Positions 1 through 64,000 of a stretch of DNA of 64,000 nt are shown in pieces. The DNA is from Methanocaldococcus lauensis (GTDB taxonomy: Archaea; AGJL01; Methanococci; Methanococcales; Methanocaldococcaceae): assembly GCA_902827205.1 (NCBI GenBank), contig LR792634.1:992001-1056000 (forward strand), given 5' to 3'. Made by a program: the position numbers and the translations under genes. Each line of letters begins with the position of its first letter. Position 1 is the stretch's first letter. Under the pieces are notes generated by a model. It did no database searches and had not been told where the DNA came from. It was given only the letters and a program-made list of their open reading frames with translations.

Positions 1-287
1 GCCTCAGCAACTATTGTGGCAGTTGGCTTTACAGCGTAAGGATGGCTTTCACTTCCAACATACACTGCTCCAATATCTCTTGGATCAATTTCAGCTCTTT
101 TTAATGCATTTCTTGATGCCTCAACAGCTATTGTTGCTGTATCTTCATCCAAACTTGGAACTGCCTTTTCATAAACTAAGAGACCTTTTTTTATTGATTC
201 TGGATCTTTGTTCCATACTCTTGCAATTTCATCAACTTTAATTCTATACTTAGGAATGTATGCTCCATAGCCAACTATACCTACCAT
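1..287 (-). CDS. Hydroxymethylglutaryl-CoA synthase, N-terminal part (runs off the window)
   Basis: The minus strand encodes about 95 residues opening [20 protein letters not shown], followed by a segment with [16 protein letters not shown] and a [19 protein letters not shown] stretch. This is the N-terminal thiolase fold typical of archaeal HMG-CoA synthase, which condenses acetoacetyl-CoA with acetyl-CoA in the mevalonate route to archaeal isoprenoid lipids. The start ATG (287-285) is preceded by GGTGGA at proper spacing. The catalytic Cys, Glu and His would lie beyond the window edge. It shares orientation with the HTH regulator upstream, with a gap of only 17 bases, so the two are likely cotranscribed. 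In M. jannaschii the same two genes are neighbours (MJ1546/MJ1545, from memory). Confidence 0.85.
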
Positions 288-304
288 AATTCCACCGAAA
301 AATT

Positions 305-1003
305 TTATTTTATCTCATTCAATACTTTTATAAGGTCTTTTAAATCTAATTGTGTAGTTATTAATGGAATATTATCAATTTCTGCCAATTTTATAGCTAA
401 TTTATCTATCTTCGTTTTATCTATTCCCTGCAAAACTACAACTCTTGGTTTCATTATACTAACTCTAACTGCGACCATTGGACTCCTTCCAGTAGAGACT
501 TTTGAAAAAATTAACGCCCTTTCAGTAGTCCAACCATATAGATGATAAAAATCATCTCCATTCATCTCTAATATTGCCTTTATACTATCTACAACCGTAT
601 GCCCATAAATTGGAATATCTAAGTTGTTAGTATTTACGACAAATTCTCCATCTATTAAATCAACAAATTCTTTTAAAGGAATTGGATTTTCATACTCCTT
701 TATTGATAAAATTGCTTTAATAGAAGGACTTTTATTTAAGATTTTATTCAATGCTTTTATAGTATGTCCTCCTCTCTCTTTATCAATTTCTATCAATGCA
801 AGAACATATTTCTTTATTATATTAACTCCAGGATTCTTTCTTCTTCCAACTTCATAATCACTAATAACAGAAGGAGATACATTTAAATATTTTGCTAATT
901 CAATTTGTTGGATATTGAATAGATTTCTCCATTTTTTTAAAGCATTTCCTGGATTTTCTGACAAAACAATATCTCCAATTATGTATGTAATAACCTTCTC
1001 CAT
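305..1003 (-). CDS. HTH-type transcriptional regulator (MJ1545-like)
   Basis: A protein of about 232 residues. Residues around 25-60 form a Cro/CI-type (XRE) helix-turn-helix: [19 protein letters not shown] followed by [14 protein letters not shown]. The rest is an alpha/beta ligand or partner domain with no catalytic motif that I can see (for example [20 protein letters not shown]). I prefer the ATG at 1003 over the GTG at 1012, because that GTG is part of the GTGAT ribosome binding site. It lies just upstream of the HMG-CoA synthase gene on the same strand, so regulation of isoprenoid synthesis is conceivable, but that is inference from position only. Confidence 0.75.
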
Positions 1004-1211
1004 AATAATCACAAAATTAAAATAGTTCTAAAATTATATATAAAATTTTTGATTTTTGTTGAATTGTATTTTGTTAATTGTCGTAGTTGTTGAATATAAA
1101 ATAATCAAAAAAGAACCTTAAAAAGTCAAAATTTAGATATAAAATAGAGATTGAAATAAAAAAGAAATTATTATAAAGAATAAGTAAAAAATAAAAAATC
1201 AAAATTAAAGC

Positions 1212-2204
1212 TTATTCCTTCTCCAATCCACACATTTTTCTTAATTCTTTACCAACTTTTTCAATTAGATGTTCTCTCTCCAATCTTCTTAAAGCATTTA
1301 ACTGTGGAGCCCCTGCAATATTCTCTAAACTCCACTCTTTTGCAAATTTACCTTCTTGTATTTCTTTTAATATTTCTTTCATTGCTTTTCTTGATTCTTC
1401 ATTTATAACTCTTGACCTTCTTGTTAATCCGCCATATTCAGCAGTATTTGAAACGTTTTCCCACATTCCTTTTAAACCTTTTTGATAAATTAAATCTACT
1501 ATTAATTTTAACTCGTGGCATGTTTCAAAGTATGCCATCTCTGGAGCATAGCCAGCCTCAACTAAAGTTTCAAATGCCGCCTTAATTAACTCAGTAACTC
1601 CTCCACATAAAACAACCTGCTCTCCAAATAAATCTGTCTCTGTCTCTTCTCTAAATGTTGTCTGTATAACTCCAACTCTTGTTAATCCAATACCCTTTGC
1701 CATTCCTAATGCAATTTGTAAGGCATCCCCTGTATAATCTCTTTCAACAGCCACTAATCCTGGAACTCCAAACCCCTCTTCATAAGTTTTTCTTACCATT
1801 GCCCCTGGACTCTTAGGAGCAACCATTGTTATATTAACATTCTCTGGTGGTCTTATTAACCCATAGTGTATATTGTAACCATGAGAGAAACTTATTGTTT
1901 TTCCTTCAGTTAAGTAAGGTTCGATCTGTTTTTTATAAACTAATGGTTGAACCTCATCTGGTATCAATATGTGAATAATATCTGCTTTTTCTGAAGCCTC
2001 TTCAATAGTCATAACTGTATGTCCTTCCTTAATTGCCTTGTTCCAAGAGGCTCCGTTAGGTCTCAAACCAACTATAACATTTAGACCACTATCCTTCATA
2101 TTTAACGCTTGTGCTCTCCCCTGACTTCCATATCCAATAACTGCAATAGTTTTATCTTTAACTGCGTCAAAGGTTACATCTTTGTCGTAGAATATTTTAA
2201 CCAC
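1212..2204 (-). CDS. ilvC: Ketol-acid reductoisomerase
   Basis: Catalyses the NADPH-dependent isomeroreduction of acetolactate and acetohydroxybutyrate in valine, leucine and isoleucine synthesis. The N-terminal Rossmann fold has the dinucleotide motif [20 protein letters not shown]. The C-terminal knotted domain carries the Mg-binding region [16 protein letters not shown] and later [14 protein letters not shown]. At 330 residues it is a class I (short) enzyme of normal length. The start is taken as GTG at 2204 ([10 protein letters not shown]), because GGGTGAT lies directly upstream and the further in-frame GTG at 2213 is part of that site. It appears monocistronic, with AT-rich flanks of about 200 and 150 bases. 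Confidence 0.95.
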
Positions 2205-2354
2205 ATTTATCACCCATAAAAAATTTTATAATAAATTTTATAATTTAGTTAATTACTGAATAATGTTTTAATGTTATTAAGGTTTTCGGTTTTTGACCTT
2301 TTAATAATAAATAATGATAGAATTAATTTATTAGCAGCTTATTATAAAATTATC

Positions 2355-2711
2355 TTATTTTAAGCTAATTAAATCAGGTCTTGGCTTTTTAGATTTATAC
2401 TCTTCTCTACAAATATTACAAAGCTCTCTAACTCCAATATTTATTACATCATCACTTCCTGGTAACACTCTAACAAATATCCAATCAGCATTTATATCAT
2501 AATTTTTAGCTAACTCCTCCAATTTATTTAAAATCTTCTCTTTAAATATTTCAACATCATCAATAAAAAGCCCCCTAACAGTTATCATTATCCCTACACA
2601 AGAGCATCTTGAAGCAAAAACATCCATTTCAGAAATAAAGATTTCTCTACCTAAAAGCTTTATAAAAAACTTCTCAGTCTCTTCCCTATCCTTTAAAATT
2701 TTATTTTTCAA
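2355..2711 (-). CDS. Small conserved protein of unknown function, paired with a U32-family protein
   Basis: A soluble protein of 118 residues that I do not recognise. It starts with TTG at 2711 behind GGTGAAAAC, and the start overlaps the stop of the upstream U32 gene (TTGA), so the two are translationally coupled. It holds a CSC motif (FASRCSCVGIMITVRG) and a CNIC motif near the C-terminus (VRELCNICREEY), so a metal or Fe-S role is possible. The tight coupling to a cysteine-rich U32 homologue suggests they work together. No signal peptide or membrane segment is visible. Confidence 0.6.
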   Translation of the reverse strand: MKNKILKDREETEKFFIKLLGREIFISEMDVFASRCSCVGIMITVRGLFIDDVEIFKEKILNKLEELAKNYDINADWIFVRVLPGSDDVINIGVRELCNICREEYKSKKPRPDLISLK

Positions 2712-3706
2712 GTTTTCACCTTTAAGGCTTTCTCTGCCAACTCTTTACAGAAATTACATTTACTACATAATTTGTTACATGATTTCCAATATTCTATAGC
2801 TCCATCCAAAGTTCTATTATCTAAATAATAAAAATGCTCCAACTCTCTTGGGCAATCCAATAACTCCATTAAATTTCCATTCCATTTTTCATTTAAATAA
2901 GCATTTAAAACCCTCTTAATCCATCCAATTGGATGACTTCTTCCAGAAATTTTAAATATATCAACTAAACCTTTATAATATTTCAAATCCTCTGGTCTTA
3001 TGAAAGGGCTTTTTATTATTAGCTCTTTTTTCTTAATTCTTAGATTTATGCATTTGTTATAATAATAATCATCCAAAGCAGGAACATTTTGAGTATTTGC
3101 ATGAGAAAAGAAATTAAAATGCTGAATCCTCATAGGGCATTTGTATAAGCAGGATTCATTAACTAAAATTTTTAACTTACAGCTAACATTCTCTTTAATC
3201 TCTTGTATTATATCAAAGTGTCTGTTTATTGAGCTGTCTAAGGTTATTGCATAAACCTCTTTTTCATCCCAAAATAGGGCTTTATCTAAACTATCAACTA
3301 ATGCAATACATGAGACATTAACATCCAATCCATTACTTTTGGCCAAATCAATTAAATAAGGGTCTGATAGAGCAATGCTGTCAATTCCAATGTTTTTTAA
3401 TTGGGTAAATATCCAATTTATATAACTGATGCCTTTTGGTGTTAAGTGCATTCCACCAATGCAAGAAGCGTTTATAACTACCTCAAATCTGATGTTGTTT
3501 TTCTTTGCATAATTAACTTGCTTAGCTAAATCTTCGAAATTTGGTTTGTATAAAGTTGCTCTTCCAGTTCCCATTAACTCTGGAAATCCCATATAAACCT
3601 CAAAACTCTCCTTTCTTAGTTTTTTATTTATTTTTCTATGTTTATTAATCTCATCTACAATAATTTTTAATGATTCAAAATTTCCTGGATGTGGAATAGA
3701 GAACAT
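2708..3706 (-). CDS. U32 peptidase-family protein (putative Fe-S enzyme)
   Basis: A protein of 332 residues with a TIM-barrel-like pattern and the U32 family signature near the middle: LVNESCLYKCPMRIQHFNFF (Cys-x3-Cys, Arg, His). The C-terminus adds a cysteine cluster, CNKLCSKCNFC. Members of this family once called collagenases (YegQ, UbiU/UbiV, RlhA) are now known as Fe-S proteins in RNA or quinone hydroxylation, so a protease role should not be assumed. The ATG at 3706 follows GGTGAT. Its stop overlaps the TTG start of the next gene. The substrate in methanogens is unknown to me. Confidence 0.75.
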   Translation of the reverse strand: MFSIPHPGNFESLKIIVDEINKHRKINKKLRKESFEVYMGFPELMGTGRATLYKPNFEDLAKQVNYAKKNNIRFEVVINASCIGGMHLTPKGISYINWIFTQLKNIGIDSIALSDPYLIDLAKSNGLDVNVSCIALVDSLDKALFWDEKEVYAITLDSSINRHFDIIQEIKENVSCKLKILVNESCLYKCPMRIQHFNFFSHANTQNVPALDDYYYNKCINLRIKKKELIIKSPFIRPEDLKYYKGLVDIFKISGRSHPIGWIKRVLNAYLNEKWNGNLMELLDCPRELEHFYYLDNRTLDGAIEYWKSCNKLCSKCNFCKELAEKALKVKT

Positions 3707-3773
3707 TGGACATCACCATTAAAGATCATTTTGTAATAAAAAAAGAAAGTATTAGAAAAATAACTTTTCCTTA

Positions 3774-3905
3774 TTATATATTCCTTAACTGCTTTAAAGT
3801 TTCATTTACGTCTTCTTTAGATACTTCCTTTGGCTTTCAATCTCTACGCTTAATTTTCAGAATTTCTTCTGTTTCTCTCTATAATGTCTCTTTTTTTATT
3901 ATTTA
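3774..3905 (-). pseudogene. Short degraded coding remnant
   Basis: Upstream of the U32 gene, one minus-strand frame reads as a charged helical C-terminus with two internal stops: RETEEILKIKRRD, a stop, then KPKEVSKEDVNETLKQLRNI and a stop at 3776-3774. Composition and heptad-like spacing look protein-coding, unlike the surrounding AT-rich DNA. I cannot assign a family. It lies between the U32 promoter and the tnpB relic, which points to a decay zone. Confidence 0.3.
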
Positions 3906-3960
3906 TAGGAACGAAATATTTTCGGGATACCACAGTAGTTATATTATTAATTATTAATTA

Positions 3961-4113
3961 ACCGATGAGAGGGCTCTGCCTTCGAGGTCATCATAACTTT
4001 GATAAAAAGATTTTATGGGGCTGTATCCGTTCAGCCCGAAGTCCAATGAATCCACAGCAGAGGGAATAGTATTCCCAATGAATCTGTGGATTGAGGACAA
4101 CCCATTTCCATAG
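3961..4113 (+). pseudogene. Relic of the 3' end of an IS605-type tnpB gene
   Basis: The plus strand reads DERALPSR, then stops, then KDFMGLYPFSPKSNE and MNLWIEDNPFP followed by TAG at 4111-4113. These are the last residues of the TnpB encoded at 38661-39608 (DERALPSR ... FLGLFPFSPKSNE ... MNLWVEDNPFP). Relative to that copy about 50 bases coding for the second CxxC of the zinc ribbon and the RuvC-III segment are missing, and nothing upstream of DERALPSR remains. The nucleotide match is close over the whole stretch. It cannot make TnpB; what survives is the segment that in this family doubles as guide RNA scaffold. Confidence 0.75.
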
Positions 4114-4186
4114 CTATCGGTTTATATAAATTAAGTTGTTAAATGCTATGATATGCTATGGAAATGGGAAACGGAGCCACGTCCTC
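4093..4186. repeat. Inverted repeat at the end of the tnpB relic
   Basis: CCCATTTCCATAG at 4101-4113 is matched by its perfect complement CTATGGAAATGGG at 4156-4168. Outside these, GAGGAC (4093-4098) pairs with GTCCTC (4181-4186). The left arm covers the tnpB stop codon. IS200/IS605 elements carry subterminal hairpins at their ends, so this may be the right end, possibly altered by duplication. The other copy near 38.65 kb shows only a weaker version. Together with the relic, the 481-base gap 3707-4187 holds only decayed sequence. Confidence 0.6.
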
Positions 4187-4187
4187 T

Positions 4188-4526
4188 CTATGGTCTTAGA
4201 TAAATATAAACATCATATTTTTTTCCATCTTCTCCAATAGCAGTAGTTTTTTCCCTTATATAGTATATTCCCAAATCTTCATAATCGTCAAAAATTTTTA
4301 ATTCTTTTTCAGTAATTCCCAATAAAATAATTCCATCAATATAACTTCCATCTTCTTTTACAGCCCCGTAGTATCCAATTGACTCATCAAAAAACTTTTT
4401 AAATCCATAAACTCTACCTTTAATCATTTTTGGAACTCTTTTTATTAATTTTAAGAGAACATCTTTTTTCATCAACTCTCCATAGGCAAATACATTATAA
4501 TAATTTTTATTCTCCAAAGAATCCAT
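4188..4526 (-). CDS. Gamma-glutamylcyclotransferase-like (AIG2/GGCT family) protein
   Basis: A 112-residue protein with the family's N-terminal YG-L motif (NVFAYGELMKKDVL), a central strand GRVYGFKKFF, and the conserved acidic segment IFDDYEDLGIYYIRE, where the family's catalytic glutamate lies. Members cyclise gamma-glutamyl amines to 5-oxoproline or act on related amide substrates; the archaeal substrate is unknown. I take ATG 4526 because the GTG nine bases upstream is part of the ribosome binding site. The stop lies one base beyond an inverted repeat of the tnpB relic, so the last codons may come from the element. It follows tgtA with almost no gap. Confidence 0.7.
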   Translation of the reverse strand: MDSLENKNYYNVFAYGELMKKDVLLKLIKRVPKMIKGRVYGFKKFFDESIGYYGAVKEDGSYIDGIILLGITEKELKIFDDYEDLGIYYIREKTTAIGEDGKKYDVYIYLRP

Positions 4527-4536
4527 AATTCTCACT

Positions 4537-6507
4537 TTAAAACCTTTTTATTCCACATCTAACTTTAACCGCTAACCCATAATTAAACTCTTTAAGTTCT
4601 ATGCCATTTAAAATTGTAGTTCCATAACCTAATAATTCATCATCTTCATTAACCACTAAAACCTCCTCATAAGGTCTTAACTCTTCATCACAATTTACAA
4701 CAAATTTAGCAAAGACATTTCTCCCTTCTCTAATAAATTCCTCTGCCTCTTTATTTACAACAACTCTATATTTTGGATATGGTATTTTTTCCCATAATAG
4801 TTTAGCTCCTCTTTCTGAGGGTATTAATAAGTTATCATTACTCCTTACTGTAAATAAAATATTGTCATTTTCATCTAAAACCTGTCTCAATCTTCCAGTG
4901 TTTTTACTTCTAACAACTTTAATTTTATCAATTAAATCGTCATCGATAATATCATAGCCATATTGATATTGTAACATTTTCTTAATTCTTAAATTGTCTG
5001 AATTAAATCCTTTCTTAGTACTTTGGAAATAACTCGTATAGTAGTTATAGGTCATTATATCTAAAATATTATCTTCCCCTATTTTTCTCTTTAACCAATC
5101 AATGAATTCATCATAAAACTTTTTATTTATCTCTTTTTCAAATTCATAAAGCTCAGGAATTTCGTTCTGAGATAAAGGATACATAGTATCTATATAGTAT
5201 GGAACAAAACCAAATACTGGATGTTTTATTAAAATGTCAATGTCTGTTTCAATTACATTTAAATTTTCATGATATGGCTTTTCTACGGAACTTGAGACAG
5301 TTGTAATATAAACTTTTTCGTATTTAATTCTCTTCAATCTCTTTTTATGTCTTAAAACTTCTGGTCTAAACATTGATTCAACTCCAGAGTAGAAAAATGC
5401 TGATTTTTTAGTTACAGGGTCAAATTTTTCAATGTAGTCCATATAATTCTTTAAGACTCTAAATGCCTCTAAAAGTTTAGGATGACTTCTACATCTTTCT
5501 TCAACTAATTCCCACAAACTACCTTCTCTTATAGCCTCTTTAATTCTATTTATCTCTTCAAAAGTTATATACAAGTTATGTTCAGCCAAAAGTTTCTCTC
5601 TATCTTTTTTATTTAAACTTGCCAATTCTTTTGGAGTGTAACTTGAACAAACTGGACATGAACATGGAAATGACTTTAAATCTTTAATTTCATCTAAATG
5701 TAATGTCCCCCTTTCAGTTAAATATCTATCATCCTTAGCATATAAGGCATAAGCCGCAGAGTCAAACAAATCACATCCTAATGCAACAGCCAAAGCAAAA
5801 AACATAGGATGCCCACAACCAAATAAATGCACTGGCTTGTTTGTTGGAAGATACATCTTTGAATTTATTATAATTTCAACTACATCTCTATATCTATATT
5901 CTTCCATCAATGGGACAACTGCTCCAATAGGATATATGTCAAAGTTCAATTTAGCCATCTCCTTTGCCGACTTTTGCCTTAAATCTAAATATGTGGAACC
6001 TTGGATAGTTCCATTTAGCAATAATTTAAATCCTCTATCTTTTTTTAACTCAATTGACAACTTAGCCCTTCTTAAAGTTTCTTCTAAATCTTTTTCTGCT
6101 ATTTCTTTATCTACATCTGGGGGAGTTGGGATATCTAAAATAGTTCCAATATCAACTCCTATCATCTCTTGAAACTCTACAATTTCTAATGGTTCTACAT
6201 CAACATCTCCATAAACTCCCAACTGAAAAGAACCACTATCTGTAACTATTACCTTGTCAAATCCTACCAATTTATGAACTCCTTTATTTATAGCAATTTC
6301 TCTTAAATGTTTTGTTTTATATATAATATAAGAATTTGTGATAATGACATCTGCCAACTTGTTTATTAAATCAATATCTACAACTTGTTTTTTTGGATTT
6401 GGATGAACTACTGGCATTATCGTAGGAGTTTCAATTTTCTTGCCATTTATATTTAGTATTCCGATTCTTCCCATAGCGTCTCTACTTTTAATTTCGAAAG
6501 TCATCAT
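4537..6507 (-). CDS. tgtA: Archaeosine tRNA-guanine transglycosylase (ArcTGT)
   Basis: Exchanges guanine 15 of the tRNA D-loop for preQ0, the first step toward archaeosine. The N-terminal TIM barrel has the substrate motif VTDSGSFQLG (about residues 88-97), the nucleophile region LFDSAAYALYAKDDRY, and the zinc-binding Cys cluster FPCSCPVCSSYT. The remaining C-terminal half, ending in a PUA domain (SERGAKLLW ... VFAKFVVNCDEELRPYEEVLVV), is specific to the archaeal enzyme. The length, 656 residues, is normal. Start: tandem ATGs at 6507/6504 behind GGTTGAG. It probably shares a transcript with the downstream GGCT-like gene. Confidence 0.95.
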   Translation of the reverse strand: MMTFEIKSRDAMGRIGILNINGKKIETPTIMPVVHPNPKKQVVDIDLINKLADVIITNSYIIYKTKHLREIAINKGVHKLVGFDKVIVTDSGSFQLGVYGDVDVEPLEIVEFQEMIGVDIGTILDIPTPPDVDKEIAEKDLEETLRRAKLSIELKKDRGFKLLLNGTIQGSTYLDLRQKSAKEMAKLNFDIYPIGAVVPLMEEYRYRDVVEIIINSKMYLPTNKPVHLFGCGHPMFFALAVALGCDLFDSAAYALYAKDDRYLTERGTLHLDEIKDLKSFPCSCPVCSSYTPKELASLNKKDREKLLAEHNLYITFEEINRIKEAIREGSLWELVEERCRSHPKLLEAFRVLKNYMDYIEKFDPVTKKSAFFYSGVESMFRPEVLRHKKRLKRIKYEKVYITTVSSSVEKPYHENLNVIETDIDILIKHPVFGFVPYYIDTMYPLSQNEIPELYEFEKEINKKFYDEFIDWLKRKIGEDNILDIMTYNYYTSYFQSTKKGFNSDNLRIKKMLQYQYGYDIIDDDLIDKIKVVRSKNTGRLRQVLDENDNILFTVRSNDNLLIPSERGAKLLWEKIPYPKYRVVVNKEAEEFIREGRNVFAKFVVNCDEELRPYEEVLVVNEDDELLGYGTTILNGIELKEFNYGLAVKVRCGIKRF

Positions 6508-6638
6508 TTTCTCAACCTAATAATGTTTTATTATAAATTTTATATAATATTTAAATATAATATTTATAATATATCATACTAACCTTAAATATGAGTAATT
6601 CATATATTAAAACAAACCTTAACTTTTTTGTGATTACT

Positions 6639-7682
6639 ATGAATTCAGTAGAATTAATTGAAATACTCTCTAAGAAAATAAACAAAAATGCAGTAGTAAC
6701 TGAAATATCTAAGGATAGGGATCCTTTTAAAGTTTTAATCTCAACAATAATAAGTGCCAGAACGAAAGATGAAGTAACTGAAGAAGTCTCAAAAAGATTA
6801 TTTAATGTTGTTAAGGATGTCGATGATTTATTAAAGATTGATGAAGAAGAATTAGCCAAATTAATATATCCAGCGGGTTTTTATAAAAATAAGGCAAAAA
6901 ATTTAAAAAAATTGGCAATAATTTTAAAAGAAAATTATAATGGAAAAGTTCCAGACTCATTGGAAGATCTATTAAAATTACCGGGAGTTGGTAGAAAAAC
7001 AGCCAATTTAGTCATAACTTTGGCATTTGATAAGGATGGAATTTGCGTTGATACTCATGTCCATAGAATTTGTAATAGATGGGAAATTGTTGATACTGAA
7101 ACTCCTGAAGAGACAGAATTTGAATTAAGGAAAAAACTTCCTAAAAAATATTGGAAAATAATTAACAATTTGTTAGTAGTTTTTGGTAGAGAAATATGTT
7201 CTCCAAAACCAAAATGTGATAAATGTTTTGAAGAGATTAGATTAAAATGCCCTTATTACAAAAAAATTAAGGTTTTTGAAAATATTTTAAAAAAATTTGA
7301 TTTTAAAAAGGTTTCTAAAAATAAAATTCCTAATGAAAAAGGGACTTATATTTTAAAGATTAAACTAAAAGAAGGTAAAAAAATAAAGTTTGGTAAGAAA
7401 GAGGAGTTCTTTAAAAAAGGAATTTATTTTTATGTTGGCTCTGCTTATGGAAATTCAATAAACTTAAAAAACAGAATAGAGAGACATTTAAAAGATGACA
7501 AAAAAATGCACTGGCACATAGATTATTTATTAAAATACGGTAAAGTTGAAGAAATCTTTATAACAAACAAAAGAGTTGAGTGCGAAGTGGCAAATGAGTT
7601 TATAAAGGAATTCGACTATATAGAAAGATTTGGATGTTCTGACTGCAACTGTAAGAGTCACCTATTTTATATGAAGCCATAG
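6639..7682 (+). CDS. nth: Endonuclease III fused to a GIY-YIG-like (DUF123) domain
   Basis: Residues 1 to about 210 are endonuclease III, a base-excision DNA glycosylase/AP lyase. They hold the helix-hairpin-helix with catalytic Lys ([12 protein letters not shown]), the catalytic Asp ([12 protein letters not shown]) and the 4-Cys Fe-S loop ([10 protein letters not shown]...C). Residues from about 235 form a DUF123 domain with GTYILKIKL and [11 protein letters not shown], a fold akin to GIY-YIG nucleases. The start is set at ATG 6639 because it is preceded by GTGATT; the 16-residue extension upstream has no ribosome binding site. It is convergent with tyrA, one base apart. Confidence 0.9.
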
Positions 7683-7683
7683 A

Positions 7684-9036
7684 TTATTTAAATCTCTCTT
7701 TTCCACCAATATTTTTAATGATATTTAAAAATTCTTTTTCTATATCTTTTAACTCAGCTTTACTATATCCATAAATTCTAAATGTGATACTTTTATATCC
7801 TTCCTCAATTTTATCTCCTTCATAAACGTCAATTATTTCAACATCAAAAAGTTTTTTAAGTAAATTTAAAATAACATTTTCATCAACAGATTTTTTAAAT
7901 AAAACAGATATATCTGAATATTTTCTCTCAAAAAATTTTTTCTTTAAGTTCTTTAATTCTTCTCCAGAAAATACTTCAACTCTCAATATATTGAACTTCA
8001 ATTCTTTTCCATTTTTTTCTAATACTAAATAATCATCTTCAATATTTTTTAAAATTCCAAAATGAACATTATTTGAATTTAGATTTTTTACAGCAATTTC
8101 TTTTCCTATTAACTTATTTAATTTTTCAATTTCTGATGATAAAGCAAATACTGCCTTGTCAGAGTAATAAGCCCCTCTCTTTGCCTCACTACCGAAGTGC
8201 TTAGCCGCCTCTTTCATTATTTTTACAAAACCTTCTCTATCTTTATTTGCAACGATTTTACTAATTTCCATACATTGATTTATAAATGTTTTATGAATTT
8301 CCTGTATTCTTGGATTGAACATTTGAATGTCAGCATATAAATAAGGATTTTGTCCTATAATCCTTCCAATAATTGAAATCATCAACTCATAAATTGGAGA
8401 GGCAAATTTTCTCGATTCTTTTATATCAACATTCAACTCTTTTAGAGTAGATCCTAAGGATATAAATGCGAAGTGCGTTAAACCTTGAACAATTCCCATA
8501 ATTCTGTCATGTTTTTCAGATGGGATGACAATAACCTTAGCCCCTTCTTTAACTAAAAAATTATAAACTTTTTCAAACCATTCGCTCTTTTTATGCTTTT
8601 CAGTTGGTGTTAGAATAACAACCTGCCTTAATAAAGAGGGGGTAGAAGGACCAAACATAGGGTGTGTTGGAATAACAGTAACTCCTTCTTTAACATATTT
8701 TTCCATAGTTTTTGTAGGAATTTCTTTAATAGATGTTATATCCATTAATAAGCAACCTTTTCTAACATGAGGAGCTACTTCTTTAATAACTCTTTCAGTA
8801 ACATTTATTGGAACCGCAATTATAACAATATCCCCTTTTTTAGCTGCTTCAATATTATTGTTAGTAAATTTAACATTTAACTCTTTTTCAACATTTTTTC
8901 CTTTTTCTACATCTCTTCCTGTAACTATAACATTAAAACCCTTATTTTTTAAATATTTAGCAAACCATTTTCCCAAACCGTCAGTTCCTCCAATTATTGA
9001 AATAGTTAAATCTTTTTTGTCTTTTATATTTTCCAT
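7684..9036 (-). CDS. tyrA: Prephenate dehydrogenase with C-terminal FDX-ACB-like domain
   Basis: Oxidises prephenate to 4-hydroxyphenylpyruvate in tyrosine synthesis. The Rossmann motif ISIIGGTDGLGKWFAKYL sits at the N-terminus, and the substrate region has IPTHPMFGPSTPSL and the helical dimer core around GLTHFAFISLG. Residues beyond about 300 are extra: a small barrel-like stretch (IGKEIAVKNLNSNNVHFGI), then a segment resembling the ferredoxin-fold anticodon-binding domain of PheRS beta (RKYSDISVLF ... DVYEGDKIEEGYKSITFRI). At 450 residues it is far longer than a bare TyrA. ATG 9036 follows GGTGAAA. The upstream PAP2 gene ends six bases before it. Confidence 0.9.
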   Translation of the reverse strand: MENIKDKKDLTISIIGGTDGLGKWFAKYLKNKGFNVIVTGRDVEKGKNVEKELNVKFTNNNIEAAKKGDIVIIAVPINVTERVIKEVAPHVRKGCLLMDITSIKEIPTKTMEKYVKEGVTVIPTHPMFGPSTPSLLRQVVILTPTEKHKKSEWFEKVYNFLVKEGAKVIVIPSEKHDRIMGIVQGLTHFAFISLGSTLKELNVDIKESRKFASPIYELMISIIGRIIGQNPYLYADIQMFNPRIQEIHKTFINQCMEISKIVANKDREGFVKIMKEAAKHFGSEAKRGAYYSDKAVFALSSEIEKLNKLIGKEIAVKNLNSNNVHFGILKNIEDDYLVLEKNGKELKFNILRVEVFSGEELKNLKKKFFERKYSDISVLFKKSVDENVILNLLKKLFDVEIIDVYEGDKIEEGYKSITFRIYGYSKAELKDIEKEFLNIIKNIGGKERFK

Positions 9037-9041
9037 AATTT

Positions 9042-9560
9042 TCACCTTAGGACATTTAATAGGACATAGTTAAATAGAAAACCCAATAATGTTCCCACTA
9101 AAACCTGAGAATATGTGTGCTTTTTTAGATAAATCCTTGCATATATTGTAATAATTAAAAGAAAAATATATATTACAAATAAAAAAACATTGCCTGTAAA
9201 TTTATAAATTAAATAACTCATTGCTGAAAGTCCATAACAGTGCATACTAATCTTCCAAAATTTTGTAATTATCAGAATTAATAAAACATTCCCCAAAAAA
9301 ATAAAATTAAAAATATTGTGCCAAAACAATGATAATAAAAATATATATAAAGTTGTAATAGTTAAAGGGACTATTCTATTGTTTTTATTGTATATATCCC
9401 AACTTTCTTTTTTTATTTTTGCCCAGATTACCCAAAAAACTATTGGAACACTATAAAATAAAGTTAAATAAAGATTAAGATTAGATATTACTAAAAATCC
9501 ATATAATAAAAATAATAAATACAGTAGGGATATTATTTGAAACATTTCTTTAATATTCAC
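9042..9560 (-). CDS. PAP2-superfamily membrane phosphatase-like protein
   Basis: A very hydrophobic protein of about 172 residues with five to six membrane segments. The C-terminal half keeps PAP2-type motifs: [12 protein letters not shown] (the S-x-H motif) and [21 protein letters not shown] (Arg-x5-His-x3-Gln/Asp region). Family members dephosphorylate lipid phosphates such as polyprenyl pyrophosphate at the membrane; the first KxxxxxxRP motif is not clear here, so activity is uncertain. GTG at 9560 is chosen because GGTGAG lies just upstream. The start overlaps no gene, but the frame's 5' end abuts the M50 protease gene stop, suggesting one operon through to tyrA. Confidence 0.6.
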
Positions 9561-9565
9561 AACTC

Positions 9566-10147
9566 TCACCAAGAGAACATCTTATAAATTACATAACCTA
9601 TTAGAGGAATTCCTACAACTGCCCAAACTAATGGATTCCATCTTAATACTTTTTCTCCGTCAAATGGAGGAATTGGGAGCATATTAAATCCTGCTAAAAA
9701 TAGATTTATATGAAATCCAAATAGTCCTATTAAACTTAGTAATGGTATTTGATTAAAAATCATTCCAATTATTAAAAATATAAATGCTAAGGCAACATTT
9801 GTTAAAGGTCCAGCCAATGCAATTTTTCCATTTTCTTCAACTGTTAAATAATCTTTGTAAATATAAACTGCTCCGGGGGCTATGAATGTAACTCCTATAG
9901 CAATTTTTAATATTAACGCCAATGCTAAACCTTCATACCATGCTCTAAATTCACTCCAAGCCCCATACTTTCTTGCAACAGTTCTATGCATTAATTCGTG
10001 GAATATAAATCCACTACCTACACAGATTAAACTGACTATAAAAATATACAATGAGAGAAAAGGATAAGAGAAAATAATTGCTATTGCAATGACTGATGTA
10101 GTTAAATCAATAATCTCCCTTTTTGAGAATTTAAAAATATCATCCAT
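9566..10147 (-). CDS. Site-2-protease-type zinc metallopeptidase (M50)
   Basis: A polytopic membrane protein of 193 residues. The zinc-binding HExxH is seen as [16 protein letters not shown], and the second conserved motif with the third metal ligand as [13 protein letters not shown]. These are the hallmarks of intramembrane M50 proteases, which cleave substrates within the membrane. It is a short form without PDZ or CBS domains. ATG 10147 follows GGTGAAGTGA. It lies between a rhomboid protease gene and a PAP2-like gene on the same strand, giving two intramembrane proteases side by side. Confidence 0.85.
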
Positions 10148-10178
10148 TCACTTCACCACATAATTTTTTATTTTAAAT

Positions 10179-10757
10179 TTAAATGAAATCATTTATATGC
10201 TTATACTTTTTATGTAAGTATAAACCAAAAATAATTCCAGTTATTAATCCAGTTAAATGAGTAATATGTGCTATTCCGGTTTTCATAGAATATGGTAGAA
10301 GAATTAAATCTATAAGTGCAAATAATACAACAGCAATTCTAATACTAACTGGTATTGGTAGAGGAAAGACAACAACTCTTAAATTTGGAGCGATAACTGC
10401 TAAAGTTCCCAAAATCCCAAAAATAGTCCCAGAGGCACCAACAGAAGGAATAAAATCTCCAGTTATATATGCATAGACAATATAAGATAGATTTCCTAAG
10501 ATTCCAGACAATAAAAAAATTAAAAGATATTTTTTTGAGCCAATCATTCTCTCTAAGTATGTTCCAAATAAAAACAATACAAACATATTTATCAATAAGT
10601 GAGTGATATTCGCATGCATAAAAATACTCGTAATTATTTGCCAAGGCATATATATAACAAGATTGGGCCATAATGCAAAATAATAATATAACTGGGGAAC
10701 AAAAAAACTAATAACAAACATTAAAATGCAAATTCCAACTAATAAAAAATTAATCAT
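10179..10757 (-). CDS. Rhomboid family intramembrane serine protease
   Basis: A protein of 192 residues with six predicted membrane segments. The rhomboid core is complete: MHANITHLLINMFVLFLFG (His-Asn-rich TM2 region), the serine motif VGASGTIFGILG in TM4, and the histidine in TM6 AHITHLTGLITGIIFG. It probably cleaves transmembrane helices near the outer face of the membrane; substrates are unknown. ATG 10757 is preceded by GAGGG. The promoter region is shared with the divergent spcS gene, 63 bases away. Confidence 0.88.
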   Translation of the reverse strand: MINFLLVGICILMFVISFFVPQLYYYFALWPNLVIYMPWQIITSIFMHANITHLLINMFVLFLFGTYLERMIGSKKYLLIFLLSGILGNLSYIVYAYITGDFIPSVGASGTIFGILGTLAVIAPNLRVVVFPLPIPVSIRIAVVLFALIDLILLPYSMKTGIAHITHLTGLITGIIFGLYLHKKYKHINDFI

Positions 10758-10820
10758 TTTTTCCCTCAATAGAATTTTTAATAATTAGTTTAATTAAACC
10801 TTTATAAAAAGGTGATGCTT

Positions 10821-12125
10821 TTGGATATAGATATCTCTGGATTAATTCCAAAACACATGGAAAATAGAGGAAAATTAACTTTAAAGGAAAATTTAAAAAT
10901 TATTGAAAATATTTTAGAGCAAAGAAAAGTTCCTGAAAGAGGAATAAGTGAGGAGCATATAAAATTTTTATTAAGAATTTTATCCTTTATGGATACGGAT
11001 AAAGATCCGAATGTTATACAAATTGGTGAGAGAGAGGCGAGAGTTTATACTAAACTTCAAAGAGAAGGAGTTTTTGATTTTTGCCATGGAGTTGGAAGGA
11101 GTGGAAATTTAATAGACCCTCAACCAAAAGCACCTGGAGCAAGTGTGATGTATAAATTAACTAACAAATTATTGGAAAGTTTTTTAAAAACTTTAGGATT
11201 GAAAGTTAAGGCAATAGCAACACCTGTAGCTACAGGAATGAGTATTGCTCTATGTTTATCAGCAGCAAGGAAAAAATACAATTCAGATATTGTTATCTAC
11301 CCCTATGCAGCTCATAAAAGCCCTATAAAGGCTACTTCTTTTATAGGAATGAGGATGAGATTGGTTGAGACAGTTTTAGATGGAGATATTGTTAAAGTTG
11401 AAGTTTCAGATATTGAAGATGCCATAAAAAGAGAAATTAATAATAAAAATAACCCAGTAGTTTTAAGCACTTTAACTTTTTTCCCACCAAGAGAAAGTGA
11501 CAATATTGAAGAAATTGCAAAAATTTGCCAAGACTATAATATTCCACATATTATAAATGGTGCTTATGCAATTCAAAATTTTTATTACATTGAAAAGTTA
11601 AAAAAAGCTTTAAAATATAGAATTGATGCTGTAGTTAGCTCATCTGATAAAAATCTATTTACTCCAATAGGTGGGGGAATAGTTTATACAAAGGATGAGA
11701 GTTTTTTAAAAGAAATCTCTTTAACATATCCTGGAAGAGCCTCAGCAAATCCAATTGTAAATATTTTAATTTCTCTCTTAGCAATAGGAACTAAAAATTA
11801 TATAGATTTAATGAAAGAACAAAAAGAATGTAAAAAGCTATTGGATGAATTATTAAATGATTTGGCAAATAAAAAAGGAGAGAAGGTTTTGAATGTAGAA
11901 AATCCAATTTCTTCGTGCATAACTACAAAAAAAGATCCTTTAGATGTTGCTGGTAAATTGTATAATTTGAGAGTAACTGGGCCAAGAGGAGTTAGAAAGA
12001 ATGATAAATTTGGAACATGCTATTTAAAAGGATATCCTTACAACTATATAGTAGTAAATTCAGCTATTGGAGTTAAAAAAGAGGATATCTATAAGGTTAT
12101 TGAAAAGTTGAGTAAGGTTATTTAA
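10821..12125 (+). CDS. spcS: O-phosphoseryl-tRNA(Sec):selenocysteinyl-tRNA synthase (SepSecS)
   Basis: A PLP enzyme that turns O-phosphoseryl-tRNA(Sec) into selenocysteinyl-tRNA(Sec). Diagnostic stretches are FCHGVGRSGNLIDPQPKAPG, ATPVATGMSIALCLSAAR, YAAHKSPIKA, and the PLP-lysine segment SSSDKNLFTPIGGG. Its presence implies selenoprotein synthesis in this organism. Start: GGTGAT at 10811-10816 points to the TTG at 10821 (MDIDISGLIPKHME); the ATG at 10815 is an alternative but overlaps the ribosome binding site. It is followed on the opposite strand by a GC-rich RNA gene, not by a transporter gene as I remember for M. jannaschii (MJ0609). Confidence 0.92.
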   Translation: MDIDISGLIPKHMENRGKLTLKENLKIIENILEQRKVPERGISEEHIKFLLRILSFMDTDKDPNVIQIGEREARVYTKLQREGVFDFCHGVGRSGNLIDPQPKAPGASVMYKLTNKLLESFLKTLGLKVKAIATPVATGMSIALCLSAARKKYNSDIVIYPYAAHKSPIKATSFIGMRMRLVETVLDGDIVKVEVSDIEDAIKREINNKNNPVVLSTLTFFPPRESDNIEEIAKICQDYNIPHIINGAYAIQNFYYIEKLKKALKYRIDAVVSSSDKNLFTPIGGGIVYTKDESFLKEISLTYPGRASANPIVNILISLLAIGTKNYIDLMKEQKECKKLLDELLNDLANKKGEKVLNVENPISSCITTKKDPLDVAGKLYNLRVTGPRGVRKNDKFGTCYLKGYPYNYIVVNSAIGVKKEDIYKVIEKLSKVI

Positions 12126-12196
12126 CAAATAAAAATAAATCAAAAATAAAGATAAACAATAACAATAAAGTAAAACCGTAAAGTAAAACATTTTAA

Positions 12197-12354
12197 ACTG
12201 TGGGAGGTCGTGCTGTATCGTGTTCATCTTCATCGAGCAAGGGCTCTCTCCCACGACTCGCCCAGACCTCCCTTAATCTGTTCCCCCAACATCGAACCCT
12301 CTATCATCGCAACCTCTTATGGATGTGCTCCATTTGGGTCGGTTCGTTGGGGAT
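12197..12354 (-). ncRNA. Two-hairpin H/ACA guide RNA (GC-rich)
   Basis: This is a GC-rich island in an AT-rich gap (12126-12423). On the minus strand two stem-loops are each followed by ACA. Hairpin 1 has a lower stem CCCCAAC/GTTGGGG ending near 12282 with ACA at 12281-12279. Hairpin 2 has a perfect stem GGGAGGTC (12272-12265) with GACCTCCC (12209-12202), directly followed by ACA at 12201-12199. Hairpin 2 has an upper stem TCGTG/CACGA, an internal pocket of 8+8 bases, and 16 bases from upper stem to ACA, as H/ACA guides require. Kink-turn-like GATGA...GA stretches lie in both apical parts. A TATA-like run sits about 25 bases upstream. It belongs to the type found by GC screening in M. jannaschii (hgc RNAs). 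Confidence 0.8.
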
Positions 12355-12423
12355 AAATATATATCATAAAATTTGTTATATAAAATTTAGCATTTATAAC
12401 AAAGTGTATAAAAGGGTGATAAT
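12355..12423. promoter_or_regulatory. Divergent promoter region between the H/ACA RNA and ppaC
   Basis: An AT-rich stretch. On the minus strand TTTATATAA-like sequence around 12374-12383 lies about 25 bases before the RNA 5' end near 12354. On the plus strand TTATAA near 12393-12400 and GGGTGAT (12415-12421) serve ppaC. Read from sequence only. Confidence 0.4.
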
Positions 12424-13347
12424 GTGAGATACGTAGTAGGGCACAAAAATCCAGATACTGACAGTATAGCATCAGCTATTGTTTTAGCTTACTTCTTAGA
12501 TTGTTATCCTGCAAGATTGGGAGATATAAATCCAGAAACAGAGTTTGTTTTGAGAAAATTTGGAGTTATGGAGCCAGAGTTGATAACATCTGCCAAAGGA
12601 AAAGAAATTATCTTAGTAGATCATTCTGAAAAGAGTCAAAGTTTTGATGACTTAGAGGAAGGGAAATTAATAGGAATTATAGATCATCACAAAGTTGGTT
12701 TAACCACTACTGAGCCTATTTTATACTATGCTAAGCCAGTTGGCTCAACAGCAACAGTTATTGCAGAACTTTATTTCAAAGATGCAATAGATTTAATAGG
12801 AGGTAAGAAAAAAGAATTAAAGCCAGATTTAGCAGGTTTATTGTTAAGTGCAATAATATCAGATACAGTTTTATTTAAATCACCAACAACAACAGAATTA
12901 GATAAAGAGATGGCTAAGAAGTTAGCTGAGATTGCTGGAATAAGCAACATCGAAGAATTTGGAATGGAAATTTTAAAGGCTAAGTCAGTTGTTGGTAAAT
13001 TGAAACCAGAAGAAATTATTAATATGGACTTCAAAAACTTTAATTTCAATGGAAAGAAGGTAGGAATTGGGCAGGTAGAGGTTATAGATGTCAGTGAGGT
13101 TGAGAGTAAAAAAGAAGATATATATAAATTATTAGAGGAGAAGTTGAAAAATGAGGGCTATGATTTGATTGTCTTTTTGATAACTGATATTATGAAAGAG
13201 GGTAGTGAGGCATTGGTTGTTGGTAATAAGGAGATGTTTGAGAAAGCATTTAATGTTAAATTAGAAGGAAACAGTGTATTCTTAGAAGGAGTAATGTCAA
13301 GAAAGAAACAGGTTGTTCCTCCATTAGAAAAAGCATACAACGAGTAA
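12424..13347 (+). CDS. ppaC: Manganese-dependent inorganic pyrophosphatase (family II)
   Basis: Hydrolyses pyrophosphate in the cytoplasm, pulling biosynthetic reactions forward. The DHH-family motifs are clear: GHKNPDTDSIASA at the N-terminus, the aspartate of ILVDHSE, and the IIDHHKVG motif with the paired His. The C-terminal DHHA2 domain closes with the basic SRKKQVVPPLEKA, the substrate-binding SRKKQ motif. The length, 307 residues, is normal. It starts with GTG at 12424 behind GGGTGAT; the overlapping ATG at 12422 is in another frame and stops at once. Confidence 0.95.
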   Translation: MRYVVGHKNPDTDSIASAIVLAYFLDCYPARLGDINPETEFVLRKFGVMEPELITSAKGKEIILVDHSEKSQSFDDLEEGKLIGIIDHHKVGLTTTEPILYYAKPVGSTATVIAELYFKDAIDLIGGKKKELKPDLAGLLLSAIISDTVLFKSPTTTELDKEMAKKLAEIAGISNIEEFGMEILKAKSVVGKLKPEEIINMDFKNFNFNGKKVGIGQVEVIDVSEVESKKEDIYKLLEEKLKNEGYDLIVFLITDIMKEGSEALVVGNKEMFEKAFNVKLEGNSVFLEGVMSRKKQVVPPLEKAYNE

Positions 13348-13401
13348 ATTATATTATAATTTATTTTAATTTTTTGTTTTAATTAGCAAAAAGGGATATA
13401 T

Positions 13402-13641
13402 ATGCATTACTCTATAATAAAACCAAAATGTAAAAAAGAAGTTATTGAGATAGATAAAGGTTCTCTAAAAACTAAGAGAAAGTTTGCATTTTTGTTAGAA
13501 ATAGGGGATAAAATATTAAAAAATAAAGAATTTTGGGCTAATGAGGATGTTGAAGTTGTTGTAGATTACTCTTTTACAAATTCTAAAAGACCTAAGGAAA
13601 AAATTGAAATTTATACAATAGAAAATATAGAGAGGGAATAA
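13402..13641 (+). CDS. Small conserved protein of unknown function
   Basis: A soluble 79-residue protein, rich in Lys and Glu, starting at ATG 13402 behind AAGGGAT. No family motif is recognised. It contains LLEIGDKILKNKEFWANEDVEVVVDYSFTNS split by ordinary beta-strand spacing, compatible with a small beta barrel. One base separates it from the next small membrane protein, and hemL follows, so the three probably form an operon. Confidence 0.5.
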   Translation: MHYSIIKPKCKKEVIEIDKGSLKTKRKFAFLLEIGDKILKNKEFWANEDVEVVVDYSFTNSKRPKEKIEIYTIENIERE

Positions 13642-13642
13642 T

Positions 13643-13918
13643 ATGGATTTAGAAGGAAAATGTTGTTTAATTCATGCTATTGGTGGGGTTATTTTTGGTT
13701 ATTTTGCTAATTATGTATATACCGCAGGTTTAGGAATGTTTAGCGGAATTGCCACTTTAATATTTTTATTTATTGGAGCTGTAATTTTTGGACACATTTC
13801 TGCTAAATTATTTGGTAGTGAAAGTTTAACACAAAAACAGTGGCTTGGCTGTGGAGTTCTGCCATTTTTTTTAGTGGCAATTGTTGTTTGGGTATTGAAG
13901 TTTAACGGCTTAATTTAA
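13643..13918 (+). CDS. Small membrane protein of unknown function
   Basis: A 91-residue protein with three hydrophobic segments: HAIGGVIFGYFANYVY, then GIATLIFLFIGAVIFGHISA, then a C-terminal LPFFLVAIVVWVLKF. A cytosolic loop between the last two reads GSESLTQKQWLG. It resembles small conserved methanogen membrane proteins of unknown role; I cannot name the family with confidence. ATG 13643 follows GAGGGAAT. It lies between another small gene and hemL on the same strand. Confidence 0.55.
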   Translation: MDLEGKCCLIHAIGGVIFGYFANYVYTAGLGMFSGIATLIFLFIGAVIFGHISAKLFGSESLTQKQWLGCGVLPFFLVAIVVWVLKFNGLI

Positions 13919-13942
13919 AATAAAAATTATATGGTGGAAAAT

Positions 13943-15223
13943 ATGGCATTAAAAATGGAAAAATCAAAGGAATTATTTGAAGAGGCAAAAAAATACTTAG
14001 TAGGGGGAGTTAATAGTCCAGTTAGATATTTTAAGCCATATCCATTTTTTGTTGAGAGAGCTAAAGATTGTTATTTATTTGACGTTGATGGAAACTGCTA
14101 TATAGATTACTGTTTAGCTTATGGTCCTATGGTTTTAGGTCATGCAAATGAAAAGATTATTGAAGCTGTTAAAGAGCAACTTGAATTAGGTAGTGCTTAT
14201 GGATGTCCTACAGAGAAAGAGATTATTTTAGCTAAGGAAGTTATTAAGAGGGTTCCTTGTGCAGAAATTGTGAGATTTGTCAATTCTGGAACTGAAGCAA
14301 CGATGTCAGCAATAAGATTGGCAAGAGGAGTTACTGGAAGAAAAAAGATTATAAAATTTGATGGAGCTTATCATGGAGCTCATGATTATGTTTTAGTTAA
14401 GAGTGGTAGTGGAGCATTAACTCATGGACATCCAAACTCTCCAGGAATTCCAGAAGAAACTACAAAAAATACTATCTTAATTCCATTTAATGATGAAGAT
14501 GCTGTAAAAAAAGCAATAAATGAAAATAAAGGTGAGATTGCCTGTATTATAGTTGAGCCAGTAATGGGAAATGTAGGATGTATCTTACCAAAAGAAGGTT
14601 ATTTAAAATTTTTAAGAGAAATAACTGAGGAAAATGACATTTTATTAATATTTGATGAAGTTATAACTGGATTTAGGTTAGCTAAGGGAGGAGCTCAAGA
14701 ATATTTTGGGGTAGTTCCAGATATTGCTACTTTGGGTAAGATATTAGGGGGAGGATTTCCAATTGGAGCGATCGTTGGTAAAAAGGAGATTATGGAGCAG
14801 TTTTCTCCATTAGGTCCAATATATCAGGCAGGAACATTCAACGGAAATCCAGTATCAATAACTGCTGGAATTGAAACTCTTAAACAATTGGATGATAAAT
14901 TTTATAGAGAAACATCAAGAACTGCTAAAATATTGGCAGATACTTTGAGAGATTTAGCTGACAAATATAATATTAAATCTAAGGTTTATAATATTGCTTC
15001 AATGTTCCAAATATATTTCAACGATAAAGAAGTAATAAATTACGAAATTGCTAAGATGAGTGATGTTGAGAAATATATGAAATATTTCTGGGGGTTATTA
15101 GAGAGGGGAGTTTTTGTTCCCCCATCACAATTTGAATGTTGCTTTACTTCAATAAAGCACAATGATGAAGTTGTTGATAAGACAATAAAGGCTATGGAAG
15201 ATGTGTTTAGAGGATTAGAATGA
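13943..15223 (+). CDS. hemL: Glutamate-1-semialdehyde 2,1-aminomutase
   Basis: A PLP enzyme that isomerises glutamate-1-semialdehyde to 5-aminolevulinate, the entry to tetrapyrroles and so to F430, cobamides and siroheme. Visible motifs are [18 protein letters not shown] near the start, the cofactor loop [27 protein letters not shown], and the PLP lysine in [18 protein letters not shown]. The length, 426 residues, is normal. ATG 13943 is chosen because GGTGG lies eight bases before it; the ATG at 13931 precedes that site. It is followed by a decayed region. Confidence 0.95.
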
Positions 15224-15247
15224 ATTTATTTTTATTTTAAATAATAT

Positions 15248-15750
15248 TTGAAAAATAATCTTGATGAAATTGTGAAATTCTTTAACAGTGAAAAAGAAAT
15301 AAAAGAAATCCTATCCATTATAGAAATTTTATTTACGTATATAGTCCTATAAATAGTGAGAAATCAGCAGTGATTAGGAAGGTTATAGCAAATAGATAGG
15401 ATAAATATAAGTATATACCATTTTTTATAGATTTTAGAGGGAAGAATGTAGTTAGTATAGATAACTTTGCGGTGCATTCTTAGCAACAATTTTATGGTAA
15501 GTTTAAGGATTTGATAGAAATTTTAAATGAAACGTTAAAAATAGAAACTTCAAAATTGAAATACTTTTTAGAAGAAGTTAAAGTGGATGACAAAAGATTA
15601 TATAATGAAGATGTTAAGGCAATGTCTCTATTTAAGGAAAAAATTATACAATTATTAAATAGAAATATCTTATTTTTAAATCCTATTAAAGGAACTTTAA
15701 TACCTCAATCTTTCTTAGTATGGAATGCAATAAAAAGAGTTTTATTTTAA
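15248..15750 (+). pseudogene. Broken archaeal ATPase (PF01637-type) gene
   Basis: Pieces of an archaeal P-loop ATPase are readable across two frames: KFFNSEKEIKEILSIIE, then after a frameshift SPINSEKSAVIRKVIANR, a TAG stop, YIPFFIDFRGKNVVSIDN, a second TAG, and finally an open tail ending in NPIKGTLIPQSFLVWNAIKRVLF. In intact relatives the P-loop reads GPxNSGKS; here the glycine is Glu (SEKS). The tail motif PxxGxxxPQSxxxWxAI is the family's usual C-terminus, and the middle of the protein is deleted. This gene is dead. It fills most of the 577 bases between hemL and the RIO2 gene. Confidence 0.75.
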
Positions 15751-15800
15751 TTATTATATTGTTATAAAATACTAAATTAACATGAAAGGAGGGGATAATC

Positions 15801-16694
15801 ATAATTAAAAAACTAATTGAAAGTTTAAAACAGGCACAAGATGAAGATTTTAAAATATTAAAAATTATAGAACTGTCAATGAGATATCATGAGTGGGTGC
15901 CATTAGATGAGATAGTTAGAAAAGCAAAGATGCCAGAAAAGGATGTGTTGTATAGATTAAAAAGATTAAATAAATTTGGATTTGTTGTTAGAAGCACATA
16001 TGGTTATGCTGTATCAATGGGAGGTTATGATGCCTTAGCTGTAAATGCGTTTGTTAAAAAGGGTATTTTAAAGGCAATAGGCAATAAGTTGGGAGTTGGT
16101 AAGGAGGGGGATGTTTATAATGTATTGTTAGAAGATGAAAGAGAGGCTGTTTTAAAATTCCATAAGCATGGTAGGACGTGCTTTACAAGAGGAAAGAGAT
16201 ATAGGGGATATTTAGCTGATAAACATCATATAAGCTGGCTCTATGTTTCAAGATTAACAGCTCAACAAGAATTTGAGATTTTAAATGAACTTTTCCCAGT
16301 AGTTAAAGTCCCTGAACCAATAGAATGGAATAGGCATGCTATAATTATGGGCAAAGTCGTTGGTGAAGAGTTAAAGAGATTAGATTTATCTAAATTTATG
16401 AGTAAAGAGGAAATTAAAGATTTATTCTGGAAGATTATTGAAGAGGTTAAAAAAGCTTATGAAATTGGCTATATACATGGTGATTTGAGTGAATTCAACA
16501 TCTTATTAGATGAGAGTGGAGATTTTGTTATTATAGATTGGCCTCAAGCTATCCCTATACATCATCCAGATGCTGAATTCTACTTAAAGAGAGATATTTG
16601 GAATGTAATAAGATACTTCAAAAAGTATAAGATTGATAAAGAGGATGAAAATATTAATGTAGATTATATTCACAAATACATAACTGGAAAATAA
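15801..16694 (+). CDS. rio2: RIO2-type serine/threonine protein kinase
   Basis: RIO2 acts in late small-subunit ribosome maturation. The N-terminal winged helix (WVPLDEIVRKAKMPEKDVLYRLKRL, in two parts) precedes an atypical kinase: the P-loop GVGKEGDVYNVL, catalytic IHGDLSEFNILL, and the metal-binding IIDWPQAIPIHHP. The conventional first ATG at 15879 lacks a ribosome binding site and cuts off the first helices of the winged domain. The frame is open upstream to 15801, where ATA (15801) or ATT (15804) follows a strong GGAGGGG (15788-15794), giving an N-terminus IKKLIESLKQAQDEDFKIL that fits RIO2. I therefore place the start at 15801. Confidence 0.85.
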   Translation: MIKKLIESLKQAQDEDFKILKIIELSMRYHEWVPLDEIVRKAKMPEKDVLYRLKRLNKFGFVVRSTYGYAVSMGGYDALAVNAFVKKGILKAIGNKLGVGKEGDVYNVLLEDEREAVLKFHKHGRTCFTRGKRYRGYLADKHHISWLYVSRLTAQQEFEILNELFPVVKVPEPIEWNRHAIIMGKVVGEELKRLDLSKFMSKEEIKDLFWKIIEEVKKAYEIGYIHGDLSEFNILLDESGDFVIIDWPQAIPIHHPDAEFYLKRDIWNVIRYFKKYKIDKEDENINVDYIHKYITGK

Positions 16695-16717
16695 AGTATT
16701 AAAAAAGAGTGATTTCT

Positions 16718-16999
16718 ATGAATGTTAGAGAAATTAAAATAAAAATTATTCCAATTTTATTAAAGCATGGAGTTAAAAGGGCATCAATATTCGGTAGTTA
16801 TGCAAGGGGGGAGCATAAAGAAACATCAGATGTGGATATTTTAGTAGAATTTGGAGAAGGAAAAAGTTTATTAGATTTGGTTAGATTAAAATATGAACTT
16901 GAAGAGGTTTTAGGAAAAAAAGTTGATTTATTAACTTATAATTCAATTCATCCCCTCTTAAAAGATAGAATTTTAAAAGAAGCGGTGGATATATTATGA
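16718..16999 (+). CDS. MNT-type nucleotidyltransferase (antitoxin of a HepT/MNT pair)
   Basis: A minimal nucleotidyltransferase of about 93 residues with the family motif IFGSYARGEHKETSDVDILVEF (GS-x9-DxD) split here as GSYARGEHK and SDVDILVEF, followed by KYELEEVLGKKVDLLTY. Such proteins neutralise HepT RNases by AMPylating a tyrosine in the toxin. ATG 16718 follows GTGATT. Its stop region overlaps the ATG of the hepT gene by four bases, the usual operon form. Because the hepT gene is disrupted, this antitoxin appears to be left without its toxin. Confidence 0.85.
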   Translation: MNVREIKIKIIPILLKHGVKRASIFGSYARGEHKETSDVDILVEFGEGKSLLDLVRLKYELEEVLGKKVDLLTYNSIHPLLKDRILKEAVDIL

Positions 17000-17394
17000 A
17001 TAAGGATGTAAAAGTTTATCTTAACCATATCTTAGAAAGTATTGAACTTATTGAAGAGTATACAGAAGATAAAAGTGAGGAAGAGTTTTTTACATCAAAA
17101 TTTTTACAGGATGCTGTTATTAGAAGACTTGAGATTATTGGAGAGGCTGTTAAAAACTTACCTACTGAATTTAAAGACAAATATATAGTTGTGTGCAAAA
17201 TGAAATAAACCTTAAAAAGGAAATTTTGAATGCCTTCCAAAAGGAAGGCATTCTTTAATGCCTTATTTATTATAAACACTTTTGCACACAACTATAATCA
17301 TATTCCATGGAGAGAAATTGCTGGAATGAGGGATATTCTAATTCATAAATATTTTGGAGTTGACTTAGGTTTAACTTACTTAGTATTTATATGA
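16996..17394 (+). pseudogene. HepT-like RNase toxin gene split by an inverted-repeat element
   Basis: The first part reads MNKDVKVYLNHILESIELIE and later DAVIRRLEIIGEAVKNLPTE, a typical HepT (DUF86) N-terminal half. After about 62 codons a 113-base element interrupts it. The gene resumes after 17296 with NHIPWREIAGMRDILIHKYFGVDL, which holds the toxin's catalytic R-x4-H-x-Y motif (RDILIHKYF). It then ends early (TYLVFI, stop at 17394), so the last segment is also lost or altered. Translation from the native start would run into the element and stop at 17208. The toxin is therefore inactive as encoded. Confidence 0.85.
17184..17296. mobile_element. Miniature inverted-repeat element inserted in hepT
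   Basis: Perfect 17-base terminal inverted repeats: TATAGTTGTGTGCAAAA (17184-17200) and its complement at 17280-17296. If TA was duplicated on insertion, the element proper is 17186-17294. An internal perfect hairpin, GAATGCCTTCC (17228-17238), AAAA, GGAAGGCATTC (17243-17253), lies near its centre. There is no coding capacity, so it would need a transposase in trans. TA target sites are typical of IS630/Tc1-type families, but I cannot name the parent. Confidence 0.8.
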
Positions 17395-17412
17395 ATAAAT
17401 AAAGTGAAATTC

Positions 17413-18354
17413 ATGAGTTTTGATAAACTTTGTGATGAGATTATATTGAACTATGAGGATGCTAAAGATTTTGCCTATATTCTAAAATTAGTCTATTTGA
17501 ACGAATTTGACAAATTTAAAAATATTAATCTTAAAAAATTTGATATCATTGAGAAAGATGATTTGTTATTCTATGGAAAGAATTATCCATTATTTAAAAC
17601 TTTGCTATTTTTTAATGAAATTCCTGTATTTAAGGAAGAGAAAGAGAGTATATTATTTTTAAAGAGTATTGGGCAATCTCCAAAAGATACTTTAAACTCT
17701 TTAAACTACAAGGAGAAAATAAAATTAGGTAATGAGTTCATAAAAAAATGTATCGGTATAGTTCCAAAAGAATATGTTAGGTATATTCCTTATTTGATTT
17801 TTGGAAAAGAGTATTATTTTAAAGAAATGAATTTAAAAGAATATGTTTCTGCTTTAAATGGAATGTACAAAATTGGTAAGAAAAAGAAAGTAAAAAAATT
17901 GATAATTAATGGAGAATTACCTGATGAGAGAGATATTAAAAAGTATAAGAAAAAATTGGCAAAGAAAATTATCTTATTTAAGAAAAAATTAGATAACTAT
18001 GAAATAAATTACTTTAACTTAAAATTTAATAACAAAAACTTTAAATGTCAGTATATTTATATTAAACAGTCGATATGGGATAAAGTCCTTGGTTTGTTTG
18101 GGGAAGGAATTGAACTAAAATATTATCCAACTTTGGTTAATATTGCCTATTCATATAAAAAAGTTGATTTTCTAAAACCATTTTTTATATTTGTCAATAA
18201 GGGAGATATTTCAGTTTATGCAAAAGTTCCAAAGCTAATTTATTTAAAAGATAACTTAACATTAAATTATTTAAATTTAAAAGGAAAATATGTATATTTT
18301 GGAAATTGGGATAATGATAAGTTTTATCACTTTATAGAAAAGGGAAAATTATGA
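17413..18354 (+). CDS. Uncharacterised protein
   Basis: A lysine-rich protein of 313 residues that I do not recognise. It has no signal peptide or membrane segment. The middle holds EYVSALNGMYKIGKKKKVKKL and a long basic helix (ERDIKKYKKKLAKKIILFKKKL); the C-terminal third looks beta-rich (FFIFVNKGDISVYAKVPKLIYL). A distant relation to RecJ/DHH proteins crossed my mind because of the ALNGMYKIG stretch, but no DHH motif is present. ATG 17413 follows GTGAAA. Its end overlaps the start of the next gene by four bases, so they are cotranscribed. Confidence 0.55.
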   Translation: MSFDKLCDEIILNYEDAKDFAYILKLVYLNEFDKFKNINLKKFDIIEKDDLLFYGKNYPLFKTLLFFNEIPVFKEEKESILFLKSIGQSPKDTLNSLNYKEKIKLGNEFIKKCIGIVPKEYVRYIPYLIFGKEYYFKEMNLKEYVSALNGMYKIGKKKKVKKLIINGELPDERDIKKYKKKLAKKIILFKKKLDNYEINYFNLKFNNKNFKCQYIYIKQSIWDKVLGLFGEGIELKYYPTLVNIAYSYKKVDFLKPFFIFVNKGDISVYAKVPKLIYLKDNLTLNYLNLKGKYVYFGNWDNDKFYHFIEKGKL

Positions 18355-18839
18355 AAACTTTATTATTGATTTTATTGTCTTTATTATTATTAAATTGTAT
18401 TTTTGGTTATTACTTTGGATATATAAAAGTAAATGAAAAGTCTCCTACCTATAAAAAAGGATTTTATATAAATGTTGAAAATTATACTTACAAACTTCAT
18501 TTTATTCATTATGGAAATATAAAAGAGAATATGCAAATAAATATTTATTTAAATGGAAAGTTAGTTTATTCTATTGATGACTCTATTGATGGCTCAGGAA
18601 GTTATAAGAAAAATGCTTCTATTGACTTAACTAATTATTTAAAAGATGGAGAAAATGTTTTAAAGGTTGAAGGTATAAATTTAAAAGGAAATGAAACTTA
18701 TCATCCTTATTATGTTTTAGATAATGTTGAAATTAAAGAACCAACAAAAAGTCCTATAAGTTTTGGAAGCAATGTTTTAACGTTAATTTTGATAGGTATT
18801 ATTATCTTTTATTACAGAAAAAAGAACAGTGAGTTATAA
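18351..18839 (+). CDS. Membrane-anchored surface protein of unknown function
   Basis: A 162-residue protein with an N-terminal signal peptide (MKTLLLILLSLLLLNCIFGY), a beta-sandwich-like ectodomain and a C-terminal membrane anchor (VLTLILIGIIIFYYRKK) with a basic tail. The ectodomain has three N-glycosylation sequons (NYT, NAS, NET) and the strand pattern INIYLNGKLVYSIDD ... VLKVEGINL, seen in Ig-like or galactose-binding-like folds. It starts with ATG 18351 inside the stop of the preceding gene. The role is unknown; orientation and position next to the glycan locus fit a cell-surface protein. Confidence 0.6.
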   Translation: MKTLLLILLSLLLLNCIFGYYFGYIKVNEKSPTYKKGFYINVENYTYKLHFIHYGNIKENMQINIYLNGKLVYSIDDSIDGSGSYKKNASIDLTNYLKDGENVLKVEGINLKGNETYHPYYVLDNVEIKEPTKSPISFGSNVLTLILIGIIIFYYRKKNSEL

Positions 18840-18891
18840 ATGTATATATTAAAAGAGAATATATTACAATAAATTTTATTAAATACTAAAA

Positions 18892-20097
18892 ATGTCACAA
18901 TATATGGCGTATATTATGAAAAAAATAAAGCTAATTATATTCCCGGGTTATTATGTACCACATATTGGAGGACTAGAGACACACGTTGATGAATTTGTAA
19001 AATACTTATCTAAAGATAACAATTATGATATTTATATATTTGCACCAAATATTCCAACATATAAAGAGTTTGAGATAAAATATAATAATGTTAAGGTTTA
19101 TAGATACCCTGCGTTTGAGATTATCCCAAATTATCCAGTTCCTAATTTAATTAATATTAAATTTTGGAAAATGTTTCTGAACTTGTATAAGATAGATTTT
19201 GATATTGTAATGACAAGGACAAGATTTTTTTCTAATACTTTTTTAGGTTTTATATTTGCAAAATTACGTCTTAATAAAAAGATTTTAATACATGTTGAAC
19301 ATGGAAGTGCTTTTGTTAAAGTAGAAAATGAATTTACAAATAAATTGGCTTATATTTATGATAAAACTATTGGAAAAATTATATTTAAAAAATCAGATTA
19401 TATAATTGCAATATCTAAGGCAGTTAAAGATTTTATATTAAAAAATTTTATTAAGGATAAGGAGGTTCCAATAATTTATAGAGGTTTAGAGATTGAAAAA
19501 ATGGAAAGCATTGAGGAAGATAAAGAAATTAAAGAAAAATTTAAAAATAAAATAAAATTATGTTTTGTTGGAAGATTATATAAGTGGAAAGGAGTAGAAA
19601 ATATCATAAAAGCATACATAATGCTACCAGAAGATATAAAAAATAGTGTTGTTTTAATAATTGTTGGCTATGGAGAAGATTTAAAAAGATTAAAAAAATT
19701 ATCAGAAAATTATTTAAATAATGGAATTTACTTTACTGGAAAGGTGGATTTTGAAAAGGCAATATCCATAATAAAGGCATGTGATGTTTATATACACTCT
19801 TCTTATAAAGGTGGGGGGTTGTCAAGCGCTTTGTTAGAGGCAATGTGTTGTGGAAAGGCAGTTGTCGCAAGTCCTTATGAGGGTGGAAGTGAGGTAATTA
19901 TAGATGGATATAATGGTATTCTCTTAAAAGATAATAGTTCAGAGCAAATTAAAGATGGAATTATTAAATTAATTAAAAATAAAGAATTAATAGAAATTTA
20001 CGGAAAAAATGCAAAAAAATTTATAAAAGATAATTTTAACTGGGAAAAATCAGTTGAAGAGTATAAAAAGATTTTTGAGAAATTATTGAAAAAATAA
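18892..20097 (+). CDS. Glycosyltransferase family 4 (GT-B)
   Basis: A GT4 retaining transferase that moves a sugar from a nucleotide donor to a glycan acceptor at the inner membrane face. N-terminal acceptor lobe: IIFPGYYVPHIGGLETHVDEF. Donor lobe: LCFVGRLYKWKGVENIIKAY, then the E-x7-E region SSALLEAMCCGKAVVASPYEGGSEVI. The length, about 400 residues, is usual. The start is uncertain: none of the ATGs at 18892, 18904 or 18916 has a clear ribosome binding site, so the message may be leaderless; MKKIKLIIFPG (18916) begins the conserved domain. It is followed by a flippase gene on the same strand. Confidence 0.85.
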   Translation: MSQYMAYIMKKIKLIIFPGYYVPHIGGLETHVDEFVKYLSKDNNYDIYIFAPNIPTYKEFEIKYNNVKVYRYPAFEIIPNYPVPNLINIKFWKMFLNLYKIDFDIVMTRTRFFSNTFLGFIFAKLRLNKKILIHVEHGSAFVKVENEFTNKLAYIYDKTIGKIIFKKSDYIIAISKAVKDFILKNFIKDKEVPIIYRGLEIEKMESIEEDKEIKEKFKNKIKLCFVGRLYKWKGVENIIKAYIMLPEDIKNSVVLIIVGYGEDLKRLKKLSENYLNNGIYFTGKVDFEKAISIIKACDVYIHSSYKGGGLSSALLEAMCCGKAVVASPYEGGSEVIIDGYNGILLKDNSSEQIKDGIIKLIKNKELIEIYGKNAKKFIKDNFNWEKSVEEYKKIFEKLLKK

Positions 20098-20118
20098 AAT
20101 TTAAAAATCGGGATTTAT

Positions 20119-21399
20119 ATGATAAAGAGATACTATAACAATTTAAAAGAAAAGATTTATTTGTTAGCAAAAAAATATTCAAAAAAATTAGAATTAGATT
20201 TACTATACTTTATAAAAGGTGGGTTTTGGTTAGGTGTTAATCAGTTTTTTAGTTTATTGAAAGGATTTATTTTAAGTATAGTTTTTGCTAATTGGTTGTC
20301 AAAAGAAGTTTTTGGTGAATATAGTTTTGTAATGACAGTTTTAGGTATTGCAGGGATTTTTGCACTTCCAGGAATGGGTGTTGCAGTTGTTCAAGCAGTT
20401 GCGAGAGGTTATGAAGGAACATATTTTAAAGCTTTAAAAGAGGTTTTTAAATGGAGTTGGTTGGGAAGTTTATTATTGTTAGGATTTTCCATTTATGAAT
20501 ATCTTTATGGAAGATTTAGTTTAATGATAATCTTTTTAATATTATCTTCCATCTTCCCATTTTATTCTATTTCTGGATTTTATCCAAATTTACTAAATGG
20601 TAAAAAGAGATTTGATATTTTGGCTAAGTTATCATCATTTTTTAATATTGTATCAATGATTCTAATTGTTAGTGTTGTATTTTTTACAAAAAGTGTATTT
20701 TGGATAGTTGTAATTACAGTGTTAGCCCAAATATTAATTAATGGATATTTTAGTTTATTTTATGTTAAAAAATTTGTTGAAAATAATGAAATTGATGAAC
20801 ATAGTATTAAATTTGGAAAAAGTATTAGTGGAGCTATGGCGCTTTCAAATATTGCTAATAACTTTGATAGTTTAATTATTGCCTATTTTTTAGGATTTAC
20901 GGATTTAGCTATTTTTAAGATTGTTACTTTATTACCTAATCAGATTAAGATGTTGGCAAATACTTTTACACCTATGCTACTTCCTAAAATATCTTCTCAA
21001 CATATGACTAAAAAAGATTTAATGAAACATTTTAAAAAGTTTTTTTTAATAGTAATTTTTTTAATTTTAGGTTATTTAGTTATTGCTCCATTTATTTTTA
21101 AATGGTTTTATCCTCAATATTATGACTATGTTTGGTTGAGTATGGTTTTTCATATGAGCTTTATAAGTTTTTTATCTGTTCTGCCATATAATTATCTAAT
21201 AAAAGAAAAAAAAGGTGAATTTCTAAATAAATATTATAATTATTCAGCTATTTTATTAATAGTTATATCACCTATGTTTATACATTACTATGGATTAATT
21301 GGAGCAATTAGTGTGAGAATTATATGTAGATTATTTGCATTAGTTATAATATTGTTTTTATTTTTTAAATATGGAACTGATAATAACGACAGTAATTAA
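20119..21399 (+). CDS. Oligosaccharide flippase (Wzx-like, polysaccharide biosynthesis family)
   Basis: A polytopic protein of 426 residues with about twelve membrane segments and the MATE-like fold of lipid-linked oligosaccharide flippases. Typical features are GGFWLGVNQFFSLLKGFILSI at the start, NWLSKEVFGEYSFVMTVLGIAGIFALPGMG split over TM1-2, and ALSNIANNFDSLIIAYFLG in the middle. It would move polyprenyl-linked glycan units across the membrane before transfer to proteins or polymers. ATG 20119 follows CGGGAT. It is 21 bases behind the GT4 gene and convergent with the long minus-strand glycan operon. Confidence 0.85.
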   Translation: MIKRYYNNLKEKIYLLAKKYSKKLELDLLYFIKGGFWLGVNQFFSLLKGFILSIVFANWLSKEVFGEYSFVMTVLGIAGIFALPGMGVAVVQAVARGYEGTYFKALKEVFKWSWLGSLLLLGFSIYEYLYGRFSLMIIFLILSSIFPFYSISGFYPNLLNGKKRFDILAKLSSFFNIVSMILIVSVVFFTKSVFWIVVITVLAQILINGYFSLFYVKKFVENNEIDEHSIKFGKSISGAMALSNIANNFDSLIIAYFLGFTDLAIFKIVTLLPNQIKMLANTFTPMLLPKISSQHMTKKDLMKHFKKFFLIVIFLILGYLVIAPFIFKWFYPQYYDYVWLSMVFHMSFISFLSVLPYNYLIKEKKGEFLNKYYNYSAILLIVISPMFIHYYGLIGAISVRIICRLFALVIILFLFFKYGTDNNDSN

Positions 21400-21481
21400 A
21401 TAAAAATAAAATTACGGATATATTATTGCTCCTATAGAACCTAATGTTTAAATGTTTATGTAATATATATCCAAAAATAGT

Positions 21482-22609
21482 TTATTTTTCATACTTCTTA
21501 AATATCTCTACTAATTTTTTTTCTAAGGCATCCCAGCTATATTTTTTTATAAATCTCTCTCTAGCTCTCCATCCCATTTCTTTAAATTCTTCGTAATTAT
21601 CTAAAACATACTTAATAGCTTCTTCCAATCTTTTTGGGTTATTTGGTTCTACAAGGTATCCACATTTATCTAATACAATGGGTATATCAGAAACCTTCGT
21701 AGCAATTATTGGTTTTGCCATTGCCATAGCATCAAATACTTTTGCAGGCATCTGGCCAACAGTTGAACAACTTTCTCGCTGAGGTATAACTACAACATCT
21801 GCAATAGATAATATCTCAGGAATTTTTTCAAAAGGTTGCAAACCAAACCATATAAACCGATCACCTAACATATTTTTGGCTTTATCTATTATATTTCTAC
21901 AATATTCGTTAGATGTGTCTATACCCACAATAGCTAAAATAATATTAGAATCATTGATTAATTTCATTGCATTTAATAAATCATCTATGCCTTTATGTGG
22001 TCGGGGAGTTCCAAAAAACATTACAATTTTTTTATTTTTTTCTATATGATACTTTTTTTTCAATTCATTACAATCATATTTTTCAGGATTAAACTTTTCC
22101 GCATCTCTACCATGCCATATAATAGTTCCACCAAATTTTTTCTGTAAAAAGCTATTTGATACTGTGATTTCATCTGCAAGAAAATATAATTTTTCAAAAA
22201 GTAAAATTTGCCAGTAAGCTAAGGATTTAAAACGAGAAAGTGAATTTTTAAAATTTTCTTTTATAAATCCCATTTCCCAATCATCAATATCTAAGATTAA
22301 AGGTTTGTTCTTTAAAAATTTTATTAACAAACCTACACCAAAGCTTGTATATATTGGCTTACTAGCATAAATTACATCTCCGTCTGCAAGGTTAATTAAC
22401 TCTTTAACATGCTTCAGGTTAAAATTACCATTAATTTTGACGGATTTGTAAGTAACGGTTTTATCATTAGCGACTGGTTTCCATATTCCGTTTCCAAATA
22501 TAGGTCCAATAATTTCTACTTCATAATACTTTTGCAGTATTTTAGCTAGGAGATATGCCCTACCAAGACAGTTACGTGATAAATCAGGTGTTAGTATAGA
22601 AATTTTCAT
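21482..22609 (-). CDS. Glycosyltransferase family 4
   Basis: A GT-B transferase of 375 residues: ISILTPDLSRNCLGRAYLLAKIL at the N-terminus (split), KIVMFFGTPRPHKGIDDLL in the donor lobe, then the nucleotide-sugar site around STVGQMPAKVFDAMAMAKPIIATKV where the family's second conserved glutamate position reads Asp. The ATG at 22609 lies at proper distance from GGTGA; the GTG at 22621 is part of that site. It is the last gene of the minus-strand glycan run, after the methyltransferase. Confidence 0.82.
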   Translation of the reverse strand: MKISILTPDLSRNCLGRAYLLAKILQKYYEVEIIGPIFGNGIWKPVANDKTVTYKSVKINGNFNLKHVKELINLADGDVIYASKPIYTSFGVGLLIKFLKNKPLILDIDDWEMGFIKENFKNSLSRFKSLAYWQILLFEKLYFLADEITVSNSFLQKKFGGTIIWHGRDAEKFNPEKYDCNELKKKYHIEKNKKIVMFFGTPRPHKGIDDLLNAMKLINDSNIILAIVGIDTSNEYCRNIIDKAKNMLGDRFIWFGLQPFEKIPEILSIADVVVIPQRESCSTVGQMPAKVFDAMAMAKPIIATKVSDIPIVLDKCGYLVEPNNPKRLEEAIKYVLDNYEEFKEMGWRARERFIKKYSWDALEKKLVEIFKKYEK

Positions 22610-22617
22610 ATCTATAT

Positions 22618-23292
22618 TCACCTTTTCTTTTTAGCAACTATTAAATATTGGTATGTTAAAAAATCCTTAACAATAGGCAATGCGAAATACTTTGCAAATA
22701 TATTTAAGGGATGAGGATGTTCAATAATACGATATTTCCTTTTAATTGTTACAATTTTTAAATCAGCATATTCAAATAACTCTTTAATATTCTTCAATGT
22801 AAAAAACCGCAAGTGTGTTCTATCATGAATTCCTCGTTCTCTATATGGCCAATAACCTTTAAATATTAAACTTAATATAGTAGTATAATGTCTAATATTA
22901 GGAATACTTGTAATAATTACACCATTTTTATTTAAATAATTTGTAAGATTTTTTAGTACATCCCAAGGATTTTTTAAGTGTTCTAAAACATCTGCTAATA
23001 TTATGCAGTCAAAGTAGTTTAAATCAAAAAATTTACTTAAATCAAGCTCTTCAATATCACCGACGATAACCTTATCTAATTTATCCTTAGCAATTTGAGC
23101 CATATGTTCATCTATTTCAATACCAACAACTTCTATTTCGTTATTACTTTTTTTTAATAGTTCTCCAAGAGCCCCTACACTACACCCAACATCTAGTACT
23201 TTTTTAACATTTTTTGGAATTATACTTAAAATATCTTTTCTATACCCAATATATGATTGATTAAAATTTTTATTTTCATATGGATTGCCCAT
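22618..23292 (-). CDS. SAM-dependent methyltransferase (class I)
   Basis: A protein of about 224 residues with motif I VLDVGCSVGALGELL, an acidic post-I residue (VVGIEIDEHM) and motif IV/V CIILADVLEHLKNPWDVL. This UbiG-like pattern in a glycan locus usually means O-methylation of a sugar or capping of a glycan, but the substrate cannot be read from sequence. ATG 23292 follows GAGGTG. A short 33-48 base gap on each side places it in the same operon as the flanking glycosyltransferases. Confidence 0.8.
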   Translation of the reverse strand: MGNPYENKNFNQSYIGYRKDILSIIPKNVKKVLDVGCSVGALGELLKKSNNEIEVVGIEIDEHMAQIAKDKLDKVIVGDIEELDLSKFFDLNYFDCIILADVLEHLKNPWDVLKNLTNYLNKNGVIITSIPNIRHYTTILSLIFKGYWPYRERGIHDRTHLRFFTLKNIKELFEYADLKIVTIKRKYRIIEHPHPLNIFAKYFALPIVKDFLTYQYLIVAKKKR

Positions 23293-23340
23293 ATTGTTAC
23301 ACCTCAATAGAATAATATATTGTTCTATTGTTCTAAGGCT

Positions 23341-24438
23341 TTATTTTAAAAAATAATAAATAATCTGTTTAGATCTATTTTCCCATGAATAATTTTTAAC
23401 CTTATTAAATGCATTATTTATCAATTTATTTTGTAATTCTTTATCTTTTATAAGTTTTTCTACTTTTAAAGCTAAATCTTTTTCATTGTCTGGTTCAAAA
23501 AATAAAACTTCATTATCATCCACAATTTCTCTAATACTCGGCAAATCACTTGCTATAATTGGTCTTTTAGATGCCATGTATTCAAATAGTTTTAATGGAG
23601 ATGTGTATTTTACTGAAATTTCATATTTGGAAGAATTTGGTATAACTAAAACATCCGATGCTTTTAAAAATAAAGGAACTTTAGAATTTTCAACAAAAGG
23701 TCTAAAAATTATATTTTTGTTTTTATATTTTTCTCTTAATTTACTAACTTGCTTTTCACGACCTCCAACTATTAAATAGACTATATGTTCTTTATCTTTT
23801 AGATGTTCATATGATTTTAAAAATGTTTCATATCCTTTCCAATTTTGCAAGCTTCCTATATATGATATTATTGTTTTATCCTTTGGTAACTTTAACATAT
23901 CTCTTGCCTCTTCTTTTGAAAGATTAGTATCAAATCTATTTAAATCCACACCATTAGGTAAAAATACCATTTTTGAAACATTTTTATTTTTTCTAAAATA
24001 TTCTATATTATTTGTATTAACTGTAATAACAGCTTTTAATGTATTTAAACAGTTTTTAAATAAAAGTAACCATAATTTTCTTTTGTTAATTTCATGTAAT
24101 TCGTAAATTACTTTCTTATTTTTAAAAAATTTTGAAACTAAAAAGGCAAATAGTAAATCTCTTGTATATATATAGTCATAATTATGTTTTATTATCAAAA
24201 ATCTTAAAAATAATAATAAACTTCTAAAGTAATAATTTACAAAAGGTTTTAAAGAAATCGTATTAAAATCAACATCTTCATTATAAACTCTTTTAATCGT
24301 GTTTTTATCACAATTAAAGCTCATAAGTGTAATGTCTTGCCCAATTTTTTTAAATGCCTTACACATATTCAAAACCTGAATTCTATTTGCACATGGTTTT
24401 GAAAAATCTGCATTATGAACATATAATATTTTATCCAT
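23341..24438 (-). CDS. Glycosyltransferase family 4
   Basis: A GT-B transferase of 365 residues. N-terminus: ILYVHNADFSKPCANRIQVLN. Donor lobe: IISYIGSLQNWKGYETFLKSY, ADVLVIPNSSKYEISVKYTSPLK (split), and FEYMASKRPIIASDLPSIREI with the conserved glutamate. ATG 24438 is used because the GTG at 24444 belongs to the ribosome binding site. Its start overlaps the end of the upstream GT4 gene by eight bases, indicating coupled translation. Donor and acceptor are unknown. Confidence 0.85.
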   Translation of the reverse strand: MDKILYVHNADFSKPCANRIQVLNMCKAFKKIGQDITLMSFNCDKNTIKRVYNEDVDFNTISLKPFVNYYFRSLLLFLRFLIIKHNYDYIYTRDLLFAFLVSKFFKNKKVIYELHEINKRKLWLLLFKNCLNTLKAVITVNTNNIEYFRKNKNVSKMVFLPNGVDLNRFDTNLSKEEARDMLKLPKDKTIISYIGSLQNWKGYETFLKSYEHLKDKEHIVYLIVGGREKQVSKLREKYKNKNIIFRPFVENSKVPLFLKASDVLVIPNSSKYEISVKYTSPLKLFEYMASKRPIIASDLPSIREIVDDNEVLFFEPDNEKDLALKVEKLIKDKELQNKLINNAFNKVKNYSWENRSKQIIYYFLK

Positions 24439-25588
24439 CTTCACTCACCAACTTATAAATTTCAACTACTCGTTTTCCGTAATTTTCCCAAGTATATTGT
24501 TCTGCCTTTTTTCTTGCTCTTTTTCCAAATTCTTTGATAGCCTCTCTATTATTATAAAAGAATAAAATTTTTTCTTTTAAACTTTCAACATCTTGTGTTG
24601 GAATGATAAACCCTTCCTTTCCATCTTCTACAACACTTCCAGCATTTTCTGTTGTTATTACTGGTAATCCACATGCTAACGCTTCATAAACTGATTTGGC
24701 AGAACCTTCTAATAAAGATGGAAATACATAAATATGGTTTTTTGGAAGTTCTTCTTCAATATTTTTTACAAATCCATAGATTTTTATATTATATTTTTCA
24801 GCATCATTAAAATATTTTTTAACTTCAGGATAAACTCTACCATATATATTTAATTCAGCATTTTTTAGATTTAATTCTTTCCATGCCTGAATTAAATATG
24901 AAATACCTTTTCTATTATTCACATTTCCGGAAAATGCTACTTTAAATGTTCCATTGTAATCTTTTTTAATTGGTTTAAATTTCTCAATATCCACACCAAA
25001 TGGAACAACAAAAATTTTAGTTTCATCAATCCCTTCATTAATTAACGATTTTTTCACGAATTCTGAAGGGGCAATATAATAATCAATATATTTTAATGAC
25101 TGTTTAACATAATCAGGAATTTCAGGTATTTCCCCAGTAAATAATATATTGTAATCTTTTAAATTTCTTAAAACATTTGGAAATGCCATAGGAACATCTT
25201 GAATTATTTTTATCTCTGGATTTTTTTCTTTTATATATTTATAAACTCTTGGTAAAAATTCCCATGAATGGACTATATCGTATTCATTTAAATCTATATT
25301 TTTTAATTTGTTTATAGTTAAATGTTCAAATATGTTATTTTTAATTTTGTTGGCTGGAAATCTTTTTGACAAATATATAGGGATTGCAGTAAGTAGTTTC
25401 ATAATAATGTCAGCATGTGAAAATATTTGGATAATATTGTATCTACTTTTAAGATTTTTATCATAACCTCTACAAATTATTTTTAAGTTATGATTTTTAA
25501 TTAATTCATCAGCTATTGGTTTTGCTCTTGCACCAATTGTATTTTTAACACCAAAATCAGAGTTTAATAAAAACAAAACTCCTCCCAT
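24431..25588 (-). CDS. Glycosyltransferase family 4
   Basis: A GT-B transferase of 385 residues. N-terminal GVLFLLNSDFGVKNTIGARAK; donor lobe VAFSGNVNNRKGISYLIQAW; catalytic region FPSLLEGSAKSVYEALACGL with PVITTENAGSVVEDGKEGFI directly after. It is the most canonical GT4 in this stretch. ATG 25588 follows GTGATT. It precedes the coupled GT4 gene and lies after a broken GT2 gene, from which it is separated by only 20 bases. Confidence 0.87.
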   Translation of the reverse strand: MGGVLFLLNSDFGVKNTIGARAKPIADELIKNHNLKIICRGYDKNLKSRYNIIQIFSHADIIMKLLTAIPIYLSKRFPANKIKNNIFEHLTINKLKNIDLNEYDIVHSWEFLPRVYKYIKEKNPEIKIIQDVPMAFPNVLRNLKDYNILFTGEIPEIPDYVKQSLKYIDYYIAPSEFVKKSLINEGIDETKIFVVPFGVDIEKFKPIKKDYNGTFKVAFSGNVNNRKGISYLIQAWKELNLKNAELNIYGRVYPEVKKYFNDAEKYNIKIYGFVKNIEEELPKNHIYVFPSLLEGSAKSVYEALACGLPVITTENAGSVVEDGKEGFIIPTQDVESLKEKILFFYNNREAIKEFGKRARKKAEQYTWENYGKRVVEIYKLVSEDG

Positions 25589-25608
25589 ATAAATCACTTA
25601 ATATTATA

Positions 25609-26154
25609 TTATAATGATACTCCATCAGAGATAGCCTTTTTTATGAAATTAAGTCTTTTCTTTATCCTATCTTGCATTATTTTACCATAGATATTGTAGC
25701 AACCTTATCAAAAATATCAAATCTAGCCTATTTTTAGTTTGTTTTGAGGAATTTCAAATATTGTCTTATATGATTTTTCTATATCCCACAACTATAACCT
25801 CTGAGTATTTTTGCTAAGATCGTTATTATACTTAACTAACTTATCCAACGCCCCTTTTTCTGGAACATTGTCATCCTCAAGTAACCATGCGAATTTACAA
25901 TTTTCTTTCAAGAACGCTTGTAAACCCATCTTAAATCCTCCAGCTGATTCAATACTCTCTTTTAGGTGAATTATTCTGATTTTATCAGAATGTTTATTTA
26001 CCAAATCTTTCATAATTTGTTTAGATTTATTTCCAGAATTGTTATCGACAATAATTACTTTACTAACACCTTCTTCAATTAACCTATTAACTACTTTTTC
26101 TAATAGAGGTCCTCTTTCCTCGTATGTTACTATTATACCACAAACATCTGTCAA
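25609..26154 (-). pseudogene. Degraded glycosyltransferase family 2 gene
   Basis: The first 120 codons are an open GT2 N-terminus, starting TTG at 26154 after GGTGA: CGIIVTYEERGPLLEKVVNRL, VIIVDNNSGNKSK and the acidic metal motif FAWLLEDDNVPEKGALDKL. The frame then stops at 25792, but coding traces continue in other frames: SEVIVVGYRK just before the stop, FDIFDKVATISMV, and a C-terminus GKIMQDRIKKRLNFIKKAI ending at 25609. GT2 proteins of this kind are about 300 residues, so at least one deletion and two or more frameshifts have occurred. The locus has thus lost one transferase. Confidence 0.75.
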
Positions 26155-26199
26155 AATTTCACCATAAATTAAATTTCTTCAAAAGTTTCATCTTTAAAT

Positions 26200-26242
26200 G
26201 GGATAGACGTTTTTTCTTAGTCTTTCAAAGAGTTTCTATCCC
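26200..26242. repeat. Inverted repeat between two GT2 genes
   Basis: GGGATAGA (26200-26207) and its complement TCTATCCC (26235-26242) flank a 27-base loop, upstream of the broken GT2 gene. It may act as a terminator-like hairpin or mark an insertion end. There is no other structure in 26155-26293. Confidence 0.35.
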
Positions 26243-26293
26243 TATAGTTAGTTTTTTACTATAAATAACATTTATATTATTATATATATTTAT

Positions 26294-27052
26294 TTATATC
26301 CTAAAAAATATGTCTTTATCATTTTCTTTATGAATTCTGCTATATCTAGATTTACTACCGCAGTTAAAATGTGATATTATATGACCTTCCCAAACATATT
26401 CTATACTATTTATATCTTTCAAAAAACTATATTTTTTAGGTAACTTTTCTTTTTTGATAGGCTTTATTGAATAGTATTTTAAGTGTTTATCACGAATTAA
26501 CTCATATATTGAATCTCCGCTATCTTCAATATTTGGCAAAATTCCAGTAATTCTACAAAGCTTTCTAATAGCTTTTATTAAAATATTGTTTTTGATTGGA
26601 AGATACAAAAAATAAAAATCTTGTAAATATTTTGTTTTAATTAAGGTAAACCATATATAAGGATATTTTAATACATTACCCTTTTTTGTTATTTTTGAAA
26701 TACCCATAACATCTATATCCCTATTTTTCATATAATTAATCATATCTACAACGGTGTTTTTAGAAAAAGAGATATCAGGATCACAAATTAGAGTGTATTT
26801 ATTATTAAAATTCAAATTAGATAGTCCTAAATTTAGTCCCGACACGTGTGAAAGACATGCATTTTTTATTTTTAGATTATTTTTTATAACGATTACTTTA
26901 TCATTATCTGCTGTTATGTTATCAAAAGATTCATTAGAATTATTAACAATTATAAAATCATATGGGATTCCCTCGTTATCAATCTTTTTAATTAAATTTA
27001 TTATAAATTCTTTTGACTCATAATTTACAGTTAATATGTTTAATTTTTTCAT
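26294..27052 (-). CDS. Glycosyltransferase family 2
   Basis: A GT-A transferase of 252 residues. N-terminus LNILTVNYESKEFIINLIKKI, FIIVNNSNESF, and the DxD-type site YTLICDPDISFSKNTVVDMI. The C-terminus ends with YVWEGHIISHFNCGSKSRYS, compatible with an acceptor-binding loop. The ATG at 27052 is preceded by GGGGA, so the 13-residue extension to 27091 is dropped. It resembles rhamnosyltransferase-type GT2 proteins in layout; with an rfb set in the same locus a rhamnosyl donor is possible but unproven. Confidence 0.78.
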   Translation of the reverse strand: MKKLNILTVNYESKEFIINLIKKIDNEGIPYDFIIVNNSNESFDNITADNDKVIVIKNNLKIKNACLSHVSGLNLGLSNLNFNNKYTLICDPDISFSKNTVVDMINYMKNRDIDVMGISKITKKGNVLKYPYIWFTLIKTKYLQDFYFLYLPIKNNILIKAIRKLCRITGILPNIEDSGDSIYELIRDKHLKYYSIKPIKKEKLPKKYSFLKDINSIEYVWEGHIISHFNCGSKSRYSRIHKENDKDIFFRI

Positions 27053-27083
27053 AATTTCCCCTAGTTTTATAATTACTAGAATC

Positions 27084-28199
27084 TTATACAAATATATTTT
27101 TCACAGGAATATGTTTTTTTATAAGTTTATTCACTGTATTATAACCTTCAGTCTGTAAGATGTTATAAAGATTTTTATTGTTTATTAATTCTAATGTCTT
27201 TTTTGCTAACTCCTTTTCACTCCATGATTTTAAAACTATTCCAGTTTTTCCATCTTTAACAATAGATGATAAGGCACCTATCTTAGAGACAATTATAGGT
27301 AATTTGGCATACCATGCTTCCATTATTACATTGGGAATTCCTTCAAAATTTGATTTACTCAATAACCAAAGAACATCTGCTACTTTATAAAATTTCCATA
27401 ACTCTTTATGCTTAACAAATCCTACAAAGATGACTCTATCATCAACTCTAAACTCCTCTGCTAATATTTCTAAATCCTTCTTTTCCGGTCCCTCACCAAC
27501 AATCAAATAAACATAATCATTTGGTAGATATCTCATTGCTTTAATTCCCATCTCAATATTTTTTTCCTTAGTTAGTCTTGCAACTGTCAATATAACCTTT
27601 TTGTTAGCTAACCTATATTTTTCTAATATTTCTTGTGGATCAGCATCATCAAAAAACTCCTTATCCACTACATCCCTTGGGGAAAATACTAATTCTCCTT
27701 TAAATCCTAATTTTAATGCATAATTTTTTAAATAAGGAGAGTTATATAACAGAATGTCTATTTTTTTAAAAGCTAAATAATCTAAAATATAAAATATATT
27801 CCCAGCAACCTTTCTAATTCCTCCCTTTGCCTTAACCATCTCAGAAGTTATATCTCTTAAAAATCCAACAACTTTATAATCACCCTTAGGAACGGTTGAC
27901 AATAGATAAATAAATGGAGAATATATATAATCTGGCTCAAATTCACTAATAATTTCCTTTAATCTTCTCCTAAATTTTACTAAATCAAAAATTTGTCTAA
28001 TAGTAGAGGATTTAAAAAGTTCAACAGCTATATTATCTTCTGGATGAATTATTTCATTATGATTACCTAATGAAAGAATATAGTATTCATTATCTTTGTC
28101 ATAGGCGCCATCTTTTTCTTTAAACCAATGTTCAAATTTATCATAATCATTTAAAAACCAATCATTAAAATCTTGATATAAGACTAAGATTTTTTTCAT
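27084..28199 (-). CDS. Glycosyltransferase family 4
   Basis: A GT-B transferase of 371 residues. The N-terminal lobe is less typical (ILVLYQDFNDWFLNDYDKFE), while the donor lobe is clear: VILTVARLTKEKNIEMGIKAM, YLIVGEGPEKKDLEILA, and SKSNFEGIPNVIMEAWYAKL with PIIVSKIGALSSIVKDGKTG following. ATG 28199 follows GGTGAAAAA and overlaps the TGA of the upstream methyltransferase, so the pair is translationally coupled. Confidence 0.87.
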   Translation of the reverse strand: MKKILVLYQDFNDWFLNDYDKFEHWFKEKDGAYDKDNEYYILSLGNHNEIIHPEDNIAVELFKSSTIRQIFDLVKFRRRLKEIISEFEPDYIYSPFIYLLSTVPKGDYKVVGFLRDITSEMVKAKGGIRKVAGNIFYILDYLAFKKIDILLYNSPYLKNYALKLGFKGELVFSPRDVVDKEFFDDADPQEILEKYRLANKKVILTVARLTKEKNIEMGIKAMRYLPNDYVYLIVGEGPEKKDLEILAEEFRVDDRVIFVGFVKHKELWKFYKVADVLWLLSKSNFEGIPNVIMEAWYAKLPIIVSKIGALSSIVKDGKTGIVLKSWSEKELAKKTLELINNKNLYNILQTEGYNTVNKLIKKHIPVKNIFV

Positions 28200-29188
28200 T
28201 TTTTCACCGCAATTACCAAAATTGACGGTCCCTTTCCTTTTTTAAATCTTAAATCGTCAATGAATTTAAATGGCTTCCATAAATGATTTGATATTTTAAA
28301 AACAATCTCATCAATACCAACGAACTCTTTTCCACTGTTTGTTGTTTTATTTCTTAAATTTTTTCTTATATTTTCTCTTATTTTTAATAATTTGTCCCTT
28401 CCAACAAAATATTTCAAACTATAAAAAAGAAATTGCTTTAGTGATAAGTAAATATGAAATAGTAAATTCCCGGCAGAATCTCCTTTATAGGTTTCTAAAT
28501 GAATTATATCAAAACCATGCTTCTCTAACATTTTCGTAATGGTTTTTGGAGAGTAGTAAAATAAATGTGCTGGTGGGGATAACCACTCCCAGTACTTCCC
28601 ACACAATTTAAATTCGTAAGAATCAATATTTGGTAGAGTAAGAACTAAAAATCCCCCTTTCTTTAAAACTTTGTTAATAGTTTCCAATATTTCATTTTGA
28701 TTAGTCAAATGTTCTAAAACATCTAATAAAACAACAACATCAAAAAACTCTTTTTTATTTACATATTTGGATTCTAAAAAATCACTATTTTCAATTTCAA
28801 TTCCAAAATATTTTTTTGCATTTTTACAGGCATTTTTTGATATTTCTACACCGTAAGGGATAAAACCTCTTTTCTTAACTTCATTTAAAAAAAATCCATG
28901 TGATGCCCCTATTTCTAAAATTTTAGAATTTTTCTTCACTCCTAATTTCTCTAATAAATTTAAAACCTTTTCTGCTTTTTTTATAATCTTTAATTTTTGA
29001 TACTCTGGCACTGAATATTCAAAATTATAATAATCCTCTAACTCTTTATTTGTTGGTAGTGGATTTATAAATACCAGTCCACAATTTCTACATTCTACTA
29101 AATGATAATATTTATTTAGATCATCTTTCTTTAGAATTAATTTAAAGTCATTTTTTCCACATAATGGACATTCTATCTCTTTGTTCAT
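28196..29188 (-). CDS. Zinc-ribbon SAM-dependent methyltransferase
   Basis: A 330-residue protein with an N-terminal four-Cys zinc ribbon (CPLCGKNDFKL ... VECRNCGLVFINPLP) followed by a class I methyltransferase with motif I ILEIGASHGFFLNEV and VVVLLDVLEHLTNQNEIL. This architecture is common for sugar C- or O-methyltransferases in O-antigen-like loci. ATG 29188 is chosen because it follows GGTGAAAA; the ten-residue extension to 29218 precedes that site. It lies between the GT9 and a GT4 gene in one run. Confidence 0.82.
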   Translation of the reverse strand: MNKEIECPLCGKNDFKLILKKDDLNKYYHLVECRNCGLVFINPLPTNKELEDYYNFEYSVPEYQKLKIIKKAEKVLNLLEKLGVKKNSKILEIGASHGFFLNEVKKRGFIPYGVEISKNACKNAKKYFGIEIENSDFLESKYVNKKEFFDVVVLLDVLEHLTNQNEILETINKVLKKGGFLVLTLPNIDSYEFKLCGKYWEWLSPPAHLFYYSPKTITKMLEKHGFDIIHLETYKGDSAGNLLFHIYLSLKQFLFYSLKYFVGRDKLLKIRENIRKNLRNKTTNSGKEFVGIDEIVFKISNHLWKPFKFIDDLRFKKGKGPSILVIAVKK

Positions 29189-29201
29189 TTTTTCACCAGT
29201 A

Positions 29202-30374
29202 TTAATAAAATCTCCCATTTTTAAAAAATTTATAAATCTTATTTTTTACATCTTCTACTGAAATTACATTTAAACCCTCAACATCTCTATCAATGTATTC
29301 ATATTCATAATTATAAAATTTCTTTAGAGGTTTATAATCGTTGTACCATAAATAATCATAGATTCTGTATTCCTTAAAGTTTTTTGGTAATCTATGACGT
29401 GGATTTACTGGACCAAACAATGCTAAAGTAGGAGTTCTCATTAAAAAAGCAAAATGCATTGGACCACTATCTGAAGTTATAAACAAATCAGCGAATTTTA
29501 AAAAATAAATAGCTTCTTTAAGATTTAATTTTCCAGCGACATCATTTACAAAAATTCCTTTTTTTTCTAATTTTTTCTTAATATAATTAACTATCTCTAT
29601 AGCATCTGGCCCCCCATATAAAATAATGTTAAAATCTTTATGGATTTCTTCAATTAATTTAACATAATTATCTTTATCCCACATCCTTGTTTTCCACAAA
29701 ACAAATGGATTAATAACTACTGTTTTTTTATTTTTATCTAATTTTAAAGTATTTACTATTTTTTCAACATTTTTTTTCACATCTGCAGAGAAATCAACTG
29801 ATATTAATTTTTCATCTACCTCTTCAATTCCTAAACTTTCAGCAATTTTAAGAGCCATGTTCCAATAATGTTCATTTCTTGTAAATATTAAATCATCTTT
29901 TTTTAATTTAAAGTTAGCTAGGATTTTCCAACCACCCAAATAACCTAATTTATATTTTGGATTTAGAATTTCTAAATAAAATGTCTGATTAACCCCTCTA
30001 TTCATTATAATTCCCAGATCATATTTTTCTTTTCTTAATTTGTAAAACTCCTTCATTAAACTAAAAATTCCCCCTTTAACAACAATTATTTTATCTAATT
30101 CATTTACTTTATCAAAAATATCTTTATCAGTTATTAAATGTATTTCTGCATCAGGAAAATATTTTCTAAGCGTTTTTATAAATGGAGTGTCCATTATTAG
30201 ATCTCCAAATCCCATTGGTTTTGTACATATCAATGCTATTTTTTTAAATTCTTTTTGGTAATCAACGCACTTTTTGGGAGAAAATTTATATCTGATATAA
30301 AAAAGAAATTCCAACACTTTAACAATGATATATTTACCATAATTTTTTAAATATTTTAAAATTAGTTTATCCAT
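29202..30374 (-). CDS. Glycosyltransferase family 9 (heptosyltransferase-like)
   Basis: A GT-B protein of 390 residues with the GT9 pattern: IALICTKPMGFGDLIMDTPF, then FIKTLRKYFPDAEIHLITD, VVINPFVLWKTRMWDKDNYV (glycine-poor donor site), and the typical C-terminal FADLFITSDSGPMHFAFLM with ALFGPVNPRHRLP. GT9 enzymes usually transfer heptoses from ADP-heptose in bacterial LPS. Its presence with an ADP-heptose type pathway at 38-43 kb is a meaningful match. ATG 30374 sits behind GGTGGGAAAG, overlapping the end of asnB. Confidence 0.85.
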   Translation of the reverse strand: MDKLILKYLKNYGKYIIVKVLEFLFYIRYKFSPKKCVDYQKEFKKIALICTKPMGFGDLIMDTPFIKTLRKYFPDAEIHLITDKDIFDKVNELDKIIVVKGGIFSLMKEFYKLRKEKYDLGIIMNRGVNQTFYLEILNPKYKLGYLGGWKILANFKLKKDDLIFTRNEHYWNMALKIAESLGIEEVDEKLISVDFSADVKKNVEKIVNTLKLDKNKKTVVINPFVLWKTRMWDKDNYVKLIEEIHKDFNIILYGGPDAIEIVNYIKKKLEKKGIFVNDVAGKLNLKEAIYFLKFADLFITSDSGPMHFAFLMRTPTLALFGPVNPRHRLPKNFKEYRIYDYLWYNDYKPLKKFYNYEYEYIDRDVEGLNVISVEDVKNKIYKFFKNGRFY

Positions 30375-32251
30375 CTTTCCCACCATTTCACAAACAAAAA
30401 CAACCTAATTTTATAAATATTATAGAGCTTATTGTCCTTATTTAAAACCTCATTTTTATAAAATTCAGCTAAATCTTTAAAATTTAATGTCTCTAAAATG
30501 TTTATTCCTTTATTTAAAACACTTTTATATTTTTCTTTTAAAATCCACTTGTCCACTGGAGGCTCAAAGCCACTCTTTCCTCTGTTTAAAATCTCTTTTG
30601 GTAAAATATCTTTAACAATCTCCCTCAGTATTTTTTTTGTCTTAAAAAAATCTACTTTCCATTCAGTTGGAATCTTCTGGCTGAATTCTGCAAATCTATA
30701 ATCCAAAAATGGACTTCTAACTTCTAAGGCATTAGCCATAGATGCTCTATCAACCTTAACTAAAAAATTATCTGATAGGGTTCTAAATAACAAATCAAAA
30801 ACTCTAATTGATTCAGATAAATTGCCATTTACTTTATTTAAACAATATTTTAAATTTTTCTCTATCCAGTTTCTACTTTCTTTGGTAATAATGAACTTCC
30901 CATTAACTAGCATACTATAAAATTTTTCATCATTTTCAATTAGTGATAGTTTGATAGCCTCTTTAATTAAAAATAGGGTATTGCTTTTTAGTAAATTGCC
31001 ACTGAGAATTTTTAAAAATAATTTTCTAATGAATATTGGGACTTTTCTTAAATATTCTATCTTTCTACTAACTAAATGAAATCTATACCCTCCAAAAATT
31101 TCATCTCCTCCATCACCACTTAAAACAACCGTAACAAATTCTTTTGCCATCTCAGAAACTTTATAAGTTGGAAAACCACTATAATCCCCAAACGGCTCAT
31201 CATAAATCCAGCTGTATTTATCAATTAGTTTTTCAAAATCTTCTTCTTTAAAATAGTAATGGTGATGATTCGTCTTAAAATAATCGACAACTATCTTTAT
31301 ATAGGGTGTCTCATCATATTTTCCCTCAAAACCTATAGAAAAAGTATGTAATTTTTTCAAATCGGTAAATTCTCTCATAACTCCAACAACTGTGGAACTA
31401 TCTAAGCCACCACTTAAAAATGCCCCAACAGGCACATCAGAACGCATTCTTATCTTAACTGCATCATATAACAGCTTTTTACCTTCTTCAATCAATTTCT
31501 CTTTATCATAAATTGGATTATATTTTGGTAGTTCCCAATAATAATACTTTTTAATTTCTTTTTTATTTAAATCAAAGATTAAATTTTGCCTTGCCTCTAA
31601 TTTAAAGGTGTTTTTGTAGATACAGTATGGTGATGGAATAAAACCTAAAGCAAAGTACAACTCAACAGCCTCTTTATTTATATTTTCTTTTTTATTTATT
31701 TTTTTTACAGATAAGATTCCCTTTAATTCAGAAGAAAAAACAAATTCATTTTCATCCCAATAATAATAGAATGGCTTAACTCCTAATCTATCTCTTGAAC
31801 AGAATAGTATATTCTTTCTTTTATCATAAATACAAAATGCCCACATCCCATTAAATTCCTTTACACAGTCATATCCCAATTTATTGTAAAGTTTTAAAAT
31901 AATCTCAGTATCTGTTCCAGTCTCTGTCTCTAAATTGTATCTTTCCTTTAATTCTAAGTAATTATAAACCTCGCCATTATAGACAATAATAATATCTGCT
32001 TTATATAGTTCATCATCTCTATAAATTATTTTATCATTTTCAATATTATAACCCATTGGTTGATGTCCTTTTTCACTTAAATCCAATATTGCCAATCTAA
32101 CGTGACCTAAACCAATGGAATAATTTTCTGTATTAAATATGTAAACCCCTTCATCATCTGGTCCTCTATGCCTAATTGTATCATTCATCTTTTTAATTTC
32201 TTCCTTTGAGACATTTTCTGGAAATCTTACTATGCCACTAACCCCACACAT
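30362..32251 (-). CDS. asnB: Glutamine-hydrolysing asparagine synthetase family protein (AsnB)
   Basis: A class II glutamine amidotransferase fused to a synthetase domain, 629 residues. The nucleophile is Cys2 (MCGVSGIVRFP), followed by RHRGPDDEGVYIF; the ATP pyrophosphatase motif reads VPVGAFLSGGLDSSTVVGVM (about residue 265). Classical AsnB makes asparagine. In surface glycan loci, homologues often form amides on sugar carboxylates. As UDP-glucose dehydrogenase and a glucuronate epimerase lie next to it, a uronamide-forming role is plausible but inferred. ATG 32251 follows AGGGATTGTA. Confidence 0.88.
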   Translation of the reverse strand: MCGVSGIVRFPENVSKEEIKKMNDTIRHRGPDDEGVYIFNTENYSIGLGHVRLAILDLSEKGHQPMGYNIENDKIIYRDDELYKADIIIVYNGEVYNYLELKERYNLETETGTDTEIILKLYNKLGYDCVKEFNGMWAFCIYDKRKNILFCSRDRLGVKPFYYYWDENEFVFSSELKGILSVKKINKKENINKEAVELYFALGFIPSPYCIYKNTFKLEARQNLIFDLNKKEIKKYYYWELPKYNPIYDKEKLIEEGKKLLYDAVKIRMRSDVPVGAFLSGGLDSSTVVGVMREFTDLKKLHTFSIGFEGKYDETPYIKIVVDYFKTNHHHYYFKEEDFEKLIDKYSWIYDEPFGDYSGFPTYKVSEMAKEFVTVVLSGDGGDEIFGGYRFHLVSRKIEYLRKVPIFIRKLFLKILSGNLLKSNTLFLIKEAIKLSLIENDEKFYSMLVNGKFIITKESRNWIEKNLKYCLNKVNGNLSESIRVFDLLFRTLSDNFLVKVDRASMANALEVRSPFLDYRFAEFSQKIPTEWKVDFFKTKKILREIVKDILPKEILNRGKSGFEPPVDKWILKEKYKSVLNKGINILETLNFKDLAEFYKNEVLNKDNKLYNIYKIRLFLFVKWWERWIN

Positions 32252-32265
32252 TACAATCCCTAAAA

Positions 32266-33246
32266 TTATATATCTTTAACCCAGTCAAAGTTCTCCTTAA
32301 ACCAATATACAAACCTTTTTAAACCATCTTCAATAGAAACTTTTGGGTTATAATCTAAAAGTTTTCTTGATTTTGTTAAATCTGCCCAAGTTTTTTCTAC
32401 ATCCCCTGGTTGCATTGGTAAATAATTTTTAATAGCCTTTTTTCCAGAGTATTTTTCAATTAAACTTATGGCATATTCCAACTTAACTGGATTATCATTT
32501 CCTAAATTAAATATTTCATATTCAAAGTCTTTTTTAATAGCACTCATAATACCATCCACAACATCGGAAATATATGTAAAATCCCTCATCATTTTTCCAT
32601 AATTATAGACATCTATTGGTTTTCCCAACAGTATATTTTTTGTAAATTTCCAAAAAGCCATATCTGGTCGCCCATATTCCCCATAAACTGTAAAGAATCT
32701 TAATCCAATCATCTTAATACCGTATAAATGGTGATATGTATGAGCCATCAACTCATTTGCCCTTTTAGTTGCAGCGTATAGAGAAATCGGTTTATCAACT
32801 CTATCATCTTCACTAAAAGGTATCTTCTTATTTCCCCCATAGACAGATGATGATGAGGCATAAACAACCTTATTTATATCAAATCTTCTGGCAAATTCAA
32901 ATATATTCAAAGTTCCTAAATCGTTTGATTTAACATAAACCCATGGATTCTCTAAAGAATATCTAACTCCTGCCTGGGCACCTAAATGAACAATTAAATC
33001 AATTTCTTTATCTTTCAAACTCTCCAATAGTTCATCCCAATTAGAAAAATCTAACTTTATAAATTCATAATTGTTATAACTTTTTAATATTTCATTTCTT
33101 TTTTTCTTTAAAATTGGATTGTAATAATTATTGAGATTATCTACTCCAACAACTTTTATATCTTCAAAGTTCTCTAATAAATATTTACATAGATGGAATC
33201 CTATAAACCCTGCACTTCCTGTAACTAAAATATCACTGTATTTCAT
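32266..33246 (-). CDS. UDP-glucuronate 4-epimerase-like NAD-dependent epimerase
   Basis: An SDR-fold epimerase of 326 residues. Cofactor motif ILVTGSAGFIGFHLCKYLL; active-site SSSVYG and YAATKRANELMAH (Tyr-x3-Lys). Subfamily features of UDP-glucuronate 4-epimerases are present: the DMAFWKFTKNILLGKPIDVY region, MRDFTYISDVVDGI, and near the end YLPMQPGDVEKTWADLTKS. It would turn UDP-GlcA, made by the adjacent dehydrogenase, into UDP-GalA. It does not look like the heptose 6-epimerase HldD. The start at 33246 follows GGGGTGGGTAG and overlaps the ugd stop. Confidence 0.85.
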   Translation of the reverse strand: MKYSDILVTGSAGFIGFHLCKYLLENFEDIKVVGVDNLNNYYNPILKKKRNEILKSYNNYEFIKLDFSNWDELLESLKDKEIDLIVHLGAQAGVRYSLENPWVYVKSNDLGTLNIFEFARRFDINKVVYASSSSVYGGNKKIPFSEDDRVDKPISLYAATKRANELMAHTYHHLYGIKMIGLRFFTVYGEYGRPDMAFWKFTKNILLGKPIDVYNYGKMMRDFTYISDVVDGIMSAIKKDFEYEIFNLGNDNPVKLEYAISLIEKYSGKKAIKNYLPMQPGDVEKTWADLTKSRKLLDYNPKVSIEDGLKRFVYWFKENFDWVKDI

Positions 33247-34574
33247 CTACCCACCCCAAAGTATGTGAAACCAAATTTTTTAATTTTTTCAGCATTTAGG
33301 ATATTTCTACCATCAAAAATTACTTTTCTTTTAACTAAATTAGATATTTTTTCCCAATTTTCATTATTAAACTCATTATATTCAACAGTTACAATAATCC
33401 CATCGACATCTTTAACTGTTTCGTATAAGTCATCTAAGATATAGATATTATAGCCGTAAAATGCCATTGATTTATCGAATTTATATAAGTTCGTGGCATT
33501 TTTTCTTGCTTTTTTAACATAATCAAAGCCTTTAACGATGGCCCCATTTTCCAACAACATATCTATTAATTTTATAGCTCTACTTTCTCTTAAATCATCA
33601 GTATTTGGCTTAAAAGCTAATCCTAAGACAGCAAAGGTTTTTCCATTTAAATTTCCATAATAATTCTTTATTTTTTCAAAGAACCATTTTATCTGTTCTT
33701 CATTAACTATATCTGTAGCTTTAATTAATATTGGCTCGATATCATTGTTTTCAAACTGTTTTATTAATGCTTTAACGTCCTTCGGAAAACAGCTTCCACC
33801 ATATCCGATTCCAGCATTTAAGAATTTATTTCCAATTCTTTTATCTAACCCCATAGCATAGCTTATAGTTTTTATATCTGCTTTAACTTTATCAGATAAT
33901 TTTGCTAATTCATTTATAAATGATATTTTTGTTGCTAAGAATGCATTTGAAGCATATTTTATTAACTCAGCTGTTTCCCAGTTGGTTATTATAAATGGAA
34001 TTCCTTTTTCTTCAAAATATTTATAAACATGTTTCATAATATTTATTGGTTTTTTATTATCCAAATTTTCAAAACCTAAAACAATTCTTTCTGGATTAAA
34101 GAAATCATATACAGCAATCCCCTCCCTCAAAAATTCTGGATTAGATACTACATCAACATTATAATCCTTTAAAAGTTCTTTAACTTTCCTGTTAGTCCCT
34201 ACAGGAACCGTTGATTTTATAACAATAACTTTATAATCATCTTTATCTATTGTTTCTTTTATTTTTTCTACAGCTGAAAATAAAAATCTTAAATCTGCAT
34301 TTCCATCTTTATCTTGTGGCGTCCCAACACACAAAAATATAATTTCTGATTCTTTAATTGGTTTGTATGATGTTGTAAATACTAAATTTTTATTTACATG
34401 CTTTTTTAATAATTCTTCTAAACCTTCTTCATATAATGGACATTCTCCTTTATTCAAAGCTTTAACTTTTGTTTCATCTATATCTATCCCTACTACTTCA
34501 AAGCCCAACTCCGCTAATCCTACACCTTGAATCAAACCTACATATCCTGTCCCAATAACTGAGATTTTTTTCAT
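33243..34574 (-). CDS. UDP-glucose 6-dehydrogenase
   Basis: Oxidises UDP-glucose twice to UDP-glucuronate with NAD. N-terminal ISVIGTGYVGLIQGVGLAEL, the conserved VIKSTVPVGTNRKVKELL and NPEFLREG, and the catalytic cysteine in GIGYGGSCFPKDVKAL. The C-terminal nucleotide domain holds VLGLAFKPNTDDLRESRAI. The length is about 443 residues with no intein; the M. jannaschii homologue carries one (from memory). ATG 34574 follows GAAGGGATG. Its substrate would come from galU at 42973. Confidence 0.9.
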   Translation of the reverse strand: MKKISVIGTGYVGLIQGVGLAELGFEVVGIDIDETKVKALNKGECPLYEEGLEELLKKHVNKNLVFTTSYKPIKESEIIFLCVGTPQDKDGNADLRFLFSAVEKIKETIDKDDYKVIVIKSTVPVGTNRKVKELLKDYNVDVVSNPEFLREGIAVYDFFNPERIVLGFENLDNKKPINIMKHVYKYFEEKGIPFIITNWETAELIKYASNAFLATKISFINELAKLSDKVKADIKTISYAMGLDKRIGNKFLNAGIGYGGSCFPKDVKALIKQFENNDIEPILIKATDIVNEEQIKWFFEKIKNYYGNLNGKTFAVLGLAFKPNTDDLRESRAIKLIDMLLENGAIVKGFDYVKKARKNATNLYKFDKSMAFYGYNIYILDDLYETVKDVDGIIVTVEYNEFNNENWEKISNLVKRKVIFDGRNILNAEKIKKFGFTYFGVGR

Positions 34575-34584
34575 ATACATCCCT

Positions 34585-35478
34585 TCAAGATTTTTTATTT
34601 TCAATAGTTACTATTTCTTCTAATGCTTTATCAATAGTTTTTAATTTAATATTTAACAATTTTTCAGCTTTTTTACTATTTAAAGAAGTATCTTTTGGTC
34701 TTTTTGCTTTCCAATTCATTTCAAAACTTTTAATTGGTTTAATTAAACTCTTATCAAATCCAAAAACTTCAGCAACCTTTAAAGCAAAATCATATCTACT
34801 TACTTTTTCACCACCAAAATGTAATAAGCCATTAATATTTTGTTCATAAATATTAACAATTCCTTCAACTAACTCATTTACATAAGTTGGGGTATTCCAT
34901 TGGTCAATGATAACATTTATAGGTTCATTATTTTTCAATTTCCCTAAAACCCACATAAAGAAATTAACTTTAACTGGACTTATACAGTATGGCACGGAGA
35001 TTCTAACAATTGATACTAATTCATAATCCAACTCATTTAATAACCTCTCCCCTTCTGCTTTTGTATAGCCATAATAATTTATTGGATTTGTAGGATCTTC
35101 TTCAGTATAATTCCCTTTCTCTCCATCAAATACATAATCGGTAGATATATGACATAAAAAACTTCCAATTTCTTTACAAATCTCTCCAATATATTTTGCC
35201 CCCAACGCATTTATTTTATATGCTAAATCTCTTTCAGTTTCACACAAATCAACATTAGTCATTGCAGCTGTATTTATAACATAATCAGGATTTATTTTTT
35301 TTATTGTTTCCTTAATTTTATTTTCATTGGTTATATCTACAAAATATCTTTCTACATCATTAAAAAATCCTTTATCACTTCTTGTTATAATATAAATTTC
35401 ATAATCATCCAATTCCAAATATTTTTTGACCAACTCGTAGCCAATCATACCTAATCCAATAACTGCAACTTTTTCCAT
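34585..35478 (-). CDS. rfbD: dTDP-4-dehydrorhamnose reductase
   Basis: The last step to dTDP-L-rhamnose. SDR fold: VAVIGLGMIGYELVKKYLEL, INTAAMTNVDLCETERDLAY, and the catalytic segment ISTDYVFDGEKGNYTEEDPTNP with YYGYTKAEGERLL. The length, 297 residues, is normal. ATG 35478 follows GGTGATCTTCA. The order rfbC-rfbA-rfbB-rfbD with tiny gaps forms one operon that continues into ugd. Confidence 0.9.
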   Translation of the reverse strand: MEKVAVIGLGMIGYELVKKYLELDDYEIYIITRSDKGFFNDVERYFVDITNENKIKETIKKINPDYVINTAAMTNVDLCETERDLAYKINALGAKYIGEICKEIGSFLCHISTDYVFDGEKGNYTEEDPTNPINYYGYTKAEGERLLNELDYELVSIVRISVPYCISPVKVNFFMWVLGKLKNNEPINVIIDQWNTPTYVNELVEGIVNIYEQNINGLLHFGGEKVSRYDFALKVAEVFGFDKSLIKPIKSFEMNWKAKRPKDTSLNSKKAEKLLNIKLKTIDKALEEIVTIENKKS

Positions 35479-35484
35479 TGAAGA

Positions 35485-36480
35485 TCACCATTTCAACTTC
35501 CAAGGTGTTGGATGTAAAACTTTCTCATTAATCAATGGTTTCCACCACCATTCATTATTCAAATACCATTTAATTGTCTCTTTTAAACCCTCTTTAAAGT
35601 TATATTTTGGTTTCCAGCCAAGTTCATTAATTTTTGAGGCATCTAAACTATATCTAATATCATGTCCTGGCCTATCTTCAACAAACTCTATTAAATCTTC
35701 AGATTTTCCCATAATATTTAAAATCATCTTAACAACTTCTATATTCTTTTTCTCCTGATTTGAAGCTATATTATAAATTTCTCTTTTCTCTCCCTTCTCC
35801 AAAACCAACTCTATTCCACTACAATGATCTAAAACATATAACCAATCTCTAACATTTTCCCCTTTACCATATATTGGGACTTTTAAATTCATACTTGTCC
35901 TAATTATGGTTTTTGGAATCAACTTTTCAGGGAATTGGTAGGGGCCATAATTATTTGAACATCTTGTTATCTTTGCATTCAAGTTGTATGTTCTTGCCCA
36001 TCCTAAAACAAGCATATCTCCTGCAGCTTTACTTGCTGAATATGGTGAAGAAGGCATTAGCCTATCTTCCTCGGTAAACGAGCCTTTCTCTATATCTCCG
36101 TATACCTCGTCTGTCGAGACAAAAACAGCATTTATCTCTGGATTGTATTTTCTAATAGCCTCTAATATTGTATAAACTCCAATAACATTGCTTTCTATAA
36201 ATGAATAAGGATTAGATATGCTTCTATCGACATGCGTCTCTGATGCGAAATTTACAATGGCATCTACTTCTTTAATAAGTTTTGAAACTAATTCAAAATC
36301 AGTTATATCTCCCTTAATAAATTTATGTCTATTCTCATCTAATCCTCTCAAATTCTCCAAATTAGAGCCGTATCCAAGTTTATCTAAATTTATAACTTCC
36401 CAATCTTTGTGTTTATCTAAAATATATCTTATAAAATTACTTCCTATAAAACCAGCCCCACCTGTTACCAATATTCTCAT
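35485..36480 (-). CDS. rfbB: dTDP-glucose 4,6-dehydratase
   Basis: The second step to dTDP-rhamnose, NAD-dependent. ILVTGGAGFIGSNFIRYIL; NFASETHVDRSISNP, a nearly invariant motif of RmlB; FVSTDEVYGDIEKGSFTEED (Asp-Glu catalytic pair) and YSASKAAGDMLVLGWARTYN. The C-terminus has VEDRPGHDIRYSLDASK, again RmlB-specific. 331 residues, normal. ATG 36480 follows GGGGTAAAA. Confidence 0.95.
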   Translation of the reverse strand: MRILVTGGAGFIGSNFIRYILDKHKDWEVINLDKLGYGSNLENLRGLDENRHKFIKGDITDFELVSKLIKEVDAIVNFASETHVDRSISNPYSFIESNVIGVYTILEAIRKYNPEINAVFVSTDEVYGDIEKGSFTEEDRLMPSSPYSASKAAGDMLVLGWARTYNLNAKITRCSNNYGPYQFPEKLIPKTIIRTSMNLKVPIYGKGENVRDWLYVLDHCSGIELVLEKGEKREIYNIASNQEKKNIEVVKMILNIMGKSEDLIEFVEDRPGHDIRYSLDASKINELGWKPKYNFKEGLKETIKWYLNNEWWWKPLINEKVLHPTPWKLKW

Positions 36481-36482
36481 TT

Positions 36483-37361
36483 TTACCCCTCATTTGCTAA
36501 TCTTTCTAAATATCTTCCATAGTCAGTTTTTAATAATGGTTTAGCAAGCTCCAATAACTGTTCTTTAGTTATCCATCCATTTCTATATGCAATTTCTTCC
36601 AAGCAACCAATCATTAACCCCTGCCTTCTCTCTATTGCTGCAACAAAGTTTGTCGCTTCCAATAAACTCTCATGAGTTCCTGCATCAAACCATGCTACTC
36701 CTCTTGGTAAAAGTTTAACTTTCAGTTTCCCTCTTCTTAAATATTCATTATTTATGTCAGTTATTTCCAACTCTCCTCTCCAAGATGGTTTTACATTTTT
36801 AGCTATCTCAATAACTTCATTATCATAGAAATATAACCCAATAATTGCATAATTTGATGGAGGATTTTTAGGTTTTTCTATTATTGATTTTACATTTCTA
36901 TTTTCATCAAATTCTATAACACCATATCGTTCTGGATCATTTACATACTGTCCAAATACTATTCCTCCACCATTCTTTTCTATTTCTTTTTTCGTTTCAA
37001 GTAATATTCCAGTTAATCCACTTCCATATAATATATTGTCCCCTAAAATTAAACAAACATTATCTTCTCCTATAAAATCTTCTCCAATAATAAATGCTTC
37101 TGCCAATCCTCTTGGTTCTTTCTGCTCTTTATATTGCAAATTTATTCCAAATTGACTTCCATCTCCTAAGAGTTTTTTAAATCTTGGTAAATCTTCAGGA
37201 GTTGAAATTATTAATATATCTTTAATGTGGGCTAACATCAAAATTGATAATGGATAATATATCATTGGTTTATTATATACAGGAATTAGATGTTTATTTC
37301 CTGCATAAGTTATTGGATATAACCTTGTACCTGACCCACCAGCCAATACAATCCCTTTCAT
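36483..37361 (-). CDS. rfbA: Glucose-1-phosphate thymidylyltransferase
   Basis: The first step to dTDP-rhamnose: dTTP + glucose-1-P to dTDP-glucose. Signature [20 protein letters not shown], then [30 protein letters not shown], and [18 protein letters not shown]. 292 residues, the normal bacterial-type length. Its start overlaps the end of rfbC by four bases. The ribosome binding site GGTGAG is inside rfbC. Confidence 0.95.
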
Positions 37362-37936
37362 AATCTCACCTTATTATTTTTTTCATAGACAAAGTTAATA
37401 TCTGCTTCTCTTAATGGGGGGTGTTTTTTATCTTTCTCAGACAAAATAGGGTTTTTTATTGGCCAATCTATTCTAATATCCTTATCGTTCCATATTATTC
37501 CTCTATCATCTTCTGGTGAATACTCCGCAGTGCATTTATAGATAACCTCCGCCTCATCACTTAAAACGCAAAATCCATGTGCAAATCCTTTTGGAATATA
37601 TAACATTCTTTTATTTTCTTCTGATAAAATAACCCCCACCCACTTTCCAAAGGTTGGAGAACCCTTTCTTATATCAACTGCAACATCAAATATCTCCCCT
37701 CTAATACATCTCACTAATTTACCTTGAGCTTTTGGATTTTTTTGATAATGTAATCCTCTTAAAACACCTTTTTTAGATTTAGAATGATTATCTTGGACAA
37801 ATATCTCTTTAATTCCCAATTTTGAAAATTCACTATATTTGTAAGTTTCCATAAAAAATCCTCTTTCATCTTCAAAGACAATGGGTTCTATTAAAATAAC
37901 TTCTGGAATTTCCAATCTTCTGAATTTAAAAGGCAT
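37358..37936 (-). CDS. rfbC: dTDP-4-dehydrorhamnose 3,5-epimerase
   Basis: Double epimerisation before the RfbD reduction. A cupin fold of 192 residues with [40 protein letters not shown] (catalytic His and RGLHYQ motif), [20 protein letters not shown], and [19 protein letters not shown]. First gene of the minus-strand run that ends at 21482; ATG 37936 follows GGTGGAAAG. Upstream 37937-38060 holds only AT-rich DNA with a weak hint of a short decayed frame. Confidence 0.95.
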
Positions 37937-38060
37937 CTTTCCACCATTTTTAATTCTTATTTATGACCTCACTCGTTATTTCATTTATCAATTTTTTGGA
38001 TAGATATTTTTTGATAACAACAACGCTCCTTAAGGATTAAACATACCATGAAGAAGATAA

Positions 38061-38606
38061 TTATTCCTCAGAGTTAATATTAATTATTATATTCTTGAAA
38101 TCTTCTCTCTTTATAATCTCAACACAGTCATATAAACTTTTAGCAACAAAATCAGCCTCAGTTTCATCATTATCATAAAGAATCCTTATTGTTTTACATC
38201 CAACACTTTTTCCGCAAATTATATCGCTCTCAGAATCTCCAATCATCCAACTTTTTTTAAAGTCTATATTCCATTTTTCCTTTGCCTTTAAAAGCATACC
38301 ATTCCTTGGTTTTCTGCAGTTACAAGTTCCATCTAAATGAGGGCAGTAAAATATATCATCAATCTCAGGCAACAATTTAAGCATATAATCATGAATAACC
38401 TTTAAATCCTCTTCACTCATAATACCCTTAGCAATTCCCTGCTGATTAGTTACAACTATCAATAAATAATCCATTTTTTTAAATTCTATCAATGCCTCTC
38501 TAACTTTTGGTAGTAATTCAAATTCCTCTATTCTTTTAACATAGTCCCCTATTAATCTTTTATTTATTACCCCATCTCTGTCTAAAAATATTGCCTTATT
38601 AACCAT
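38061..38606 (-). CDS. gmhB: D,D-heptose 1,7-bisphosphate phosphatase
   Basis: A HAD-IIIA phosphatase of 181 residues that removes the 7-phosphate (or 1-phosphate in the GDP branch) of heptose bisphosphate. Motif I IFLDRDGVIN; VVTNQQGIAKG; the zinc loop CPHLDGTCNCRKPRNGM (Cys, His, Cys, Cys), diagnostic of GmhB; MIGDSESDI. ATG 38606 follows GGAGGAAAGT. It lies directly downstream of tnpB on the same strand, so the element sits in what was probably its promoter region, apart from the other heptose genes at 40.9-42.8 kb. Confidence 0.9.
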   Translation of the reverse strand: MVNKAIFLDRDGVINKRLIGDYVKRIEEFELLPKVREALIEFKKMDYLLIVVTNQQGIAKGIMSEEDLKVIHDYMLKLLPEIDDIFYCPHLDGTCNCRKPRNGMLLKAKEKWNIDFKKSWMIGDSESDIICGKSVGCKTIRILYDNDETEADFVAKSLYDCVEIIKREDFKNIIININSEE

Positions 38607-38660
38607 ACTTTCCTCCGTTTTCCATTTTTATAGTATATAAATAGTATTTAGCAACATAGA

Positions 38661-39608
38661 TTATGGAAATGGGTTATCCTCAACCCACAGATTCATCGAG
38701 ATTACCAATCTCTCTGCTGTGAGTTCATTGGACTTCGGGCTGAACGGAAACAGCCCCAGAAATCTTTTTATCAGATTAAAGACAGCAATAACATCTCTAT
38801 CGGCATAAAATCCACAATCGAAGCAATACATTAGCCTCGAAGGCAGAGCCCTCTCATCAGCCAATCTATATAATTGAGATAATCTATTTCCACAGTTTGG
38901 GCATAATATAGAAGTGTAGGAAGGATTTACCTCAACAACTTTAACTCCGAATTCTAAGCACTTATTTTTAAGATAGTTTAAAAATTTTTTAGCCGAAATG
39001 TTATGTAGTTTATGTTTTATCTTTTTAAATGACTTTTTAGCGATATTTTGATTAAAATAAGAGGATAAATCCTCGATAATTAAAACTGCTTTATTTTCTT
39101 TAAATTCCTTAGCAATTTTGTTAGTTATATGTGGCTTTAGAGGAATAACTATTCTACCATTCGGTGTAGATGTTCTTAAATGCATTATTTTCTTCCCTTC
39201 TTTATCTATTGAATATAGTTTTTCTATATTGGTTTTAAAATCTTTGTAGTTGAATAAAATATCATCTAACCATAAAGATGCCCTTTTAATTTTAGGAATT
39301 TTTGTATATGCTCGTCCTCTCTTTTTTATGGATATAAAGCTTTTTATTCTCGTAGATGCGTCTTGTGAAGCTGTATATATGTAGTGGGTAGGTAATTTCG
39401 GATATTTATTTTTTATTTCTCCATATATTCCTTTCCTAATCTTTATATGTCCTTTTGTATTATTTCTTAATCCAAAATTTAGAGCAATCGTTAAAATTTC
39501 TTTATAAACCTCTATAGTATTTTCTATGATTTTTATTTTTGTTCTCGTTATTGGCTTACTCTTCAATACTACTGTTTTAGATAATTTAATAATTTCTACC
39601 ATCTTCAT
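38661..39608 (-). CDS. tnpB: TnpB-like protein lacking RuvC-I (IS200/IS605 OrfB, probably nuclease-dead)
   Basis: An open frame of 315 residues. The N-terminal half has the TnpB helical and wedge-like region (YIYTASQDASTRIKSFISIK; SLWLDDILFN). RuvC-II is present with the Glu at about 179 (AVLIIEDLSSYFNQN); the zinc ribbon has Cys at 236, 239, 262 and 265 (CPNCG, CFDCG); the RuvC-III region reads YADRDVIAVFNL, where the usual DVNA Asn is Ile. The RuvC-I block with its catalytic Asp, expected between the wedge end (RIVIPL, residue 157) and HITNKIAKEF, is absent, an in-frame loss of perhaps 70-100 residues. TnpB is normally an RNA-guided DNA nuclease of about 370-430 residues. No tnpA is in the window. 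Starts possible at 39608 or 39602. Confidence 0.85.
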   Translation of the reverse strand: MKMVEIIKLSKTVVLKSKPITRTKIKIIENTIEVYKEILTIALNFGLRNNTKGHIKIRKGIYGEIKNKYPKLPTHYIYTASQDASTRIKSFISIKKRGRAYTKIPKIKRASLWLDDILFNYKDFKTNIEKLYSIDKEGKKIMHLRTSTPNGRIVIPLKPHITNKIAKEFKENKAVLIIEDLSSYFNQNIAKKSFKKIKHKLHNISAKKFLNYLKNKCLEFGVKVVEVNPSYTSILCPNCGNRLSQLYRLADERALPSRLMYCFDCGFYADRDVIAVFNLIKRFLGLFPFSPKSNELTAERLVISMNLWVEDNPFP

Positions 39609-39673
39609 TCTCTAAATAGTTTTTTCGTTTGTTTTATTAGTTTTATTAGTTTTTTGTTATATTTACAGCTTTC

Positions 39674-39849
39674 GGAGGAGCTATTATAAGTATCTATATG
39701 CAATAATATAATACAGAAACTAAGAAACTGTTTCAAACCCTATTTTTACTTAAATCCAAAAATCAATTTTATTAATTCAATAGCATTAGGATTTGTAACG
39801 ATAATGACAAATAAAATTATTATTTGTGTATCTCTTTAATCGCTCCTCC
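39674..39849. repeat. 176-base inverted-repeat element (MITE-like)
   Basis: GGAGGAGC at 39674-39681 is matched by GCTCCTCC at 39842-39849. The match continues inward imperfectly (left ...TATTATAAG-TATC, right complement ...GATTAAAGAGATAC), giving terminal inverted repeats of about 20 bases around a non-coding core. It lies upstream of tnpB and accounts for most of the 337-base gap 39609-39945; the rest is T-rich DNA with short tandem TTTTATTAG units next to the tnpB start. It may be a miniature element or contain the left end of the tnpB element. Confidence 0.45.
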
Positions 39850-39945
39850 ATTGCTTTTATTCTTTATCTTAATAATAATCCTATGTTTTTTAATACTTCT
39901 GGAATAAATGGAGATAATAATAATTAAGATTATTAATATTTTAAT

Positions 39946-40236
39946 CTAATAATCTATTTTTTGGTTTGTTAAGTCTATCTTTTTTTCTAATTCTTTTATT
40001 TCCTTTCTTAATTTTTCCTCAACAATTATTAAGTCCTCTTTTGTTGCTAATTCTTTCCTTAATTCATCTCTAACTTCGTTCTTTATTATTGATGATTGAT
40101 GTTTAACCTCTTCTCTCGCTACACTTATCGCTATCTCCTTTGTTTCTGCATAATTCTTTTCTTTTAATTTTTCTATTTCTTTTTCTAACTTTTGAATTCT
40201 ATTTAATAATTCATCAACTGTTATAGTTGAACTCAT
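39946..40236 (-). CDS. Coiled-coil protein of unknown function
   Basis: A protein of about 96 residues that is almost entirely coiled coil: TVDELLNRIQKLEKEIEKLKEK, then a conserved-looking RDELRKELATKEDLIIVEEKL and KEIKELEKKIDLTNQKID at the end. The ATKEDL motif occurs in small archaeal and bacterial coiled-coil proteins of unknown role. ATG 40236 is chosen for its GGTGG site; the longer frame to 40263 lacks one. It follows the acylphosphatase/coiled-coil gene by 37 bases on the same strand, and the two could interact through their coils. Confidence 0.55.
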   Translation of the reverse strand: MSSTITVDELLNRIQKLEKEIEKLKEKNYAETKEIAISVAREEVKHQSSIIKNEVRDELRKELATKEDLIIVEEKLRKEIKELEKKIDLTNQKIDY

Positions 40237-40273
40237 TATTTCCACCAAATAACTATTAAGCAACTAAATTTTA

Positions 40274-40786
40274 TTAAATTTTATTTTCAATACTTTTGAG
40301 AACTTCTTTAATATCTTTTAATTCCATAGTTATATTGGTTAATATCTCAGTTTGCTTATCTATTTTATTATTTAGTTTTTCCAATATCTCGGATTGTTTA
40401 TCTATTTTAACATTCAACTCCTCCAATGAACCAAATATCAATTTTATATATTTAACTCCTTCATCTAACTTTTTATTTAACTCCAGTAGATCATCTGATG
40501 AAATCCTGTTAATTCCTTCCGGAAAATCTATGTATGTATTTAATGCCTTCTCTTCAATCTTTTTAATCTCAATAAGTTTATCTTTTTTAGAAAGTAATTC
40601 AATATTCTTTTTAAAAACATTTTTTATCTCTTCATCATCAAAGTTCGCTAAAATTCTTACGGTTCCATCTTTATGATTGTATATTATACCATTAATGCCC
40701 AATGCACGTCCTAAGTTTTCTATTCTATCTCTAAAGCCAACATGTTGAACTTTTCCATATATAATCAATTCATAAGTAGTAGCCAT
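40274..40786 (-). CDS. Acylphosphatase domain fused to a C-terminal coiled coil
   Basis: Residues 1-90 are an acylphosphatase: [20 protein letters not shown] with the phosphate-binding Arg (VGFR), and [15 protein letters not shown] with the catalytic Asn. The usual VQGV reads VQHV. Residues from about 95 form a coiled coil with a near tandem repeat ([13 protein letters not shown] then [13 protein letters not shown]). Typical acylphosphatases are about 95 residues, so this is an extended form of 170. The partner may be the adjacent coiled-coil protein. ATG 40786 follows GGTGG. Confidence 0.75.
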
Positions 40787-40888
40787 AATTCCACCTTAAT
40801 ATTAATATTTTAAAAAAAATTATATTTATGATTAAGTATAATGAAATATTTGATACTATAGCTAATATTAACTTAACAGAATTTACCA

Positions 40889-41803
40889 CTACTTTCCATT
40901 AAACAACTCATCCAAACTAACTGTTGCAGTTCCAACCTTTCCAACGACAATCGAACTTGCTTTATTTGCCAATTTAACTGCATCAATTAAATCATAACCT
41001 TTATCCAAAGCATAAGCCAAAACAGCAATAAATGTATCTCCAGCCCCTGAAACATCATGAACTTCTTTAACCTTTGTAGGAATGTGGTAGATATCTCCAT
41101 TGAGGGTTATCAATGTTGCTCCTTTTTCACTTCTTGTTATAACAAAATTTGAATTGTATTTCTCAACTAACTCCAAACCTATTTTCTCCAATTCATCATC
41201 TTTGTTTTTTATCTCTCTTCCAATAATTTGAGAGGCCTCTTTTAGATTAGGTTTTATCAAATAGACATCCTTATAAAGTTCAATGTTTTTAGGTTTAGGA
41301 TCTACCAAAATTCTGCCCTTAAATTCTTTTTTAATTTTTTCCATAAGTTTTTTTGTAATTAAACCTTTTGCATAATCGGAAATTATTAATATATTTGATT
41401 TACTGTTGAGTTCTTTAATTTTATCTAAAATTTTGTTTGAAATTTCCTCATTTATTGAATATATTTGCTCATAATCCACCCTAAGAAGTTGTTGATTATA
41501 CCCCATTGCCACAAATCTATGCTTCACTATTGTTGGTCTCCCATCTGACACAAAATAATATTTAATGTTATTCTCATTACATAGTTTTTTAATGCACTCT
41601 CCAAATTCATCATGATTTAAAATACTTATTAAGAATACATCATGCTTTAAAGAGGCGATATTATTTGCAACGTTTCCTGCCCCTCCAACTGTATATTTTT
41701 CTTCAACTACATTTAAAATAGGGACAGGAGCTTCAGGGTTTATCCTCTCAACTTTTCCATAAGTGTATTTGTCAAGCATTACCTCCCCTAATACTATTAT
41801 CAT
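40889..41803 (-). CDS. D-glycero-beta-D-manno-heptose-7-phosphate kinase (HldE kinase domain)
   Basis: A PfkB/ribokinase-family kinase of 304 residues. IIVLGEVMLDKYTYGKVERI then NPEAPVPILNV and the YTVGGAGNVANNIASL stretch match RfaE/HldE domain I; the ATP/anion-hole motif is VHDVSGAGDTFIAVLAYAL. It would make heptose-1,7-bisphosphate for GmhB. In most bacteria the kinase and nucleotidyltransferase are fused; here they are separate genes overlapping by four bases. ATG 41803 follows GGTGAAAA. Confidence 0.9.
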   Translation of the reverse strand: MIIVLGEVMLDKYTYGKVERINPEAPVPILNVVEEKYTVGGAGNVANNIASLKHDVFLISILNHDEFGECIKKLCNENNIKYYFVSDGRPTIVKHRFVAMGYNQQLLRVDYEQIYSINEEISNKILDKIKELNSKSNILIISDYAKGLITKKLMEKIKKEFKGRILVDPKPKNIELYKDVYLIKPNLKEASQIIGREIKNKDDELEKIGLELVEKYNSNFVITRSEKGATLITLNGDIYHIPTKVKEVHDVSGAGDTFIAVLAYALDKGYDLIDAVKLANKASSIVVGKVGTATVSLDELFNGK

Positions 41804-42282
41804 TTTTTCACCATATATTTCTCTAAAACCCATTCTATTATATTTGTTGTCGAAAAACCTTCAATAAGAGGAATTATTTTTACTTCCCCACCATAACTTT
41901 TAACAATCTCTGCCTCTGGTAAATCTTCCTCTTTATAATCTCCTCCTTTTACATGGATATCTGGCTTAATGATTTTTATCAATTCTATAGGAGTTTCTTC
42001 ATCAAATGGCACAACAAAATCAACAGCCTTTAGATTATCTAAAACATAAGCTCTCGAGTAGAGAGGAATTATAGGCCTTTTATCTCCTTTTATTTTTTTT
42101 ATTGATTCATCTGAATTTATACCAACTATCAAAACATCTCCCAATTTTTTTGCTTTATTTAAATACTCAACATGTCCCCTATGAATTATATCAAAACATC
42201 CATTGGTGAAAACTATCTTTAAATTTTGTTTTTTTAGTGTATCTACAATTTCCTTTAACAAATTCCTATCATTTATTATCAT
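41800..42282 (-). CDS. D-glycero-beta-D-manno-heptose 1-phosphate nucleotidyltransferase (HldE C-terminal type)
   Basis: A cytidylyltransferase-fold protein of 160 residues: IVFTNGCFDIIHRGHVEYLN (HxGH motif), VLIVGINSDESIKKIKGDKR, HVKGGDYKEEDLPEAEIV and the end GFSTTNIIEWVLEK (the STT-I motif of the family). It activates heptose-1-P with ATP to ADP-heptose. Strong match to RfaE domain II. Between gmhA (2 bases away) and the kinase (overlapping) in one operon. Confidence 0.9.
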   Translation of the reverse strand: MIINDRNLLKEIVDTLKKQNLKIVFTNGCFDIIHRGHVEYLNKAKKLGDVLIVGINSDESIKKIKGDKRPIIPLYSRAYVLDNLKAVDFVVPFDEETPIELIKIIKPDIHVKGGDYKEEDLPEAEIVKSYGGEVKIIPLIEGFSTTNIIEWVLEKYMVKK

Positions 42283-42284
42283 AA

Positions 42285-42842
42285 TTATCCCATCAATTTC
42301 TTTTCAACCTCCTCACAAATTACATGATAGATAGTTAAATGGCATTCTTGTATCCTTGCTGTGTCATTAGAAGGAACTATCAATGCTAAATCAACAATGT
42401 CCTTTAATTTACCCCCTCCTTTCCCCAATAAACCAATCGTATAAATCCCCATTTCTTTTGCCTTATTAACTGCCCTTATAACATTTTCAGAATTCCCGCT
42501 CGTTGATATTCCAATTAAAACATCTCCTTTTTTTCCAAGAGCTTCAACTTGCCTCTCAAAAATCTTTTCAAATCCATAATCATTCCCAATTGCTGTTAAA
42601 ATGGAAGTATCTGTAGTTAAAGCAATTGCAGGCAATCCCTTTCTTTCTAACTTAAACCTTCCAACGATCTCAGCGGCAAAATGCTGTGAATCTGCCGCAC
42701 TACCTCCATTCCCACAAATTAAAATTTTATTACCATTTTTTAAAGCCTTTGATATAATTTCAATAGCCTTCTCTAACTTTTCTTCATTTTCTTCAATAAA
42801 TTTTAATTTTACATTTGCACTTTCTTCAAAGTACTTTTTCAT
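42285..42842 (-). CDS. gmhA: Phosphoheptose isomerase
   Basis: Converts sedoheptulose-7-phosphate into D-glycero-D-manno-heptose-7-phosphate, the first committed step. A SIS-domain protein of 185 residues: [20 protein letters not shown] with [21 protein letters not shown] following, then [20 protein letters not shown] and [19 protein letters not shown] (the metal-binding Gln-x2-His region). ATG 42842 follows GGTGAGAGT. First gene of a gmhA-nucleotidyltransferase-kinase operon. Confidence 0.93.
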
Positions 42843-42892
42843 ACTCTCACCAAATTTATTTATATTCTCAAAGTAGAAGTAATAGTATGAAG

Positions 42893-42904
42893 TATAAATT
42901 TATA
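42893..42904. promoter_or_regulatory. Palindromic TATA box shared by gmhA and galU
   Basis: TATAAATTTATA is a perfect palindrome in the 130-base gap between the divergent gmhA and galU genes, 50 bases from one start and 68 from the other. It could serve as a TATA element in both directions. Based on sequence alone. Confidence 0.35.
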
Positions 42905-42972
42905 ACTATGTTTCTATTTACATTTGTTTGTGATTTAAAACTTCAACTAACGATTTACTTAAGGGGGAAATA

Positions 42973-43827
42973 ATGATAAAGAAAGCAGTAATACCAGTTG
43001 CAGGTTTTGGAACAAGACTGTTGCCAATAACCAAAGCGCAGCCAAAAGAAATGCTCCCAGTAGTTAATAAGCCAATTGTTCAGTATGTCGTTGAAGATTT
43101 AGTTGAGGCAGGGATAAAAAATATTTTATTTGTTACAGGGAAAGGAAAACAGGCAATAGAGAATCATTTTGATATAAATTATGAGTTAGAGTGCAAATTA
43201 AAGGATTCCAATAAATATGATCTTTTAAAGGCCATTAAAGAAATTGACAATTTAGGGAACATATTTTATACAAGACAAAAAGAGCAAAAAGGTTTAGGAG
43301 ATGCTATTTTGTATGGAGAAGAGTTTGTTGGAGATGAATACTTCATAGCAATGGTTGGGGATACAATTTATTCGGAAAATATTGTAAAGGATTTAATAAA
43401 AGTTCATGAAAAATATGGATGCTCAGTTATCGCATTGGAGAGAGTACCTATGGAAGAAGTTTATAAGTATGGAGTAGTTGAAGGAGAAGAAATTGAGGAG
43501 GGGATTTACAAAATAAAAAATATGGTAGAAAAGCCAAAAGTGGAAGAAGCTCCTTCAAATTTAATTATAACTGGAGCATATTTACTATCACCAAAGATAT
43601 TTGAAAAGATAAGACAAACTCCACCAGGAAGGGGAAGGGAGATACAAATTACTGACGCCCTAAATCTACTTTTAAAAGAGGAAGAAGTTTTAGGAGTAGA
43701 AATTAAGTGTAAAAGATATGATATTGGAGATGTGTTAGGTTGGTTAAAGGCAAATGTAGAGATTGGCTCTGAGAAACTTTCAGAATTTAGAGAATTTTTA
43801 AAAGAGTTTGTTAAGAATTTGGAGTAA
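42973..43827 (+). CDS. galU: UTP-glucose-1-phosphate uridylyltransferase
   Basis: Makes UDP-glucose, the precursor for UDP-GlcA and UDP-GalA in the glycan locus. Signature VIPVAGFGTRLLPITKAQPK with EMLPVVNKPIVQYVVEDL, FIAMVGDTIYSENI, and the GalU-typical MVEKPKVEEAPSNLIITGAY. 284 residues, normal for GalU. ATG 42973 follows AAGGGGGAAA. It is divergent from the heptose operon. Confidence 0.93.
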   Translation: MIKKAVIPVAGFGTRLLPITKAQPKEMLPVVNKPIVQYVVEDLVEAGIKNILFVTGKGKQAIENHFDINYELECKLKDSNKYDLLKAIKEIDNLGNIFYTRQKEQKGLGDAILYGEEFVGDEYFIAMVGDTIYSENIVKDLIKVHEKYGCSVIALERVPMEEVYKYGVVEGEEIEEGIYKIKNMVEKPKVEEAPSNLIITGAYLLSPKIFEKIRQTPPGRGREIQITDALNLLLKEEEVLGVEIKCKRYDIGDVLGWLKANVEIGSEKLSEFREFLKEFVKNLE

Positions 43828-43853
43828 TTTAAAACATAATTTTTTGGGATAGT

Positions 43854-44264
43854 ATGGATATAGCCGTAATTTTGGGTCTTTTAGTAGCTATATTTTATGG
43901 CATTGGGACATTTTTTGCAAAAATTGTCTGTGAAAAAAATCCTCTATTCCAGTGGATTGTGGTAAATATAGTAGGAATTATTTTGTCAATTTTTATAATA
44001 ATTAAATACAAGGTTATGATAACAGATCAAAAAATTATTATGTATGCTATAATATCTGCAATTTTAGTAGTTGTTGGTTCTCTAATTTTATATTACGCCT
44101 TATACAAAGGAAAAGCGAGCATTGTTGTCCCTATATCTTCAATAGGTCCTGCTATCACTATAATTTTATCAATATTATTTTTAAAAGAGTCATTAACAAC
44201 AACTCAAATGATTGGTGTTTTTCTTATATTAGCTGGAATAATATTACTAAGTATTTCAGAATAA
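43854..44264 (+). CDS. Single-domain EamA/DMT-type transporter
   Basis: A protein of 136 residues with four to five membrane segments forming one EamA repeat (VILGLLVAIFYGIGTFFAKI ... VVPISSIGPAITIILSILFL then KESLTTTQMIGVFLILAGII). Full DMT transporters have two such repeats, so this half-size form probably works as a dimer. The substrate is unknown. ATG 43854 follows GGGATAGT, 26 bases after galU, so it may be cotranscribed and handle a metabolite related to glycan precursors. Confidence 0.75.
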   Translation: MDIAVILGLLVAIFYGIGTFFAKIVCEKNPLFQWIVVNIVGIILSIFIIIKYKVMITDQKIIMYAIISAILVVVGSLILYYALYKGKASIVVPISSIGPAITIILSILFLKESLTTTQMIGVFLILAGIILLSISE

Positions 44265-44281
44265 AAATGTAGGATAAAAAA

Positions 44282-44533
44282 TTATTCAGAAGAAGATAAA
44301 ACATATTTTCTTGCTCCCTGTAATCCAAGTAATAATTTTATTGCTTTTATTAGTTCATACACATCTTCAACTGACTCAGCATCATATAATGCCTCTTTAA
44401 GTTTTTCTCTTTTTGAAGGTTCTACTAAGTTTAATAAGTATTCTACAGTAGCCACTAATTCAATGTATTTTCTTTCTTTATTCATTAAACTATCTAACTC
44501 ATTAAGTATCTCTTGAATCTTTTGAGAAGGCAT
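44282..44533 (-). CDS. Small helical protein of unknown function
   Basis: An 83-residue, mostly helical soluble protein: IQEILNELDSLMNKERKYIE, VEYLLNLVEPSKREKLKEAL, then SVEDVYELIKAIKLLLGLQG. I recognise no family. ATG 44533 follows GGTGAAACT. It is divergent from the YchF-type GTPase gene and convergent with the transporter. Confidence 0.55.
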   Translation of the reverse strand: MPSQKIQEILNELDSLMNKERKYIELVATVEYLLNLVEPSKREKLKEALYDAESVEDVYELIKAIKLLLGLQGARKYVLSSSE

Positions 44534-44642
44534 AGTTTCACCAATTAAATATTATTAATAATTCTACTAATTTATAATGATGTCATATAAATATTTTGCA
44601 TTATAAAAAATTATTTTAATAATAATTATTGGTGGTGAGATT

Positions 44643-45824
44643 TTGGCAATAATAGGGTTAGTTGGAAAACCAAATGTAGGAAAATCAACAATGTTTAATG
44701 CATTAACAGAAAAACCTGCTGAAATTGGAAATTATCCATTTACAACAATACATCCAAATAAAGGAATTGGTTATGTAACATCTGAATGTCCTTGCAAAGA
44801 GTTGGGAGTAAAGTGTAATCCAAGAAACTCAAAATGTATAGATGGAGTTAGATACATTCCTGTTGAGGTTATAGATGTTGCAGGTTTGGTTCCGGGAGCT
44901 CATGAAGGTAGAGGAATGGGTAATAAGTTTTTAGATGATTTGAGGCAGGCAGATGCGTTTATTTTAGTAGTTGATGCCTCTGGAAAAACAGATGCTGAGG
45001 GAAATCCTACTGAAGATTATGATCCAGTTGAAGATGTGAAATTTTTAATAAACGAAATAGATATGTGGATTTATGGTATCTTAACTAAAAATTGGGATAA
45101 ATTGGCAAGAAAGGCTCAGCAAGAGAAAAATATAGTTAAAGTTTTGAAAGAACAATTAAGTGGATTAAATATTAGTGAGGAAGATACAAAAATTGCCATA
45201 AGAGATATGGATGAAAGTCCAATTAAATGGAGCAATGAGGATTTACTAAATTTAGCTAAAAAGTTGAGAAAAATATCTAAACCAATGATTATAGCAGCAA
45301 ATAAAGCAGATCATCCAGATGCTGAGAAAAATATTGAAAGATTAAGAAAAGAATTTAAAGATTATATTGTTATCCCTACATCTGCGGAGATAGAGTTGGC
45401 TCTAAAAAGGGCTGAGAAGGCAGGAATAATTAAAAGAAAAGGAAATGACTTTGAAATAATTGATGAGAGTAAAGTAAATGAACAGATGAGAAAAGCATTT
45501 GATTATATAAAAGATTTCCTTAAAAAATATGGTAGTACTGGGGTTCAAGAGTGTATAAATAGAGCATACTTCGATTTACTAAATATGATAGTTGTGTATC
45601 CAGTAGAAGATGAAAATAAATTTACAGATAAAGAAGGGAATGTATTACCAGATGCTTTTTTAGTTAAAAAAGGAACTACTGCAAAAGATTTGGCATATAA
45701 AATTCACACTGAATTAGGAGATAAATTTATATACGCAATAGACGCAAAGAGAAAAATAAGGATAGGGGCTGATTATGAATTAAAACATAACGACATTATT
45801 AAAATTGTCTCTGCGGCAAAATAA
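44643..45824 (+). CDS. Redox-regulated/Obg-family GTPase (YchF/DRG-like, MJ1332 type)
   Basis: A P-loop NTPase of 393 residues associated with ribosomes. G1 GLVGKPNVGKSTMFNAL, switch region NYPFTTIHPNKGIGYV, G3 VIDVAGLVPGAHEGRGMGN, G4 ANKAD (IIAANKADHP), and a C-terminal TGS domain (PDAFLVKKGTTAKDLAYKIH ... DIIKIVSAAK). A small cysteine insertion, ECPCKELGVKCNPRNSKC, follows the switch, a feature of the archaeal members. It starts at TTG 44643 behind GGTGGTGAG. Confidence 0.9.
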   Translation: MAIIGLVGKPNVGKSTMFNALTEKPAEIGNYPFTTIHPNKGIGYVTSECPCKELGVKCNPRNSKCIDGVRYIPVEVIDVAGLVPGAHEGRGMGNKFLDDLRQADAFILVVDASGKTDAEGNPTEDYDPVEDVKFLINEIDMWIYGILTKNWDKLARKAQQEKNIVKVLKEQLSGLNISEEDTKIAIRDMDESPIKWSNEDLLNLAKKLRKISKPMIIAANKADHPDAEKNIERLRKEFKDYIVIPTSAEIELALKRAEKAGIIKRKGNDFEIIDESKVNEQMRKAFDYIKDFLKKYGSTGVQECINRAYFDLLNMIVVYPVEDENKFTDKEGNVLPDAFLVKKGTTAKDLAYKIHTELGDKFIYAIDAKRKIRIGADYELKHNDIIKIVSAAK

Positions 45825-45836
45825 AAATAAGATTAT

Positions 45837-46271
45837 TTACTCAAAAACTTTACTCATACAGCCAGCCAACAATCCAGCAATTGCATCATCTAAAAACATA
45901 TATCCTTTTTTATCCAATTCTCCAATAATTCCCGGTTTTTTAGCATCGTAAAATCTAAAGTTAAATATAGCCTTAGTTCCTGCAATTTCATTTGCAATGG
46001 CTAAACCAATAACTTCATCAACATATACATAGTTAGGATCTTCGCTATAATTAAATGGCAAATTATTATTTTTTCCTTCTTTATCTAACAATATAGCTGC
46101 AATTAACAGAGTAAAAACATTTGGATTATTTAATTCTTTTAATAAAATTATCTTAAGTTTTTCTTTAACCTTATCTATTTCCTTAGGGTCCCCAACATAT
46201 AAAGAAATTCCAGCATCTATTAAATTTTCTATAGTAATTCCATAACTTTTTAAAAGCTCTATAATATCCAT
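45837..46271 (-). CDS. PgpA/CobZ-family phosphatase (possible alpha-ribazole phosphatase)
   Basis: A protein of 144 residues with the PgpA-type motifs DEVIGLAIANEIAGTKAIFN, FRFYDAKKPGIIGELDKKG and MFLDDAIAGLLAGCMSKV. In bacteria the family dephosphorylates phosphatidylglycerophosphate. This short soluble form lacks the membrane segments, like archaeal CobZ, the alpha-ribazole-5'-phosphate phosphatase of cobamide synthesis. The cobalt transporter genes 2-5 kb away agree with that reading. ATG 46271 follows GAGGT. Confidence 0.75.
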   Translation of the reverse strand: MDIIELLKSYGITIENLIDAGISLYVGDPKEIDKVKEKLKIILLKELNNPNVFTLLIAAILLDKEGKNNNLPFNYSEDPNYVYVDEVIGLAIANEIAGTKAIFNFRFYDAKKPGIIGELDKKGYMFLDDAIAGLLAGCMSKVFE

Positions 46272-46480
46272 AAAAAAACCTCATCTAATAAGTTTTAATA
46301 TTTCCCAATTATCAATTCTTTTATTTATTTTATTTTTATATTTTGTTTATTATGAAACTCAATAATATTTTAATATTTACATATTTTTTAAATAAATTCC
46401 AATTTATTAATTAATCGAAAACTATAAATTTAGTGATTTATTATTCACATTAACAGTATAGAGTTAAAGGGGTGAAACCT

Positions 46481-46648
46481 ATGATAATTTGGAACTTAAT
46501 ATGCCCAAAATGTGGGAAAAGGATGAGATATAAGGTTGATGTCTGCCCTTGTATGGCTTCTGAGGTTCCTTTACCAAATTGTCCAGATTGTGGTGAAAAG
46601 ATGACATACGATATAAGTTCTTTAAAAGGTAGAAGAAAGGTGAGATAA
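46481..46648 (+). CDS. Small double zinc-ribbon protein
   Basis: A 55-residue gene: MIIWNLICPKCGKRMRYKVD, VCPCMASEVPLPNCPDCGEK, then a basic tail GRRKVR. CPKCG and CPDCG, together with CPC in between, suggest one zinc site. ATG 46481 follows GGGGTGAAA, and the stop at 46646-46648 directly abuts the ATG of the permease gene, so the two are cotranscribed and probably functionally linked. Too short for ordinary gene finding. Confidence 0.8.
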   Translation: MIIWNLICPKCGKRMRYKVDVCPCMASEVPLPNCPDCGEKMTYDISSLKGRRKVR

Positions 46649-47737
46649 ATGGATATAACTGGAACAATAATTTATGCTTTGAATGTAATGTTAAAAACTA
46701 TTGTAAATTATCTAAATATAAATAGAGTTATTGCTCTAACAATAGCATTTTTTATGGCTGGTGGTATTGCCTCAATGATAAATAAAAACTTTATTATAAA
46801 ATATTTTGGTCCAGAAACTCCAAAGCATATATCTTATTTAGTAGCCTCTGTAAGTGGAAGCCTTCTTGCAGTATGTTCATGCACTATTCTTCCATTATTT
46901 GCTGGAATTTATAGGAGAGGTGCAGGAATAGGACCTGCTACAACATTTTTATTTTCTGGGCCTGCTATAAATGTGCTTGCTATCTTTTACTCAGCGGCAC
47001 TTCTTGGGTGGGATATAGGTTTTACAAGAGCATTTTTTGCTGTAATATTATCAATATTAATTGGTTTATCTATGGCATTTATATTTAAATCAGATGAAAA
47101 AAAGAGAAATTTTAGAGTAGGAAAGGCAGACAGTATTTCAATTAGACCTGCTTATCAGACTGCGATATTTTTCCTAATACAGTTGGGGATGTTGTTAGTA
47201 ATAACTGCTTCACCAAAATTGATTCCTACACTGAGTATTCCAGTTTATGATGGAATTCTTGTTAAACATATATTAACAGCAATATTGTGTATTGTTCTTA
47301 TAGTTGTTGTTAAAAAATGGTTTAAACTGGAAGAGATAAAAGCATGGCTTAGAGAGACATTTACACTTGGTAAAATGGTATTTCCACTATTGATACTTGG
47401 TGTAGCAATTGCTGGATTGATAAATGCCTTTATTCCTCCTGAGTATGTTAGTAAATATGTTGGTGGAAATTCTATAATTGCAAACTTTATAGCCTCATTT
47501 ATTGGATCTTTAATGTATTTTGCAACACTTACAGAGGTCCCAATTATAAAGTCGTTAATGGATTTGGGAATGTGTGTAGGCCCAGCAATGGCTTTGCTTC
47601 TTGCAGGCCCAAGTTTAAGTATTCCTACAGTTTTAACACTCTCCAAAATCCTTGGATACAAAAAAGCATTTACATATCTTGGGCTTGTAGTTATATATTC
47701 AACTATAGCAGGTTTTGTTACTGGAATGATATTATAA
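46649..47737 (+). CDS. Permease of the ArsP/DUF318 family (PF03773)
   Basis: A polytopic protein of 362 residues with eight to ten membrane segments. Family motifs are SLLAVCSCTILPLFAGIYRR then GAGIGPATTFLFSGPAINVL in the first half, and the mirrored MYFATLTEVPIIKSLMDLGM, CVGPAMALLLAGPSLSIP in the second. Relatives export organoarsenicals or other thiol-linked compounds. It lies between a zinc-ribbon gene and a small thioredoxin-like gene, a combination seen with this permease in other prokaryotes. Substrate unknown. Confidence 0.85.
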   Translation: MDITGTIIYALNVMLKTIVNYLNINRVIALTIAFFMAGGIASMINKNFIIKYFGPETPKHISYLVASVSGSLLAVCSCTILPLFAGIYRRGAGIGPATTFLFSGPAINVLAIFYSAALLGWDIGFTRAFFAVILSILIGLSMAFIFKSDEKKRNFRVGKADSISIRPAYQTAIFFLIQLGMLLVITASPKLIPTLSIPVYDGILVKHILTAILCIVLIVVVKKWFKLEEIKAWLRETFTLGKMVFPLLILGVAIAGLINAFIPPEYVSKYVGGNSIIANFIASFIGSLMYFATLTEVPIIKSLMDLGMCVGPAMALLLAGPSLSIPTVLTLSKILGYKKAFTYLGLVVIYSTIAGFVTGMIL

Positions 47738-47827
47738 AAACAAAACATAAATTAATAAATTTCATCAAAAATTATAAATTATACAAATCTAAAAAGCTTA
47801 AATAAGAACCTACAAAATGGTGATATA

Positions 47828-48073
47828 ATGATAATTAGAGTTTTTGGAACTGGTTGTCCAAAATGTAATCAAACATACGAAAATGTAAAAAAGGCTGTTG
47901 AAGAGTTAGGCATAAATGCTGAGATTGTTAAAGTCACTGACATAAATGAAATTTCTGAATGGATTTTTGTCCCTCCAGGAGTTGCTTTTGATGATTTAGT
48001 AGTATTTGAAGGGAAAATTCCTACAGTTGAAGAGATTAAAAAAGAATTGGAAGATTATATTAAAAATAAATAA
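47828..48073 (+). CDS. Small redox-active thioredoxin-fold protein (MTH895-like)
   Basis: An 81-residue thioredoxin/glutaredoxin-like protein with the active site TGCPKCNQTYENVKKAVEEL at the N-terminus (CPKC), the strand AEIVKVTDINEIS, and GKIPTVEEIKKELEDYI at the end. Its layout matches the redox-active disulfide protein 2 family, which is often encoded beside PF03773 permeases. ATG 47828 follows GGTGAT. It is 90 bases behind the permease with its own AT-rich leader, so it may be transcribed separately or read through. Confidence 0.8.
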   Translation: MIIRVFGTGCPKCNQTYENVKKAVEELGINAEIVKVTDINEISEWIFVPPGVAFDDLVVFEGKIPTVEEIKKELEDYIKNK

Positions 48074-48078
48074 CTAAT

Positions 48079-48939
48079 CTAAGTTTTACTCTTTAATAAA
48101 TCTTTCAATATGTTATATGCCTCATCAACTGTTATTGGTAAGTTATCAATATTTATTTTACTTATTAAATCTTTATCATCTAACAGAAGTTTAAATAATT
48201 TAGTTACCTCAGGAACATCTAAATTATTTTTTTCTAAGATTTCTACATTACTAAATATTTCCTTTGGAGTTCCTTCAGCGATAATTTTTTTATTTAGAAT
48301 ATAACATCTATCAGCAAGCGTTATAAGATTTGGATCATGACTTACAAATACGATAGTTTTATTCTTACTTTTTAAATCTTTAATTAAGTTTATTATGTAA
48401 TTTCTACTTTTTGGATCTAAGTATGATGTAGGTTCATCCATAAGTATAACATCTGGAGTTATTGATAAAACTGCCGCAATTGATGATTTCTTTTTTTCTC
48501 CACCACTGATATTGTAAGGATGCTTATCTTTTATATGGTTTAAATTCATTTCATTTATAACTTTTTCAGTAACTTTTATGGCTGTATCTTTATCATAAAG
48601 GTGTAGAGGAGCAAAAGCCACATCATCCCAAACTGTTGGACTGAACAGCATAGTATCTGGATCTTGGAATATAAATCCTACTTTTTTTCTAAAGTATTTC
48701 ATAAACTCTATATCATTTAATAATCTTTCCTCTAATTTTTTTCCTTCAAAATATACCTCTCCTTTTTTTGGAAACTCTAAAGCATCTAATATTTTTAAAA
48801 GTGTTGTTTTTCCAGCTCCGTTAGGACCTATAATTGCTACTACCTCTCCTTCATAAATTTTCATATTTATATTGTCCAATGCAATAGTTCCATCTGGATA
48901 TTGATAATATACGTTCTTTAATTCATACAAAGGTTTCAT
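48079..48939 (-). CDS. cbiO: Cobalt ECF transporter ATPase CbiO
   Basis: The ABC ATPase subunit that powers CbiMNQO cobalt uptake for cobamide synthesis. Walker A AIIGPNGAGKTTLLKIL, Q-loop FIFQDPDTMLFSPTVWDDVA, signature NISGGEKKKSSIAAVLS, Walker B DVILMDEPTSYLD, H-loop FVSHD. 286 residues, normal. The start overlaps the cbiQ stop by four bases. Order on the minus strand is M-N-Q-O. Confidence 0.93.
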   Translation of the reverse strand: MKPLYELKNVYYQYPDGTIALDNINMKIYEGEVVAIIGPNGAGKTTLLKILDALEFPKKGEVYFEGKKLEERLLNDIEFMKYFRKKVGFIFQDPDTMLFSPTVWDDVAFAPLHLYDKDTAIKVTEKVINEMNLNHIKDKHPYNISGGEKKKSSIAAVLSITPDVILMDEPTSYLDPKSRNYIINLIKDLKSKNKTIVFVSHDPNLITLADRCYILNKKIIAEGTPKEIFSNVEILEKNNLDVPEVTKLFKLLLDDKDLISKINIDNLPITVDEAYNILKDLLKSKT

Positions 48940-49763
48940 AGTATCAACCTATCATAACCTAATGAAATAGATGATATTAATACTATAAAACATAAGAAGA
49001 TTATGTCATAATATTTAACTTTAAAATTTGTAAAAATCCTTGGTTCGTTTAAGTAGCCTCTTGAAAGCATTGCATAATAAATATCTTCACCCATTCTCTG
49101 AGTTTTTATAAAGAGTGCTCCCATACTTTTACCGGCAATAATCCAACTTTCTTTTAGCTTTAAATTTCTACATAATCTTGATTTTTTTGAATACATCATC
49201 TCTAAGACATTGTTTAATAATAAAAATATATATCTATAAGCGAGTGTCATTATCGTTATTACAATATCTGGAACTCCTAAACTATTAAGTGCCTTCATTA
49301 TCTCGTCCCATCTCGTAGTTAAGGTTATTAAGACAGTGTAAGATATTGCAGTAGCCACTCTAAGAGTAAATAATACAGCATATTTTATTCCTTCATAAGT
49401 AATAGCAATATAATAAGGTTTTTTTAGAATTACATAAATTGGATGCCCAGGAGTTAAGAATATTACAGGAAATATAATTATTCCTGTAAATAGAGGAATA
49501 AATAGCCAAACTCTTTTTATGTAATAAAGTAAAGGAATTCTTGACAAAATACAAAAAATTAGGGATAAAAGATATAAAAATATCAAAACTTCAATATGCT
49601 TAATTGAAACAGTTGTTATAACCAATATAATTAATCCAATTATCTTTATTCTTGGATCTAATTTTTGTAAAAAACCATTCTTATTCCTTGCAAATTTTTC
49701 TGAAAATACTGCCTCGCTAATATATTTTATTACATGTTCAACTGTTTTATTTATTAATTTCAC
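48936..49763 (-). CDS. cbiQ: Cobalt ECF transporter membrane subunit CbiQ
   Basis: The transmembrane T-component coupling CbiO to CbiM. 275 residues with five to six membrane segments and the ECF coupling motif with conserved arginines near the C-terminus (KTQRMGEDIYYAMLSRGYLN, an AxxxRG-type motif). N-terminal FLQKLDPRIKIIGLIILVIT is the typical first helix lead-in. GTG 49763 follows GGTGAATTC at good spacing; the ATG at 49775 precedes that site. A 114-base gap separates it from cbiN. Confidence 0.88.
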   Translation of the reverse strand: MKLINKTVEHVIKYISEAVFSEKFARNKNGFLQKLDPRIKIIGLIILVITTVSIKHIEVLIFLYLLSLIFCILSRIPLLYYIKRVWLFIPLFTGIIIFPVIFLTPGHPIYVILKKPYYIAITYEGIKYAVLFTLRVATAISYTVLITLTTRWDEIMKALNSLGVPDIVITIMTLAYRYIFLLLNNVLEMMYSKKSRLCRNLKLKESWIIAGKSMGALFIKTQRMGEDIYYAMLSRGYLNEPRIFTNFKVKYYDIIFLCFIVLISSISLGYDRLIL

Positions 49764-49804
49764 AGAATTCACCATTATTTATTAAATTTAAAAAATAAAA
49801 AATT

Positions 49805-49826
49805 AATATTTAAGAACTTAAATATT
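49805..49826. repeat. Perfect palindrome upstream of cbiQ
   Basis: AATATTTAAG, AA, CTTAAATATT forms two perfect 10-base arms in the cbiN-cbiQ gap, 42-63 bases before cbiQ. It could be a protein-binding site, a processing hairpin, or chance in AT-rich DNA. Confidence 0.35.
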
Positions 49827-49889
49827 CAACATAAAAATTAAAAGTAAAATTTAAAAATAATAAAATAAAGTTATATATTGTGTTATATA

Positions 49890-50231
49890 TTAAGTACGAT
49901 TTGAATATACAACCTTTGTTAGTCCATAAAACGCTCCTAAGCATAAAGCAACTCCAACGATTGCTGATATTATATAACCTATCGATGCTCTAACAGGATC
50001 GTCCCATCCAGGAATGTCATAATCTGGTAAGATTGCATAACTCCAGATTCCTGATAGTTTTTCCATCCCACTTATATCTGCATGAACTTTTTCTGCTACA
50101 TCATTGACATCCCATTCTCCCCAAGCATCTCCATAGTTCCATACTAAGAGAATTCCAAGAGGACATAAAATAATTAATGCAATTATTACATACAAAAATT
50201 TTTTAACTAATGGATCTTTAAAGTCGATCAA
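49890..50231 (-). CDS. cbiN: Cobalt transporter accessory subunit CbiN
   Basis: A 113-residue protein with two membrane segments, FLYVIIALIILCPLGILLVW and IGYIISAIVGVALCLGAFYG, around an extracytoplasmic loop with GDAWGEWDVNDVAEKV and YDIPGWDDP. This is the CbiN topology; the protein helps CbiM take up Co2+. It starts with TTG at 50231 behind GGAGGTGG, directly after the cbiM stop. Confidence 0.85.
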   Translation of the reverse strand: MIDFKDPLVKKFLYVIIALIILCPLGILLVWNYGDAWGEWDVNDVAEKVHADISGMEKLSGIWSYAILPDYDIPGWDDPVRASIGYIISAIVGVALCLGAFYGLTKVVYSNRT

Positions 50232-50894
50232 TTAACCCACCTCCATAGATTTCTTCGTTAATTCGAATAAATCTGGCCTTGCCTTTTTAACATACCATAC
50301 AACTATTGCAGTTACAACAGCCGCTGCTGGACCTGCTGTTACTAAGTGTGCGAATGCCATTGCTGGAACTGATACGGTAAATGGATATGGACAATAACCT
50401 GGCTGGATAAATGGCTGTAGTCCAAATTCAAATCCTGCAACGATTGCCGCTGCTACAATTCCAATGTAAGCTCCAATACCACTTGCTACAACATCTCCAA
50501 CCTTATCTCTTAAGAATTTGTAAGTGTAATAACCAACGAATGGTAGAACTACACCCATGTTAAAACAATTAGCCCCTAACGCTGTAATTCCCCCATCTCC
50601 AAAGAAAATTGCCTGGATAAACAATACAATGGATATTGCTATTGTTGCTACCCATGGATTATCCATTAATATGGCTATCAATGTACCTCCAACCATGTGG
50701 GCAGTAGTTCCATCTGGAACTGGAAGGTTGTACATCATTACTAAAAATGAAAATGCCGTTAATATCCCCAACAGTGGTATTTGCTTTGGATGTAACGTTT
50801 TCAATGCTTTTATCCCTCTATACCAGAAATATAGCATTATAAGATAAAAAAATGCACAGGTTATTGGTCCCAAATATCCATCTGGTATGTGCAT
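50232..50894 (-). CDS. cbiM: Cobalt transporter substrate-binding subunit CbiM
   Basis: The metal-binding S-component of CbiMNQO, 220 residues, about seven membrane segments. The invariant N-terminus MHIPDGYLGP binds Co2+ through the N-terminal amine, His2 and other His residues, which fixes the start at ATG 50894; GGTGGTAAT lies just upstream. Also seen are TAHMVGGTLIAILM and FGDGGITALGANCFNMGVVL, conserved in CbiM. Confidence 0.93.
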   Translation of the reverse strand: MHIPDGYLGPITCAFFYLIMLYFWYRGIKALKTLHPKQIPLLGILTAFSFLVMMYNLPVPDGTTAHMVGGTLIAILMDNPWVATIAISIVLFIQAIFFGDGGITALGANCFNMGVVLPFVGYYTYKFLRDKVGDVVASGIGAYIGIVAAAIVAGFEFGLQPFIQPGYCPYPFTVSVPAMAFAHLVTAGPAAAVVTAIVVWYVKKARPDLFELTKKSMEVG

Positions 50895-50954
50895 ATTACC
50901 ACCTTTTTGTCTATCTTTATTTATTATTACTAATGTTCCTTAACATCATACATA

Positions 50955-50978
50955 ATATATGTAATACTATTTAAAATT
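50955..50978. promoter_or_regulatory. Possible operator in the cbiM promoter region
   Basis: The cbiM leader around 50949-50975 contains TACAT-AATAT-ATGTA, an inverted pair of five-base arms beside TATA-like DNA. A metal- or cobamide-responsive repressor site is conceivable, but AT-rich DNA gives such motifs by chance. There is no recognisable riboswitch. The rest of 50895-51088 shows nothing. Confidence 0.2.
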
Positions 50979-51088
50979 TTTTATTTAAAGTTTGTGAATA
51001 TAAGGTTTAAAAGATTATTTTTATTTTTATTTATTGTAATGATCAAAAAGATGGAAAAATAAAATGAAATCTAAAAATGATTTTATTT

Positions 51089-52084
51089 TTAAGATTTAAT
51101 TTCTTTTTTTATAATCATTATGGCAATATAACCAAGAATCGTTGGAAATATGTATGATATTAATCTATCTAATATTGTAACTACAGCTGCTACTGAGGGA
51201 GGGATATTAAAAACTGTAAAGGAAACAATCATTACAGTATCTGCAGTACCAAAACCGCTGGGAGTTACAGATAAAACTCCTGACAATAAAGTTAAAAGAT
51301 ATACAGCTGCCACACTTAAAATTGAAACCATATATGAAATTGACAAAAATAGAATCCATAATTTTACTATATCAACTAAATACCAAACAACTGATAGTAT
51401 TATTATAGTATACGCATCTTTACCCTTTATATTTCTTAAAAATTTTAAACTATTATAGAAATCATCAATTGATTTTAATATGGTTTCTTTGTTATATGAA
51501 TATGAGGTATATTTACAAATAAATTCTGCTATTCTTATAACTACTTTAATTAGTAGTTTTTTGTTTGTTATTAAATAAATTATTACAGATGTTAGTAAAA
51601 ATAAAAAAGCCCACGATAATATTATATATTCTGTATATTTGAACCCAATAATAATAAAGTATCCAATAACAAATAATGTAAAAAACAAAAATATTGCTGA
51701 ATCTAAAACTCTCTCCACTACAACTGTTGAAAAGGCCAAACCTTTTGGAATATTTTCAAGTTTTGATAAGTAGTAGGCTCTAAATGCTTCTCCACCACTT
51801 TTCATTGATGGAGTAATATTGTTAATAAAAGTTCCCATAAGAACCAATAAAAAAATATTCTTTAAGGAGGATCTATATCCTAAAATTTTTGTAATAAATC
51901 TCCATCTAACAGCAAGAATAAGTGTAACTATCAACTGCAAAATAAACGCAAATATTATGTATATTGGATTTGCATTTAGTAAGGTTTTAATAATTTTGTC
52001 TATTCCTATATAATAGAGAATTGCAAATATAAAAAGGATGCTAATAAAAAGGGCTATATGGGACTTTGTAATTTTTATTTTCAT
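51089..52084 (-). CDS. UPF0104/LPG-synthase-like (flippase-like domain) membrane protein
   Basis: A protein of 331 residues with about eight membrane segments. The family motifs are RWRFITKILGYRSSLKNIFL, NNITPSMKSGGEAFRAYYLS and the C-terminal LSVTPSGFGTADTVMIVSFT. The family includes the flippase domain of lysyl-phosphatidylglycerol synthase; archaeal members have no known substrate. Its start overlaps the aksF stop by one base (TAATG), so the two are coupled, as in M. jannaschii (MJ1595/MJ1596, from memory). Confidence 0.8.
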   Translation of the reverse strand: MKIKITKSHIALFISILFIFAILYYIGIDKIIKTLLNANPIYIIFAFILQLIVTLILAVRWRFITKILGYRSSLKNIFLLVLMGTFINNITPSMKSGGEAFRAYYLSKLENIPKGLAFSTVVVERVLDSAIFLFFTLFVIGYFIIIGFKYTEYIILSWAFLFLLTSVIIYLITNKKLLIKVVIRIAEFICKYTSYSYNKETILKSIDDFYNSLKFLRNIKGKDAYTIIILSVVWYLVDIVKLWILFLSISYMVSILSVAAVYLLTLLSGVLSVTPSGFGTADTVMIVSFTVFNIPPSVAAVVTILDRLISYIFPTILGYIAIMIIKKEIKS

Positions 52085-53133
52085 TAATATCCCCTAATTT
52101 TATTCCTAACATATTTTAAAATTTCGTCTCCTACATCTTTTGTTTTTAAACATCCACCCAAATCAGGGGTAACCCTTTTATTCATTAAACAATATTTTAC
52201 TGCCTCTCTAATAATATCTCCTTTCTTTTTTTCACCAATGTAGTCAAAAAGCATTGCAACACTTAATATAGCAGCCATAGGATTTGCTATTCCTTTTCCA
52301 GATATGTCTGGAGCAGAACCATGAACTGGCTCAAATAAGGCTTTATTATCACCAATGTTTGCTGATGGTGCCAATCCTAAACCTCCAATTAATGCTGAAG
52401 CCTCATCTGATAAAATATCTCCAAACATATTAGTTGTTACAATAACATCGAACATATTGGGATTCTTTATTAAATACATAGATGTTGCATCGACTAAATA
52501 ATCATCTGCTTCTATTATATTCTCATAAGTCTTTTTTATAGTATTGAAAACTTCCAAAAATAAACCATCAGTAATTCTTAAAACGTTTGCCTTATGTATA
52601 CATGACACTTTTTTTCTATTATTTTTTACTGCATACTCAAATGCAAATTTTATTATTCTTTCACAGCCTTTTTTTGTTATAACTCTCTCAGCAATGGCTG
52701 TATCTTTATTCAACTTTTCTCTACCAACATATAAATCTTCTGTATTCTCTCTTATAATTACTATATCAATATTTTTAATATTTAAAAATTCATAATCTGC
52801 AATTTTTCCTATTATATGTCCTAATCCAAAGTTGTTTATTGGTCTAACATTTGCATATAAATTAAATAATTTCCTTAAAGTTATAATTGGACTTCTGTAA
52901 TTTTTAACTGTTCCAGGTTTTGGAGATGTTATAGCACCAAATAAAATAACATCCGCTTCTTTAGCCTTTTCTATAGTATCTTCTGGCAATGCATTGTTAT
53001 ATTTCTTTAAACATTCTAATCCCGCCTCTCCTTTTATTATTTCAAAATCTCCAAGTTCTTTTAATATTTTTACAGCCTCTGGGATAACCTCTTTCCCTAT
53101 TCCATCTCCTTCAATAACACACACTTTTATCAT
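52084..53133 (-). CDS. aksF: Homoisocitrate/threo-isocitrate dehydrogenase
   Basis: An isopropylmalate/isocitrate dehydrogenase-family enzyme of 349 residues: VIEGDGIGKEVIPEAVKIL, NVRPINNF, RENTEDLYVGREKL, VTTNMFGDILSDEASAL and LFEPVHGSAPDISGKGIANP. The family has LeuB and AksF forms that motifs alone do not separate cleanly. The neighbours (UPF0104 on one side, glyA and serB nearby) match the AksF locus of M. jannaschii, so I assign the 2-oxosuberate pathway of coenzyme B synthesis. LeuB is the alternative. ATG 53133 follows GGTGTAAAG. Confidence 0.82.
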   Translation of the reverse strand: MIKVCVIEGDGIGKEVIPEAVKILKELGDFEIIKGEAGLECLKKYNNALPEDTIEKAKEADVILFGAITSPKPGTVKNYRSPIITLRKLFNLYANVRPINNFGLGHIIGKIADYEFLNIKNIDIVIIRENTEDLYVGREKLNKDTAIAERVITKKGCERIIKFAFEYAVKNNRKKVSCIHKANVLRITDGLFLEVFNTIKKTYENIIEADDYLVDATSMYLIKNPNMFDVIVTTNMFGDILSDEASALIGGLGLAPSANIGDNKALFEPVHGSAPDISGKGIANPMAAILSVAMLFDYIGEKKKGDIIREAVKYCLMNKRVTPDLGGCLKTKDVGDEILKYVRNKIRGY

Positions 53134-53256
53134 CTTTACACCAAAAATATTATTAATTATTTCACATTAACTTTTAATTAAATCCTAAGTTAAATATATA
53201 ACTTGTTAGCTGTATTAACACAGACAACAAAACTACTATTTAAAAGAGGGATAATA

Positions 53257-54546
53257 ATGAAATATTCAGATATTCCAAAATTAATTAGAGAAATATCTAT
53301 GAAACAGCACGAGTGGATGAGAAAGTGCATAAAGTTAATAGCCAGTGAAAATATAACAAGTTTAGCTGTTAGAGAAGCATGTGCTACTGATTTTATGCAT
53401 AGATATGCTGAGGGATTACCTGGTAAAAGATTATATCAAGGATGTAAATATATAGATGAAGTTGAAACAATCTGTATAGAATTGGCTAAGGAGTTATTTA
53501 AAGCAGAACACGCAAATGTTCAACCAACAAGTGGAGTTGTCGCTAATTTAGCAGTATTTTTTGCTGAAACAAAACCTGGGGATAAGTTAATGGCTTTAAA
53601 TGTTCCAGATGGTGGTCATATAAGTCATTGGAAGGTTAGTGCCGCAGGAATTAGAGGATTAAAAGTGGTTAATCATCCATTTGATCCTGAAGAGATGAAT
53701 ATTGATCCTGACGCAATGATTAGGAAAATATTGGAAGAAAAACCAAAACTTATTTTATTTGGTGGCTCTTTATTTTTGTTTCCGCATCCAGTAGCTGACG
53801 CTTATGAAGCTGCTCAAGATGTAGGAGCTAAAATTGCCTATGATGGATCTCATGTTCTTGGTTTAATAGCTGGAAAACAATTCCAAGATCCATTAAGAGA
53901 AGGAGCGGATTATTTAATGGGAAGTACTCATAAAACATTTTTTGGCCCACAAGGAGGAATTATATTAACTAAAAAAGAAAATGCTGATAAAATAGATACT
54001 CATGTATTTCCAGGGGTCGTTAGTAACCACCACTTGCATCATAAAGCTGGTTTAGCCATTGCATTGGCAGAAATGTTGGAGTTTGGAGAAGATTATGCTA
54101 AACAAGTAATTAAGAATGCAAAAGCATTATCTCAGGCATTGTATGAAAGAGGATTCGATGTTTTATGTGAAGATAAAGGATTTACAGAAAGTCATCAGGT
54201 AGTAATTGATATTGAAAGTTCTCCAGACATTAAATTTTCAGCAAGTGATTTAGCTAAAATGTATGAAGAGGCAAATATTATCTTAAATAAAAACTTATTG
54301 CCTTGGGATGATGTTAATAATTCTGATAATCCAAGCGGTATTAGATTAGGAACTCAAGAATGCACAAGATTAGGTATGAAAGAAAAAGATATGGAAATAA
54401 TTGCTGAATTTATGAAAAGAATTGCAATTGATAAAGAAAAACCTGAAAAAGTAAGAGAAGATGTTATTGAATTTGCTAAAGAATTTAGTGAGATTCATTA
54501 CTCTTTTGAAAATGGTGATGGATTTAAATATTTGAAATTTTATTAA
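53257..54546 (+). CDS. glyA: Serine hydroxymethyltransferase (archaeal type)
   Basis: A PLP enzyme interconverting serine and glycine with tetrahydromethanopterin as the C1 carrier in methanogens. [57 protein letters not shown] and the PLP lysine in [19 protein letters not shown]. 429 residues from ATG 53257, which follows GAGGGATAAT; the 18-residue extension to 53203 has no ribosome binding site. Divergent from aksF. Confidence 0.93.
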
Positions 54547-54564
54547 AATCTCCTATTAAATATT

Positions 54565-54726
54565 TTAGAGAAACATACCATAGTTCAAAAATATTTCAAT
54601 TACTATAAAAGCAACTGTTAGTCCAATAACATACTCTGGTTTTATTTTAATTTTAGAGAAGGTTTCATCCATATATCTTATTAAACCAGCACTGGTTGCT
54701 AATCCAGTTTCTTCCCTCTTACTCAT
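54565..54726 (-). CDS. secG: Preprotein translocase Sec61 beta subunit
   Basis: A 53-residue tail-anchored protein: [40 protein letters not shown], then a hydrophobic end [13 protein letters not shown]. It is the small archaeal Sec61 beta/SecG subunit of the SecYE translocon in the plasma membrane, nearly the same as the M. jannaschii protein as I remember it. ATG 54726 overlaps the coaBC stop (ATGA), so translation is coupled. Too short for standard gene calling. Confidence 0.92.
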
Positions 54727-55922
54727 CTTTTCACCATATATTTAACTTTTTCTACAATTTTTTCTGCAACTTCTTTCTTAGTTCCAGATAATTTTTCAAT
54801 GTATGAGTTAGTTATTATATAAACTTCAATATTATCGTCACCAAAATAATATTTACTTAAATCATTGGCAATAATCATATTTAAATTATATTTATTTAAT
54901 TTTTCCTTTGCCTTTTTTATAAGTGATTCCTCATCTAAGTTGTATTCAGCCTTAAATCCTATAATTATTTTATCCTTATAGATTTTTCTCAACTCTTCTA
55001 AAACTTTTGGATTTCTTTTTAATCTTATAGTTAAATCTTTATCAGAACTTAACTTTCCATTATAACTTTCAACCGTAAAGTCAGATATTGCCGCTGAGGA
55101 AATAATTATATCAAAATCTTTACCTAACTCTATTGCCTTATTTAGCATCTCTTTTGCTGTTAAAACCTTATGAGTCTTTATATAATATGGTGGCTCTAAA
55201 CCAATTCCAGATATAACTTCTACATAAAACCCTTCTTTACAAAAAGCCTCAGCCAAAGAAACCCCCATTTTTCCAGATGACAAGTTAGAAATAACTCTAA
55301 CTTTGTCTATAAACTCAACAGTTCCTCCATTTAATATTAAAACTCTGTTTCCTTCTTTTTTTAAATTGTTCCCAACTATTTTTATTGTATAATTAACAAC
55401 ATCCTCTATATTTGCCACTTTTACCTTACCCTCTTCAAATTTTGGAGAAACTATATAAATATTTTTATTCATTTTAAGTTCATCTATATGTTTTTTAATG
55501 GCGTTATACATATTTTCATGCATTGCTGGGACTATAATTATCGGCTTATTTCCTCCTTTAAACATTAAGGATGTTGTAGTTACTATGTTATCTCCTAATC
55601 CTAAATTTATTTTTGAAATAACATTGGCTGTTGCTGGATAGATTAAAAGGCAGTCACACTCATTGTATAATTTGATATGCTCTATATCTCCAGTTATTTC
55701 TTCATAAACCTCATTACCACACCCAAACTTTAAGGCATCTTTACCAATAATTTTTTTAGTCTCTTTGGTAATTATACAATAAACTTCTGCTCCATGCCTT
55801 ATAAGCTCTCTCATTAATTTAGGGGTTTCAATCGCCGCAATTGATGAAGTAACAGCAACTAAGATTTTTTTATTTTCTAAGAGTTTTGACTTAGTTCCTT
55901 TTAAAAACTTTGTTGGATGCAT
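54723..55922 (-). CDS. coaBC: Bifunctional phosphopantothenoylcysteine decarboxylase/synthetase
   Basis: Two steps of coenzyme A synthesis. The N-terminal flavoprotein CoaC half shows [20 protein letters not shown], the catalytic His in [27 protein letters not shown] and [11 protein letters not shown]. The CoaB half shows [32 protein letters not shown] and [12 protein letters not shown]. 399 residues, normal. ATG 55922 follows AGGGAAATT. Coupled to secG downstream; a small zinc-ribbon gene ends eight bases upstream. Confidence 0.93.
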
Positions 55923-55929
55923 AATTTCC

Positions 55930-56085
55930 CTATTTGTTTTTTATTTTTATAATGATTTTACAGTTTGGGCAAATTACCCTTTTCCCAACACAGTTAAATG
56001 TATGAAAACACTTAGGGCATTTTACTTTTTTTATAAAATCCTCTAATTTGTTTAAATCAATTATTATAAATTTTTCAATATTCAT
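55930..56085 (-). CDS. Small zinc-ribbon protein
   Basis: A 51-residue gene starting ATG 56085 behind GTGAG: MNIEKFIIIDLNKLEDFIKK, then KCPKCFHTFNCVGKRVICPN with a final CPNCKIIIKIKNK. Two CPxC pairs make a single zinc ribbon. It lies between nadX and coaBC on the same strand with gaps of 17 and 7 bases, so it belongs to their operon. Function unknown; a nucleic acid- or protein-binding role is usual for such ribbons. Confidence 0.75.
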   Translation of the reverse strand: MNIEKFIIIDLNKLEDFIKKVKCPKCFHTFNCVGKRVICPNCKIIIKIKNK

Positions 56086-56102
56086 AATCTCACTTTAATA
56101 TT

Positions 56103-56906
56103 TTAAGTTCCTATCTTTACAGATTCAGATAAATCTCTAATTAATCTAACTGCGGAATATGCCGCCAATGCAGAAGTTTTTGGATTTTCCTCAAAAGGAA
56201 CGTTTTCAACACAAACTTTTAATTTACCAATTGAGCTCTCAACTAATATCTCGTGCCTATTTAACTTTGCATTAGGATCAGCGACAATAACAACCTTTGC
56301 TGGATACTCAGATACTATGGATAAAGTTACAGAAACATTTATGTTCATAGGAAATTTCTTTATTGCTTCAAAAACATCTCCTTCAAAGACAACAATAGAA
56401 TTTTTTATACTACTTATGTCATAGCCGAGATTTTTTAATGAATCTTCTAATGCTTTGATTGGCTTTACAGTTTTCAATACAACTTTATATATTTCTCCCA
56501 ACCTTAAGGCTTTTATAGCATCTAAACCTCCAATAGCTCCAGAGGGAATATATATCTTTCTACCAATCTTTTTAGCCAAATTTTTAAGTTTTAAAAATAA
56601 ATCTTTATCTACTAACGCTCCAACGCTCATTATTAAAACATCTTTGTTATTTATTAATGATTTTGTAGCTACTTCTTCTACTGCCTTTACTGAGGCACAT
56701 TCTACAACTAAATCTAAATCTTCATTAACTAACTCATCTATACTTTTGCAAATCTTAGCCCCAGTAAGTTCTGAAAGTTTTTTAGATTTCTCTAAATTTC
56801 TATCATACACAGCAATTATTTTAGCGTTTTTTATAGTTCCATCTACAACTTTCTTTGAAATAAAACTACCAATAACACCACAGCCAACTATTCCTATTTT
56901 ATACAT
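56103..56906 (-). CDS. nadX: L-aspartate dehydrogenase
   Basis: Makes iminoaspartate for NAD synthesis in place of aspartate oxidase. Rossmann motif KIGIVGCGVIGSFISKKVV, VVECASVKAVEEVATKSL, MSVGALVDKDLFLKL, then IYIPSGAIGGLDAIKALRLG with the substrate site, and ADPNAKLNRHEILVESSIGK. 267 residues from ATG 56906, behind GGAGGTGAA; the further frame to 56951 is not used. First gene of the nadX-zinc ribbon-coaBC-secG run. Confidence 0.92.
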   Translation of the reverse strand: MYKIGIVGCGVIGSFISKKVVDGTIKNAKIIAVYDRNLEKSKKLSELTGAKICKSIDELVNEDLDLVVECASVKAVEEVATKSLINNKDVLIMSVGALVDKDLFLKLKNLAKKIGRKIYIPSGAIGGLDAIKALRLGEIYKVVLKTVKPIKALEDSLKNLGYDISSIKNSIVVFEGDVFEAIKKFPMNINVSVTLSIVSEYPAKVVIVADPNAKLNRHEILVESSIGKLKVCVENVPFEENPKTSALAAYSAVRLIRDLSESVKIGT

Positions 56907-57029
56907 AGTTGTATTCACCTCCATAGTTAATAGAGAAATAGAATCTATCAAATTAAAAGTTATCTAAATATTATTTATATATTTAAATTGATAGATGTAA
57001 AGATGTATTAAAAATAAAATTTTAAAGAT

Positions 57030-57620
57030 TCATTTGAATTTTTTCAGTGATATTAGTGGAATTGCAATTAAAACCAATATCACTACTTCAAAAGGTATTG
57101 GTGCTTTTGTATTACCTGCAGTATTTGTAGTAGAGTTAGTTGTATTATTGGGTAAAGATAAAGGAATAGTTTGATTAGTTGTTAAATCCTTAGCTGATAT
57201 AATTATTCTTACTCCTCTTTTTGAAAGAACATTAATATAGGTCTTATTTTCAGTTGGTGGTTTAGTTAAATTGATATAGAAATAGCTAGAGTTAGATATT
57301 GAAACGATATACTGAAACACTCCATTATGATATCTGATTCTTTGACAGGTTGAAGCATTAGTTCCATGAGATCTAAAATAAACAGAAATATGGGTAGTAT
57401 TTCCGATTTTATAGACATTAGTGTATATATAGCTATATCCTGTCGAAAATATTTTATTGTTTGATAAATTTATAGCAGTATAATTTACATAATACTTATG
57501 ACCTCCAATTATATTAAAACTATAGGTTTCTGGAGGATTCCAATCATCAGCATATATTTGAGAAATAAAAAGAAACAACATACTTATTAAGAAATAATAG
57601 AATACTTTTTTACACCCCAT
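57030..57620 (-). CDS. Secreted, membrane-anchored glycoprotein candidate of unknown function
   Basis: A 196-residue protein with a signal peptide (YYFLISMLFLFISQIYADDW), a beta-rich ectodomain and a C-terminal membrane anchor (FEVVILVLIAIPLISLKKFK). Before the anchor is an Asn/Thr-rich stalk (LPNNTTNSTTNTAGNT). I count about eleven N-x-S/T sequons, an unusually high density that points to heavy N-glycosylation. No catalytic motif seen. ATG 57620; AT-rich upstream region shared with divergent serB. Confidence 0.6.
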   Translation of the reverse strand: MGCKKVFYYFLISMLFLFISQIYADDWNPPETYSFNIIGGHKYYVNYTAINLSNNKIFSTGYSYIYTNVYKIGNTTHISVYFRSHGTNASTCQRIRYHNGVFQYIVSISNSSYFYINLTKPPTENKTYINVLSKRGVRIIISAKDLTTNQTIPLSLPNNTTNSTTNTAGNTKAPIPFEVVILVLIAIPLISLKKFK

Positions 57621-57783
57621 AATATCCCACCTAATTTAGTTATAACTATATTTTATTCAAAATTTCTATATATAAGTATTGGATATAATGGATATATATA
57701 TATAAAAATTTGAATTAAAAGTATAAAAATTTTTATTTACTATATCGAAAAATAGCACAAAATCTTAAAATTTAGGTGGTCAA

Positions 57784-58419
57784 ATGGAAAAAAGGAAAAA
57801 ACTTATTTTATTTGACTTTGACAGCACATTAGTTAATAATGAGACGATTGATGAGATTGCAAAAGAGGCTGGAGTTGAGGAAGAAGTTAAAAAAATTACA
57901 AAAGAGGCAATGGAAGGAAAATTAAATTTTGAACAATCTTTAAGAAAAAGAGTTAGTTTGTTGAAGGATTTACCAATAGAAAAAGTTGAGAAGGCTATTG
58001 AAAAGATAACTCTAACAGAAGGGGCTGAAGAAACTATTAAGGAATTAAAGAAAAGAGGGTATATAATTGGAGTTGTTAGTGGAGGTTTTGACATAGCAGT
58101 TAATAAAATTAAAGAAAAATTAGGGTTGGATTATGCTTTTGCCAATAGATTAATAGTAAAAGATGGAAAATTAACTGGGGAAGTAGATGGAGATGTGTTA
58201 AAAGAAGATTCTAAAGGAGAAATTTTAGAGAAAATAGCAAAAATTGAGGGTATTAAATTGAAAGATACCGTTGTAGTAGGAGATGGAGCAAATGATATTA
58301 GTATGTTTAAAAAGGCTGGTTTAAAAATAGCCTTTTGTGCTAAACCTATTTTAAAGGAAAAGGCAGATATATGCATTGAAAAGAGAGATTTAAGAGAAAT
58401 TTTAAAGCATGTTAAATAA
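57784..58419 (+). CDS. serB: Phosphoserine phosphatase
   Basis: The last step of serine synthesis. A HAD hydrolase of 211 residues: nucleophile motif ILFDFDSTLVNNETIDEIA, motif II VVSGGFDIAVNKI, motif III Lys (DSKGEILEKI) and motif IV VVGDGANDISMFKKAG. Very close to the structurally known M. jannaschii enzyme (MJ1594). ATG 57784 follows AGGTGGT. It leads a plus-strand run with pyrF, frcD and radB. Confidence 0.95.
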   Translation: MEKRKKLILFDFDSTLVNNETIDEIAKEAGVEEEVKKITKEAMEGKLNFEQSLRKRVSLLKDLPIEKVEKAIEKITLTEGAEETIKELKKRGYIIGVVSGGFDIAVNKIKEKLGLDYAFANRLIVKDGKLTGEVDGDVLKEDSKGEILEKIAKIEGIKLKDTVVVGDGANDISMFKKAGLKIAFCAKPILKEKADICIEKRDLREILKHVK

Positions 58420-58438
58420 TTAAAAAAAGAGTGATAGT

Positions 58439-59092
58439 ATGCCAAAGCTAATGATAGCCTTAGATGTTTTAAATAGGGAAGAGGCATTAAAAATTGTGAA
58501 TGAAGTTAAGGATTATATTGACGCCGTAAAAGTTGGATATCCGTTAGTTTTATCTTCTGGATTGGAAATTGTTGAAGAAATAAAAAAAATATGTAATAGA
58601 GAGGTTATATGTGATTTTAAAGTTGCGGATATTCCTGAAACTAACAGAAAAATAGCAGAAATTGCCTTAAAATATGCTGATGGAATAATAGTCCATGGCT
58701 TCGTTGGAGAAGACTCTGTTAAAGCAGTCCAAGAAGTTGCTAAAAAATTAAATAAAAAGGTAATAATGGTTACTGAAATGAGCCATCCAGGGGCTATTCA
58801 ATATATGCAACCAATTGCCAATGAATTAGCAAAAATGGCTAAAAAACTTAAAGTTGATGCTATTGTTGCTCCCTCTACAAGACCAGAGAGACTCAAAGAA
58901 ATTAAGGATATCGCAAAACTTCCAGTAATGACGCCAGGAGTTGGTTATCAAGGAGGAAAAATTGAAGAAATTATTAACATTTTAGACGAAAATGACTATG
59001 TAATTGTTGGAAGAAGTATATATCAATCAGAAAATCCAAAAGATGTAGCAAAAAAATTCAAAGAAAAGCTAAATAAAAATAAAATTAAATAG
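58439..59092 (+). CDS. pyrF: Orotidine 5'-phosphate decarboxylase
   Basis: The last step of UMP synthesis. TIM barrel of 217 residues: LMIALDVLNREEALKIVNEV, the catalytic Asp-x-Lys-x2-Asp in ICDFKVADIPETNRKIAEIA, ADGIIVHGFVG, VMTPGVGYQGG and YVIVGRSIYQSENP for the phosphate site. Normal archaeal length. 20 bases after serB. Confidence 0.95.
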   Translation: MPKLMIALDVLNREEALKIVNEVKDYIDAVKVGYPLVLSSGLEIVEEIKKICNREVICDFKVADIPETNRKIAEIALKYADGIIVHGFVGEDSVKAVQEVAKKLNKKVIMVTEMSHPGAIQYMQPIANELAKMAKKLKVDAIVAPSTRPERLKEIKDIAKLPVMTPGVGYQGGKIEEIINILDENDYVIVGRSIYQSENPKDVAKKFKEKLNKNKIK

Positions 59093-59101
59093 GATGAGAA
59101 G

Positions 59102-59581
59102 ATGAAAAAAAAGAAAGATATATTAGTAGTTGGCTGTGGAAATTTGTTGTTTGGAGATGATGGATTTGGTTGTGAGGTTGTAAAAAAATTAGAGAATATT
59201 GTTCCTGAGAATGTTGAGGTTATCGATGCTGGAGCGAGTGGAGCATACTACTTAATGACTTTGGTAGATGAAAACATAAAAAAAATAATTGTAGTTGATG
59301 CTGTTGATTTTGGTCTAAAACCAGGAACATTGAAAAAGATAGATGTTGATGAACTACCAAATCTTAGAAAATACTCTTTTGATGCTCATAATGTTCCATT
59401 GGCTCCTTTTCTTAAAGAGTTACATAATAAAGGAGTAGAAGTTGTAGTTATAGGTTGTCAAGGAAAAGAATTTACAATGCCTTACATAAAGCCAGGATTG
59501 TCTAAGGAGGTTTCTGAAGCCGTAGATAAGGCAGTAGAGATGGTATTAGAGGAAATTAATAATTTTCAAAGTAAAAGGTAA
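59102..59581 (+). CDS. frcD: Coenzyme F420-reducing hydrogenase maturation protease
   Basis: A HycI/HybD-type endopeptidase of 159 residues that trims the large subunit C-terminus after nickel insertion. VVGCGNLLFGDDGFGCEVVK (Ni-sensing Asp/Glu), VIDAGASGAYYLMTLVDE, VDAVDFGLKPG and the His in SFDAHNVPLAPFLKELH. FrhD/FrcD assignment rests on family resemblance and on the pyrF-frcD-radB order known from M. jannaschii. Nine bases after pyrF. Confidence 0.88.
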   Translation: MKKKKDILVVGCGNLLFGDDGFGCEVVKKLENIVPENVEVIDAGASGAYYLMTLVDENIKKIIVVDAVDFGLKPGTLKKIDVDELPNLRKYSFDAHNVPLAPFLKELHNKGVEVVVIGCQGKEFTMPYIKPGLSKEVSEAVDKAVEMVLEEINNFQSKR

Positions 59582-59593
59582 AGGGAGATTATA

Positions 59594-60238
59594 ATGCTAA
59601 AAGAGATATTGTTGGGAAATGCTGAAAAACAGACAATAACTCAAATTTATGGTCCCCCTGGAGTTGGTAAAACAAATATTTGCATTATAAACTCAATAAA
59701 TGCAAGTAAATTTGGGAAAGTTATATATATAGACACTGAAGGTGGCTTGTCAATAGAAAGAATAAAGCAAATATCTCCAAATGATTACCAAAAAGTTTTA
59801 GAGAATATGATAATATACGATGTCTTTGATTTTTATGAGCAAGATAAAATTATACAGAAGGAAGTTCCTCTAATAGCTAAAAATGCAAGTTTAATTGTAG
59901 TTGATAACATAACTTCTTTGTATAGGTTGGAGTTAGGTAATGAGGCTAACAAAAATATTATGCTCAATAAAATGCTTGGTAATCAAGTAAAAACTTTATT
60001 AAAAATATCTAAAACCTACAACTTAGCAGTTTTAATAACAAATCAAGTTAGAGAAACTGTTAATGGCTTTGAAGCTTCTGGAGGTTCTTTATTGGAATAT
60101 TGGAGTAAATGCATAGTTAGATTAGAGAAAATTAATAGCGAAGAAAGATTGGCAATATTAGAAAAACATAGATACGCTGGTGAGGAAAAAGTTAAATTTA
60201 GAATTGTTGAAAGAGGAATAGAAATTATAGAGCAATAA
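59594..60238 (+). CDS. radB: DNA repair/recombination protein RadB
   Basis: A RecA/RadA paralogue of 214 residues without the N-terminal helix-hairpin-helix domain. Walker A IYGPPGVGKTNICIINSI, VIYIDTEGGLSIERIKQIS, Walker B LIVVDNITSLYRLEL, and the L2 region VLITNQVRETVNGFEASGGS. RadB modulates RadA-mediated recombination. ATG 59594 follows GGGAGATT. Convergent with comA, one base apart. Confidence 0.93.
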   Translation: MLKEILLGNAEKQTITQIYGPPGVGKTNICIINSINASKFGKVIYIDTEGGLSIERIKQISPNDYQKVLENMIIYDVFDFYEQDKIIQKEVPLIAKNASLIVVDNITSLYRLELGNEANKNIMLNKMLGNQVKTLLKISKTYNLAVLITNQVRETVNGFEASGGSLLEYWSKCIVRLEKINSEERLAILEKHRYAGEEKVKFRIVERGIEIIEQ

Positions 60239-60239
60239 A

Positions 60240-60995
60240 TTACAATATTCCAAAGGTATCTCCTCTAAGTCCTCTTCTTAATGTTTCTAAACTTATTACC
60301 TCATCAAATGGAATATTTGCCAAATTTACAGAACTACCTAATTTTAATATAAAACTTACTTGTTGATTTTTATGTGGTGCCTCAAATATGACTTTATTTA
60401 CATTCACATTTTTTATTAATTTATTTAATTCCTCTTCCTTTATTTTTCCCTCTTTATCAAATAAGCCAATACATTTACCGCTTTCTCTACCTTCAATAAT
60501 AACATAATCTGCTCCACTATCTAAATCAAAGTTTATTAATTTGATTCTATCCTCTATTGTTAATTTTTTATCTTTTTCAGGTAATTTTTTTCCTACTTCA
60601 GTTAATACTATAAATCCATAGTCTTTAGCTTTTTCTATAGCAGATTTTCTTTCCTCTAAACTAATGTCTAAAGAGCCGTCAGATATTTCCACAGCGTTAA
60701 AGCCCAAATTGTTACATTCATTCAAAAATTCATCAAATTTATTTTTAAAATATGCATACTCAAATAATGTGCCTCCCGGATAAACTTTAATGTCCCAATC
60801 ATTGTAATATTTAATTTTTTCAATAATTACATCTCTATCAATAACTGCAGAAGTTCCCCATCCAAACTTTACAAAGTCTATATAATCACCACAAACTTTT
60901 AAGTAATCTTCAACATATTTTGGGGGTAATCCTTTATCTAAAACTACAGTTAAACCTCCATCATATTCATTATTTAAAAATTCAAATGCTTTCAA
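60240..60995 (-). CDS. comA: (2R)-phospho-3-sulfolactate synthase
   Basis: The first step of coenzyme M synthesis from phosphoenolpyruvate and sulfite. TIM barrel of about 251 residues: GLTVVLDKGLPPKYVEDYLK, FVKFGWGTSAVIDRDVIIEK, KVYPGGTLFEYAYFKN, VEISDGSLDISLEER and VIIEGRESGKCIGLFDKEGK. TTG 60995 (MKAFEFL) is the start, with GAGGTGA just upstream; the GTG at 61004 is part of that site. Divergent from comD. Confidence 0.94.
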   Translation of the reverse strand: MKAFEFLNNEYDGGLTVVLDKGLPPKYVEDYLKVCGDYIDFVKFGWGTSAVIDRDVIIEKIKYYNDWDIKVYPGGTLFEYAYFKNKFDEFLNECNNLGFNAVEISDGSLDISLEERKSAIEKAKDYGFIVLTEVGKKLPEKDKKLTIEDRIKLINFDLDSGADYVIIEGRESGKCIGLFDKEGKIKEEELNKLIKNVNVNKVIFEAPHKNQQVSFILKLGSSVNLANIPFDEVISLETLRRGLRGDTFGIL

Positions 60996-61140
60996 ATTTT
61001 TCACCTCATAATGTTTAATCTTATCTTTTAAGAAAATTTTTATAAATAATTTTTCTTATAATACAAATTTATTGTAAAATCATAAAAAGTTTTACTGATG
61101 ATTAACTATATATCTTTTGTGATTGAATAGATAGAACAAA

Positions 61141-61161
61141 CCTCTATAGTAGAGAGGAGAT
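61141..61161 (+). promoter_or_regulatory. Small hairpin overlapping the comD ribosome binding site
   Basis: CCTCT (61142-61146) can pair with AGAGG (61154-61158) just before ATG 61166, with a loop ATAGTAG. The right arm overlaps the GAGAGGAG ribosome binding site. It might damp translation, but at growth temperatures near 80-85 C five pairs would be weak. Confidence 0.25.
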
Positions 61162-61165
61162 TATT

Positions 61166-61672
61166 ATGAGAGGTAGTTTAGCAATATACAAAGCATTAAA
61201 AGAGTCAAATATTGATTTTATTTGCTCTGTTCCATGTGCAAACCTAAAAAATCTAATAAAATTAGTTGAGGAAGATGAAAATATAAGATATATCCCAACA
61301 ACGAGAGAGGAAGAGGCTTTTGGAATATGTGCCGGAGCCTATTTGGCTGGAAAGAAAACAGCAATATTAATGCAAAATTCTGGAATTGGCAATTCAATAA
61401 ATGCTATTGCCTCATTATACAAAACCTTTCAAATACCTACTTTATTGATAATTAGCCATAGAGGTGATTTAAAAGAACAAATCCCCGCTCAAATACCTAT
61501 GGGGAGATGGATCACAAAATTATTGGATGTTTGTGAAATCCCTACATATAAACCAAAGACTCCAGAAGAAGCATATAAACTAATAAAATATGCCTCATCA
61601 TATATGTTTAAAATCTCTTATCCTGTGGCTTTACTATTTGACGCTCTATATTGGGAGTATGACTTAGAATAA
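61166..61672 (+). CDS. comD: Sulfopyruvate decarboxylase, alpha subunit
   Basis: Decarboxylates sulfopyruvate to sulfoacetaldehyde in coenzyme M synthesis with ComE. This subunit is the TPP enzyme PYR domain: IDFICSVPCANLKNLIKLVE, the TPP-activating glutamate in TTREEEAFGICAGAYLAGKK, and MQNSGIGNSINAIASLYKTF. 168 residues, normal for the two-subunit form. Followed by comE 35 bases later. Confidence 0.93.
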   Translation: MRGSLAIYKALKESNIDFICSVPCANLKNLIKLVEEDENIRYIPTTREEEAFGICAGAYLAGKKTAILMQNSGIGNSINAIASLYKTFQIPTLLIISHRGDLKEQIPAQIPMGRWITKLLDVCEIPTYKPKTPEEAYKLIKYASSYMFKISYPVALLFDALYWEYDLE

Positions 61673-61707
61673 TTTAAAAAATAATTTAAAATGAATATGT
61701 GATAAAT

Positions 61708-62271
61708 ATGCTTCCAAGAAGGATAGACATAATTAAAAAGATTGTTGAAAATGTTGGAGATAAAGAAATAATAGTTAGCAATATCGGTATTCCTTCTAAG
61801 GAGTTGTATTATGTGAAAGATAGAGAAAGAAACTTTTATATGCTTGGTTCAATGGGATTAGCCTCATCTATTGGTTTAGGTTTGGCTTTAAATTGTGAAG
61901 ATAAAGTTATAGTTATTGATGGTGATGGCTCAATATTGATGAATCTCGGCTCTCTATCTACAATAGGATATACTAATCCAAAAAATTACATATTGGTTAT
62001 AATTGATAATTCATCATATGGCTCTACTGGTAATCAAAAAACTCAAACAAGTAAAAACACTAACTTAGAGATTGTATCAAAAGGTTGTGGTTTAGAAGCA
62101 GTAACAACATATACCTTAGAAGAGTTTGAAAAAGAATTTAAAAAATCTTTAAAAGAAAATAAATGTAGAGTGATTATTGCTAAGGCAATTCCATACAATG
62201 AAAAATGTCCTAACATAGAAATTCCACCCGTTGTTTTAAAATATAGGTTTATGGAAGCATTAAAAAAGTGA
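61708..62271 (+). CDS. comE: Sulfopyruvate decarboxylase, beta subunit
   Basis: The PP (diphosphate-binding) half of the TPP enzyme, about 187 residues: IVSNIGIPSKELYYVKDRE, MLGSMGLASSIGLGLALNC, and the GDG-x-N motif VIDGDGSILMNLGSLSTIGY with the Mg ligands, ending NSSYGSTGNQKTQ. ATG 61708 follows GTGATAA, so the GTG at 61699 is not the start. Partner of comD; taw1 follows within five bases. Confidence 0.93.
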   Translation: MLPRRIDIIKKIVENVGDKEIIVSNIGIPSKELYYVKDRERNFYMLGSMGLASSIGLGLALNCEDKVIVIDGDGSILMNLGSLSTIGYTNPKNYILVIIDNSSYGSTGNQKTQTSKNTNLEIVSKGCGLEAVTTYTLEEFEKEFKKSLKENKCRVIIAKAIPYNEKCPNIEIPPVVLKYRFMEALKK

Positions 62272-62275
62272 GAAC

Positions 62276-63217
62276 ATGATTCCAGAAGAAATTTACAAAA
62301 TTTTAAGAAAACAGAGATATCAGATATACAATCATATTGGAGTTAAACTATGTGGCTGGGTTAGAAAAAAAATGTTAGAAGATAAAAACTGTTATAAATC
62401 ACAATTTTATGGGATAGAGACACATAGATGTATCCAATGCACTCCCTCTGTTATTTGGTGTCAGCAAAATTGTATATTCTGCTGGAGAGTTTTACCAACA
62501 GATATAAATATTGACATAAATAAAATTAAAGAGCCAAAATGGGAAGAGCCAGAGGTAGTTTATGAGAAAATCTTAGAGTTGCATAGAAGAATAATTATGG
62601 GTTATGGAGGAGTTATTGATAGAGTTGGAGAAAAGAAATTTAAAGAGGCATTAGAGCCAAAGCATGTGGCAATATCTTTATCTGGGGAGCCAACTCTCTA
62701 CCCATACTTAGACGAGTTAATAAAAATATTCCACAAAAAAGGATTTACAACATTTGTAGTTTCAAATGGAATATTAACTGAAGTTATTGAAAAAATAGAA
62801 CCTACTCAACTATATATTTCATTAGATGCCTATGATTTGGAGAGTTATAAAAGAATATGTAGAGGAAAAGAAGAGTATTGGGGGAGTATTTTAAATACCT
62901 TAGACATTTTAAAAGAGAAAAAAAGAACATGTATTAGAACTACATTGGTTAGAGGTTATAACGATGACATTTTAAAATTTGTTGATCTCTATGAGAGAGC
63001 AAATGTCCATTTTATTGAATTAAAGTCATATATGCACGTTGGTTATTCTCAAAAGAGATTAAGTAAGGAGAATATGTTACAACATGAAGAAATTTTGAAA
63101 TTAGCAAAGATTTTAGAGGAGAATAGTTCATATAAATTAATTGATGACAATGAAGATAGTAGAGTTGCCCTTTTACAAAATGAAAATAGAAAAATTAATC
63201 CAAAAATTTTTGAATAA
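62276..63217 (+). CDS. taw1: 4-demethylwyosine synthase (Taw1/TYW1)
   Basis: A radical SAM enzyme forming the tricyclic base at G37 of tRNA-Phe from N1-methylguanosine and pyruvate. The SAM cluster motif is CQQNCIFCWR (Cys-x3-Cys-x2-Cys). Further cysteines upstream (LCGWVRKK, CYKSQFYG, HRCIQC) supply the second cluster. ISLSGEPTLYPYLDELIKIF and IRTTLVRGYNDDILKFV follow. 313 residues, like the M. jannaschii enzyme of known structure. ATG 62276 overlaps nothing but lies four bases after comE. Confidence 0.95.
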   Translation: MIPEEIYKILRKQRYQIYNHIGVKLCGWVRKKMLEDKNCYKSQFYGIETHRCIQCTPSVIWCQQNCIFCWRVLPTDINIDINKIKEPKWEEPEVVYEKILELHRRIIMGYGGVIDRVGEKKFKEALEPKHVAISLSGEPTLYPYLDELIKIFHKKGFTTFVVSNGILTEVIEKIEPTQLYISLDAYDLESYKRICRGKEEYWGSILNTLDILKEKKRTCIRTTLVRGYNDDILKFVDLYERANVHFIELKSYMHVGYSQKRLSKENMLQHEEILKLAKILEENSSYKLIDDNEDSRVALLQNENRKINPKIFE

Positions 63218-63231
63218 AGAGGGGTGGAATT

Positions 63232-63888
63232 ATTAACTTAAAATTTAGTAAGAAGGATGTTGCTGAGTGGATAGTATTTTTAATTGTATTGTTTTTAATA
63301 TGGAGCCACGTAAATGTTGTTGTATCTAACAGTATGTATCCTATTATGAAAAGAGGTGACTTGGTAGTTGTAGAAAATGCAGGTTTTGAATTTAATCCAA
63401 AAGATGTTAAAGTTGGGGATATTGTAGTATATAAAGCTCATTGGCCCTACTATCAATCTTTATTGTATAGCTTAGATTATAAATTAGGATTAAATCCTAT
63501 AAAAACCTTACAAATATTCAATGAGACTACCACTAATAAAATAACAGTAAAATACTTAGGTAAATTAAAAACTAATAATGGCTATTATGATATAGTTGAG
63601 TTAGACATTCCAAAAAGCCCAACTAAGCCAGTTATTCACAGAGTAATCGAGAAAGTAAATTTTGATAATAAAACTTACTTTATAATAAAGGGGGATAATA
63701 ATCCAATAAATGACCCTGAACTTGTTAATGTTAATCAAATAAGGCAGAGAGTTGTTGTTATAGATGGACATCCATTAGTAATTCCTTACATTGGCTATCT
63801 ATCAATATGGCTCAAAGAATATTGGTATATAGTAGTTTTATTTATAGTTCTATATTATTTGTATTCATATCTTAGAGGAGGGAGATAA
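63232..63888 (+). CDS. Signal peptidase I (archaeal type)
   Basis: Cleaves signal peptides at the outer membrane face. The catalytic serine is in VVVSNSMYPIMKRGDLVVVE, and the archaeal His that replaces Lys lies in PVIHRVIEKV, followed by FIIKGDNNPINDPELV. Two membrane segments: one N-terminal (WIVFLIVLFLIWSHVNVVV) and one C-terminal (YWYIVVLFIVLYYLYSYL). The N-terminal helix is complete only if translation starts at ATT 63232, four bases after GGGGTGG. The first TTG (63289) has no ribosome binding site and truncates the helix. Its stop overlaps the next ATG (TAATG). Confidence 0.88.
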   Translation: MNLKFSKKDVAEWIVFLIVLFLIWSHVNVVVSNSMYPIMKRGDLVVVENAGFEFNPKDVKVGDIVVYKAHWPYYQSLLYSLDYKLGLNPIKTLQIFNETTTNKITVKYLGKLKTNNGYYDIVELDIPKSPTKPVIHRVIEKVNFDNKTYFIIKGDNNPINDPELVNVNQIRQRVVVIDGHPLVIPYIGYLSIWLKEYWYIVVLFIVLYYLYSYLRGGR

Positions 63889-64000
63889 TGAAAAAATTCC
63901 TGTTAATACTTAGTTCAATTATATTAATAACTTCAATGTCCATGTGTATTAATATGAATGATTATAAAAACTATATTTACATTAACGCCTCTGTTAATGG
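63888..64000 (+). CDS. Secreted protein of unknown function, N-terminal part
   Basis: Thirty-seven residues are visible before the window ends. They begin with a signal peptide (MKKFLLILSSIILITSMSMC) followed by a polar stretch INMNDYKNYIYINAS with one N-glycosylation sequon (NAS). ATG 63888 overlaps the signal peptidase stop and follows GGAGGGAG, so the two genes are coupled. The cysteine after the hydrophobic run could be a lipoprotein site. Function cannot be told from this part. Confidence 0.6.
   Translation, partial: MKKFLLILSSIILITSMSMCINMNDYKNYIYINASVN

Follow-up and report, generated by a model that had tools for sequence, protein, structure and literature searches.

IS607 elements such as ISXfa1 and ISFba1 combine a serine transposase (TnpA), TnpB and a guide RNA (reRNA). 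They insert at GG without target duplication (PMC6188088; PMC10711439), and a characterised IS607 TnpB uses AGGAG or GAGGG as its motif (PMC11061315). The mini-element described here lies in a window of 64,000 nucleotides, the whole stretch of DNA that was analysed (positions 992001-1056000 of the single-contig, 1,479,331-bp genome G000 of a heat-loving methanogen). It shares with these elements the GG ends and the insertion at GG without duplication, the TnpA-TnpB order (here seen in relatives), the right-end reRNA, the pseudoknot formed by the bases next to the right flank and an AGG-like motif. Unlike ISXfa1 and ISFba1, the window element codes for no protein, and in its family the scaffold lies partly within tnpB coding sequence. 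It also differs from described IS607 reRNAs in that no Rfam family detects the scaffold, RAGATH-18 included if that family is in Rfam: the window held no match at the gathering score, and in four loci the only matches had chance-level E-values.

Among protein-free elements, the Haloquadratum PATE HqIRS71 is non-coding and retains, in disrupted frames, some of the sequence that codes for the TnpB C-terminus (PMC3119063). Like the Haloquadratum PATEs, the mini-elements studied here are archaeal, non-coding and transposase-free (PMC3119063), and in the journals covered HqIRS71 is the closest precedent found for the window mini-element. PATEs derive from IS605-type elements; here, the parent is an IS607 element whose transposase is of the serine type, and covariation supports the scaffold. 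A literature search with partial journal coverage returned no paper on IS607 mini-elements with reRNA scaffolds.

Two further systems are relevant to the supply of guides. For IscB, Altae-Tran and colleagues reportedly described in 2021 trans-acting loci that consist of omegaRNA only, with many guide RNA loci per protein gene; the present family resembles them in this ratio and differs in belonging to another protein family and another transposon. TldRs are nuclease-dead TnpB repressors for which a supply of guide RNAs in trans has been suggested (PMC13418256), and they offer the nearest parallel to a dead TnpB that has guides. The likeness would lie in a TnpB with an inactivated RuvC together with a guide RNA. 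In contrast to TldRs, the inactivation consists of a 128-aa deletion, and no gene partner or other guide target was found.

The mini-element and its repeat family

The window mini-element measures 267 bp from its left GG to its right CGG (3908..4174, plus strand), with ends set by comparison across the family. Positions 3961-4174 are similar to the 3' end of the tnpB gene at 38.6-38.9 kb at both the nucleotide (E = 7e-37) and the protein level (E = 5e-12), and the protein itself is destroyed, as the frame is broken and the stretch carrying the second CxxC and RuvC-III is missing. To this extent the original prediction, which described a tnpB relic, was borne out. It had, however, drawn the relic at 3961-4193, as a remnant of the 3' end with everything upstream gone. 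The bases after 4174 are flank, a degenerate left end is present 5' of 3961, and the locus is a member of a repeat family with the same deleted form.

At the left junction (ATAGG, 3905..3909, plus strand), the A preceding GG is a putative TnpB target-adjacent motif. The degenerate left end (LE, 3908..3963, plus strand) shows weak similarity to GGGTTCGAAACAGTTTC... in other copies and is followed by a 24-base block, GATGAGAGGGCTCTGCCTTCGAGG (3964..3987, plus strand), which derives from the tnpB codons ADERALPSR. With a mean pairwise identity of 0.92 among 28 mini-elements, compared with 0.69 in the adjacent linker, this block is the most conserved stretch of the mini-elements; inspection by eye found no covarying or pairing partner for it. 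The reRNA scaffold (4013..4174, plus strand) closes the element, and the flanking DNA immediately beyond, AGCCACGTCCTCTCTATGGT (4175..4194, plus strand), is the putative guide. The same insertion, between matching flanks, is present in the same-species genome G031.

With the relic as query, blast returned 23 matching pieces from G000, and the best of the other copies was 87% identical (E = 1.7e-74), so that the similarity is real and the relic is a member of a repeat family. A covariance model search located about 18 scaffold places in G000 and about 15 in G031, and more were found in seven relatives. In several genomes, complete mini-elements of 222-340 bp are dispersed and protein-free. Many copies begin with a left end like GGGTTCGAAACAGTTTCTTAGTTTC, followed by a short AT-rich stretch and the 24-base block; in the 3' part of many, a linker leads into a structured region, and the right-end hairpin then closes in AACGG. 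The linker stands where the second CxxC and RuvC-III part of tnpB would be. Thus, the copies are short, non-coding, numerous and dispersed, and they carry the ends of an autonomous parent, as MITEs and PATEs do. Classical terminal inverted repeats are absent, as they are in PATEs and IS607. The element had no match in the phage or plasmid collection that would indicate spread by such vehicles.

The guide RNA scaffold

The window scaffold matched covariance model R1 with 193 bits (E 1.7e-46), this copy being in the training set. It comprises hairpin S1 (GGGCTG/CAGCCC, 4018..4037, plus strand), whose apical loop holds CCGTT at 4027-4031; stem S3 (4050-4057 with 4084-4091), which encloses stem S2 (4062-4067 with 4071-4076), the two spanning 4050..4091 on the plus strand; and the right-end hairpin S4, CCCATTTCCATAGC/GCTATGGAAATGGG (4101..4168, plus strand). 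The terminal AACGG (4170..4174, plus strand) is the 3' pseudoknot partner of 4027-4031 and contains the GG fixed by insertion. Because RNAalifold found almost nothing on our own alignment, the helices were defined on the window copy, and their pairs were then tallied across the copies.

Across 31 copies, 91.4% of the cells of the four helices were paired, with two-sided changes at 13 pairs, and sliding the partners by 1-3 columns lowered pairing to 29-46%. With the pseudoknot included, 91.7% of cells were paired, and 48 cells carried two-sided changes compared with 20.9 +/- 4.5 in shuffles that retain relatedness. Compensatory two-sided changes occurred at three pairs of S3 and four of S2, and also at four pairs of S4, in which 91% of cells were paired. 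In the pseudoknot, which joins the CCGUU loop of the first hairpin to AACGG, the five bases before the guide, 93.5% of cells were paired, and two copies carried the double change CTGTT/AACAG. Mini-elements alone gave 86-96% pairing per helix. In the window copy, all 39 pairs (34 of 34 in the helices and 5 of 5 in the pseudoknot) are intact, by construction, as this copy defined them. Its predicted fold has a free energy of -66.4 kcal/mol (z -7.4), and it is the best covariance model match in G000, though itself a training member. In line with the original prediction, the locus carries a complete guide RNA scaffold, and the substitutions that would have spoken against it, those destroying paired elements, were not seen in this copy.

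A conserved scaffold that ends at the right end of the element and has a guide-proximal pseudoknot is characteristic of a reRNA or omegaRNA, and the copies show it. In ISDra2 and IS607 reRNAs, the right-flank bases join the scaffold through the same pseudoknot pairing (PMC10711439), and the layout of the copies is the one described for IS607 and ISDra2.

Four mini-elements were also found by the model in another genus of the order (genome G023: L185, 170800-172200; L186, 1353500-1354700; L187, 859500-860700; L188, 1640600-1641800), with E values of about 4e-4 to 8e-4. Their stem sequences are unlike those of the window family, and the layout is the same, with a CCGTT hairpin loop, a stem GGTTATCCGCTAC/GTAGCGGATAACC and an AACGG end. 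A compensatory difference, CCACCC/GGGTGG versus CCAGCC/GGCTGG, was seen among them. They are an independent, reRNA-like family. When the TnpA-TnpB elements of G023 were considered as their possible parents, three of the four TnpA loci showed no such end motifs in their surroundings.

Transposase, TnpB and insertion sites

The family belongs, by its sequence features, to IS607 and not to IS605, because it has GG at both ends and inserts at GG, a Y1 TnpA is lacking and a serine TnpA occurs in relatives. A profile search for Y1 TnpA (PF01797) found none in G000, and control genomes were positive. In G015 (L075), the family LE is followed by a TnpA gene that matches NF033518 (transpos_IS607) at 154 bits against a cut-off of 110, the contig ending inside the gene. 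In G009 and G015, C-terminal remnants of TnpA lie 36-39 bases upstream of a full-length tnpB, and G000 has a fusion of a resolvase pseudogene with a tnpB relic. Neither G000 nor G031 yielded an intact IS607 TnpA, and G000 has only the TnpA pseudogene. GG stands at both element ends across the family. The joined flanks of the element at 493.5 kb in G000 match six relatives across the junction, where most have a AAGGGGATT-like empty site with no duplication; for the window copy's own insertion, no spanning empty site was found. Since it has no transposase of its own, the window element is an IS607 derivative and not an autonomous member.

The gene whose TnpB was originally proposed to work in trans with the window guide RNA lies in an IS607 element without tnpA (38615..39740, minus strand), which is identical over 1126 bp to a copy at about G000:493547-494672 with different flanks; these are the two tnpB-bearing elements of the family in G000. 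Its scaffold (38615..38761, minus strand) scored 153 bits (E 4e-36), and its tnpB (38661..39608, minus strand) encodes 315 aa, without residues 161-288 of the full-length protein. Compared to full-length relatives of 423-433 aa, 128 residues are gone, including the RuvC-I aspartate of ALDFNLDN; the motifs with the Glu of RuvC-II and the Asp of RuvC-III are kept, all three catalytic positions being assigned by motif and alignment. With the 128 residues missing, the predicted 315-aa protein should not cut, and a role for it as the nuclease partner is not supported. There is no intact cognate TnpB in G000. At the site of G000:493547-494672, G031 (1153747-1154830) carries a tnpB with the same deletion that has also lost the zinc-finger/RuvC-III part. 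This gene is 85% identical to the G000 copy, compared with about 99% identity in the flanks, and the likely source of the divergence is that one copy converted or replaced another. The only other long TnpB in G000 is an open one at 734987-736009 (L035, L201); it is of another IS607 type, 27% identical to the cognate TnpB, and again without an intact TnpA in G000.

Of 29 independent insertion sites, 27 have an A before the left G run, against a background of 42% (P about 1e-8). This bias, together with the known AGGAG or GAGGG motif, suggests that AGG is part of the TnpB target-adjacent motif and that the A is likely to belong to it; the preference could instead be that of TnpA. The first 18 bases past the window element had no other match in G000 at up to three mismatches. 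A second genomic target, which the original prediction had looked to the flank to provide, thus received no support, and the lone match fits a guide for the element's own vacated site. Several insertions (window 38595-38620; L030 and L031) fall within a ribosome-binding site that immediately precedes a start codon; at 38595-38620, the right end of the element supplies the GG again and so keeps a GGAGG-like site.

Interpretation of the scaffold-bearing copies

We consider it likely that the window locus is a non-autonomous, MITE-like IS607 derivative that retains both ends and the reRNA scaffold, encodes no protein and was orphaned as its partners decayed. In an active phase, a serine TnpA would have moved the mini-elements in trans, and each copy would have transcribed a reRNA with flanking DNA as guide. 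Full-length TnpB would then have cut the vacated site, composed of (A)GG and the flank, and so restored the element; at an occupied site, CGG rather than AGG would precede the guide, by which the element would be spared and self told from target. TnpB probably served the mini-elements in trans. In G000 today, with no intact TnpA and a cognate TnpB without RuvC-I, the window copy is probably a structurally sound orphan that no longer directs cleavage, and its degenerate left end suggests that it may long since have lost its mobility. The one-contig assembly could lack a plasmid with TnpA or TnpB, and the two identical 1126-bp elements point to recent copying or gene conversion despite the lack of an intact TnpA.

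A plain decayed transposon fragment, its scaffold intact through recency and free of RNA-level constraint once tnpB was lost, is an unlikely account that nevertheless carries some weight. The window left end is degenerate, copies L022 and L025 are without the S3 arm, L032 and L034 are truncated, and conservation can be mimicked by gene conversion between copies. Recency does not suit the window copy, which is among the best structured and, being common to both same-species genomes, is not recent. Moreover, arms, core and block are conserved at 0.83-0.92 in the same mini-elements whose linker stands at 0.69, and two-sided stem changes occur in copies without an open frame. Far less can be said for an IS605/IS1341-type relic, as the original prediction had it. 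TnpB homology is common to both families and a right-end hairpin is present; the absence of a Y1 TnpA from G000, the GG ends and target, and the association of this tnpB with a serine TnpA in relatives make such an origin extremely improbable, and it was rejected on the missing Y1 and the linked serine enzyme.

By analogy with TldRs, the scaffolds might guide the nuclease-dead 315-aa TnpB in binding without cutting, the mini-elements supplying many guides. RuvC-I is gone by the same deletion in both same-species genomes, some insertions fall at ribosome-binding sites, and TldRs with possible trans gRNAs are documented (PMC13418256). The private branches of tnpB carry few amino-acid-changing substitutions, with 9 nonsynonymous and 13 synonymous changes on one and 8 and 13 on the other (P about 9e-5 and 4e-5 against neutrality), although, the copies being mosaic, the low ratio is no proof that selection acted once the deletion had occurred. 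A loss of 128 aa is large and no point change, the G031 copy is also without its zinc-finger/RuvC-III part, no further target of the window guide and no conserved gene partner were found in the genome; we regard such present-day guidance as very unlikely. A wider proposal, quite unlikely in our judgement, is that guide-RNA-only IS607 mini-elements give one TnpB many guides in trans, the protein having once been a copy-protecting nuclease and now perhaps a binding-only repressor. If true, this would be a natural multi-guide system, MITE-encoded and in archaea.

Under the orphaned-derivative reading, the copies also bear on how such elements persist. Non-autonomous elements are usually held to need just a transposase in trans. 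That scaffold and AGG-like signature are kept in the copies suggests that the retention function of TnpB can be shared in trans too, in which case one nuclease could serve many guides; relatives with a full-length TnpB of this family exist, among them G005 (433 aa) and G001 (423 aa).

Some copies show further events at the repeats. At L025 (G000:406576-406977), one mini-element lies inside another of the same family. The flanks of L021 (G000:85100-85714) are far apart in G031 (826601 and 663008), each adjoining an element copy, and their separation is a rearrangement breakpoint at repeats. In the left flank of L022 (L191, G000:1234604-1234765), a stretch GAAGATGTGGAGAGTTTCCGTTCCCC resembles the G023 scaffold, and another reRNA-like element appears to have been the insertion site of this copy; in the same flank, the sequence upstream of GAAGATGTGGAGAGTTTCCGTTCCCC recurs at G000:930120 and 318293.
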